DNA of 38,318 bases from Candidatus Amesbacteria bacterium GW2011_GWB1_47_19 (lineage in GTDB: Bacteria; Patescibacteriota; Microgenomatia; CAZETR01; Amesbacteraceae). The stretch covers positions 196,125 to 234,442 of the forward strand of contig LCNZ01000006.1 in the NCBI GenBank assembly GCA_001002325.1, given 5' to 3'. This document shows, one piece after another, positions 1 through 38,318 of the stretch (positions are counted from its first letter, which is position 1; each line of letters begins with the position of its first letter). A program made the translations under genes and the position numbers. The notes under the pieces are model-generated. The model was not told the origin of the DNA and did no database searches. It saw nothing but the letters and a program-made list of their open reading frames with translations.

Positions 1-24
1 GGGGGCGGAGGGGGAGCGGGGTAA

Positions 25-66
25 TAAGTTATTAGTTATTCGTTGTTCGTTAATCGTTAATCGTAC
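25..66. repeat. Degenerate short-unit repeat tract (left flank)
   Basis: The tract is built from near-repeats of GTTATTA, CGTTGTT and CGTTAAT. A related tract (425-460) lies at the other side of the first gene, so that gene is bracketed by the same kind of repeat. No promoter or Shine-Dalgarno site is evident here. Similar tracts recur elsewhere in the window. Confidence 0.6.
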
Positions 67-75
67 CGAAAAATA

Positions 76-432
76 ATGTTTAAGTTTGAAGAATTGCGTG
101 TTTATCAGGAGTCATTGCAGTTAACAAATGTCATCTATGAAATAACATCAAAATGGCCCAAGCGTGAAATGTTTGGGTTGGTGGATCAATTTCGAAGAGC
201 AGCGGTTTCAGTTTCATTGAATATCGCAGAGGGGTCGAGCCGGTCACAGAAAGATTTTGGTCATTTTTTGAATATGGCCAAAGGATCGTGTTTTGAGTGT
301 ACAGCAATATTAACAATTGCTAAACATCTGGGTTATATAGATAAAAATGAATATGAATCGCTGTATGAGAGATGTGAAAAGATGGTCCGAATGCTATCTG
401 CACTTAAGAAAGCGCTGCTGGTTGATCGTTAA
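76..432 (+). CDS. Four-helix bundle protein, 23S rRNA intervening-sequence (IVP) type
   Basis: This 118-residue, fully helical protein has the family pattern: an N-terminal F-E-x-L-x-V-Y-Q-x-S start, a central FRRAAVSVSLNIAEG segment, and a C-terminal helix of alternating charged and hydrophobic residues. The family was named for proteins encoded inside intervening sequences of 23S rRNA, but most members are free-standing genes of unknown role that form pentameric four-helix bundles. No rRNA is present here, so this is an orphan copy. Its last codons (V-D-R-stop) lie within a short-unit repeat tract. It converges on, and overlaps by 4 bp, the next gene on the opposite strand. No clear Shine-Dalgarno site precedes the ATG. 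Confidence 0.85.
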   Translation: MFKFEELRVYQESLQLTNVIYEITSKWPKREMFGLVDQFRRAAVSVSLNIAEGSSRSQKDFGHFLNMAKGSCFECTAILTIAKHLGYIDKNEYESLYERCEKMVRMLSALKKALLVDR

Positions 433-460
433 TCGTTGTTCGTTGTTCGTATTTCGTCTA
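425..460. repeat. Degenerate short-unit repeat tract at convergent gene ends
   Basis: Units of the CGTTAAT/CGTTGTT type form the final codons of both convergent genes. The plus-strand gene ends V-D-R and the minus-strand gene ends R-T-T-N-N-D. Both C-termini therefore look like read-through into repeat sequence. Confidence 0.6.
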
Positions 461-1181
461 AATAGTGTTTGTAGAAGACGGTTATCGGGGCTTGGGTTTT
501 ATAAAATTTGAGGGGAAAAGCGTCTATTAATTCCGCCTTGGTTGTGGCCTTATTCACTGATTCCAAAAATTGCCATGCCCGTTTTTCGTTAAGAGCTCCT
601 GAACTGGTGATGAACTGTCCCCAAAGTCCGTTCCCGTTAAACTCGCCGGGAGATTCACCCAAATTGGTAATGAACTCCTGAGGAAACAGTTGCCGATAAG
701 AATTGTAGGCATATAACCAGGAGCCTCCTTTGACAACTTGAGCTGTGGGAAATTTATGTTTTATTTCTTTGAAGATATTTGTTAGCTCCTGTATTCTTGA
801 AGGAAAATTTTCTTCGGATAAGGGACTGGTTTTGGATGCAAAATTGTTTTGAAAATGAAGGGCAACAGAATAATTATCTTTTTCGTAATCATAAGAAAAA
901 CAGCCGGAGGGAGCAGTCGGGGGGTAACCAGTAAAAAATTGTGTTTTGTAAATCGAGAAGGCTAATTGAGCGGGATTTTGTCCGGAGTGAATACCGGAAA
1001 TAAGTTTTTGCCATCGGGGATGACTGGGGTTATGCTGCCAATCGTCGATTCCGATGCGTTTATAATAAGCGGTATATTTCAGAAGTGCTTCGTCTATTGA
1101 CATTCCGGTAATATCTGACATTTTTTGAGCAAATGTATGTTGGATCTGAAAATAAGCCAGAGGGTAATGGTGTGTACTCAT
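429..1181 (-). CDS. Conserved hypothetical protein
   Basis: The product has 250 residues and no family that I recognise. It has no signal peptide or membrane segment and is rich in aromatic residues and Asn. Segments such as GSWLYAYNSYRQLFP and GLWGQFI suggest a compact enzyme-like or binding fold, but no catalytic motif can be named. A consensus TATAAT ends 7 nt before the ATG, predicting a leaderless transcript. It diverges from the metal cluster on the other strand. The last residues come from the repeat tract it shares with the convergent gene. Confidence 0.75.
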   Translation of the reverse strand: MSTHHYPLAYFQIQHTFAQKMSDITGMSIDEALLKYTAYYKRIGIDDWQHNPSHPRWQKLISGIHSGQNPAQLAFSIYKTQFFTGYPPTAPSGCFSYDYEKDNYSVALHFQNNFASKTSPLSEENFPSRIQELTNIFKEIKHKFPTAQVVKGGSWLYAYNSYRQLFPQEFITNLGESPGEFNGNGLWGQFITSSGALNEKRAWQFLESVNKATTKAELIDAFPLKFYKTQAPITVFYKHYLDEIRTTNND

Positions 1182-1188
1182 TTATATG

Positions 1189-1194
1189 ATTATA
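1189..1194 (-). promoter_or_regulatory. -10 box, leaderless promoter of the 429-1181 gene
   Basis: TATAAT on the minus strand is followed by 7 nt and then the ATG at 1181. With a usual start point about 7 nt after the -10 box, transcription would begin at or next to the A of ATG. A weak -35 (TTAACG) lies about 18 nt further upstream. Confidence 0.6.
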
Positions 1195-1260
1195 TTGAAA
1201 ACCATCCTCCTGCGTTAAGGGAGGGAGACGATCTTCATAAAATCTTAATTTACTCCTGTC

Positions 1261-1266
1261 TATTAT
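1261..1266 (+). promoter_or_regulatory. -10 box before the metal/redox cluster
   Basis: TATTAT is followed by 6 nt and then a GTG start at 1273. The spacing matches the other leaderless promoters of the window and would place the transcript start at the GTG. It is the best candidate for the promoter at the head of the plus-strand cluster. Confidence 0.45.
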
Positions 1267-1272
1267 GGGGTC

Positions 1273-1716
1273 GTGCCTGTAAAAAATATCCTTGTTGGAT
1301 TCATGGGGTTAATGGTAGTAGTGACGGGATTGGTTTTTGTTGTCAGTAAGCCAAAAGTCGAGACGGGGGAGACTTCTGCCGACGTGGGGGAAATTAAAAT
1401 ATCAGATGCAGTTACCCGAGATTTTGAGATCAAGAATACCGGGGAAAAACCTTTACAGATAACTAATATCAATTCCAGCTGCGGATGCACATCGGGAAAA
1501 ATTATTTACAAGGGTTTCACGAGTAAGGAATACAGTATGCATACCCAGAGCGGATTTGTGACCGAAATATCCCCCAGTGATACCGCCATATTGCAGGTGA
1601 CCTATCGTCCGGCTTCAATGCCTGTCTACGGTTCAGTGCAGAGAGAGGTTTATGTTTCTACCAACGACCCGGATAAATCAAGGCTGGTTTTCGGGATCAG
1701 GGCTATAGTCCGTTAG
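1273..1716 (+). CDS. DUF1573 domain protein, membrane-anchored
   Basis: This 147-residue protein has one N-terminal membrane segment (about residues 4-23) followed by an extracytoplasmic beta-sandwich of the DUF1573 type. The type is shown by the segment FEIKNTGEKPLQITNINSSC with the CGC motif directly after, and by TYRPASMP near the end. DUF1573 proteins are secreted Ig-like proteins of uncertain function, often found beside redox or metal genes. The start is GTG: the nearby ATG at 1265 is out of frame and stops after five codons. Two bases separate it from the CcdA-like gene, so co-transcription is likely. The Cys pair in SSCGC could bind metal or take part in thiol exchange; this is inference. 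Confidence 0.85.
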   Translation: MPVKNILVGFMGLMVVVTGLVFVVSKPKVETGETSADVGEIKISDAVTRDFEIKNTGEKPLQITNINSSCGCTSGKIIYKGFTSKEYSMHTQSGFVTEISPSDTAILQVTYRPASMPVYGSVQREVYVSTNDPDKSRLVFGIRAIVR

Positions 1717-1718
1717 AT

Positions 1719-2537
1719 ATGGATTCTAATTTCCTGTTCGGAATTTCCCTGACCGCATCCTTTCTGGCCGGAGTGTTGGCCTTGTTTGCACCCTGCTGCA
1801 TCACCTTCCTATTCCCGTCTTACCTGGGCATGGTATTTAAAGAGAAGAAGAAAGTGATGTATTACACTATGGTTTATGCTGCGGGATTATCCATTATTCT
1901 GATGCCGATAGCGCTGGGGTTTAGGGCGGTAGTTTATTTTCTGGATAGTTATCACGCCCCTGTTTATTACTTGGGTGCCGGATTCATGATCCTGATGGGG
2001 ATTATGACAATTAAACCTCTATTTCACCTTCCAAAGCTGGCTATACCCAGGCAAAATAAAACAATAAATACCGGCAGTATATTTGGGTTGGGAATAATGT
2101 CCGGATTAACCTCATCTTGTTGTGCTCCTGTGTTATTAGCTGCTGTTACTTTGGTATCTCTATCTCCATCTCTACTGCAGGCGAGCGTTGTGGCTTTGGT
2201 TTATGTAATGGGAGTGGTGATGCCGTTATTTTTAATGTCTATGTTATATAAAAAGCTGGCCACAAAAATTGAGATTGCCGGGAAGAGGGAAATTGCATCG
2301 GTTATGAAGTATATCGGTGCCGGAGTGTTTATTGTAACCGGACTGTTGATTGCCATTTTTAATTACCAAGGGAAGATTGTGATGAACCAGATGGAACCCT
2401 ACAGTCAATCCCTGAGATTGGTGGTGTTTGAAATTGCCAGGTATTTCAGAAATCCGATCCTGGATATCTCGATTTTTCTGATCGTCCTTTTTGTTTTTTA
2501 TAAATTACTCAGATATTCCGCTATAAATGAAGAATAA
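1719..2537 (+). CDS. CcdA/DsbD-like transmembrane thiol-redox protein
   Basis: This 272-residue polytopic membrane protein has about six to seven helices. It matches the cytochrome c biogenesis (DsbD transmembrane) family, which moves reducing equivalents across the membrane through one Cys in helix 1 and one in helix 4. Here both sites are Cys-Cys pairs: LFAPCCITFLFPSYLG near residue 25 and LTSSCCAPVLL near residue 130, each with the flanking prolines expected of the family. The stop overlaps the next start by 11 bp, so the pair is translationally coupled. The neighbours suggest a job in keeping extracytoplasmic metal-binding cysteines reduced. Metal transport through the CC motifs is an alternative that cannot be excluded. 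Confidence 0.85.
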   Translation: MDSNFLFGISLTASFLAGVLALFAPCCITFLFPSYLGMVFKEKKKVMYYTMVYAAGLSIILMPIALGFRAVVYFLDSYHAPVYYLGAGFMILMGIMTIKPLFHLPKLAIPRQNKTINTGSIFGLGIMSGLTSSCCAPVLLAAVTLVSLSPSLLQASVVALVYVMGVVMPLFLMSMLYKKLATKIEIAGKREIASVMKYIGAGVFIVTGLLIAIFNYQGKIVMNQMEPYSQSLRLVVFEIARYFRNPILDISIFLIVLFVFYKLLRYSAINEE

Positions 2538-3453
2538 ACTGGTGTTGATTGCGGCTGTCAGCCTGTCATTAAACCTGTTTTTTATTGCTTCGCAGGTTTT
2601 ACCGAACCTGATACAGCGCGCTGTTCCCGCACCGGTCGCCAGTAATGGAAGTGTTAACCCGCCCGCCTGGGAAAATAATCTTTTTGACGAGATTAATCCC
2701 GTATCCGGTTATCAAATCAACGCCAAATTCGGAAAATTGGGCCCAAGAATGGTCAAAGGCGGAGTTATTGACCTGAAAAAGTTTAAAGATATTTATACCC
2801 GGTCCGGTCAGACTTTAACACCTGAGCTGGAAAAAATACTTGAACAGGAATCTGTAGAAAATATTGTCATCAACAGGGACAACTCCTACTTTCTTTTAAA
2901 TTTCTTTTGGGCTGTAGGGCTGAGCAATAAATCGCAGATTTTGGATAACGGGGAAATGTCCAAATACGGCGGCCGGGCAGATTTGGGTAATTTTGCCTCG
3001 ACAGGAGGCTGGACTTTATCCAAAACCGAAGCCATGAATTATTATTCCAGTGACAACCTGATTCCTTTGAACCCGGCACAGGAATCTCTTGTCAAACGAG
3101 TGGCTGAAAATATTTACCGGCCCTGTTGTAATAACTCCACCGCTTTTCCCGACTGCAATCACGGGATGGCTTTGCTGGGAGTTTTACAGTTGATGGCTGC
3201 GGATGACGCCAACGAAGATGAGATGTATCAGGCGGCCAAGTATTTTAATGCTTACTGGTTTCCGGGAAATTATTATGACCTGGCGTTATATTTTAAAGAA
3301 ACCTCGGGCAAAAACTTCGCCGAAATTGATGCCAAACTTTTACTCTCGAAAAAGTATTCCTCTGCATCGGGTTGGAGAAGCGCTAAAAATTGGTTAATAG
3401 AAAATGGTCTGCAGCAGGAGCCGCCGAAGCAGGGCGGCGGGTGCGGGGTATAA
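2527..3453 (+). CDS. Secreted or membrane-anchored protein with PCCNN...FPDCNHG motif and Gly/Cys tail
   Basis: The product has 308 residues. An N-terminal hydrophobic segment (about 3-22) looks like a signal or anchor. The mature part has no named domain. A striking segment around residues 198-216 carries Cys-Cys and, nine residues later, Cys-x-His (PCCNN, then FPDCNHG), which is a plausible metal, heme or thiol site. The following helices include GVLQLMAAD and NAYWFPGNYYDLALYF. The C-terminus is a Gly/Cys tail ending GGGCGV, which resembles the Cys-rich linker of the cupredoxin fusion downstream. The gene overlaps the CcdA-like gene and may supply its extracytoplasmic partner. Function is unknown; the metal or redox role is inferred from cysteines and context. 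Confidence 0.75.
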   Translation: MKNKLVLIAAVSLSLNLFFIASQVLPNLIQRAVPAPVASNGSVNPPAWENNLFDEINPVSGYQINAKFGKLGPRMVKGGVIDLKKFKDIYTRSGQTLTPELEKILEQESVENIVINRDNSYFLLNFFWAVGLSNKSQILDNGEMSKYGGRADLGNFASTGGWTLSKTEAMNYYSSDNLIPLNPAQESLVKRVAENIYRPCCNNSTAFPDCNHGMALLGVLQLMAADDANEDEMYQAAKYFNAYWFPGNYYDLALYFKETSGKNFAEIDAKLLLSKKYSSASGWRSAKNWLIENGLQQEPPKQGGGCGV

Positions 3454-3456
3454 AAT
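3451..3456 (+). promoter_or_regulatory. -10 box overlapping upstream stop codon
   Basis: TAAAAT, whose TAA is the stop codon of the preceding gene, is followed by 6 nt and then the ATG at 3463. This is the same -10/N6/ATG geometry as elsewhere and suggests an internal leaderless promoter. Confidence 0.45.
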
Positions 3457-3462
3457 ACATTA

Positions 3463-3954
3463 ATGATTCATTATGAAGAATCTCTACTGATCTCAGCTAG
3501 CTCCCGGCAGGTTTTTAATTACATCGACGATCACAAGAGCTTTTCTTCCCATATGAAAAAACCGTCGTGGATGCTGGGCGGAGGATCTATGGATATTTCC
3601 ACGGATAAAGACAACGGGCAAAAAGTCGGTTCTCATGTGCGGATGCGGGGTAAAGTGTTCGGCCTGGATCTTTCACTGGATGAGGTGATCACCCGGAGAG
3701 AGCCACCCCGGGTAAAAGAGTGGACAACAATCGGTACTCCAAGACTGATAATAATCGGCTATTATCGGATGAAAGTTAACCTGTTGCCTCAGAGCCAAAA
3801 AACATTGCTGCGGGTGGCTATTGATTACAGTCTGCCTGAAAAAAACCCGTGGCCGGGTAAGATATTCGGCGGTCTATATGCCAGCTGGTGTGTACGGCAA
3901 ATGATCAGGGATACGGGCAGGTTTTTTGAGGGTTTCTCAACTTCGGGGATATAA
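3463..3954 (+). CDS. SRPBCC (START-like) family protein
   Basis: This 163-residue protein matches the SRPBCC/polyketide-cyclase-like fold. It has an N-terminal beta strand (HYEESLLISASSRQVFNYIDD), a middle sheet with RGKVFGLDLSLDEVITRREPPRVKEW, and a long C-terminal amphipathic helix (about 130-158). The fold forms a hydrophobic ligand pocket; the ligand is unknown. Proteins of this family are often annotated as coenzyme Q-binding or cell-division-inhibitor-like, but nothing here decides between them. It lies directly before the two-component system and its stop overlaps that system's -10 box. A role in the metal cluster is context only. Confidence 0.75.
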   Translation: MIHYEESLLISASSRQVFNYIDDHKSFSSHMKKPSWMLGGGSMDISTDKDNGQKVGSHVRMRGKVFGLDLSLDEVITRREPPRVKEWTTIGTPRLIIIGYYRMKVNLLPQSQKTLLRVAIDYSLPEKNPWPGKIFGGLYASWCVRQMIRDTGRFFEGFSTSGI

Positions 3955-3955
3955 T
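3950..3955 (+). promoter_or_regulatory. -10 box of the two-component system, leaderless
   Basis: A perfect TATAAT overlaps the stop codon of the SRPBCC gene and is followed by 6 nt and the ATG of the response regulator at 3962. It decides that start over a TTG 36 nt upstream. Confidence 0.6.
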
Positions 3956-3961
3956 ACCCAT

Positions 3962-4636
3962 ATGCGTATACTGCTGGTTGAAGACGAAAAACACTTGTCG
4001 GATAACATTAAAAAGGGCTTGTCTGAAGCCGGTTTTGCGGTGGACGCGGCGTTTGACGGCGAAGAGGGGTTGTATTTAGCTACGACCGAGACATACGACT
4101 GTATTATTCTGGACATCATGCTGCCAAAAATGGACGGGGTAAAGATATGCGAAACCATGCGGCTTAAGGGTTACAAGACCCCGATATTAATGCTGACGGC
4201 CAAGGGGTCTGTTGAGGAGGTCGCCCAGGGATTGGATAGCGGGGCAGATGATTATTTGACTAAACCGTTTGCTTTTATCGAGCTGAAATCGCGAATCCAG
4301 GCACTACTCCGCCGAGGCCAGACGGAGGCATCGCCGGTTTTGCGGGTGGCTGACCTGGAGCTGGATCCCGGTAAACATACAGTTTCCCGGGCGGGTAAAG
4401 GTATAAGTCTGACCCCCAAAGAATTTTCCATTCTTGAATATCTGATGCGGCACAGAGGTGAAGTAGTCACCCGAACTATGATTATCGAACACGTCTGGGA
4501 TATCAATTATGAAAATATGAGTAATGTGGTCGACGCCTTCATGGCTACATTACGCAAGAAGGTGGATAAAAACCGGTCTGTCAAACTGATTCACACTCTG
4601 CACGGAGTCGGTTTTAAAATTTCCACCAAACCATGA
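3962..4636 (+). CDS. OmpR/PhoB-family response regulator
   Basis: The product has 224 residues. The receiver domain (1-115) carries the acidic pair in VEDE, the phospho-acceptor Asp51 in ILDIMLPKMDG, the conserved Thr in MLTAKG and Lys in YLTKPF. A winged-helix DNA-binding domain (about 125-222) follows, with LTPKEFSILEYLM and the C-terminal LIHTLHGVGFKI. The TATAAT 6 nt upstream supports the ATG start over an upstream in-frame TTG. The stop overlaps the kinase start by 4 bp (ATGA). Because it sits inside a run of copper genes, it is likely a CusR/CopR-like regulator of them; the specificity is inferred from position only. Confidence 0.95.
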   Translation: MRILLVEDEKHLSDNIKKGLSEAGFAVDAAFDGEEGLYLATTETYDCIILDIMLPKMDGVKICETMRLKGYKTPILMLTAKGSVEEVAQGLDSGADDYLTKPFAFIELKSRIQALLRRGQTEASPVLRVADLELDPGKHTVSRAGKGISLTPKEFSILEYLMRHRGEVVTRTMIIEHVWDINYENMSNVVDAFMATLRKKVDKNRSVKLIHTLHGVGFKISTKP

Positions 4637-6036
4637 AGTTTCACAGCATCAGGTTTAGGTTGACTTTGTGGTATCTGGCGGCGCTGACCGGCAGTTGTAT
4701 AGTCCTTTTCGGGTCGTTTTATTACGTAACGGCGCAAATCCTAAAAAGCCAGACAGACAGGGAAATCTCCAACCATGCCCAGACTATCGTCAGGCTGGTG
4801 ACGGATCAAACAACAGGTGTGCATATTACTTTTCCCAAAGAACAATTATCTTTCGAATTTGCCCAAATGCCGGGGATGCTGGTGGCGGTATCAGACGACT
4901 CCGGAAAACAATTGACCACCTCCCAACCGGTTGACTCCGGGATGGAGGTCCTGAAGGATACTCTGGAAAAATCAGCCAATATCATCAAACCCACTTTTGT
5001 GGACAGGAAAATCGGCAGCCTGTCCATGCGGCTGGGTATTTTTCCGGTAATAAAGGACGGATCCACTGTCAATTTGGTATTAGTGGCCCACCCTACAGAT
5101 GTCATCACCAGGTCTTTAAACAGCCTGATTAAAATATTGATCTTTCTGATCCTGGCTGTGGGGATCCCGGCAGGGTTAGCCGGATATTTGATTGCCAGGG
5201 CGGCCTTGATGCCGCTATCCAAATTGAAGCAAAGACTGGATGAGGTCAGCAGTACCAATCTAAATCAATCGCTGCCCAATCCCGGTACCCGGGATGAGAT
5301 TGAGCACTTGACGGCTACATTTAATTCCATGCTGGCCCGGTTGGATGAATCTTTTAACCGGGAAAGGCGGTTTATCGGTGATGTGGCACACGAGTTGAAA
5401 ACTCCGCTTGCTACTCTCAAAAGCAGTATTGAGGTAGCTCTGTCAAAAAAAAGAGACTGTGAAGAACTTGAAAGCACCTTAAGCGGTAATCTGGATGTGG
5501 TTGACCGGCTGTCCTCAACTATTAATGACGTTCTGGATCTGGCCATGTCCCAATCAGGAGAAATAGAGTCGCAATTTGTACATGTGAATCTTTCCGAACT
5601 TATCAATGAAGCGGAGGAGATGTTAAAAAACCTGGCCACCTCTAAAAAAATCCGGGTTTTGTCCGAAATTGAAGATGAAATTTACGTGCGGGGCAGTCCC
5701 AAAAAGTTATTCCGGGCAATATATAACCTAGCGGATAATGCGGTTAAATACACTCCGGTGCACGGAAAAATCGCCCTGAGTTTGAGAAGGGAAAAAGAGT
5801 CGGCCGCTTTTGAAATATCCAATACCGGCCGGGGGATTTCCCAAAAGGACCTGCCGCTGGTTTTTAAACGCTTTTACAGAACTGATGTGGATACTCCCGA
5901 TGCCGGCAGCGGTTTGGGGCTGTCTATCTGCAAGTCGATCGTCGAAACCCACCATGGGGAAATCTCGATACTCAGCACCCCGGGTAAAATAACTACTTTC
6001 ACTGTCAGGATACCCGCTACCCCGAAATCTTCATAA
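4633..6036 (+). CDS. Sensor histidine kinase (CusS-like context)
   Basis: The product has 467 residues. Membrane helix 1 (about 12-34) and helix 2 (about 165-190) flank an extracytoplasmic sensor region of about 130 residues. A HAMP domain (about 190-245), a HisKA domain with phospho-acceptor His253 in DVAHELKTPLATL, and an HATPase domain with N box (NLADNAVKYTP), G1 and G2 boxes (GRGIS, GSGLGLSI) follow. It overlaps the response regulator and is followed 33 nt later by the HMA/cupredoxin fusion gene. Sensing copper or silver is inferred from context; the sensor region shows no obvious His/Met metal motif. Confidence 0.95.
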   Translation: MKFHSIRFRLTLWYLAALTGSCIVLFGSFYYVTAQILKSQTDREISNHAQTIVRLVTDQTTGVHITFPKEQLSFEFAQMPGMLVAVSDDSGKQLTTSQPVDSGMEVLKDTLEKSANIIKPTFVDRKIGSLSMRLGIFPVIKDGSTVNLVLVAHPTDVITRSLNSLIKILIFLILAVGIPAGLAGYLIARAALMPLSKLKQRLDEVSSTNLNQSLPNPGTRDEIEHLTATFNSMLARLDESFNRERRFIGDVAHELKTPLATLKSSIEVALSKKRDCEELESTLSGNLDVVDRLSSTINDVLDLAMSQSGEIESQFVHVNLSELINEAEEMLKNLATSKKIRVLSEIEDEIYVRGSPKKLFRAIYNLADNAVKYTPVHGKIALSLRREKESAAFEISNTGRGISQKDLPLVFKRFYRTDVDTPDAGSGLGLSICKSIVETHHGEISILSTPGKITTFTVRIPATPKSS

Positions 6037-6069
6037 ATTCTTAATAATTAATCCTGTATTCTTCCCCTT

Positions 6070-7872
6070 ATGAATAAATGCCGAATAGGCATCTCCGGAA
6101 TGCATTGCCGTTCCTGTGAGATCCTGGTTGAGGATGAGCTGAAAAAAATCCCCGGGGTTACGGAGGCCTATGTAAATCACAAAAACGGGAGTGCATATAT
6201 TCATTATCGGGGGCATCTTTATGAAGATGATCTCATCCGGGCGATAGAAAACGCCGGATACAGCTACGGCGCCGGGGAGGGCACGGACAACAAATTAATT
6301 ACCGGGGATGTTAAAGCCTACAAAGAATTGGGGATTGCGGCGGTAATTGCCGTCGGTTTATATCTGATAGCTAAAAGCTTTGGCTTATTCAGTCTGAGCG
6401 CCAATATATCCGGAAATTATAATAACCTGCCGGTAGTCTTTTTGATAGGAATTACCGCCGGGGTATCCACCTGTATGGCCTTGGTCGGGGGATTGGTTCT
6501 GGGGGCCTCGGCTCAATTTTCCAAAAAACATCCCGAAGCCTCCGGTATGGAAAAATTTAAACCGCATCTGTTTTTTAACCTGGGCCGGATTATCTCTTTC
6601 TTTATCCTCGGAGGACTAATCGGTTTTTTGGGTTCCGTTTTCCAACTCTCCACGTCAGTATTGGGGGTATTGACGGTCGGTGTCGGGATAGTGATGCTGC
6701 TTCTGGGTACACAACTTATTGATATTTTTCCATTCCTCAAAAGATTTTCTTTTACCATACCCAAAAATATTACCCGTTTCTTTGGTATCAAAGACCGGGC
6801 GGATTCGGACTACAGCCACAAAAACTCCGCCATAATGGGAGGTCTGACCTTTTTCCTGCCCTGCGGCTTTACCCAAGCCATGCAGCTTTTTGCCATGAGT
6901 ACCGGGAGCCCGATTGCGGGAGCTTTGACTATGGGAGTATTTGCCCTAGGGACTGCTCCCGGTCTATTGGGTGTGGGAGGACTAACATCAGCCGTCAAAG
7001 GCCATGCAGCCAGGCTCTTTTTCAAAACTGCGGGGATTGTGGTAGTCGCCCTCTCTTTGTTTAATATTTCCAACGGATTAAACCTACTGGGTATCGGATC
7101 ATTCCCGAATATTTTATGGACAAATCCCGCCTGGGCAGCAAATACCAATGCAGACCCTAATGTCAAACTGGTTAACGGAATCCAGGAAGTCAGAATGCGC
7201 CAGGTGTCTTCGGGATACGTACCCAATAAATTCACGATCAAAAAGGGTATTCCCGTCCGCTGGATTATTGATTCCCGGGACAGCAACACCTGTGCGGCCA
7301 GTATTGTTTCCCAAAAGCTGGGTATCCGCCAGGGCTTACAGCCGGGTGAAAATGTCATCGAATTCAACCCTGACCAAACAGGTACCATCCGATTTTCATG
7401 CAGCATGGGCATGTATACCGGGGTGTTTACCGTGGTTGACGAAAACACCTCCGGAGCTGTTTCACCAGAAACTGATGCCGTTTTGGCGCAAAACCCGATC
7501 CCTCCCGCCGGCGGGGGTGCCTGCGGAGGCGGCGGATGCGGGTGCGGGGTGAAAAAACAGGTGTCCGTTACTACCGGTGAGGTTACGAACCAGAATTCAG
7601 TTCAAGTAATTAAAGCGGTATACAGCCAGGATAAGGATATAGTCCCGAACCAGTTTTCGGTGAAAGCCAACCAGCCGGTCAGATTTGAAATTGAAGCCCA
7701 AGATGACGGGTATGGTTGTATGAGCAGTGTTACCCTGCCGGGGTTGTCCAATAGAGTGGAAGTATTCAGTAAAGGTACAACTGTGACTTTTGAATTTACT
7801 CCCACAAAGCCGGGCGACTTCGGAATTACTTGTGCCATGGGTGTTCCCCGGGGACGGATCCAGGTCAATTAA
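6070..7872 (+). CDS. HMA - DsbD/TauE-like membrane domain - two cupredoxin-like domains
   Basis: This 600-residue multidomain metal protein begins with an HMA domain (about 1-66) with the metal-binding GMHCRSCE. A membrane region (about 85-340) of the DsbD_2/UreH-like sulfite-exporter superfamily follows, with VSTCMALVGGLVLG and FFLPCGFTQAMQLFAMSTG, each bearing a helix Cys. The first cupredoxin-like domain (about 365-455) ends in a likely copper ligand set, F-S-C-S-M-G-M-Y. A Gly/Cys linker (GGGACGGGGCGCGV, about 480-493) leads to the second cupredoxin-like domain (about 512-600) with G-I-T-C-A-M-G-V. Copper would be picked up by HMA and passed to extracytoplasmic cupredoxins, or electrons moved the other way; that is inference. 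A single base separates it from the copZ-like gene. Confidence 0.88.
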   Translation: MNKCRIGISGMHCRSCEILVEDELKKIPGVTEAYVNHKNGSAYIHYRGHLYEDDLIRAIENAGYSYGAGEGTDNKLITGDVKAYKELGIAAVIAVGLYLIAKSFGLFSLSANISGNYNNLPVVFLIGITAGVSTCMALVGGLVLGASAQFSKKHPEASGMEKFKPHLFFNLGRIISFFILGGLIGFLGSVFQLSTSVLGVLTVGVGIVMLLLGTQLIDIFPFLKRFSFTIPKNITRFFGIKDRADSDYSHKNSAIMGGLTFFLPCGFTQAMQLFAMSTGSPIAGALTMGVFALGTAPGLLGVGGLTSAVKGHAARLFFKTAGIVVVALSLFNISNGLNLLGIGSFPNILWTNPAWAANTNADPNVKLVNGIQEVRMRQVSSGYVPNKFTIKKGIPVRWIIDSRDSNTCAASIVSQKLGIRQGLQPGENVIEFNPDQTGTIRFSCSMGMYTGVFTVVDENTSGAVSPETDAVLAQNPIPPAGGGACGGGGCGCGVKKQVSVTTGEVTNQNSVQVIKAVYSQDKDIVPNQFSVKANQPVRFEIEAQDDGYGCMSSVTLPGLSNRVEVFSKGTTVTFEFTPTKPGDFGITCAMGVPRGRIQVN

Positions 7873-7873
7873 T

Positions 7874-8074
7874 ATGACGACTACGATAATTATAAAGGGG
7901 CTGCATTGCCCAGCGTGCAAAAAACTGACGGAAAAAAGAATCGGTTCAATCCCGGGGGTGACTTCGGTGGATGCAGATCCGGACTCCGGAAATACCAGAA
8001 TTACCTCTATTTCTGAGATTCCGGTTGTCCAAGTAAGGGCAGCGTTATCCGGGACACCGTATTCAGTTTCCTGA
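7874..8074 (+). CDS. copZ: CopZ-like copper chaperone (HMA domain)
   Basis: This 66-residue protein is a single HMA (ferredoxin-like) domain with the copper-binding GLHCPAC motif near residues 9-15 and the conserved IPGV turn. Such proteins carry Cu(I) in the cytoplasm and hand it to a P-type ATPase. The ATG at 7874 is chosen because the domain starts there and the upstream gene ends at 7872; a longer in-frame reading would run into the previous gene. The copA gene starts 8 nt after its stop, so the chaperone and ATPase are almost certainly one operon. Confidence 0.88.
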
Positions 8075-8082
8075 TTAGCAGA

Positions 8083-10854
8083 ATGAACAAATTATTAAAT
8101 TTTCAAGTCTCGGGAATGCACTGCCAGTCCTGTGAGTTATTGATCAGAGAGGAGTTATCCACGGTCGCGGGAATAAAAGATATTTCAATAGATCATAAAA
8201 CAGGAAGGGGGTCCGTAATGCTTGCCGGCAAGCAGGTTAAGCCGGGTCTGATTCTCGATGCCGTTAAAAAAGCCGGATATTCCGCAGTTATACATGATGA
8301 TTACGTTTCTGCCAATGATATTTTGCTTACGACGACTGACAAAACTTTTCCGATCCCATCTTTTACTTTACCGCCTGAAATACAGTTGGAGGGTAAAATC
8401 AGCCGTGATGCTGACGGACAATTTTCTGTCAAAGGCAAACTTATTTTTTCGGCGTCTTCCGCGAATGGTGAGGTTTCCATGACCCCTGCTGTCTCTGTCG
8501 TGAACGACCGGGCAAATTTGGTGATTTCGGGGATGCACTGCAGTTCCTGTGCCGGCCTGATCGAGCGTCAGCTGAAAAAAGTCCCCGGGGTGAGCGCGGC
8601 TAACGTAAATTTTGCCGCGGAAAAAGCTACGATAACTTATAATCCGTCCCAAGCCGGGGTTGAGGATCTAATCAAGGCCGTGGGTAAAGCGGGGTATAAA
8701 GGAGTACAGGAATCTGCTGAAAACGCCATCTCCCAGCAGGACCGTCAACGGTCAGAAATAAATCACCAGTTACGCAAATTCATTTTCAGCTTTTTGTTGT
8801 CCTCCCCCATGATCTACTTTATGTTCATGGACTTTTTCCCCGGCCTTCCGGGAACCACCGTCCTCCTGCCCGTTGTCGGAATTATTTCTTTGGTTTTGGC
8901 GACACCGGTTCAAATTTTTATCGGTGCCGGGTTTTACAAAGGCATGATATCCGCCCTGAAGATGAAAACTTTTAATATGGACAGCCTGATTGCCATCGGT
9001 ACTTCAGTGGCTTTCGGGTACAGCCTGGTGAATTTTATCAATCATTTCCTGAGATACGGCACTATCTACGGTCTGGGCGGGGTAAAGATCCCCGAGTTGT
9101 ACTTTGAAACCGCCGCTTTTTTGATCACATTCGTTATTTTGGGTAAATTTCTGGAGGCCAAAGCCAAAGGCCGCACTTCCGAGGCGATTAAAAAACTCAT
9201 GGGATTGCAGGCCAAAACCGCCCGGGTAGTCAGAAACGGACAAACTCTGGATATCCCCATAGAACAGGTGGGTAAAGATGAGATTCTGGTGGTCAGACCC
9301 GGTGAGAAAATTCCGGTGGACGGCGTAATTATCACAGGTGTGTCTGCAGTGGATGAGTCCATGATTACCGGCGAAAGCCTGCCTGTCGAAAAAAATCCCG
9401 AAGACTTTGTCATAGGCGGTACCATAAACAAAACCGGCAGCTTTGAGTTTAAAGCGACCCGGGTGGGCGCGGAAACTACTCTCTCCCAAATTATCCGGCT
9501 GGTGGAAGATGCCCAGGGGTCAAAAGCCCCCATCCAGGCTGTTGCCGACCGGATTTCCGCCTGGTTTGTCCCGGCAGTTATTATTGTGGCCATAGCCACG
9601 TTTGGCGTGTGGTACTTTCTGCTGGGGGCAACGCTCTCTTTTGCCTTAATGGCGTTCACCGCCGTGATTGTGATTGCCTGCCCCTGTGCCCTGGGACTGG
9701 CTACACCGACGGCCATTATGGTGGGTACCGGCAAAGGCGCCGAGCACGGGATTTTGATCAAAGGCGGGGAACCTCTGGAAAGCGCCTGCCATATCAAAGC
9801 AATTGTATTTGATAAGACCGGAACGATCACCAAGGGTAAGCCCGAAGTTACGGATGTCGAAGACCTCGGCGAGCTGGATCCGGACGAAGTGTTAGCCATT
9901 TCCGCAAGTCTGGAAAAATTATCCGAGCATCCCCTGGCAGAAGCTATCGTTAACCATGCAAGCGAGCAAGGCCTGCCCGCAGAAGGGAGAGTCGAAGCAT
10001 TTTCGGCAATCCCGGGACACGGGGTCGAAGGAAAAATTGACGATGAGACATATTACTTTGGTAACCGCAAGCTGATTACGGAGGCGGCAGGTCTGGATGT
10101 GAGTAAATACGAACGCAAGATAGTCCGGCTCGAAGAGCAGGGGAAAACCGTCATGATCCTGGCAACAAAAACAAAAATACTCGGACTGATCGGAGTCGCC
10201 GATACCGTTAAAGACACTTCTAAAGAGGCGGTGGAGAAACTGATGAAGGCGGGAATCGAGGTCTGGATGATTACCGGTGACAATATCCGGACGGCCAAAG
10301 CCATCGCTGTGCAAGTGGGGATTACCAATGTGCTGGCTGAAGTTTTGCCCCAGGATAAAGCCCTGGAGGTGAAAAAACTGCAGGACAAGGGTTGGAAAGT
10401 GGCGATGGTGGGTGACGGCATTAATGATGCTCCGGCTCTGGCCCAGGCGGATCTGGGGATTGCCATGGGAAGCGGTACCGACGTGGCCATGGAAACCGGC
10501 GGGATAGTCATTATCAAAAACGACCTGCGGGATGTGGTCAACGCCATCAATTTGTCCAAATCTACCATGAGCAAAATCCGGCAGAATATGTTTTTTGCTC
10601 TGTTTTATAACGTGATCGGCATTCCCGTGGCCGCCCGGGTATTTGCTTTTGCGGGGCTGGTCCTGAAGCCGGAATTGGCAGGACTGGCTATGGCTCTCAG
10701 CTCGATTTCCGTCGTCGGTAATTCCCTGCTACTGCGCGGTTTTGTCCCCGGCAAAAGAAATTACGCCTCCGCCCTGGCCCCATGGGTAATGGCTGTCGCA
10801 TTTACCTTTATGTTTTTTGAATTCGCCCGCTTTAGTTCCGGAATGGCCAGATGA
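8083..10854 (+). CDS. copA: Cu(I)-translocating P1B-type ATPase CopA
   Basis: The product has 923 residues, longer than typical CopA because of two N-terminal HMA domains separated by about 75 residues. HMA1 carries GMHCQSC (11-17) and HMA2 carries GMHCSSC (about 150-156). The ATPase core follows: the TGES actuator loop, the CPC metal site at 533-535 in [14 protein letters not shown], the DKTGT phosphorylation motif with Asp577, the HP motif in SEHPLAEAI, and [14 protein letters not shown]. This is the P1B-1 signature for Cu(I)/Ag(I) export. The stop overlaps a tiny His/Met membrane peptide gene. The 75-residue spacer between the HMA domains has no domain that I recognise. Confidence 0.96.
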
Positions 10855-10967
10855 AAAATATTTTTCTATACCTATTGCCATTTTTATGCATCATCATGCA
10901 TTTAGTCATGATGAGAGGGCACGGATCAGGGCATGATCACGAAGACAAGATGAGGAAAAAGAATTAA
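10851..10967 (+). CDS. Small His/Met-rich single-pass membrane protein
   Basis: This 38-codon reading frame starts inside the copA stop (ATGA overlap) and ends 9 nt before the next ATPase. It has an N-terminal hydrophobic helix (about residues 4-21, with Cys, two His and several Met) followed by a His/Asp-rich tail, [10 protein letters not shown], and a basic end. This layout resembles the small DUF2933-type proteins with HGHG tails seen beside copper ATPases. The likely role is as an accessory peptide binding copper at the membrane or modulating an ATPase. The evidence is position, coupling and composition; no homology search was possible. Confidence 0.65.
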
Positions 10968-10976
10968 AGTTGGAGT

Positions 10977-13145
10977 ATGTATACCTGTCCGATGCACTCC
11001 GAGATTACGAAGGATAATCCCGGTATATGCCCCGAGTGCGGAATGACTTTGATCAAATCCGCGGTTCAAGGACATCGAGGCCACACTTTTTGGGAAAAAT
11101 TCAGAATGGGAATGACGATGACAATGGGGATGGACCACTCCGGTATGGCGGGAAGTGAAATGGCGAAATTGATGGAAGAGGATATCAGAAACAAATTTTT
11201 TGTCTCCCTAATGCTGACCCTGCCCATTGTCGCCTATTCACCTATGGGCATGTCTCTTTTGGGTTTCAGATTGCCGACGCCAATCCCTGAAAGTTGGCTG
11301 ATGCTGGTATTAACCACCCCGGTCTTTTTTTATTGCGGCTGGATATTTTTGTATTCCTCATATTTTGCCCTAAAAAATAAGACCCTGAACATGTCGGTAC
11401 TGATAGCAGTAGGAATCACCGCTTCGTATCTTTTCAGCATAGTACTTATATTCCTCGGGAGTAGTGATTCCTTTTATGAAGCCGCGGCCATGCTGATTAC
11501 CTTCGTGCTTTTCGGCCACTGGATGGAGATGAGATCCAGGAGAGGCACAACGGACGCCCTGAAAGCTTTATTCAATCTGGTCCCCCCGCAGGCGAGAGTG
11601 GAAAAGGACGGACGGGAAGTTCTTACCCCCACATCGGAGGTGCGAATCGGTGATGTCATCATCCTCAAACCGGGGGATAAAGTCCCGGTCGACGGAAAAA
11701 TCATTGAGGGAGAAACAGCGATTGATGAATCTTTGGTTACCGGAGAATCAATTCCGGTTACTAAAAAAGTCGGAGACGGTGTGGTCGGCGGGTCAATAAA
11801 CCAAACAGGTACCGTGAAGTTTGAAGCGACTAAAGTGGGCAGTGACACTGTTTTGGCTCAGATTGTAAAACTTGTCGAAACCGCCCAAAATTCCAAAGCC
11901 CCGGGCCAAAGGCTGGCAGATAAAGCGGCACAGTATTTAGTCATTCTGGCGGTTGGGGCCGGATTACTTACCTTTGTTATTTGGTATTTCGGAACAAGCG
12001 CCGGGCTAGTCGCAGCATTAACCTTTGCCGTATCAGCTATAGTCATTGCGTGTCCGGATGCTTTGGGATTGGCTACACCCACAGCTGTAGCGGTAGGCAC
12101 CGGATTGGGAGCCAAGCATAATATACTGATAAAGAACGCCGCTACTCTGGAGCAGACATCAAAAATTACGACTGTGGTTTTGGACAAAACCGGAACCCTG
12201 ACATCCGGTAAACCGGTAATTACCGACGTAATTGCCGCCCCCGGTTTCACAGCCGGTGAGGTGATTAGTTTTGATGCCGCTGTCGAGGCCAAATCCGGCC
12301 ACCCGCTAAGTGCCGCGGTCATCGCCGAAGCCGGGAAACGACGCATTTCACTGAACCGGAAAGTCGAAGGTTTTCAATCGTTATCCGGATCGGGTGTGGA
12401 GGCGACAGTGGACGGCAAGGCTGTGGTTATCGGAACGGTGAAATTGATGCGGGACAGGAAAGTTGATCTGGCTTCGGTGGCTTCCCATATAGAGAACTTA
12501 TTAAGCCAGGGAAAGACCATTATGATTTTGGCAGTAGAGGGGAAAGTGGCCGGGATTGCGGCGGCACAGGATCCGATTAAGCCCACGGCAAAATATGCCG
12601 TCGACAGAATGAAAGAATTGGGTTTGGAAGTAGCGATGATCACCGGAGACAACCAGAAAACAGCCGAAGCTATCGGCAGGAATTTGGGTATTGAAAGAAT
12701 ATTTGCGGACGTGCATCCGGAAGACAAGGAAAAATATGTCAGGAAAATGCAATCTGAAGGCAAGTTTGTGGCGATGGTGGGTGACGGGGTAAATGACGCT
12801 CCCGCCCTGGCGGCGGCAAACATCGGTATTGCCATCGGTGCCGGTACAGACGTGGCCATCGAAACTGCCAATATAGTTCTCATGAAATCGGACCCGGCAG
12901 ATGTGTTGAGAGCGATCAGATTGTCCAAGGCAACAGTCCGGAAAATGAAGGAAAATCTGGTTTGGGCAAGTGTCTATAATGTACTGGCTATACCGGTTGC
13001 TGCCGGAGTTCTCTATCCGAATTTTGGTATTTTACTGCGGCCGGAAATCTCTGCCCTTTTAATGTCCGCTTCCTCGATAATCGTGGCTGTAAACGCCGTA
13101 CTACTAAAACGATCGGAAAAATATCTGATATCGGGAGAAAGCTAG
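10977..13145 (+). CDS. Heavy-metal P1B-type ATPase with HMBD N-terminus and CPD motif
   Basis: The product has 722 residues. The N-terminus is a short heavy-metal-binding domain (YTCPMH, CPECGM, residues 2-24) instead of HMA. A Met/His-rich linker (MGMTMTMGMDHSGM) follows. The P-type core has TGES, DKTGT with Asp403, a GHP motif, and GDGVNDAPALAAA. The membrane metal site reads [14 protein letters not shown], so the usual CPC is C359-P360-D361. That matches neither CPC (Cu(I), P1B-1) nor CPH (CopB, P1B-3). Substrate is therefore uncertain, although the Met/His linker and neighbours argue for copper or silver. The start has a good Shine-Dalgarno sequence (TTGGAG), unlike many genes here. Confidence 0.93.
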   Translation: MYTCPMHSEITKDNPGICPECGMTLIKSAVQGHRGHTFWEKFRMGMTMTMGMDHSGMAGSEMAKLMEEDIRNKFFVSLMLTLPIVAYSPMGMSLLGFRLPTPIPESWLMLVLTTPVFFYCGWIFLYSSYFALKNKTLNMSVLIAVGITASYLFSIVLIFLGSSDSFYEAAAMLITFVLFGHWMEMRSRRGTTDALKALFNLVPPQARVEKDGREVLTPTSEVRIGDVIILKPGDKVPVDGKIIEGETAIDESLVTGESIPVTKKVGDGVVGGSINQTGTVKFEATKVGSDTVLAQIVKLVETAQNSKAPGQRLADKAAQYLVILAVGAGLLTFVIWYFGTSAGLVAALTFAVSAIVIACPDALGLATPTAVAVGTGLGAKHNILIKNAATLEQTSKITTVVLDKTGTLTSGKPVITDVIAAPGFTAGEVISFDAAVEAKSGHPLSAAVIAEAGKRRISLNRKVEGFQSLSGSGVEATVDGKAVVIGTVKLMRDRKVDLASVASHIENLLSQGKTIMILAVEGKVAGIAAAQDPIKPTAKYAVDRMKELGLEVAMITGDNQKTAEAIGRNLGIERIFADVHPEDKEKYVRKMQSEGKFVAMVGDGVNDAPALAAANIGIAIGAGTDVAIETANIVLMKSDPADVLRAIRLSKATVRKMKENLVWASVYNVLAIPVAAGVLYPNFGILLRPEISALLMSASSIIVAVNAVLLKRSEKYLISGES

Positions 13146-13239
13146 CAGGGTTTCGAAGGACAACCGGCGGAGCAAGCAAGGCTATCCGGGTATTGCAGTA
13201 TGACGAACCTGGATATGAATTTGGATATAGACAATAATA

Positions 13240-13263
13240 TATCTAATGTATATATATTAGATA
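13240..13263. promoter_or_regulatory. Palindromic operator of the toxin-antitoxin locus
   Basis: Perfect 8-bp arms TATCTAAT and ATTAGATA are separated by 8 bp and end one base before the antitoxin ATG. A -10-like TATATT at 13253-13258, 6 nt before the ATG, lies inside the palindrome. This is what autorepression by a RelB-like antitoxin would need; binding itself is inferred. Confidence 0.6.
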
Positions 13264-13264
13264 C

Positions 13265-13546
13265 ATGAATACTGCGATTGTGATAACTAAGACTGACCCA
13301 GCTATTAAAGAAGAAGCCCAGAAAATTGCTAAGAAACTAGGTATTAGCCTGAGTTCTCTGGTGAATGCATATTTAAAACAAATCGTCAGAACCAGAAGAG
13401 TGGAGTTTAGTCTGGATGAAGAGCCAAGCGCGTATTTGGTCAAAACCATTAAGCAAGCCGAGGAAAATTATCGCAGAGATAAAACTTCACCCGCGTTTAG
13501 CAACGCCAAAGATGCAGCAAAGTATTTGGATAAGATGGGGATATGA
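13265..13546 (+). CDS. RelB/DinJ-family antitoxin
   Basis: This 93-residue protein starts with a ribbon-helix-helix region (about 1-50: a short beta strand, then helices with KKLGISLSSLVNAYLKQIV), as in RelB/DinJ antitoxins. A flexible, charged C-terminal half, expected to wrap the toxin, contains EEPSAYLVKTIKQAEENY. The stop overlaps the toxin start by 4 bp (ATGA). A palindromic operator sits at the start codon. It would neutralise a RelE/YafQ-type mRNA interferase, but the adjacent toxin gene is frameshifted, so the antitoxin may be a relic or act on another toxin. Confidence 0.85.
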   Translation: MNTAIVITKTDPAIKEEAQKIAKKLGISLSSLVNAYLKQIVRTRRVEFSLDEEPSAYLVKTIKQAEENYRRDKTSPAFSNAKDAAKYLDKMGI

Positions 13547-13813
13547 TTATTCGGTACGATTCCGACTTGTTGAAAAGAATAAAGAAAATTAGGGTAAACA
13601 TTCGCAAGAACTTTATAAAAACCGTGATTGTTTTTTACTGATAATCCCCATAACTCCCGACTGAATAACCATTCATTAAAAGGTAAATGGAAGGGGTACC
13701 GCAGTATTAATGTCACGAGCGATTGGCGGGCTATTTATACGGAAAAACGCGAAGGAAAGGATACGATTGCGTATTTTGTGGCTATCGGTACTCACGAGCA
13801 GCTTTATAAATAA
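13543..13813 (+). pseudogene. RelE/YafQ-type toxin, frameshifted
   Basis: The reading frame from the ATG at 13543 gives about 32 residues (MIIRYDSDLLKRIKK...) and then meets TGA. The family's C-terminal half continues one frame over, from about 13628, with LNNHSLKGKWKGYRSINV, SDWRAIYTE and a final THEQLY. That is the signature end of RelE/YafQ mRNA interferases. The break falls at a run of six T; removing one T restores a continuous protein of about 89 residues (...TVIVFTDNPHNSR...). So this is an inactivating insertion, phase variation, a programmed frameshift, or an assembly error. The antitoxin upstream is intact. Confidence 0.8.
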
Positions 13814-13852
13814 TAGCGGGGGTTGGGGGTGGATAAGGAAGATTTTCTAAAA

Positions 13853-14188
13853 CTATTTACTGCGGCGGGATTTGCGGATGTCTTCCAGAATTTCCTTTTT
13901 TACCTTGACAGCATGGGTGGTGATCTGGGATTCGATATCGATACTGATATGAGTTTTGAGATAATCCAGTAGTTTCCGGTCGTGAGGAGTTTTGATAAAC
14001 AGATTCATAAATTCCGGGTGTTTGTCTTTGGGTAAATGATTGAGTATCACGTTCAGGATATGATGATGGAGATGGGAATCGACCAGGCGAACCAATTCCT
14101 CTTTTTCCAGCGGATCCAGAGAAAAGGCATCGAGGGCGGTAATGACGTCCTCGCGGATAACAAGATGATCGTAAAAAATTTTTAACAT
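13853..14188 (-). CDS. Small helical hypothetical protein
   Basis: The product has 111 residues, is all-helical and highly charged, and has no membrane segment. Recognisable features are a His cluster (DSHLHHHILNVIL) near the middle and a Lys-rich C-terminus (KKEILEDIRKSRRSK). I do not recognise a characterised family, though the style is common in CPR genomes. TATAAA followed by 6 nt precedes the ATG, predicting a leaderless transcript. Confidence 0.65.
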   Translation of the reverse strand: MLKIFYDHLVIREDVITALDAFSLDPLEKEELVRLVDSHLHHHILNVILNHLPKDKHPEFMNLFIKTPHDRKLLDYLKTHISIDIESQITTHAVKVKKEILEDIRKSRRSK

Positions 14189-14271
14189 AAAAATTTTATA
14201 TATCTGTCCCGCTGCGCGGGAAGTATATTCCTTCGGTGCTGACGCGCCTGCGGAATTGGCTATAGAATATT

Positions 14272-15192
14272 TTACTCATGTAAGGGTAGGGCTTTTTCTA
14301 AATTGTACTCCAGCGGACCCAGCGGAATCTGATTTTGGGGATCGTCGACGAAAAACATCAGTACCGGACCCCGCTGGGCTCCGTCCAGGCGACGTAAGTA
14401 GGCCATAACTTCGGGGGAACCTCCAAAGTGTTTGCCGGTAAAGGCCGCGGGGCCGGAATCGGCAACGGCGGCAACTATAGCTTTGCCGTTTTCGGGGTTG
14501 AGTACCAACATCTTGCGGTATTTATACCAGTCACGAAGATAGGCCAGGCGGGTGTTCCAATCCGGCAAATACAATGTCTGGACAGCCACGTAGTATTTTT
14601 CAGTCTGTTCCAGCAGGGGAGTGAGATCTCCTCTCGAGTTAGCGAAATATCCCCAGGCTCCCCTACCGGGGGTAATTCCTGCCCGGATATAATCCTGATG
14701 CTGGGAAGCCGTATCCCCAGGGAAACGGGGTAAATGCTGTTCTGCACCGATAATGCCATAGCTGCGATTCAGACGGTTGCTTTCCAATTCGGCTGAAGCA
14801 TGAATTCCGAGGTGATCGTGCAGAATCCTGCTGATCTCTTCTTCCTGTGCCGGAGTCAAGACACCTGCTTCGGGACTGATAACCGAAGCGAGGCTGTCAA
14901 CCAGGGAGTGATGCAGATCCATGGGAGTCATAAACGTTGACTGGGATGCAGAAGGCAGGGAGGCCAGGATGGGGAGTGAATTGGTAGGTGTCAAGAAAAG
15001 AGCGGAGGCCGTAGCTCCGGCTGCCAGGAGGCGGGAAGCATGATCACGAATACCTCCTGGTCTGATTCCGGCAGATTCCAGCAGAGCGACAGCCGGGGAG
15101 TGGTGGGCTTTGAGTAGTAATTCCGACTGGATATTTTTCAGTTTCAGGCGGGAACGCAGAGAATCGGTATTGAGCAGATTACGACGTTTCAT
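14272..15192 (-). CDS. Hypothetical protein with possible double-psi beta-barrel-like C-terminal domain
   Basis: The product has 306 residues. A basic N-terminus precedes a moderately hydrophobic stretch (LLAAGATASALFLTPTNSLP, about 51-70) that may be a membrane anchor or an unusual signal. The C-terminal third, with LVLNPENGKAIVAAVADSGP and then FGGSPEVMAYL, resembles double-psi beta-barrel/RlpA-like wall-associated proteins, where NPxNGKAVV and DxGP motifs recur. Function is unknown; a cell-envelope role is inferred. One copy of the palindromic repeat family lies between its start and the end of gltX, and TATTAA just upstream of the ATG may be its -10 box. Confidence 0.6.
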   Translation of the reverse strand: MKRRNLLNTDSLRSRLKLKNIQSELLLKAHHSPAVALLESAGIRPGGIRDHASRLLAAGATASALFLTPTNSLPILASLPSASQSTFMTPMDLHHSLVDSLASVISPEAGVLTPAQEEEISRILHDHLGIHASAELESNRLNRSYGIIGAEQHLPRFPGDTASQHQDYIRAGITPGRGAWGYFANSRGDLTPLLEQTEKYYVAVQTLYLPDWNTRLAYLRDWYKYRKMLVLNPENGKAIVAAVADSGPAAFTGKHFGGSPEVMAYLRRLDGAQRGPVLMFFVDDPQNQIPLGPLEYNLEKALPLHE

Positions 15193-15202
15193 ATATTTAA
15201 TA

Positions 15203-15240
15203 CCTCACCCCAAGCCTCTCTCCTAATTTAGGAGAGGGGA
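15203..15240. repeat. Palindromic repeat element, copy 1
   Basis: It begins CCTCACCCC and has the hairpin CTCTCCTAA/TTTAGGAGAG. It lies between the end of gltX and the start of the next gene and could act as a terminator-like hairpin. Confidence 0.75.
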
Positions 15241-15241
15241 A

Positions 15242-16588
15242 TTATAGGGAGAGGTGTTCCATTGCATTATTGATTCTTCTTAGAGTTTCTTCTTTACCCA
15301 GAACCAGCATGGTTTCGGTAAGAGGCGGGGTATGTCTGCTGCCGCATATGGCGATCCGCAAAGACATGAAGAAATCCCCTACTTTCCAGCCTTTTTGATT
15401 AATTAATGTCATTAAATTGCTTTCGATTTCCTGTTTGTTCCATGCAGATGAGGTCAGTAATCCAAGTCCAAGTTCAAGATGTTTTCCGGATCCGGCCGGA
15501 TCCGTCCAGAGATCCCGGGTATAAGCGGGGGGGGTAAAAAAGAAACCGGTAAGAGCGGAAAAATCAGATAGCTTGACCAGTCGGTCTTTGACCAGCGGAA
15601 TTATTTGCAACAACTTTTCGTCGAGAGCATCTTCTTTCACGTATTGTTTCACGAGGTGGATAAGTTCTGTATCCATTTTTTTACGAATATAATGTCCGTT
15701 TAACCAGTTGAGCTTGTTTTCGGTAAACAGCGGGTTGGCTTTTTGGAATCCGGAAGGGTCGAAAGCAGCGACAAATTCCTCTAAAGTGAACAATTCCCGG
15801 TTGTCCTTGGGAGCCCACCCCAGAAGGATTACAAAATTTAATAGTGCACCGGGTAAATATCCCTCCTGCAAATAAGTTTCGCAAAATACTGAATCCCGAC
15901 GTTTGGAAAGTTTCCCGCCTTTGGGTGATTGGATATCGGTCAAGTGACCTATTTCAGGCCGGGTACCGCCAATAAAATCCAACACCAGAAGATGAATGGG
16001 GGTGCTGGGCATCCAGTCGTGGCCACGGAGAATGTGGCTGATGTTCATTTGAACGTCGTCGGTCATGGCAGCCAAGTGATATGTAGGAAAGCCGTCACTT
16101 TTTAAAAGTGTGGCGTCATAAACGGTATTGGTATTCCAGACAACATCTTTGGCCAGGACAAAATCCCTATAGGAAATTTTTTGATCGTCAGGAACCTTTA
16201 GTTTTATAGCGCCGGAAGCTAAATTTTTGTTCCTACACGGGTCCCTGAGTACTTGAGAAAAACCTTCCTTTTTCGCATTCCTGGCCGGGCATTGGCAATA
16301 GAAAGCATGATGATCTGCAACCAACTTTTCGGCAACTTGCTGATATACACCAGCATTTTTTCTTTCTGACTGAATATAAAACTCGTCCCATTTGAGGCCA
16401 AAAGCGGTAAGAATATTTTTGATATCGTCTATACCATTGGGGTCGTAACGCTTTTGGTCTGTATCCTCGATACGCAAAACAAACCGGCCGTTATTATGTT
16501 TGGCTAATGCGAAAGCATAGACGGCAGTACGCAGGTTACCGACATGCATAAGACCTGTGGGGGAGGGGGCAAAGCGGGTGCGGACCAT
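15242..16588 (-). CDS. gltX: Glutamyl-tRNA synthetase
   Basis: This 448-residue class I synthetase charges tRNA-Glu with glutamate. The HIGH signature appears as HVGN in FAPSPTGLMHVGNLRTAVY, and the KMSKS loop as KLSKR in GGKLSKRRDS. Also present are the RIEDTD segment and RGHDWMPSTPIHLLVLDFIG. The insert after SERKNAGVYQQVAEKL has Cys residues (FYCQCPARN...RDPC) like the zinc-binding region of some GluRS. The ATG at 16588 is preferred to a TTG 9 nt upstream because the family starts M-V-R-T-R-F-A-P-S-P-T-G. Whether it is discriminating or also charges tRNA-Gln cannot be told here. Confidence 0.96.
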   Translation of the reverse strand: MVRTRFAPSPTGLMHVGNLRTAVYAFALAKHNNGRFVLRIEDTDQKRYDPNGIDDIKNILTAFGLKWDEFYIQSERKNAGVYQQVAEKLVADHHAFYCQCPARNAKKEGFSQVLRDPCRNKNLASGAIKLKVPDDQKISYRDFVLAKDVVWNTNTVYDATLLKSDGFPTYHLAAMTDDVQMNISHILRGHDWMPSTPIHLLVLDFIGGTRPEIGHLTDIQSPKGGKLSKRRDSVFCETYLQEGYLPGALLNFVILLGWAPKDNRELFTLEEFVAAFDPSGFQKANPLFTENKLNWLNGHYIRKKMDTELIHLVKQYVKEDALDEKLLQIIPLVKDRLVKLSDFSALTGFFFTPPAYTRDLWTDPAGSGKHLELGLGLLTSSAWNKQEIESNLMTLINQKGWKVGDFFMSLRIAICGSRHTPPLTETMLVLGKEETLRRINNAMEHLSL

Positions 16589-16618
16589 ATAATACAAATT
16601 TTATCACGGCTCACGTTG

Positions 16619-16624
16619 TATAAT
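16619..16624 (+). promoter_or_regulatory. -10 box, leaderless promoter
   Basis: A perfect TATAAT lies 7 nt before the ATG at 16632. It sits within the 43-bp gap between two divergent start codons. On the other strand, TAAAAT lies 9 nt before the gltX ATG. Confidence 0.55.
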
Positions 16625-16631
16625 TTGACAT

Positions 16632-17672
16632 ATGGCGACGCTAACGGAAGTAAGCGGGATTGCGCGGAAAACAATCAAATACGGATCGGTGGCAGTAGTT
16701 CTGATTATTTTGTTTCCGGTTTTTTCCAGAATTGCAAAAACCATTTATCTGAGATTGAATCCCCCTCCTCCCGAGCCCCCGACTGTGACATTCGGCAAGC
16801 TGCCTAAATTAATTTTTCCCCCGACCAGCGCAGGCAATACTCCCGAGTACAAACTGGAAACGATTGAGGGTACTTTGCCCAGATTACCGGTGGTGGGCAG
16901 GGCATATGTGGTGGGAATAAATAAATCGCGGCTACTGGAGCTGGACCGGATCAAAAACAAAATACTGCCTTTGGGTTTTGTGAGCGAACCCGAACAACTG
17001 GATGAAGTGACTTACCGCTTTTATCATCCTGAGATACCGGCTGAGGTGGTGGTAAATATTGTTTCTCGGGGATTTGCATATAAATACGACTGGACAAGCA
17101 ACAGCGAGATAACCGGCACTAAAACCGTACCGTCCGGAAATTCGGCCGTAACGGAAGCTAAAGGCTGGTTCCAGAACCTGGGACTATTGCCTGACGATCT
17201 GGCGGCAGGAACCGGAGAGTTTACTTATCTGGCGGCCACCGGTTCGGCAATGGTGCCGATTGATTCTGTATATGAAGCTAATTTTGTGAGGGTGGATTTA
17301 TTCAGAGCGGATAAGGACGAGCAGAAAATCGTAACGGCCGGAGGGGATACATCGCCGGTTAGCGTAATTATTTCCAGTGCGGGAGACAATAAGCGGACTG
17401 TCCAGGCAAATTACCAATACTCGCAGGTTCTGGAAAATAGTTTTGCCACTTACCCTTTGAAGATCGTGGATAAAGCATGGGAGGAACTGCAGGGCGGTGG
17501 CGGATATATCGCCAAAAGGACAATCCCGGTTGTGATTATCCGCAAGGTATATCTGGCATATTATGAATCAAACGATCCGCAGGAGTTTTTGCAACCGGTG
17601 TTTGTGTTTGAGGGAGACGGAGGGTTTATGGGTTATGTGCAGGCGGTGGATTCAGGATTTGTGCAGGAATGA
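16632..17672 (+). CDS. Single-pass membrane protein of unknown function
   Basis: The product has 346 residues. One membrane helix (about 19-37) is followed by a Pro-rich linker (NPPPPEPP) and a large extracytoplasmic part. Segments such as EELQGGGGYIAKR and VYLAYYESNDPQEFLQPVFVFEG recall YycH/YycI-like regulatory proteins and PepSY-like folds, but the similarity is too weak for a name. It diverges from gltX and is followed by a composite repeat element and a convergent carboxypeptidase gene. An envelope role is likely from topology alone. Confidence 0.7.
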   Translation: MATLTEVSGIARKTIKYGSVAVVLIILFPVFSRIAKTIYLRLNPPPPEPPTVTFGKLPKLIFPPTSAGNTPEYKLETIEGTLPRLPVVGRAYVVGINKSRLLELDRIKNKILPLGFVSEPEQLDEVTYRFYHPEIPAEVVVNIVSRGFAYKYDWTSNSEITGTKTVPSGNSAVTEAKGWFQNLGLLPDDLAAGTGEFTYLAATGSAMVPIDSVYEANFVRVDLFRADKDEQKIVTAGGDTSPVSVIISSAGDNKRTVQANYQYSQVLENSFATYPLKIVDKAWEELQGGGGYIAKRTIPVVIIRKVYLAYYESNDPQEFLQPVFVFEGDGGFMGYVQAVDSGFVQE

Positions 17673-17679
17673 ATTTTCT

Positions 17680-17745
17680 AACTCACTCCCCTGCCTGCCG
17701 GCAGGCTGGCCTAATCCCCTCTCTTTAATCAAAGAGAGGGGGAAT
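17680..17745. repeat. Palindromic repeat element, copy 2 (composite form)
   Basis: This copy contains a second nested palindrome (GCCTGCCGGCAGGC) before the CCCCTCTCTTT/AAAGAGAGGGG hairpin. It lies between convergent genes and could terminate both. Confidence 0.75.
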
Positions 17746-17752
17746 TGAATTA

Positions 17753-18613
17753 CTACCAGGTGAAGCTGGTGTAGACCCAGTTGATGAGTAATTCCGTGTC
17801 CCGGAAACGATCGTCGCTGCCCAAAACAGAAATAATAACCGGATGGTTATTACGGTTTACTAATGTAACCAGGGATTGACCAGCTAAATCGGTGAAACCG
17901 GTTTTGGCACCCAGAACCCCTTCGACCTTGCCCAATAATATATTGGTGTTGTTGAGAATATGGGCGGAGTTGGAATTTTCAGTGGCAAGAACCGCATTTT
18001 CTGCGGAAACGATGCGAGCCAGAAGGGTTTGGTGCATGAATTCATCGGCCAAACGGGCTAAATCCGCAGCAGTGGAAACATGACCGTCTTGGTCCAAACC
18101 GGAGGGGTTTTGGTATACGGTGTGCAGAAGATGCAACTCTCCCGCCCGGTTATTCATCGCGGTGACAAAAGATTCACGGCCTCCGGGATAATTTTCGGCG
18201 AGGACTTCGGCAGCATCGTTGGCGGATTGTACCAGGAGAGCATACAACAGACGTTCGACGGTAATCTGCTCACCGGGGGTAAGGCCGATATCCTGGCCTT
18301 CGGAATAGGCTTTGGATACGGTAATTACCCGGTCCGGAGGGTAGAAGGCCAGGGCCACCAGGGCAGTCATCATTTTGGTAGTAGAAGCGGGGTGAATCCG
18401 GGAATCAGCGTCCAATGAATACAATGGGGTACGATGAGTAACATCCCAAATAAAAATGTGCCGGGCGGAAATCTGCGGCAGGGGTAAATTTTTAGACTGA
18501 GGCAGGGGAGCGGAAATTCCTGTTACGGGGAGCGGAGCTGAAAACGCAAACCAGCGAACAGCCAGAGCGACAAGCAGAACTAAAATCCCCATGGATATTA
18601 AGAGCCGAGTCAT
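17753..18613 (-). CDS. D-alanyl-D-alanine carboxypeptidase (PBP5/DacA family)
   Basis: This 286-residue penicillin-binding-type serine peptidase trims pentapeptide side chains of peptidoglycan outside the membrane. An N-terminal hydrophobic segment (about 4-25) is a signal or anchor. Catalytic motifs are SxxK at S77-K80 (ASTTKMMTAL), SxN in VQSANDAAEVL, and KTG in LGAKTGFTDLAGQ. The protein ends soon after the catalytic domain, so the C-terminal beta domain and amphipathic anchor of E. coli PBP5 are absent. It overlaps the end of aspS by 4 bp (ATGA) and is likely translated from the same mRNA. Confidence 0.93.
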   Translation of the reverse strand: MTRLLISMGILVLLVALAVRWFAFSAPLPVTGISAPLPQSKNLPLPQISARHIFIWDVTHRTPLYSLDADSRIHPASTTKMMTALVALAFYPPDRVITVSKAYSEGQDIGLTPGEQITVERLLYALLVQSANDAAEVLAENYPGGRESFVTAMNNRAGELHLLHTVYQNPSGLDQDGHVSTAADLARLADEFMHQTLLARIVSAENAVLATENSNSAHILNNTNILLGKVEGVLGAKTGFTDLAGQSLVTLVNRNNHPVIISVLGSDDRFRDTELLINWVYTSFTW

Positions 18614-20034
18614 GATCTTTTCTGAAGGGTGGAGAGGCGGACGTCTGCCAGAGTTATTCCCAACTCTTTAAGTTGTTGGGGAGAAGCCGGTGAGGGCGCG
18701 TCCATGACCGCGGTTTGGCCGGAAGAACTGGTGGGAAAAGCTATAACTTCGCGAACACTGGGTTCACCCAAGGCGGCCATCAGGAAACGGTCTATTCCCG
18801 GGGCTATACCACCGTGCGGGGGAACACCGTAAGTAAAAGCCCTGAGCATATGTTCAAACTGGAGTTTTTGGGAAGGGGTAAAACCGATAAGATCAAAAAT
18901 TTTGTCTTGAATTTCGGGTTGGTGAATCCGGATACTCCCCCCCCCGATTTCGAATCCGTTGAGCACCAGATCGTGCTGTAAGCCTCTAACCTTCATAGGG
19001 TCAGTATCCAACAAAGAGATGTCTTCGTGATGAGGGGCGGTAAACATATGATGTGAGGGGGCAAATTTGGCTTTGCCGGATCCGTAATAAAAATCGTCCT
19101 GTGATTGCTCGGTAAACAGGGGGAAATCTATAGTCCAGGAAAATGCCAATTCGTCAGGGTCATTTGTATCCTGCCGTAAATCCGGTTTGTCTGTTCCATA
19201 CTTAGTTTTAGCTTCGAAATGGGGAATCCGAGGCCATGGAGATCGGGAGATGTGTTTGTCGGGAAAAAGTTCTTTTATCAGCCGGGTAAACATGGTTTCA
19301 ATAAGTTCCAAAATTTCATCCTGGGTAACAAATGACATTTCCAGATCCAGCTGGGTAAACTCACCGTACGCGCGATCTGCACGGGGATCTTCGTCGCGGA
19401 AACAACGGGCGATTTGGAAATATCTTTCCAGACCGGCCACCATTAACATTTGCTTGTATTGTTGGGGAGACTGGGGGAGAGCATAAAAGTTACCCTTTTG
19501 CAGGCGGGAGGGAACAATGAAATCACGCGCGCCTTCAGGTGTGGTTTTGGTAAGAATGGGGGTTTCGACTTCGATAAATCCCTCCTTAACCAAATGATTA
19601 CGAATGAAAGTGGTTACTTGGGAGCGGAGACGAAGATTATTTGTCATGCGATTACGCCGGATATCAAGATACCTGTATTTAAGGCGAATTTCTTCGTCTA
19701 TCTCGAGACCGGAAGTGTCTATTGGAAGCGGTAATTCGGCGGCTTTGGAGATGAGTTCCATTTTTGCCGCTTCGACTTCGACGGTACCGGTAGCGAGTTT
19801 GGGGTTGACTAATTTTTCCGGGCGGGCTTTGACGGTACCGGTAATGTAGACTACATCTTCGGAATGCAAATCTGCGGCCAGGTCGGGAGTTAAAACCACC
19901 TGGACCAGGCCGGTGCGGTCACGCAGGTCGATAAAAACAATTTTGCCGTGATCCCGACGGGTATTGACCCAGCCTTTGAGCAGGACCAGCTCCCCTACTT
20001 TGGAAATAGTATCGATGGTCAGAGTTCTGTTCAT
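18610..20034 (-). CDS. aspS: Aspartyl-tRNA synthetase lacking the GAD insertion
   Basis: This 474-residue class II synthetase has an N-terminal OB-fold anticodon-binding domain (1-105, LKGWVNTRRDHGKIVFIDLRD) followed by motifs 1-3. Visible landmarks are FIEVETPILTKTTPEGARDF, RCFRDEDPRADRAYGEFTQLD and GIAPGIDRFLM. Bacterial AspRS is about 590 residues; here YGTDKPDLR runs almost straight into WTIDFPLF, so the GAD domain of about 100 residues is missing. ATG at 20034 is preferred, with an in-frame GTG at 20046 as alternative; neither has a good Shine-Dalgarno site. It is the first gene of the aspS-carboxypeptidase pair. Confidence 0.95.
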   Translation of the reverse strand: MNRTLTIDTISKVGELVLLKGWVNTRRDHGKIVFIDLRDRTGLVQVVLTPDLAADLHSEDVVYITGTVKARPEKLVNPKLATGTVEVEAAKMELISKAAELPLPIDTSGLEIDEEIRLKYRYLDIRRNRMTNNLRLRSQVTTFIRNHLVKEGFIEVETPILTKTTPEGARDFIVPSRLQKGNFYALPQSPQQYKQMLMVAGLERYFQIARCFRDEDPRADRAYGEFTQLDLEMSFVTQDEILELIETMFTRLIKELFPDKHISRSPWPRIPHFEAKTKYGTDKPDLRQDTNDPDELAFSWTIDFPLFTEQSQDDFYYGSGKAKFAPSHHMFTAPHHEDISLLDTDPMKVRGLQHDLVLNGFEIGGGSIRIHQPEIQDKIFDLIGFTPSQKLQFEHMLRAFTYGVPPHGGIAPGIDRFLMAALGEPSVREVIAFPTSSSGQTAVMDAPSPASPQQLKELGITLADVRLSTLQKRS

Positions 20035-20068
20035 GGATGTACCCACGAGGTGATCGCTTAACTATAAA

Positions 20069-20108
20069 ACCTCACCCCCGACCCCTCTCCTGATTCAGGA
20101 GAGGGGAG
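20069..20108. repeat. Palindromic repeat element, copy 3
   Basis: It begins ACCTCACCCCC and has the hairpin CCCCTCTCCTGA/TCAGGAGAGGGG. It lies upstream of aspS. Confidence 0.75.
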
Positions 20109-20152
20109 ATAGATTGAGATAATTTTAACTCAATTTGGGGTGATTATCCGGG

Positions 20153-20181
20153 TTGACAGCCTGACGGTCAAGCGGTACAAT
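20153..20181 (+). promoter_or_regulatory. Consensus sigma-70 promoter
   Basis: TTGACA (20153-20158), a 17-bp spacer and TACAAT (20176-20181) form the best -35/-10 pair in the window. The predicted start point is near 20188, so the transcript would have a leader of about 150 nt before the next gene. Confidence 0.75.
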
Positions 20182-20187
20182 TTAGGG

Positions 20188-20338
20188 ACTTTATGAGGCT
20201 GTATTCTTTCATCTCCCGCCGGGCAGTCCAGATTTGGGACGGCTGCCTGATGCTCACTAATAAGAGCTGAGCGGGGGGGGAAGAAAAAGATTTAAAAATA
20301 TTTTCAAACCCTCCCGAAATAGAAAGGGAGGTTTTTTT
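20188..20338 (+). ncRNA. Structured leader RNA / candidate small RNA
   Basis: The region lies between a consensus promoter and an intrinsic terminator and can fold into a three-way junction. P1 pairs CTCCCGC (20213-20219) with GCGGGGG (20271-20277, one G-U). P2 pairs GGCA+GTCC (20222-20229) with GGAC (20237-20240) and TGCC (20244-20247), leaving a GGC bulge. P3 pairs GCTC (20252-20255) with GAGC (20264-20267). An A-rich stretch then leads to the terminator. A 25-codon frame, 20193-20270, is embedded in it. I do not recognise a known riboswitch, SRP RNA, 6S RNA or T-box. It may be a stand-alone small RNA or an attenuator for the downstream genes. Confidence 0.5.
20310..20338 (+). terminator. 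Intrinsic terminator whose 3' arm is a Shine-Dalgarno sequence
   Basis: CCTCCC (20310-20315), a 10-nt loop, and GGGAGG (20326-20331) are followed by seven T (20332-20338). The next base begins an ATG. GGGAGG is therefore both the terminator arm and a ribosome-binding site 7 nt from that ATG. Confidence 0.75.
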
Positions 20339-20545
20339 ATGAGTAAAATACAATTATCGCAAGCGCAGGGACAACTGATATCCGCGGTGTACGCCGGCGG
20401 GGAAGAGGCGCTGTGGCGGATTGCCCGAAAAGGTGGACCAGCCGGGGAGCTGGCCATATCAGCGCTGGAACAGTTGACCACGCCGGATTCCGACCTGTCC
20501 CCCATTGAAGCCGTGAATTTAGTTATTGAAGAAAATATTCATTAA
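20339..20545 (+). CDS. Small hypothetical protein under attenuator control
   Basis: The product has 68 residues, is helical and soluble, and contains GGEEALWRIARKGGPAGELAI and an acidic C-terminus. No family is recognised. The ATG immediately follows the terminator T-run, with the Shine-Dalgarno GGGAGG held in the hairpin. If the terminator forms, the gene is not transcribed; if the hairpin is opened, the site is free. A second small gene follows 13 nt later with its own strong Shine-Dalgarno site, supporting a real two-gene unit. The alternative is that the leader is a small RNA and this frame is fortuitous. Confidence 0.55.
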   Translation: MSKIQLSQAQGQLISAVYAGGEEALWRIARKGGPAGELAISALEQLTTPDSDLSPIEAVNLVIEENIH

Positions 20546-20558
20546 GGGGGTGAATTGA

Positions 20559-20705
20559 ATGGCAAAAGAGATAGTCGTAGATTCAAAAACTTATGGAGGC
20601 CAACCGGTTAGGGTTCATATTAGACCCGGAGAGGGCGGAAAGCCTGGTGAAGTGGTAAGGGTCGTAAGAGTGCCCAAATCATCTGATAACAAACCTAGAC
20701 CTTGA
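20559..20705 (+). CDS. Small basic hypothetical protein
   Basis: This 48-codon frame starts with ATG preceded by a purine-rich Shine-Dalgarno site (AAGGGGGTG, about 8 nt away). The product is basic and beta-prone (KEIVVDSKTYGGQPVRVHI, then EVVRVVRVPK) with a Ser/Asn/Pro tail. No family is recognised. It follows the 68-residue gene closely and likely shares its transcript; a palindromic repeat element follows and may end it. Confidence 0.55.
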   Translation: MAKEIVVDSKTYGGQPVRVHIRPGEGGKPGEVVRVVRVPKSSDNKPRP

Positions 20706-20718
20706 AGTGATCTAAATA

Positions 20719-20758
20719 ACTCACCCCCAACCCCTCTCTTAAATTTAAGAGAGGGGAG
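20719..20758. repeat. Palindromic repeat element, copy 4
   Basis: It begins ACTCACCCCC and has the perfect hairpin CCCCTCTCTTAAA/TTTAAGAGAGGGG. It lies between convergent genes and is a plausible bidirectional terminator. Confidence 0.75.
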
Positions 20759-20773
20759 CAGCGGGGAATCTAT

Positions 20774-22249
20774 TTAATTTTTTAGAGTTTTTTGGATCTT
20801 GCGGCGGGCGGTAGTGGTAACGGCAAATTCCAGCCAGTCGGTGCTGGGAGCAGTGCGTTTGCGGTCGATAATCAATTCCACGACATCCCCGTTTTTCAGC
20901 TCGTGATTTAAGCTGACCAGTTTGCCGTTGACTTTGGCTCCAGCCACCTGGTGGCCGAGATCGGAATGGACAGCGTAAGCATAATCGACAGGAGTGGCCC
21001 CTTTGGGAAGATCATAAACATCTCCTTTGGGGGAAAAAACCAAATTGCGGTGCTGGAGGGCGTCAAATTTGAGAGCGGAGAGATATTCCTCGTTGGAGGT
21101 GAGTTCCTTTTGCCAGGCGGCAAGCTGTTTTACCCAGTTAAGCTTATTTGACGGCCCGGTAATTCCTTTTTCCAACCGGGCGTCTGAAATACCGGCGGTT
21201 TTGGCTTGGCTATAGTGCCAATGAGCGGCCACACCCATTTCCGCTTCCTGATGCATGGCGTGAGTCCTGATCTGCAGCTCGACAATCCGACCCTGGGGGC
21301 CAAAAACGTTGGTATGCAGGCTCCGGTAACCGTTGGCTTTGGGATTGGCAATAAAATCACGGACTCCCAAGTAGGGCACGGGGTGAAACTTGCCATGAAT
21401 AATCCCCAAAGCCTGGTAGCATTGGGGGGTGGTGTCCACCAGGATACGGGCGGCGGCCAGATCGTAAATGTTGGCCAGATCGTTTTGGTGTTCCGGACGG
21501 GCCAGTTTATGAAACAGGCTGTACAAATGCTTGTGACGGGTGTTGATTACCACATCGGGTAATTGAGGGGTGAGCAGGGTGAGCAGTTGACGGCGGAATT
21601 TCTGGATAAAAGCCTCGGACTGGGCGTAAAAAGATTTGGCTGTGGCGATTAACGCCTGATACTCGGCGGGGTACACATAGGGAAAAGCCAGGTCTTCCAG
21701 ACGGCCTTTGATTTCCCCCATCCCCAACCTTTCTGCCAGAGGAGCATATATTTCCAGAGTTTCTCGGGCGTTTGTAACCTGGTTTTCGGGCGGCAGAAAT
21801 TGCAAAGTCTCCATATTGTGCAGACGGTCGGCTAATTTGACTAAAATAACCCGCAGGTCCTTGGCCATAACTAAAATCATTTTGCGCAAGTTCTCGACAA
21901 ATTCCGCCTGGACGCTGCCCCGAAGGCGAATATCGGTAATTTTGGTGACACCATCGACTATCCGGGCGATGGGCTCTCCGAACTCCTTTACCAGGTCCGC
22001 CCGGGTGGCACCACCGTCCTCAACTGTATCGTGCAGGAGGCCGGCAACGATGGTTTCGGTATCCAGATTCCAGAGAGCCAGAGTTTTGGCTACCTGTGTA
22101 GGATGCGTAATATAATCGTCACCCGAAAGCCGAGACTGACTGGTGTGAGCCAAATTCGCGAAGTTCCAGGCCTTTATTATTAAATCCTCGTCAATGGGGC
22201 GAGGGGTAATCCGGATAGCGGCTAATAAATCTTCAAGAAGCGGGCGCAT
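20774..22249 (-). CDS. rel: RelA/SpoT-type (p)ppGpp synthetase/hydrolase, short form
   Basis: The product has 491 residues. An N-terminal HD hydrolase domain (about 25-180) has HTSQSRLSGDDYITHP and the HD pair in LLHDTVEDGG. The synthetase domain (about 225-345) includes YDLAAARILV, GYRSLHTNVFG and ELQIRTHAMHQEAEMGVAAHW. A TGS domain (about 405-470) has DVYDLPKGATPVDYAYAVH. Full-length Rel proteins are about 730 residues; the zinc-finger/RIS and C-terminal ACT regulatory domains are absent. Both catalytic domains look complete, so it may make and degrade (p)ppGpp. The start overlaps the end of recJ by 17 bp. Confidence 0.93.
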   Translation of the reverse strand: MRPLLEDLLAAIRITPRPIDEDLIIKAWNFANLAHTSQSRLSGDDYITHPTQVAKTLALWNLDTETIVAGLLHDTVEDGGATRADLVKEFGEPIARIVDGVTKITDIRLRGSVQAEFVENLRKMILVMAKDLRVILVKLADRLHNMETLQFLPPENQVTNARETLEIYAPLAERLGMGEIKGRLEDLAFPYVYPAEYQALIATAKSFYAQSEAFIQKFRRQLLTLLTPQLPDVVINTRHKHLYSLFHKLARPEHQNDLANIYDLAAARILVDTTPQCYQALGIIHGKFHPVPYLGVRDFIANPKANGYRSLHTNVFGPQGRIVELQIRTHAMHQEAEMGVAAHWHYSQAKTAGISDARLEKGITGPSNKLNWVKQLAAWQKELTSNEEYLSALKFDALQHRNLVFSPKGDVYDLPKGATPVDYAYAVHSDLGHQVAGAKVNGKLVSLNHELKNGDVVELIIDRKRTAPSTDWLEFAVTTTARRKIQKTLKN

Positions 22250-23858
22250 GAGGAATTATATCCTGAATAATAAGCTGGAGTGATGAGCGACCATTGAAAA
22301 TATTGAGCGTAGGTTTGTAGATAATATCGTATGAGGTACTAGGTTCTAGGTTATAGTGATTAGGAATATTAAACCAGATGGCTTCCAGATTATCGACCCG
22401 GAATTTGAGGTGTTGTCTGTCCCTGCCGACGTGACTGATACCTGTAATTTGTATATTTGAAGTGGTAAAGACCGGCTGGGGATTACCGAGACCATACGGC
22501 TCAAAGTCTTGGAGTTTAGTGATTAGGTTATAGGTTATAGTGGCTAGTGGGATTTTAGCGTCGATGCGACGTGTATTAACGAAAATTTTGGGATCTATAA
22601 CCGGATGGGAGACGGCTAAGATGAATTTATCCAAAATTTGATTATTTAAAGAGAAGCCTGCGGCACCGGCATGACCTCCGACTGACAGGAGGAGATCCGA
22701 AAGAGAACGCAGGTGGTCGGTGATATTAAAGCCGGGAAGGGAGCGGGCTGAACCTTTGCTGATGGACTCCCCTATGGCGATGGCAATTGCGGGCCGATGA
22801 TATTTTTCCGCCAATTTACCGGCAATCAAGCCGATTATTCCTTCGTCATATGAGGTATCGGCGACAATAATCAATGGCGGAAGATTATTTTCGTCGATCA
22901 GTGTCTGTGCATGGGTAAAAGCCGACAATGTCAGATCCTGGCGGGAACGGTTGGTGTCACCCAAAGAACGGGCCAATGATGCCGCCTTATCGGGATTGGT
23001 GGTGCAAAGCAGCCTTAAGCTGTCTATGGCATGCTCCAACCTGCCCATGGCATTGAGACGGGGACCAACTATGAAACCTGCGTGGTAACTGGTTATAACC
23101 TCACCCCTATCCCCTCTCCTGAATTCAGGAGAGGGGAAAATGTTAGCCGAATGCATGAGGGCGAGCAGACCGGGACGGGAGGTGCGGTTTAAAGCTTCCA
23201 ATCCAAATTTGGCCAGACTACGGTTTATCCCGAGGAGGGGAATGATGTCACAAATAACGGAAAGGGCGACGAGTTCGAGAGTAGAAGTTTTTGGGGTTAG
23301 GTTATAGATTTTAGAAAATTCACGGGAGAAAAACCAGGCCAGGCCGGCGGCAGTGGTAGCGGTGGAGTGCAAAATAACCGAAGCCGGGGGAAGTGTGGCC
23401 AACGGTTCGTGATGGTCGATGATGATTAAATCACAATTTTTACTTTGGCAATACGCGACCTGTTCGTGAGCGACTATTCCGTTATCGACGGTAATAATCA
23501 GTTTGGCCCCCAAGGAGAGACAATGGTCTATCCCTTTGCGGGACAAACCGTAGCCTTCTTCACGGCGATGGGGGATGTGGGGCAAAACCCCGGAATATAC
23601 AGAATGGATGGCTTCCCACATAACAGCTGTGGCGCAGAGACCATCCACGTCATAATCCCCGTAAATAAAAATCTTGTGACCTGAATTAATATGGGAACGG
23701 ATGAGGTCGGAGGCGGCAGTAACCAAGTCTAAGTCTAAGTTCAAGTCTAAGAGGGAAATGTCATCGGGGTGGAGAGGGTGAAAAAATTCTTCGATAAGAC
23801 CGGGGTTGGTCAGGCCGCGATTTTTAAGAAGAAGGGTGATAAGTTCGTCAGGCTGCAT
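22233..23858 (-). CDS. recJ: Single-stranded-DNA-specific exonuclease RecJ (DHH family)
   Basis: This 541-residue protein degrades single-stranded DNA 5' to 3' in repair and recombination, using two metal ions. Motifs visible are IYGDYDVDGLCATAVMW, ITVDNG, and the DHH in LIIIDHHEPL. The DHHA1 domain follows with SVGGHAGAAGFSL, and a C-terminal OB-fold includes the IWFNIPNHYNL region. Several stretches come from repeats. Residues about 240-254 (FPSPEFRRGDRGE) are encoded by a palindromic element, and L-D-L-N-L-D-L-D-L near residue 40 and Y-N-L-E-P-S-T-S-Y near the end come from short-unit tracts. They lie outside the catalytic motifs, so the protein is probably active. Confidence 0.94.
   Translation of the reverse strand: MQPDELITLLLKNRGLTNPGLIEEFFHPLHPDDISLLDLNLDLDLVTAASDLIRSHINSGHKIFIYGDYDVDGLCATAVMWEAIHSVYSGVLPHIPHRREEGYGLSRKGIDHCLSLGAKLIITVDNGIVAHEQVAYCQSKNCDLIIIDHHEPLATLPPASVILHSTATTAAGLAWFFSREFSKIYNLTPKTSTLELVALSVICDIIPLLGINRSLAKFGLEALNRTSRPGLLALMHSANIFPSPEFRRGDRGEVITSYHAGFIVGPRLNAMGRLEHAIDSLRLLCTTNPDKAASLARSLGDTNRSRQDLTLSAFTHAQTLIDENNLPPLIIVADTSYDEGIIGLIAGKLAEKYHRPAIAIAIGESISKGSARSLPGFNITDHLRSLSDLLLSVGGHAGAAGFSLNNQILDKFILAVSHPVIDPKIFVNTRRIDAKIPLATITYNLITKLQDFEPYGLGNPQPVFTTSNIQITGISHVGRDRQHLKFRVDNLEAIWFNIPNHYNLEPSTSYDIIYKPTLNIFNGRSSLQLIIQDIIPHAPAS
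23098..23140. repeat. Palindromic repeat element, copy 5, in-frame inside recJ
   Basis: It begins AACCTCACCCC and has the perfect hairpin CCCCTCTCCTGAA/TTCAGGAGAGGGG. It is translated on the minus strand without a stop, as part of RecJ. Confidence 0.8.
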
Positions 23859-23860
23859 GC

Positions 23861-23870
23861 TACAATTTTA
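23861..23870. promoter_or_regulatory. Overlapping divergent -10 boxes between recJ and cca
   Basis: The two ATG codons (23858 minus, 23876 plus) are separated by 17 bp. On the plus strand, TACAAT (23861-23866, with an upstream TG at the extended -10 position) lies 9 nt before the cca ATG. On the minus strand, TAAAAT (23870-23865) lies 6 nt before the recJ ATG. The two boxes share 2 bp. Confidence 0.55.
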
Positions 23871-23875
23871 ACAGC

Positions 23876-25267
23876 ATGACCCTAAAGATCCCCGTACCTT
23901 CAGATGTGACTGGAGTACTGAATAAAATGACTAAAGCAGGGTATGAAGTGTATATAGTGGGAGGAGTGATAAGGGACTTTTTGCTGAAAAGACCGTTATA
24001 CGACTGGGATATGACTACGAACGCAATGCCGGAAGAAATTTTGAAACTGTTCCCGGACGCGTTTTATGACAATAAATACGGAACGGTGGGAATACCAAGG
24101 GAGATACTAAGCGACAAAGATACAAAGTTGCAGAGCAGGCCGGTTGAGATAACCACTTTCAGAACGGAACACGGATATTCGGACAGCAGGCATCCCGATG
24201 AAGTGAGGTGGGGAAAAACCCTGGAGGAAGATCTGGCCCGGCGCGAATTCACGATCAGCGCAATGGCGCTGCGGCCGATTCAGCGGAAATATACGTTTGA
24301 ACTGATTGACCTGCACGGAGGGATCAGAGACCTGGAAGACAAACTGCTCAGGACGGTGGGAGATGCCAACCAGAGATTTTCAGAAGACGCCCTGAGAATG
24401 ATCCGGGCGGTCAGAATCGCTTCCCAGCTGGGATTTGCCATAGAAGAGGCGACTTTTGCGGCAATTCAGGCAAATGCAGGCAATATCAGGCAGATTTCGG
24501 CAGAGCGGGTGCGAGATGAATTATTGAAGATCATGGCCAGTGATTTCCCGGCGGACGGATATCTGCTTTTAAGAAACACCGGGCTGGGAGAATATGTGCT
24601 GCCGGAGATGGAAGGGGCATTCGGGGTGGAGCAAAAAAGCCCGGGGAGACATCATATTTATGATGTGGGAACTCACGCGGTGGAATCCCTGAGGAATTGT
24701 CCCAGCAAGGATTCCATAACCCGGCTGGCAACGCTGGTGCATGACGCGGGAAAAGTAAAAACCCAAAAAATATTTCCTGACGGAAAAATCACTTTTTTCA
24801 ACCATGAAATGGCGGGGGCAAAAATTGCAGAAAAAATTGCCGGGAGGCTGAGATTTTCTAACAACCAGAAAGAGAGGTTTGTGACGCTCGTCAGATGGCA
24901 CCAGTTTACGGTTGACGAACGGCAGACTGACAGTGCCATCAGACGGTTTATCCGAAATGTGGGGGTGGAGAATGTAATGGAAATGCTGGCACTGCGAACC
25001 GGGGACCGATTGGGGGGTGGGGCTAAAATGACCAGCTGGCGGCTGGAAGAATTTAAAAAGAGGCTTCTGGAAGTCCAAAAACAACCATTTTCTGTAGCCG
25101 ACCTGAAAATTTCCGGTTTAGACGTAATGGAAATAAAGGGGATCAGCCCGGGACCAGCGGTGGGCAAGTACCTGCAAGCGCTTTTTACGGAGGTGGAAGA
25201 AAAGGGATTAGTGAACGAGAAAGAAATTTTAATCGAGAGACTGAAAGGGTTAGTCGTTGATCGCTGA
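23876..25267 (+). CDS. cca: CCA-adding tRNA nucleotidyltransferase (poly(A) polymerase superfamily)
   Basis: This 463-residue protein adds or repairs the 3' CCA end of tRNAs. The class II nucleotidyltransferase head (about 15-150) has VYIVGGVIRDFLLKRPLYDWDMTTNA, with the GG and the D-x-D metal-binding pair, followed by RREFTISAMAL. The RNA-binding neck has RFSEDALRMIRAVRIASQLGF. An HD domain (about 255-375) has LATLVHDAGKVKT and FNHEMAGA, so the protein belongs to the HD-containing subgroup. It diverges from recJ with almost no intergenic space. Its last codons (L-V-V-D-R) come from a short-unit repeat tract. Confidence 0.94.
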   Translation: MTLKIPVPSDVTGVLNKMTKAGYEVYIVGGVIRDFLLKRPLYDWDMTTNAMPEEILKLFPDAFYDNKYGTVGIPREILSDKDTKLQSRPVEITTFRTEHGYSDSRHPDEVRWGKTLEEDLARREFTISAMALRPIQRKYTFELIDLHGGIRDLEDKLLRTVGDANQRFSEDALRMIRAVRIASQLGFAIEEATFAAIQANAGNIRQISAERVRDELLKIMASDFPADGYLLLRNTGLGEYVLPEMEGAFGVEQKSPGRHHIYDVGTHAVESLRNCPSKDSITRLATLVHDAGKVKTQKIFPDGKITFFNHEMAGAKIAEKIAGRLRFSNNQKERFVTLVRWHQFTVDERQTDSAIRRFIRNVGVENVMEMLALRTGDRLGGGAKMTSWRLEEFKKRLLEVQKQPFSVADLKISGLDVMEIKGISPGPAVGKYLQALFTEVEEKGLVNEKEILIERLKGLVVDR

Positions 25268-25285
25268 TCGCAGGATCGCTACCTG
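25245..25285. repeat. Short-unit repeat tract at the end of cca
   Basis: Units of the GTTAGTCGTTGATCGCTGATCG type run across the cca stop codon into the gap before secF. They resemble the CGTTAATCGTT tracts at the left end of the window. Confidence 0.45.
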
Positions 25286-25302
25286 AAAGGTCGCGAGGCT
25301 GA

Positions 25303-26265
25303 TTATTTCTTCTTGCGGGATTCCCAGAGGACGAGGATGGGCGAGGCGTTGAAGATACTGCTGTAAGTACCGGAAGTGACACCAACAAGCAAAGCCACCA
25401 CAAACCAGCGGATGGATTCTCCGCCGAACAGAAGCAAGGCCAGGAGGGTAAGCAGTACGGTGACTGAGGTGTTTAGAGACCGGACCAAAGTTTCGGTCAG
25501 GGAAAAATCCATAATTTGTTCAAATGTAGCCCGGGGCATTTTGGGAAGATTTTCCCGAACACGGTCAAAGACCACAATGGAGTCATGAACCGAGAATCCG
25601 ATGACGGTGAGTATAGCCGTTACAAACAAGGCGTCGATCTCAACATGGTAGAGATGGCCAAAGAGAGAAAACAGGCCCAATACGACGACCACATCGTGCA
25701 GGAGAGCCAATACGGCAGAGGCTCCGAACTTCCAGGCCGAATAGGGGCGGGGGATGGATTTGAATGACCAGGCGATATATAAAATTATGGCCAAAGAGGC
25801 TAAACACAGCGCCAGTATGGCCCGGCGGGTAAGCTCTGCACCGACGACGGGACCGACCGTTTCGAAGCGTTTTTCCTCGGCACCGGCGAATTTTTCTGCC
25901 AGAATTTTCTTGAACTGATCGTTCTGATCCTGGGACAGAGGTTTGAAACGCAATAAATAAGTGTTTTCACCGGCCGGCTGGATAACCGACAGGTCCAGAC
26001 CCTGTTCCCCGGCCAGTCGGGAAAACTCTTCACCGGTGACCGGATTTTTGGTCTGAATTTCCAGGAGGCTCCCGCCGGTAAAATCGATGGACAAACGGAG
26101 CCCGTATCTGGCCAGCGAGTAGATACCGGGAAGCATAACTAAAAATGACAGGCCAAAATACAACCATTTATATTTCATGAAACTGAAATAGTGCCCGGTT
26201 GACGATTCGGAGAGCGGAGATTTTGTCCGTTGAAAGAGTGATAATAGGATGGATGGAGTTTTCAT
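25303..26265 (-). CDS. secF: Protein translocase subunit SecF
   Basis: This 320-residue membrane protein of the RND-type SecDF complex helps late steps of Sec export using the proton gradient. Six helices are expected. The SecF signature SIDFTGGSLLEIQ follows the first helix, and IGFSVHDSIVVFDRVREN lies in the third and fourth helix region. The start codon overlaps the secD stop (TAATG), so the two are coupled. About 29 residues precede the usual start of the family, and an internal Met (FMKYKWLYFG) is an alternative start; the coupling favours the upstream one. Confidence 0.95.
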   Translation of the reverse strand: MKTPSILLSLFQRTKSPLSESSTGHYFSFMKYKWLYFGLSFLVMLPGIYSLARYGLRLSIDFTGGSLLEIQTKNPVTGEEFSRLAGEQGLDLSVIQPAGENTYLLRFKPLSQDQNDQFKKILAEKFAGAEEKRFETVGPVVGAELTRRAILALCLASLAIILYIAWSFKSIPRPYSAWKFGASAVLALLHDVVVVLGLFSLFGHLYHVEIDALFVTAILTVIGFSVHDSIVVFDRVRENLPKMPRATFEQIMDFSLTETLVRSLNTSVTVLLTLLALLLFGGESIRWFVVALLVGVTSGTYSSIFNASPILVLWESRKKK

Positions 26266-27557
26266 TATTTTCGGGAATAAATAGCCCGAAGTAACGTCCG
26301 GGTGATCGTGATGGAAGTAAACAGGGACACCAGGATGCCGACTATTAATGTCAGGGCAAACCCCCGGACAGGCCCCGTACCCAACCAGAATAGAATACCG
26401 GCGGTAATGAGGGAGCTGGCATTACTGTCACGGACCGAAGTCCAGGCGCGATGGAAACCCAATTCCAGGGCAGCTTTTTTTGGCCTACCCCAACGAAGTT
26501 CTTCCTTGATACGTTCAAAAATGAGAATATTGGCGTCTACAGCCATACCCATGGAGAGTATAAAGCCGGCGATTCCGGAAAGTGTCAGGGTAACCGGAAT
26601 GAGTTTGAAAACAGCCAGGGAAAGGAGAACATAAACAGTCAACGCAAAATCAGCCAGCAAACCTTTTAAGCCATAGTTGGCTAACATAAACAACCAGATG
26701 ATGGCCAGCCCCACTCCCCCGGCGAACAGACTTTTGGCTACGGATTCACTACCGAGGGTGGCACCGACGTTTCTCTGTTCCACGATTTTGATGGGTACCG
26801 GTAAAGCACCGGCGTTGAGCTGAACACTCAGCTTTTTGGCAGCTTCGAGTGTAAACTGGCCGGAGATTACGGCCTTGCCGTCGGTAATCTCGGTTTGAAC
26901 TACGGGAGCGGTAACCAATTGATTGTCCAGAAAAATTGCCAGCGGTTTTGAGAGATTTTTTTTGGTCAGTTCGGCAAATTTTTTGGTGCCGTCGGAATTG
27001 AATTCAATGCCCACGGAAGGTTGACTGCCGACCTGACTCCCCCCGCCGAACTGCACCTGAGCCAGTTTGAGATCCTGACCGGTAAGAGACGTGGAGATAA
27101 AATCGGTAATCTGGGCAGAAGCACTGGCGTCACTTCTTAATTCCCGGAATTCCAGCTGGGCGGTGGCTCCGATGGTATCGATGGCTTCCTTGACATCCTT
27201 GACCCCGGGAAGCTCGACTATCAAACGGTAGTCATTGCCGACTTTGGAAGTCTGAACCAGACTTTCTGCCACTCCCAACAGATTAACCCGGCGCTCAATG
27301 TTATCACGGGTGGCATCAATGGCTGCCTGTTTGTCGGTATCCCCGATTTTGGATATATCCGCCTGGTAAACCAGGTGGCTGCCCCCCTGCAAATCCAATC
27401 CCAGTTTGAAGCTCAGATCACGGTAAATTTTTTTGCCGAATAAAGAAAGGTTTATCACCGGACGGTAAAACTTTTGACCCCTGAATGATATATCGGCGGG
27501 CATATTGATGAGAACAGCCACCAGTAAGACGAGAGACAGTATCAGTGATGTGCGCAT
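26265..27557 (-). CDS. secD: Protein translocase subunit SecD
   Basis: This 430-residue partner of SecF starts with a first helix at about 5-24, followed by GLDLQGGSHLVYQ. A periplasmic P1 region contains DATRDNIERRVNLLGVAE and IVELPGVKDVKEA. The C-terminal five-helix bundle includes GFILSMGMAVDANILIFERIKEEL and GFALTLIVGILVSLFTSI. It is shorter than E. coli SecD (615), as in many Gram-positive-like and CPR proteins. Ten nucleotides separate it from the AbrB-like gene upstream, so it appears to belong to the same operon as two predicted DNA-binding proteins. Confidence 0.95.
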   Translation of the reverse strand: MRTSLILSLVLLVAVLINMPADISFRGQKFYRPVINLSLFGKKIYRDLSFKLGLDLQGGSHLVYQADISKIGDTDKQAAIDATRDNIERRVNLLGVAESLVQTSKVGNDYRLIVELPGVKDVKEAIDTIGATAQLEFRELRSDASASAQITDFISTSLTGQDLKLAQVQFGGGSQVGSQPSVGIEFNSDGTKKFAELTKKNLSKPLAIFLDNQLVTAPVVQTEITDGKAVISGQFTLEAAKKLSVQLNAGALPVPIKIVEQRNVGATLGSESVAKSLFAGGVGLAIIWLFMLANYGLKGLLADFALTVYVLLSLAVFKLIPVTLTLSGIAGFILSMGMAVDANILIFERIKEELRWGRPKKAALELGFHRAWTSVRDSNASSLITAGILFWLGTGPVRGFALTLIVGILVSLFTSITITRTLLRAIYSRK

Positions 27558-27567
27558 GGGAGTAAGT

Positions 27568-27759
27568 TTAACGGGGCGACGGAGTTTTGGGAAGTAAAGT
27601 CAACTGACCTGTGCCATGAAAGATAAGAGTCAATGTTCCCCGGGAAGAATCGGTTTTGACCCGGACCGAGCCTCCGGATTTCAGCCCCAAATTTTTGGCA
27701 AATTCTGCGGGAATAGTCACAGCGATGGAATTACCCGTTCTGATAATTTTCTGTTGCAT
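27568..27759 (-). CDS. AbrB/MazE (SpoVT-AbrB) family DNA-binding protein
   Basis: This 63-residue swapped-hairpin protein has the N-terminal signature QQKIIRTGNSIAVTIPAEFA and KNLGLKSGGSVRV. Such proteins are transition-state regulators or antitoxins of the MazE type. No toxin gene lies beside it; its upstream neighbour is a wHTH protein ending one base before this ATG, and secD follows 10 nt later. The ATG at 27759 is chosen because the domain starts there. A longer in-frame start at 27786 would overlap the upstream gene. Confidence 0.85.
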   Translation of the reverse strand: MQQKIIRTGNSIAVTIPAEFAKNLGLKSGGSVRVKTDSSRGTLTLIFHGTGQLTLLPKTPSPR

Positions 27760-27760
27760 T

Positions 27761-28339
27761 TTAGCCCACCAAGTCGGATTCGTCACCTAAAATCATAACC
27801 CGGGTACCCGTCAGGATCTCCAGAAGAAAAGGGTCACGACGGTTGCGGCGGAACCTGAGCTCCTCCTCGGTCATGGGGGTGTAATTAACCGGTGATCCGC
27901 GCCGGGTTTCCTCCTGCCGGATTAGTGAGCTCAGTTCCGGAAGAGTAATATCGCCGACGATCAGCAAATCGACTTCATCCGGCTGTTTGCGCGGCAGATT
28001 GCGGACAAAATTTCCCGAAAACATCACCAGGGAAACTTTACCCAGTTTGTGACGGTTTTTTATGAGTGCCGCTCCCAAACCGGTTGTTTTGGCTATCAGG
28101 CCTAACAAGTCTGAATAAAATATGTAGTCTTTTCTGAACCAGTAATAAAGTCTGTTTCCCCGGGGTTCTTTTTTGACCATACCCACGGATTCCATACGGG
28201 CCAGCTCCCGACGAACGGCATTTATCTCTTCCCCGGTTCGCCGAACAAGATCCCGGACATGATACATTTGGGTAGGGTCGGAGAGGAAGTTTTCCAGAAG
28301 CTTGACACGGGTTTTACTGATGACCAGATCCTTTAGCAT
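27761..28339 (-). CDS. Winged-helix regulator with nucleotidyltransferase-like C-terminal domain
   Basis: The product has 192 residues. The first 85 residues form an ArsR/MarR-like winged helix (VKLLENFLSDPTQMYHVRDLVRR, then AVRRELARMESVGMVKKE and GNRLYYWF). The second half (about 110-190) resembles a MNT-type nucleotidyltransferase fold, with VSLVMFSGNFVRN and DEVDLLIVGD, where the usual GS and D-x-D positions are partly altered. This domain pair is a recurring architecture in CPR genomes; the target is unknown. The ATG at 28339 fits the domain start, with TTGCAA-16-TATTTT just upstream; an in-frame start at 28405 is possible. Confidence 0.75.
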   Translation of the reverse strand: MLKDLVISKTRVKLLENFLSDPTQMYHVRDLVRRTGEEINAVRRELARMESVGMVKKEPRGNRLYYWFRKDYIFYSDLLGLIAKTTGLGAALIKNRHKLGKVSLVMFSGNFVRNLPRKQPDEVDLLIVGDITLPELSSLIRQEETRRGSPVNYTPMTEEELRFRRNRRDPFLLEILTGTRVMILGDESDLVG

Positions 28340-28347
28340 TTCACCAT

Positions 28348-28375
28348 CAAAATACCACTTTATGGGAAAATTGCA
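28348..28375 (-). promoter_or_regulatory. Candidate promoter of the wHTH-AbrB-secDF operon
   Basis: On the minus strand TTGCAA (28375-28370), a 16-bp spacer with TGG before the hexamer, and TATTTT (28353-28348) are followed by 8 nt and the ATG at 28339. Confidence 0.4.
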
Positions 28376-28401
28376 ATAGTATTGTACCCATTTTATTAAA
28401 C

Positions 28402-28446
28402 TCAAAATTCAAACATCAAAATTCAAGTCAAATTCAAAATCCCAAG
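28402..28446. repeat. Degenerate short-unit tract (AAATTCAA-like)
   Basis: Near-repeats of CAAAATTC and CAAGTC fill the gap between two minus-strand genes. The composition is like the other degenerate tracts of the window. Confidence 0.45.
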
Positions 28447-28455
28447 AGTCTAAAA

Positions 28456-28656
28456 CTAACCTCTTCCAAGGTGTGTTTTATTTTTCTTTGATCCGGGTTT
28501 TTTTAATTTACCGAAGGTGCCGGGGTGCATCTCTTCGATTTTTTCAGCAACGAGACCATACAACCTTAAAAGACGCATTGCATCAGAGTCTCGGAGGTCG
28601 GGAGTGAAGGCTAATTCATCTTCTTTTTCCGGATCTGGTTTGACTACTTCAGTCAT
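28456..28656 (-). CDS. Small charged hypothetical protein
   Basis: The product has 66 residues, acidic at the N-terminus (DPEKEDELAF), helical in the centre (DAMRLLRLYGLVAEKIEEM) and strongly basic at the end (KKPGSKKNKT). No family is recognised. The start overlaps the stop of the DUF3048 gene (TAATG), so it is translationally coupled to it and probably expressed as a downstream companion. Confidence 0.65.
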   Translation of the reverse strand: MTEVVKPDPEKEDELAFTPDLRDSDAMRLLRLYGLVAEKIEEMHPGTFGKLKKPGSKKNKTHLGRG

Positions 28657-29855
28657 TAGTTATAAGTTACCTGGTTACCTATGGGGAGAATGGAGATCCA
28701 GACGGGGCCGGGATTGAATTTGATTTCCTTGCCTGACAGGTCTTTGAATATGGTCCGGGAAGTCATTTGAGGTTTGCTCCAGGTAGCTGACGTAGCTACA
28801 CCATCCATAAAAACTAGGGCGTTGCCTTTGCCTTTTACTTCGTATACCATGTGTTTCTCAGTATCTCCGGTGGCAGTTTCTTTGGCAAATTGGACGACCA
28901 CGTTGCTAAACAACAACGGTTCTTCGGTGTTGAGATCTATTAAGACCTGACCGCCATTGGAGCGTTTGTAGGAATTGGTTGCCGGGTCAAAGCCCCAGGT
29001 GACATCATAGGCTTGATTGAAATCGCGGTTGTTACCCCAGAAATAATAGGATAACTTGGAGGCCGGTTGACCTTCGGCTTTTTCCGAAGTCTTTTTGAAT
29101 TTCCATGAGACAAAGTTTTTGTCCCAGGAAACACCTTTTTGGTCGACATTGGTCCAGTTCATTTTGGCAGCGACTTTATATAGTTCCTCCAAGAAACAGG
29201 CCATAGTATGTTCGTATGCCACTTCGTGGTCGAGGCGGTTGGTCATGCGATGACAGGTGCGAAAGTCTCCGGCCCGGCCGAACTGGTCCAAATCCTTGAT
29301 ATTGGCTGTCCGGATGAGACAGAGAGCTTTGGCGCGGGGGTCCACATTGGGATCATCACAATTACCCGCTCCTCCAACGTGATTGTATAATCCGTCGTAT
29401 TCAGCAATCAGATTGACAAAATAAATGCGGGCGGAGCGGACAGGAGCGATGGTGATGTTACCGGCCATGGAGGCGGCACAATAGAACATGCCCATGAAAC
29501 GGGTGATTCCCCCTTCGGCAACTGCCTCATAGACGATATCTGCAGAAGACAGGCCGGATTGGGGGCGGGAATCGGAGGAATTTTCGATCATAATTCCCAA
29601 CGGCCGGCGCGTATCCCAGGTCTGTTTTTCCTGTTTGGTAAACAGAGCTCCGTTCAGGGGGCAGGTTTCCGTGCGGGGAATGGAAGGATCAATTTTTGAG
29701 ACCTTGCTTTTTTTCGGAGTCGGGGTGGCGGAGGCGGAAGGAAGCGGCTGCCTGCCCGGAACGGCAAAATAGTGAAAAACTGAATAGGACAGTCCGGAAC
29801 TGACCAGGAACAGCCCGATACCGGCCAATAGATAGGTGATTTTTTTACCGGACAT
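28656..29855 (-). CDS. DUF3048 domain protein (YerB-like), membrane-anchored
   Basis: This 399-residue protein has one N-terminal membrane helix (about 6-27), a Ser/Pro/Lys linker (PSASATPTPKKSK), and then the DUF3048 region. Landmarks are RRPLGIMIENSSDSRPQSGL, ADIVYEAVAEGGITRFM and PVRSARIYFVNLIAEYD. The C-terminal region with GGQVLIDLNTEEPLLFSNVVV matches the family's second half. YerB-like proteins are extracytoplasmic and of uncertain function, possibly envelope-linked. The ATG at 29855 gives a normal signal-anchor; an upstream in-frame start at 29921 would add 22 residues without family support. Confidence 0.9.
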   Translation of the reverse strand: MSGKKITYLLAGIGLFLVSSGLSYSVFHYFAVPGRQPLPSASATPTPKKSKVSKIDPSIPRTETCPLNGALFTKQEKQTWDTRRPLGIMIENSSDSRPQSGLSSADIVYEAVAEGGITRFMGMFYCAASMAGNITIAPVRSARIYFVNLIAEYDGLYNHVGGAGNCDDPNVDPRAKALCLIRTANIKDLDQFGRAGDFRTCHRMTNRLDHEVAYEHTMACFLEELYKVAAKMNWTNVDQKGVSWDKNFVSWKFKKTSEKAEGQPASKLSYYFWGNNRDFNQAYDVTWGFDPATNSYKRSNGGQVLIDLNTEEPLLFSNVVVQFAKETATGDTEKHMVYEVKGKGNALVFMDGVATSATWSKPQMTSRTIFKDLSGKEIKFNPGPVWISILPIGNQVTYN

Positions 29856-29924
29856 AAGTCTTTTGAGTATGCCATTTATGTTACCACATTGCCAGTGGTT
29901 GACGGGGTATGTTAGCATCACGTC

Positions 29925-30230
29925 ATGGCTAAAAGAAGAACCCGTCAGGAAAAAAAGTTAGCTAAGATGCGCAGAATACTGTACCAGGACCAGCCCGCAC
30001 CCAAAGTCAAACAGGTTGAAGTCCGGGAAGAAAAAGAGCCCGATATAAAGGTGAATTATTATGTTCCGGAACTGACTTTACCGACGGTTCTGCTGCGCCG
30101 AGACTTGACAAAGGCTGTAGGCGTGACTATTCTAGCCTTGCTTTTACAAATTATCCTGGCGGTATATCTGAATCGGGGCGGATGGCAATTTGTAAGCAGC
30201 GTATTACTTAAAAACATAATCAACTTTTAA
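29925..30230 (+). CDS. Small tail-anchored membrane protein
   Basis: The product has 101 residues. The N-terminus is strongly basic (AKRRTRQEKKLAKMRRILY), the middle is charged, and a single hydrophobic helix lies near the C-terminus (about 66-85, VGVTILALLLQIILAVYL). The family is widespread in style among CPR genomes but uncharacterised. It precedes the DUF5679 gene by 20 nt and probably shares a transcript with it. The function is unknown; RNA or ribosome contact through the basic end is only a guess. Confidence 0.7.
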   Translation: MAKRRTRQEKKLAKMRRILYQDQPAPKVKQVEVREEKEPDIKVNYYVPELTLPTVLLRRDLTKAVGVTILALLLQIILAVYLNRGGWQFVSSVLLKNIINF

Positions 30231-30250
30231 TTTGAGAGGAGGTGAGAATC

Positions 30251-30394
30251 GTGGCGAGCATGTATTGCGTAAAATGTCGGGCGAAAAGGGAAGATCCTAA
30301 CGCCCAGAAAGTAACAATGAAAAACGGAAAAGCGGCTATGAAAGGCAAGTGTCCGGTTTGCGGCACCGGAATGTATAAAATCGGAGCAGCATAA
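30251..30394 (+). CDS. DUF5679-type small zinc-ribbon protein
   Basis: This 47-residue protein has two CxxC knuckles (YCVKCRAKRED and KCPVCGTGM) separated by a basic stretch with KVTMKNGKAAMKGK. This is the DUF5679 pattern, a tiny zinc ribbon common in CPR and Chloroflexi-like genomes, probably binding nucleic acid. The GTG start is set by a near-perfect Shine-Dalgarno sequence (AGGAGGTGA) ending 5 nt upstream; an internal ATG three codons later would be too far. An intrinsic terminator follows. The strong ribosome site contrasts with the leaderless genes nearby and suggests high expression. Confidence 0.88.
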   Translation: MASMYCVKCRAKREDPNAQKVTMKNGKAAMKGKCPVCGTGMYKIGAA

Positions 30395-30414
30395 AACTGA
30401 AGAGAGAAAAATCC

Positions 30415-30450
30415 AACCCCGCAGAAGTCAATTGACGAGCGCGGGGTTTT
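30415..30450 (+). terminator. Intrinsic terminator after the zinc-ribbon gene
   Basis: AACCCCGC (30415-30422) pairs with GCGGGGTT (30441-30448) and is followed by TT. The hairpin lies 20 nt after the stop codon. Confidence 0.75.
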
Positions 30451-30467
30451 GGTGTGATCATACCCTC

Positions 30468-30576
30468 GAACTCACCCCCTGCCTACCGGCAGGCAAGCCT
30501 ACCCCCTCTCTTAAACAAAATGCTTTTTAACGAACTCACCCCCTCAGTCCCCCTCTCTTAAACAAAGAGAGGGGGA
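30468..30576. repeat. Palindromic repeat elements, copies 6 and 7 (composite half plus full copy)
   Basis: The first part (30468-30519) has the nested palindrome CTGCCTACCGGCAGGCAAG and only the 5' arm CCCCCTCTCTTAAA. The second (30531-30576) is complete, with CCCCTCTCTTAAAC/AAAGAGAGGGGG. It looks like one element interrupted or duplicated. Confidence 0.7.
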
Positions 30577-30582
30577 AGTAGA

Positions 30583-30956
30583 ATGAATGGTATGAAATTA
30601 GGGGTGCTTAATGTCAAAGACTTAAAAAATAGAAGGAGGCAATTAAGGAAAGACGCCACGGAGACAGAAATCTTGTTATGGAAGGAGTTGAGAAATAATC
30701 AAATCGGTCACAGGTTTGTCAGGCAATATAGTGTTTCCGGATATGTGATTGACTTTTATTGCCCAAAATACCGTTTGGGGGTTGAACTGGAAGGCGGTAT
30801 TCATCGGAAAAGTACCTTCAGGCTTACGGAGTAAGTTTGGTGAAAATATCAAACGGGGAAGTAATGAAAAATGTTCAGAAAGTGGTGGAGAAAATTAAAG
30901 GCGAACTCGCCCCCCTCTTACGACGAAGGCACGACCAAAGGGAGAATCAAGGTTAG
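30583..30956 (+). pseudogene. DUF559 (Vsr-like endonuclease superfamily) protein, broken
   Basis: The frame from 30583 gives the family's N-terminal two thirds: RRRQLRKDATETEILLWKEL, GHRFVRQYSVSGYVIDFYCP, and LGVELEGGIHRK with the usual acidic metal-binding residues. It then shifts into an unrelated tail and a stop at about 30834. The family's C-terminal end reappears in another frame from about 30813 (YLQAYGVSLVKISNGEVMKN). The residues normally between these two blocks are missing, so a deletion that is not a multiple of three has joined them. The far end runs into sequence like a decayed palindromic element (30902-30960). Probably inactive. Confidence 0.8.
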
Positions 30957-30962
30957 GGGGAA

Positions 30963-30990
30963 TTGATTAAAAAGGTGTGTGGAATATAAT
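30963..30990 (+). promoter_or_regulatory. Candidate promoter overlapping a possible start codon
   Basis: TTGATT (30963-30968), a 16-bp spacer and TATAAT (30985-30990) look like a good promoter. The -10 box overlaps the ATG at 30989, so if it is used, transcription would start near 30997 and the in-frame ATG at 31028 would be the real start. Confidence 0.45.
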
Positions 30991-31831
30991 GATCGGTAAT
31001 TCGAACGGGTTTAAGTGGATTCAATCTATGAATGATGAATTGAGGTTATTAGAAAAACGGGTGTTTGAAAAGCCAAAATCAGCAAGCGCGGAGGATTTGG
31101 ATAAACTGGCAAAATTTTATTGGGAAGAATATGCAAAAGAAAGAAATATCCGTAAAAAGATCAAGCCTATCCGAAAAGCGGCATATTTTGCTGCCCGGGC
31201 GGTAAAAGCAGGTAAGGAAGATTTGATGGATCTGGAACTGTATTTAAGAATCCTTCGGGCGGAAAGAAAATCTACCAACCCGGCTTACGAAAACGGTAAA
31301 AATTTCTCTCTGGTAACCGGTAAATACCTGCAAATTTCCGGTTTGGGCGAGGTAAAAATACTAAGGGAAATAAAAGGTGGTATGGCTATAGAATCAGGAA
31401 CTGTGGGTGTTGGCGAGTCGGGTATTTTGAATTTGAAAGATATCGATTTCTCTAAGCAGGATACAGTCATGATAGAAATCATGCAACGAGGCCAAGCCGT
31501 GTTTGTGGATGCCGGGGGAGATGGTAATATGGGGGCAAAAATCAGATTAATCGACTCACCCGAACCGGTTTTGAAGCCCACTGAATACAGAAAAACTGTC
31601 GGGGCGAGTGAAGTCTATGTAATAAATTTGCCTAAAGGTAAATTGAGAATGGCGGACGCGTGGGATCTGGCAGAAGGGACAGGCGGGGTGGGGTTGGAGG
31701 TAAATCCCGGCAATTATAAAATAGCTGTTTATATGCTGGAGGATAGAAGCTTTTTCGGATTTTGGGCAGTTTTATGTAAGACAGACAATGGGGCGGTGAA
31801 TGAAGTCAGGGAAATTGAGGCATTAGGATGA
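30989..31831 (+). CDS. Hypothetical protein
   Basis: This protein of about 280 residues has no recognised family, signal peptide or membrane helix. The N-terminal third is helical and basic (EEYAKERNIRKKIKPIRKAA). The rest is beta-rich with several Gly-rich turns (GVGESGIL, DAGGDGNMGAKIRL, EGTGGVGLEVNPGNYKIAVY), suggesting a beta-sandwich domain. Start candidates are ATG 30989 and ATG 31028, the latter favoured if the TATAAT at 30985-30990 is the promoter. The 3' end overlaps the convergent exonuclease gene by 9 bp. Confidence 0.7.
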   Translation: MIGNSNGFKWIQSMNDELRLLEKRVFEKPKSASAEDLDKLAKFYWEEYAKERNIRKKIKPIRKAAYFAARAVKAGKEDLMDLELYLRILRAERKSTNPAYENGKNFSLVTGKYLQISGLGEVKILREIKGGMAIESGTVGVGESGILNLKDIDFSKQDTVMIEIMQRGQAVFVDAGGDGNMGAKIRLIDSPEPVLKPTEYRKTVGASEVYVINLPKGKLRMADAWDLAEGTGGVGLEVNPGNYKIAVYMLEDRSFFGFWAVLCKTDNGAVNEVREIEALG

Positions 31832-32383
31832 GATGAGGCGTTTGAAAATTTCGTAGGTGGCGCGGATGTCGGAATCGGGTTTGTGGCGGTCGATAGCAAT
31901 TCCCAAGTCTCGGGCGACACTCTGCAAATTCAGAAAATTCAATTTCCCAAGCCGGAAATATTTGGCGAAGGCCAGGGTATACACTTCCAACAGGTGATGA
32001 TCATAAAAATAGGGCAATTGTTCTTTTTCGAGGGCAAAGTTTAAGAAATCCCACTCCGTCTGAATACTCCAACCCGCCAGCAGACAGCCGGGAGCGAATC
32101 GGGATAGTTCAATGAGGGCCTGGCGCAATGAAATCGCCCGGGCCCAAGCCTTTGGCAAGTAACCGGAAACCTGCAAAGATTTCGGGTCGGCAGTCCGGAC
32201 ATGCTCTGGCGTGACTTTGGTGTAATAGGAATTGACAATACTCAGATCGGGCTGGGAAACCAAAAGGGCGGCAATTTCAATAATTTCGTGTTTTGCCGTA
32301 TCCAAACCGGTGAACTCCATATCGATAAACAAAAGGGGACGGCGATGAAATTCAATCTTGGGCCGGTCCAGCAGATACGGCAT
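31823..32383 (-). CDS. DEDDh-type 3'-5' exonuclease
   Basis: This 186-residue protein resembles the DnaQ/oligoribonuclease superfamily. Exo I is FIDMEFTGLD with the D-x-E pair. Exo II lies near ECLLAGWS-like sequence (LAGWSIQTEWDFLNF). Exo III is HKPDSDIRATYEIF with the His and Asp of the DEDDh type. It would remove 3' nucleotides from DNA or short RNA; substrate cannot be told. It lies 2 nt after the DUF3096 peptide gene and downstream of rnpB on the same strand. Confidence 0.85.
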   Translation of the reverse strand: MPYLLDRPKIEFHRRPLLFIDMEFTGLDTAKHEIIEIAALLVSQPDLSIVNSYYTKVTPEHVRTADPKSLQVSGYLPKAWARAISLRQALIELSRFAPGCLLAGWSIQTEWDFLNFALEKEQLPYFYDHHLLEVYTLAFAKYFRLGKLNFLNLQSVARDLGIAIDRHKPDSDIRATYEIFKRLISS

Positions 32384-32385
32384 GG

Positions 32386-32547
32386 TCAGTGCAGGAACGG
32401 AAGCATGAGGGTCAAACCCATGATGATGAAATACAAAGCGATCAGGTAGTTTAAAATCTTCGGGAACATTAAAACGAGCAGGCCGAAGATAAAGGAGATG
32501 AGTCCCCTGAGGCCGTCCGGGCTGGTGAGCAGGGCGGGAATATCCAT
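32386..32547 (-). CDS. DUF3096-type small membrane protein
   Basis: This 53-codon frame encodes a protein that is almost entirely hydrophobic (LISFIFGLLVLMFP, then LIALYFIIMGLTLMLPFL), with two short helices and the P-K-I-L-N-Y turn characteristic of DUF3096. The function of the family is unknown. A perfect TATAAT lies 6 nt before the ATG (32559-32554 on the minus strand), predicting a leaderless transcript that begins just after the 3' end of rnpB. It is followed 2 nt later by the exonuclease gene, probably in one operon. Confidence 0.75.
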   Translation of the reverse strand: MDIPALLTSPDGLRGLISFIFGLLVLMFPKILNYLIALYFIIMGLTLMLPFLH

Positions 32548-32553
32548 AAAGTT

Positions 32554-32559
32554 ATTATA
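32554..32559 (-). promoter_or_regulatory. -10 box, leaderless promoter of the DUF3096 gene
   Basis: TATAAT on the minus strand is followed by 6 nt and then ATG. It abuts the predicted 3' end of the RNase P RNA gene. Confidence 0.55.
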
Positions 32560-32561
32560 TT

Positions 32562-32820
32562 ACCTGGAGGCGAATAAGCCAGATTCTGTTTTGACGGCAT
32601 CTATCTAGTGCCCTCAAGCTTTTGGGTATAGGGGAAGGCGACCCACCCAGTTCGGAGGTTGCAGCGGGGAGGATTGCCCGTTTCACCCGAGCATTACCCC
32701 GGTTCGTCACTGTTGCTCTAACTAGCGCTTACGCGTTCCCGCTTACACGGGACACCCCGCCTTCTGCTGTCTGGACTTTCCTCTCTACCTTGCGGCAGAG
32801 TAGCCGTCCTGCCTCCAGGT
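32562..32820 (-). ncRNA. rnpB: RNase P RNA
   Basis: Read on the minus strand, the two ends pair perfectly over 10 bp (ACCTGGAGGC at 32820-32811 with GCCTCCAGGT at 32571-32562), forming P1. The universally conserved GAGGAAAGTCC lies at 32783-32773, and the 3' conserved block ACAGAATCTGGCTTAT at 32589-32574. GGGTGAAACGGG lies in the middle. At about 259 nt it is shorter than typical type A RNAs (350-400), so peripheral helices appear reduced. It is the catalytic subunit that matures tRNA 5' ends. Confidence 0.95.
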
Positions 32821-32826
32821 GGGCTA

Positions 32827-32832
32827 ATTATA
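32827..32832 (-). promoter_or_regulatory. -10 box of rnpB
   Basis: TATAAT on the minus strand ends 6 nt before the first base of the P1 helix. This fits the predicted 5' end of the RNA and calibrates the usual distance from -10 box to start point in this genome. Confidence 0.65.
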
Positions 32833-32862
32833 CTCTCTAAGACCTACTTACTCACTTAGATT

Positions 32863-32893
32863 TAGCCTTCACACACCGGGAGTGTGAAGGCTA
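32863..32893. terminator. Strong hairpin after the nuclease gene
   Basis: A perfect 12-bp stem pairs TAGCCTTCACAC (32863-32874) with GTGTGAAGGCTA (32882-32893) around a 7-nt loop. It overlaps the nuclease stop codon. No long T-run follows, so termination is likely but not certain. Confidence 0.55.
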
Positions 32894-33535
32894 GTTGGGA
32901 CAAAACGGGTGTTTGACAAAGCCAGCTTTTTTGGCCTCTGATTCGGTACAAAACCAGCGTTCTCCCTGAAACTTTTCGATAATGGAGACGTCGTAATAAG
33001 AACAATCGGGAGTAAGGTAAACCCAGGTATGTTTATCCCGGTCCAGATTGCCTTTGATTACGCATTTCGGGTCGGGTGGTAAAACCTGATAACACAGCGG
33101 GCTGAAGATACCCAGGGAATTGGACCGGGCGTAGAGATTGGCTGTCTGGAGAACCGGGGTGGCTGACCCGGCGGAGCGGGTATATAAACCGTAACCTTCT
33201 CTAATTACCATTTCATTGACCAGTTTCCGGTCCAGATAAACCAGAGCGACGATGCGGCGATATTGATCAGTCACAGGTTCGCGCAGGAAGACCCGTTTAC
33301 CAGCCAGTAAGCGGGTGAGAAAGGCGGTAGATTCCGGACCGTAACAATTCTCCGGCTCGGGAGAGTCGACACCCAGCAATTTAACCGACTGATTGTTGGC
33401 TAATATAAAAGTGTCGCCGTCGATTACCCGCTGTACTTTCTCGCCGACAAAATACGGCAAATTTTTGTATACACCGATACTGCCAGCCCCAATGGTAGTG
33501 GCGGCGGCAACACCGGCGGCCAATTTTCTCCACAT
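32891..33535 (-). CDS. Secreted/anchored thermonuclease-like (SNase) protein
   Basis: The product has 214 residues. A short N-terminal hydrophobic segment (about 6-22) is a signal or anchor. The SNase OB-fold domain (about 33-150) has VQRVIDGDTFIL, VKLLGVDSPEP and an Arg/Glu-bearing strand (FLREPVTDQYRRIVALVYL), matching the catalytic Asp, Glu and Arg positions of staphylococcal nuclease. The C-terminal 55 residues hold four Cys (PKCVIK, PDCSYY, RWFCTE, HPFCPN), probably a small structural or metal-binding module. It may digest extracellular DNA or RNA for nucleotide uptake, a plausible need of a host-dependent cell (inference). Confidence 0.88.
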   Translation of the reverse strand: MWRKLAAGVAAATTIGAGSIGVYKNLPYFVGEKVQRVIDGDTFILANNQSVKLLGVDSPEPENCYGPESTAFLTRLLAGKRVFLREPVTDQYRRIVALVYLDRKLVNEMVIREGYGLYTRSAGSATPVLQTANLYARSNSLGIFSPLCYQVLPPDPKCVIKGNLDRDKHTWVYLTPDCSYYDVSIIEKFQGERWFCTESEAKKAGFVKHPFCPN

Positions 33536-33629
33536 CGGGACAGGTTTTTTCTTTATCTTGGACAGATACTTCTATGGTATCACCCCATGGCAGGGACGTC
33601 TTCGGATATTAATTTTACGAATTTGAGAT

Positions 33630-34361
33630 ATGATCATAGAAGATATTATGGATGACGATTTAGCTGTAGAAAAAACTGAAGGGTATAGGAAAAATCGGGA
33701 AGTAATATATGCTACTGTTGGAAATACTGTCGTCATAGGTCCCAGAATTGTTGATATTGTCTGCGGCTGTTTAGGTGATTCATTGGGAGATAAAGTGATG
33801 AAAACAGAAGATCTATTGCTTGAAATGGTGAAGGGTGAAAAATCCTTGGGTGATCTTGAGAGTCTGGCGGCAGTTAACTCAGAGGGATTGATTAAAAGTC
33901 CGGTTACTATATTGAAGGCTGCACAAAAACTCCAGCAATATGCTAAATCAAGAGACAGGTACGCTTTAATACAGAAAGGAGTTAAAGATCCACCGGACAT
34001 GTGGACAAAAATTATTGAAATAAACGGTGAACTATATATTGTGGGTAGTGAAGGAAAAGAACATTCAGGAATAATCGAGACCGTCCAGAGAGTTCACGGA
34101 CGATTAAGCAGTGCAGAAAACGCATACCATTTTGGGGGAAATGAAACAAACCGGTGGGGGCAAGAAAGCCTGGTTCAAGCTCAGAGCGGGGATGTTGAAG
34201 AGAGACTTGCCGGGATAATCGATGCCGCGAGAAACGTGGCTTTTGATGATGTTTGTTTAAACCCAGACATTAGTATCTGGGCTATGAGACAAGATGATTT
34301 TCCCGATAAAGTCAGACTCTGCGTTCATATCCCCAGTAATTTAAGACAAGAGAAATATTAG
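33630..34361 (+). CDS. Hypothetical protein, possibly ParB-like or metabolite-binding
   Basis: This 243-residue soluble protein has no recognised family. A strand-turn-strand segment (DMWTKIIEINGELYIVGSEGKEHSG) lies in the middle, preceded by a helical region with a short repeat of K-S/Q residues (LKAAQKLQQYAKSRD). Start candidates are ATG 33630, which overlaps a TATGAT -10-like box (33629-33634), and ATG 33648 just downstream, which would then be the better choice. It converges on the AI-2E-type transporter gene. Confidence 0.6.
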   Translation: MIIEDIMDDDLAVEKTEGYRKNREVIYATVGNTVVIGPRIVDIVCGCLGDSLGDKVMKTEDLLLEMVKGEKSLGDLESLAAVNSEGLIKSPVTILKAAQKLQQYAKSRDRYALIQKGVKDPPDMWTKIIEINGELYIVGSEGKEHSGIIETVQRVHGRLSSAENAYHFGGNETNRWGQESLVQAQSGDVEERLAGIIDAARNVAFDDVCLNPDISIWAMRQDDFPDKVRLCVHIPSNLRQEKY

Positions 34362-34376
34362 CCCGATAATAAGGGT

Positions 34377-35372
34377 TTAGGAAGAGAGGGATTCGAGGTG
34401 GCGGATGGAGAAAAACTGGACTCCTACAGTCTGGATAATCAAAATCGCCGGTATGGAAAGTACGGCGCCTGCGGGACCGGCTAAACGGAATCCGATCATC
34501 AGTGCCAAGATACTGACCAGAGGATTGACTCCGACAGCTTTTTGCATGACTTTGGGAACCAGGAAGTTGTTTTCGAGAAACTGAACCAGAAAGTACAGAG
34601 CCACCGTGGACAAACCCATGATGGGGTGGACCATAAAGCCGACTATCACCGCCGGAATGGCTGAAATAATCGGCCCGATATTGGGAACAATTTCCAGAAG
34701 GCCGGCTAAAATTGCCAACGGCAGAGCTATATCCAGACCCAGGATTACCAGACCGACATAAGTCAATATGCCCACCGCCAACATCAGAACTAATTCCCCC
34801 CGGATCCAACCGCCCAACCGGCGTTCAATCTCGGTGATAAGTTTTTCCACCTTGGCTGGCGATTCACCCGAAAAAAGGATACCAAGATAGCGGTTTAGAT
34901 TTTTACGTTCCAGGAGAAGATAAAAAGTGATAACAATGGTGGTGAGAAAATTTATCAGGTTGCCAAAGACGCTGACGGTGATATTCAAAATATTGGCCGG
35001 AAGCGAGCTGAGGCGGGTAAGTATCTGCTGGTTTATTTCGTACTGGTGGGTGTTGAAAAAATCTATGTTTCCTACTGCTTGGGGCAGAAGCCGGATCAAC
35101 CTGCCGGTCTGATCCACCAGGGGCGGTACAATTCCGGCCAGAACTGAGCCGATAACCAGCCAGAGCAGGATGTAGGCGATGACTATTGACAGGCTTCTGG
35201 GCACACCCTGCTTTTCCATTTTGTCCACGGCCGGGTTAAGTGCAGACATCAGAATCACAGAAACAAACAGCATCAACAAGATATCCCGGATCTGAATTGT
35301 GAACCAAATAGCACCCATGAAAATAGCAGTGAAAATGATCGTCCGGTGGGAAATTTCAATTTTTTGTTCCAT
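34377..35372 (-). CDS. AI-2E family transporter (PF01594 type)
   Basis: This 331-residue polytopic protein has about eight helices. N-terminal family features are LMLFVSVILMSALNPAVDKMEKQGVPRSLS with the A-L-N-P turn. The C-terminal half has PLAILAGLLEIVPNIGPIIS, FLENNFLVPKVMQKAVGVNPL and GFRLAGPAGAVLSIPA, all typical of the family. Some members export autoinducer-2, others are Na+/H+ antiporters, so the substrate here is open. It follows miaA on the same strand after a 25-nt gap containing a short-unit tract. Confidence 0.92.
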   Translation of the reverse strand: MEQKIEISHRTIIFTAIFMGAIWFTIQIRDILLMLFVSVILMSALNPAVDKMEKQGVPRSLSIVIAYILLWLVIGSVLAGIVPPLVDQTGRLIRLLPQAVGNIDFFNTHQYEINQQILTRLSSLPANILNITVSVFGNLINFLTTIVITFYLLLERKNLNRYLGILFSGESPAKVEKLITEIERRLGGWIRGELVLMLAVGILTYVGLVILGLDIALPLAILAGLLEIVPNIGPIISAIPAVIVGFMVHPIMGLSTVALYFLVQFLENNFLVPKVMQKAVGVNPLVSILALMIGFRLAGPAGAVLSIPAILIIQTVGVQFFSIRHLESLSS

Positions 35373-35397
35373 GGGTCATGACTATGATGACTAGTGA

Positions 35398-36366
35398 TTA
35401 GTGTCTAGTCTTTTTATTATACCAAACGCGGATAAGCTTTAAGGCCGGGATCTGCCAGTCAGGAATGGAAATATTAAACCAGCGGATATTCGGTTGTTTG
35501 GAAAACCAGGTTAACTGGCCTCGGACGTCGGCATGCTCTTTGTATTTCCATTTCGTAACCAAATCTTCCGGTGATAAGAAAAGCGCATAACCGGAACCGG
35601 CGAGGGAAGGCAAATCGGATCCGAATTTTTTCAATAAACCTGCCGCCTCTTCGGCCGCTCCCTGAGCCAACCTGGATTCCACTCTGGCATCCACAAGCCG
35701 ATAAAGCCGGGTGCGGGGAGCGGTCAGACCGATATTTAGGATGCTATTTCGATCGAACTCACCCCCTGCCCCTTCTCTTAACCAAAGAGAGGGGGGAAAA
35801 TGGTTTAGGGAAATTTCGATGGCGCGGATAAGGCGGCGGGGATTGGAGCGGTCAGAGCTATTCATGGCGGCCGCTCTTATAGAATCCAGCTTGTTTAAAT
35901 AATTAAAGAGATATCCGGGACTTTTATCCGAGAGACGTTGACGGAGTTGAGGATCCGAAGGAACAGAGATCAGAGGCAAAGATCCGGTGAGTGATTTGAT
36001 AAACAACCCGGTACCTCCCACAATAACAGGTAATTTACCGCGCTGACGGATATCAGTAATTACCAAATCGGTGCATTCTTTCCAGAAAGCCACATTAAAA
36101 GGTTCATCAGGATTTACCAGGTCATAAAGCCATACTTTGATGCCCCCGACTTCATAATACTTTAAATATCGATCGCGCCATTTCAGGTTTGAGGTTTTAG
36201 GTTTTAGGTTATAGGGGATGTCTTTGCCGGTGACAATATCCATACCTTCATAAACCTGACGGGAATCGGCGGATACTATTTCCCCACTAAACTTATGGGC
36301 CACTTTTAAACCGAATCCGGTTTTTCCAGTGGCAGTAGGGCCACAAATTATAAGGGTTTTGTTCAT
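35398..36366 (-). CDS. miaA: tRNA dimethylallyltransferase MiaA
   Basis: This 322-residue enzyme transfers the dimethylallyl group to A37 of tRNAs reading UNN codons. The P-loop is GPTATGKT (8-15). Other landmarks are SADSRQVYEGMDIVTGKDIP, LPVIVGGTGLFIKSL and RLIRAIEI. About 16 residues (189-204, FPPSLWLREGAGGEF) are encoded by a palindromic repeat element, and Y-N-L-K-P-K-T-S-N-L-K near residue 53 comes from a short-unit tract. Both are in-frame and outside the catalytic motifs. TAAAAT lies 6 nt before the ATG, predicting a leaderless mRNA. Confidence 0.94.
   Translation of the reverse strand: MNKTLIICGPTATGKTGFGLKVAHKFSGEIVSADSRQVYEGMDIVTGKDIPYNLKPKTSNLKWRDRYLKYYEVGGIKVWLYDLVNPDEPFNVAFWKECTDLVITDIRQRGKLPVIVGGTGLFIKSLTGSLPLISVPSDPQLRQRLSDKSPGYLFNYLNKLDSIRAAAMNSSDRSNPRRLIRAIEISLNHFPPSLWLREGAGGEFDRNSILNIGLTAPRTRLYRLVDARVESRLAQGAAEEAAGLLKKFGSDLPSLAGSGYALFLSPEDLVTKWKYKEHADVRGQLTWFSKQPNIRWFNISIPDWQIPALKLIRVWYNKKTRH
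35754..35800. repeat. Palindromic repeat element, copy 8, in-frame inside miaA
   Basis: It begins CGAACTCACCCCCTGCCCC and has the hairpin CTCTCTTAACC/AAAGAGAG. It is translated on the minus strand in the same reading frame as the copy inside recJ. Confidence 0.8.
36184..36217. repeat. AGGTTTTAGGTTATAGG short-unit tract inside miaA
   Basis: Units of the AGGTTT(T)/AGGTTATAGG type form part of the miaA coding region. Related tracts occur in recJ at 22333-22365, 22514-22547, 23291-23317 and 23724-23751. Confidence 0.55.
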
Positions 36367-36372
36367 AGGGAG

Positions 36373-36378
36373 ATTTTA
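36373..36378 (-). promoter_or_regulatory. -10 box of miaA, leaderless
   Basis: TAAAAT on the minus strand is followed by 6 nt and the ATG at 36366. Confidence 0.5.
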
Positions 36379-36390
36379 CCCTAACTTGGG

Positions 36391-36434
36391 CGAACTCACC
36401 CCTTGATTCCCCTCTCTTAATCAAAGAGAGGAGG
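36391..36434. repeat. Palindromic repeat element, copy 9
   Basis: It begins CGAACTCACCCC and has the hairpin CCTCTCTTAATC/AAAGAGAGG. It sits in the gap between the divergent miaA and 36456 genes, next to both predicted promoters. Confidence 0.75.
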
Positions 36435-36439
36435 TAATG

Positions 36440-36448
36440 TGATATACT
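36440..36448 (+). promoter_or_regulatory. Extended -10 promoter, leaderless
   Basis: TG-A-TATACT forms an extended -10 and is followed by 7 nt and the ATG at 36456. It lies just beside a palindromic repeat copy. Confidence 0.55.
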
Positions 36449-36455
36449 ATGGGGC

Positions 36456-37295
36456 ATGCTTAATGAAATTTACCAGGCGGAGAGAAATAGAGCTTCATTA
36501 ACTAACCCGGGATTGTGGCAGGCTTTAACCTTTGCTAGAGAACAAGAAAGAATTAGTCATGGAGATTTGAGACAACTAAGTGAACCGGAGTTGGAGGGAA
36601 AAATGAAAACATGGAGGATATGGGTAAATAGTGCAAAAAGTTTGTCTAATACAGCCTGGTCTACGGGGGAAGCGACAGAATTTCTCCGAGAAGCCAGAGG
36701 GGTAATTGCTATGTATTATTATCATCCAGTAGTCTGGGAGGCTGCGGATAAAATGAAGATTGATAGTGATGGACATGAATATCAAATGGCTGCGGAAATG
36801 TGCAGAGATGAAGCCAAATATTGGCTGGCTGTGGGATTATTACTGGGAAATCCCCAGATAAGACAAAGGGCAATCCAATCTCTGGACGAAGCAGTGATAC
36901 TGGCCGAGAAAGAAACATCAGCCGGAGCACTGGCTACCATGGAAAGAGAAATTATCAAAAAACAAGAAGGGGAGCAAATTGACTGGGAGGAATTCACAGC
37001 GGCATACAACATTGTTTTACAACTACGGGAAAAAGCCGGGGGATGGGACAGGGTGGCAGCAATATCTTGGGAATACTGTAAGCAAAGTGTCCAAACAGGT
37101 AAATTTAAGGAGCTGACAGATGGATGGACTAATTTACATCAGGCAACCGCACAGACCGGAGCGTCTTGGATAAAATACCCGGTTAAAGAACTTGTTGAGT
37201 GGGGAGTGTCTGTGTCCAGAAGGATAACCAGATATCAAATTCCGAATGAAGTAAAATCTGAATTGGCAGAACAATTTGGTTTTGCCGGGCAATGA
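36456..37295 (+). CDS. Helical (TPR-like) hypothetical protein
   Basis: This 279-residue protein is almost all helical with no membrane segment. Helix pairs with alternating small and aromatic residues (AMYYYHPVVWEAADKMK, AAEMCRDEAKYWLAVGLLLG, RQRAIQSLDEAVILAEKE) resemble TPR-like solenoid repeats. No catalytic motif is seen. It is followed by two further small or partial genes on the same strand, the second also TPR-like. The function is unknown. Confidence 0.65.
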   Translation: MLNEIYQAERNRASLTNPGLWQALTFAREQERISHGDLRQLSEPELEGKMKTWRIWVNSAKSLSNTAWSTGEATEFLREARGVIAMYYYHPVVWEAADKMKIDSDGHEYQMAAEMCRDEAKYWLAVGLLLGNPQIRQRAIQSLDEAVILAEKETSAGALATMEREIIKKQEGEQIDWEEFTAAYNIVLQLREKAGGWDRVAAISWEYCKQSVQTGKFKELTDGWTNLHQATAQTGASWIKYPVKELVEWGVSVSRRITRYQIPNEVKSELAEQFGFAGQ

Positions 37296-37432
37296 TTGGA
37301 CTAATAATTGCTACGATAACTAAAATAATTACCTGAAATATTACAGCTGAAATTCCTAATTATAAAATTCTTATTAATATATTCCACAAAAACAAAATAA
37401 ACAAAAATTTAAATAGATTACTGGCGGAGGTG
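37296..37432. other. AT-rich gap without a recognised gene
   Basis: The 137 bp between the helical protein and the next small gene is very AT-rich and contains no clear hairpin, repeat copy or strong promoter. It may carry a weak promoter for the downstream pair. Confidence 0.4.
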
Positions 37433-37558
37433 ATGGTGAGCCGGGAAGAGCAGGGGGGTGAAAATGAGAAAATCAAGCGCATCGACAAAGTATTGAGAAA
37501 TATGAAAGAAATAGTATTTAGAATAACCGATAAGAGTAAATTAAAATGGCAGTCATAA
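37433..37558 (+). CDS. Small charged hypothetical protein
   Basis: This frame of about 41 codons encodes a highly charged helical product (EEQGGENEKIKRIDKVLRNM). A perfect GGAGGTG lies just upstream, 1 nt from the ATG (37433) and 4 nt from an in-frame GTG (37436), so the GTG may be the real start. It overlaps the next gene by 13 bp, suggesting coupling. No family is recognised. Confidence 0.5.
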   Translation: MVSREEQGGENEKIKRIDKVLRNMKEIVFRITDKSKLKWQS

Positions 37559-38318
37559 CATTGGACACATCACCCCGGGAAATGCTGCGGCAAGTGGCAA
37601 AAGCCCGGGAGGTGGTTGCCGGGGAAAGTCATACACGGAAATTAATCGACGGGAGCCTGGCGATACTACATGATACCGTAGTGACACTATATTTAGAAAA
37701 AACTCATCTGATTCAGTTGATGATGATGACAGAAAGGGATAAACCAAATGCAAATAAAGCATTAATTAAACAATTTTTGAATAACTGGGGAAAGGCTTTG
37801 ACCGAAGCTCAAAATTATGTAGAGCAATTTATACTGACCAGATGGAATTCCCGGATTTTCCGGTATCGGGGAAGACTGATGGACGCCAGAGGGCAATATG
37901 CAGCGGCGGTTGGTTTATATAAAAAATCACTGCAGGGGGTAAAGCTTGATCCGGAATATATTGACCGGAGAGTACCCAGGTGGCTGGAAATTGAAGCGTT
38001 TATTGCCTACTCTACTTTAGCGTCGGGAAAAACAAAGAAAGGGCTGGAATTATCGGAGAAAATATATAAGAAATTTGACCTGAGTGAAGGGTTGGAACTG
38101 AAAAAAGATGATTATGCCACCTGGGCGATTTGGAAATCCGGAATAGCCATCCGGGTTGGTCAAGCATACATGGCGAAAAAGTTTGACATGGATATGGATA
38201 AATATAAAAAATGGCTGGCGGAAGCGGAAAAACTCTTTACTCCCCCGCCGGGGGTAATAGTCTGGGTGGACTTCGGATTTCGAAAAAACGAAATTGCGGC
38301 GATCAGAAGAGAATTGAA
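37546..38318 (+). CDS. TPR-like hypothetical protein, cut by the window end
   Basis: This frame is open from ATG 37546 to the end of the window (about 257 codons without a stop). The product is helical, with TPR-like units such as RGRLMDARGQYAAAVGLYKK and WKSGIAIRVGQAYMAKKF. It resembles the 36456 protein in composition and may belong to the same unknown helical-repeat type. No signal peptide or catalytic motif is seen. The C-terminus is unknown. Confidence 0.65.
   Translation, partial: MAVITLDTSPREMLRQVAKAREVVAGESHTRKLIDGSLAILHDTVVTLYLEKTHLIQLMMMTERDKPNANKALIKQFLNNWGKALTEAQNYVEQFILTRWNSRIFRYRGRLMDARGQYAAAVGLYKKSLQGVKLDPEYIDRRVPRWLEIEAFIAYSTLASGKTKKGLELSEKIYKKFDLSEGLELKKDDYATWAIWKSGIAIRVGQAYMAKKFDMDMDKYKKWLAEAEKLFTPPPGVIVWVDFGFRKNEIAAIRREL

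Follow-up and report, generated by a model that had tools for sequence, protein, structure and literature searches.

A short unit beside aspS, in a 38,318-nt stretch of DNA from Candidatus Amesbacteria bacterium GW2011_GWB1_47_19 (the window), carries a promoter, a leader that ends in a terminator, and two small genes. What decides whether transcription that starts there reaches the two genes? A preliminary description, made from the sequence alone, proposed a riboswitch or an attenuator; it made no mention of a 25-codon ORF in the leader or of pairing between a G-run and CCCTCCC. Our analysis indicates that positions 20153-20338 are very probably a ribosome-mediated (leader-peptide) transcription attenuator. 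The anatomy, its conservation in a family of leaders, its recurrence in the class and the gene-matched peptides of relatives are computed; the switch itself we infer.

Anatomy of the leader and its genes

The features of the unit are collected in Table 1. The promoter (boxes TTGACA, 20153-20158, and TACAAT, 20176-20181, separated by a 17-nt spacer) lies where the preliminary description had placed it and is the top promoter match across 18000-24000. Transcription is predicted to start near 20188, some 5 nt upstream of the leader ORF, whose ATG is at 20193 and whose stop codon is at 20268-20270. The genome measures 998 kb, and the CCTCCC terminator at 20309-20338 is the only one of its kind found in it.

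Table 1. Features of the unit and its neighbours, in window positions
Feature	Position	Strand	Remarks
aspS	18610-20046	minus	divergent from the attenuator unit
sigma-70-type promoter, TTGACA-17-TACAAT	20153..20181	+	11/12 consensus matches
leader ORF (uORF), 25 codons, nearly leaderless, MRLYSFISRRAVQIWDGCLMLTNKS then stop	20193..20270	+	same-place ORFs in 8/8 family leaders
segment 1 (UUCUUUCAUCUCCCGC), 5' arm of P1	20204..20219	+	RNAfold; within leader codons 4-9
hairpin P2 in junction	20220..20249	+	RNAfold; variable among relatives
hairpin P3 in junction	20252..20267	+	RNAfold; missing from G003, G011
segment 2 (GCGGGGGGGGAAGAA)	20271..20285	+	partner: segment 1, or segment 3 via G-run; 2:3 covariation, 8 leaders
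A/U-rich hairpin joining segments 2 and 3 in antiterminator	20283..20305	+	ribosome-block fold; in most family leaders
segment 3 (CCCUCCC)	20309..20315	+	antiterminator with 2, terminator with 4
segment 4 (GGGAGG) and T7	20326..20338	+	3' arm of intrinsic terminator; probable Shine-Dalgarno site
68-aa protein gene	20339..20545	+	G001 homologue; weak similarity to G003 71-aa ORF
48-aa protein gene	20559..20705	+	homologue next to aspS in G010, weak (E 2e-4 within the small ORFs of the family)
relA/spoT	20774-22249	minus	convergent with the attenuator unit

The three-stem junction and the intrinsic terminator of the preliminary description are both recovered. RNAfold predicts the junction and terminator at 20188-20338 with a free energy of -51.4 kcal/mol (z -2.75), a stability matched by 0 of 200 shuffles, and CCCTCCC, GGGAGG (20326-20331) and the T7 run (20332-20338) are all present. 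Directly after the leader stop lies GCGGGGGGGG, whose G-run can pair either with segment 1 (CUCCCGC) or with CCCUCCC. A leader ORF thus stands between promoter and terminator, and the terminator and antiterminator hairpins exclude one another, as in attenuators in the broad sense. Segments 1-2-3-4 are the anatomy of a leader-peptide attenuator.

Rfam searches of the leader, at gathering and at relaxed thresholds, returned chance matches only, in keeping with the earlier remark that no known class was recognised in it. The Rfam T-box model had no match on the window strand, and NCBIfam had none to the window leader peptide.

Both downstream genes are present as described. The ATG of the 68-codon gene is the next base after the T-run, and the 48-codon gene has a strong Shine-Dalgarno site, AAGGGGGTGA, upstream of its start. 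The 68-aa protein is 75% identical in the genus-mate of our collection (G001, Candidatus Amesbacteria bacterium RBG_19FT_COMBO_48_16, Microgenomates group, Patescibacteria), with a dN/dS of about 0.10 (0.18/1.79). Judged by sequence, this gene is real and under purifying selection. Pfam and NCBIfam place neither small protein in a known family, and a protein scan of GTDB contigs for the 68-aa gene found the genus-mate alone.

Two other features of the window were noted. Alike CTCACCCCC.ACCCCTCTC hairpin stretches carrying AGGAGAGGGG or AGAGAGGGG lie on either side of the unit, one near aspS (20069-20107) and one near the end of relA (20721-20758). A similar stretch occurs in L158, and these are possibly a dispersed repeat. 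The RNase P RNA (32565-32817, minus strand) reaches 91.6 bits with the archaeal model of Rfam rather than with a bacterial one.

Eight related leaders and the proposed switch

Homologous leaders in relatives, on which the preliminary description had made its reading depend, were located by aspS synteny or by sequence. Seven were found beyond the window, giving a family of eight (the window, G001, G003, G004, G006, G010, G011 and G012). In every one of them a start codon follows the predicted transcription start by 2-11 nt, and the frame stops close to segment 2. An ORF so close to the start arises by chance in 3-8% of shuffles per leader (P 0.03-0.08; product 5e-11). Most relatives have a counterpart of segment 1 (YUUACCYCC-like) at leader codons 6-8. 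What the family leaders have in common is this start-proximal ORF together with the mutually exclusive pairings 1:2, 2:3 and 3:4. The peptide sequences show hardly any conservation, and P2 and P3 vary, with G003 and G011 having a single inner hairpin.

In the 2:3 helix, 98% of cells are paired and 3 of 7 pairs show changes on both sides. Its covariation score is 0.476, against 0.235 +/- 0.055 in shuffles (0/500 reach 0.476), for segments that were picked by folding, a choice favouring structure. Across the eight leaders the 2:3 helix covaries; of the P1-P3 stems for which covariation had been anticipated, P2 and P3 are not conserved. The latter is evidence against an aptamer.

In folds with a ribosome modelled at codon 7 and the RNA truncated ahead of segment 4, seven of the eight leaders form the 2:3 antiterminator, G010 being the exception; a ribosome modelled at the stop yields the terminator in every one of the eight. 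When the ribosome is left out, the minimum-energy fold of the full-length RNA retains 2:3 in G001, G004 and G011.

These results suggest the following course of events. The leader ORF is presumably translated in the cell, and ribosomes would load directly at the 5' end because transcription would start only about 5 nt before the leader ATG. If the ORF were untranslated, segments 1 and 2 would pair and leave segment 3 free for segment 4, so that transcription would terminate. A ribosome that reached the stop would cover segment 2, which begins at the next base (20271); 3:4 would form and transcription would again terminate. A ribosome that stayed within the ORF's first half would cover segment 1, and for that reason segment 2 would pair with segment 3 across the A/U-rich hairpin. 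This would antiterminate and let transcription continue into both small genes. In the antiterminated RNA segment 4 (GGGAGG) would be free as a Shine-Dalgarno site, and translation of the 68-codon gene would therefore probably be opened by the same switch.

What might hold the ribosome is suggested less specifically. The window leader peptide has no run of one codon of the kind found in trp-type amino-acid operons. In the sensitive stretch, the eight family peptides have only Ala, Ile and Leu in common, all frequent residues. Since they share no specific residue, the signal is just as likely to be slower translation overall, or slower initiation on a leaderless ORF, as one amino acid. The codons of the window leader point to slow translation generally. 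Tryptophan was considered as the sensed residue and rejected: [IK]W occurs in five of the eight leaders, yet in four it is too close to segment 2 for a stall to free it.

Recurrence across the Microgenomates

The pattern CCTCCC-N3-14-GGGAGG-T5 is present in 170 of 374 genomes of the class. The backward-pattern control is almost absent and the mirror hairpin GGGAGG-CCTCCC-T5 was found in 1 of 94 genomes, so this is not just any terminator. A phylum-wide draw gave the terminator pattern in 15 of 116 genomes, two of these from the class; those outside it have mostly two-way terminators and a single weak ORF match.

We read 128 class sites, 125 of which had enough upstream DNA, and scored a leader ORF where a promoter (at least 9/12) was followed 5-16 nt later by the start of an ORF ending 20-62 nt before CCTCCC. 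Promoter and near-leaderless ORF occur together at 80 of the 125 sites, compared with 1.05 (maximum 3) in dinucleotide shuffles. In these 80 the promoter-to-ORF distance has its mode at 7 nt, 62 have a perfect segment 2 match to CCTCCC near the stop (shuffled 7.6%), and 65 show upstream pairing of CCUCCC where 23 are expected (mean z -3.2). The leader stop is mostly 23-37 nt before CCTCCC.

In several relatives the leader peptide matches the downstream gene. MNISINRVVCCCTS and MTVRFINLVCCCTSPKK precede PALP (cysteine-synthase-like) enzymes, MNTNQVNYFSFYFYFATRREVS and MHIRGQENYFYFYFAFRKEGGLLE precede DAHP synthase, MNLRSNLYFWFNFTFRKEGGLLG precedes prephenate dehydratase, and MLSTANHTTILFTTA precedes threonyl-tRNA synthetase. 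In Fisher tests whose unit is the residue, related leaders not being independent, Cys makes up 18% of leader residues before cysteine-synthase-like enzymes and 1.5% elsewhere (p 2e-11), Phe/Tyr/Trp 31% before DAHP synthase or prephenate dehydratase versus 11% (p 2e-9), and Thr matches threonyl-tRNA synthetase leaders (p 6e-4). The codon runs of amino-acid-operon attenuators are thus found in class relatives. Many other leaders are rich in Leu, Ile or Phe/Tyr and stand ahead of small proteins without a family.

Use of the terminator arm as a ribosome-binding site, with one hairpin for both termination and translation, fits some members better than others. The canonical 16S tail GGATCACCTCCT is present once in the window genome, so GGGAGG is able to serve as a Shine-Dalgarno site, and in the window and G003 an ATG lies exactly 7 nt past it. 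Across the class, 7 nt is the commonest single distance to the first start (22 of 128 sites) and the rest are scattered. Double use of segment 4, as terminator arm and as Shine-Dalgarno site, is accordingly plausible here and not general in the class. The proposed linkage of the leader to the gene at 20339 is likewise loose. The genus-mate keeps the 68-aa gene, but there another ORF intervenes and the gene starts more than 200 nt further on; behind the leaders of the other relatives are different small ORFs, unrelated or weakly related. In L087, L118 and others the start codon right after the T-run often opens a frame of 4-6 codons (for example ATG GAA AAA ATA TGA), and the stop of this frame overlaps the real gene's start or lies next to it, a possible case of translational coupling.

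Two further groups of leaders were seen. CCTCCC/GGGAGG terminators precede genes for GreA-type N-terminal domains in L067, L069, L095, L098, L108, L115, L117, L132 and L141 (domain checked in three). These sites mostly have no leader ORF and probably represent attenuators of another kind; leaders of greA have been described in other bacteria (PMC2965389). On the other strand in relatives, aspS leaders of about 100 nt in L153, L154, L155, L157, L160 and L163 share an invariant TGACAA, which holds the Asp codon GAC, and GATGGCAC; both lie ahead of a terminator AAGAYCC...GGGTCTTTTTT. The UGGC in GATGGCAC complements the GCCA end expected of tRNA-Asp, and the six are possibly a short T-box-like tRNA sensor. 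The Rfam T-box model did not match them, and the TGACAA/GATGGCAC motif is absent upstream of aspS in the window genome.

Alternative readings and known systems

Of the two possibilities first proposed, riboswitch or attenuator, the second is favoured by the conserved ORF and the exclusive pairings. A ligand-binding riboswitch would make the three-way junction an aptamer choosing between the terminator and an open ribosome-binding site. The stable junction predicted in the window (z -2.75) agrees with this, but relatives with the same segments have variable or missing P2 and P3, Rfam gives no match, and the leader ORF in 8/8 leaders would be left unexplained, so that we regard an aptamer as very improbable. 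It is also very improbable that the leader is a stand-alone small RNA ended by the terminator, with the small gene behind it by accident and read-through of no regulatory role. Downstream genes do differ among relatives, and attenuator RNAs can work in trans (for example S. meliloti rnTrpL; PMC7298713). However, the terminator is at most 40 nt from a coding start at 105 of 128 class sites, and leader codons in the class match the downstream enzyme.

A third alternative keeps the leader peptide and makes translation the main output, GGGAGG being masked or freed and termination secondary. The 7 nt from segment 4 to the ATG in the window and G003 would suit it; relatives whose start codon is elsewhere still keep the T-run, and we give it scarcely any credence. 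The leader-peptide transcription attenuator remains our reading of the locus.

A wider proposal can be made tentatively, as somewhat less likely than not. The Microgenomates may share, across the class, attenuators with near-leaderless leader peptides that all rely on a single GGGAGG/CCTCCC code, with a terminator arm able to serve as a Shine-Dalgarno site. These might switch on many small proteins, including the window pair, when translation slows, letting dependent, amino-acid-poor cells read their amino-acid supply. Gene regulation in the Patescibacteria is a largely open field. Leader peptides name the sensed amino acid, and therefore each predicts the signal of its gene, a prediction testable by reporters in a laboratory strain. 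They offer a handle on dozens of small uncharacterised proteins in uncultured, host-dependent cells.

The amino-acid-operon attenuators (trp, his, thr, leu, ilv) likewise have a short leader ORF, alternating 1:2/2:3/3:4 pairings and a terminator before the gene, and share with the class relatives regulatory codons that fit the downstream enzyme. Unlike them, the window leader has no regulatory codon run, its downstream small proteins have no known family, and segments 2, 3 and 4 of the class use a nearly fixed GGGAGG/CCTCCC code. T-box and riboswitch leaders also let a terminator decide expression, whereas the window leader is an ORF with no conserved aptamer and no Rfam match. In the ermB, bmrC/D and mef/mel leaders, which respond to antibiotics or slowed translation, stalled ribosomes open a downstream gene from a leader ORF outside amino-acid operons (PMC8274638, PMC4191407, PMC4335068); the window unit differs in having no resistance or transport gene.

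In leader position the unit resembles the leaderless leader peptides of Actinobacteria and trpL of S. meliloti, which act in attenuation (PMC8079986, PMC7298713). There too the leader ORF is at or beside the transcription start, and amino-acid and tRNA synthetase genes are attenuated. The Microgenomates belong to another phylum, many of their targets are small proteins without a known family, and their terminator arm can double as a Shine-Dalgarno site. Our search of the open-access literature found no previous description of leader peptides in Patescibacteria. Set against the known systems, what is new is the group of bacteria, a GGGAGG/CCTCCC code that is nearly fixed, and the wide range of targets without known function.
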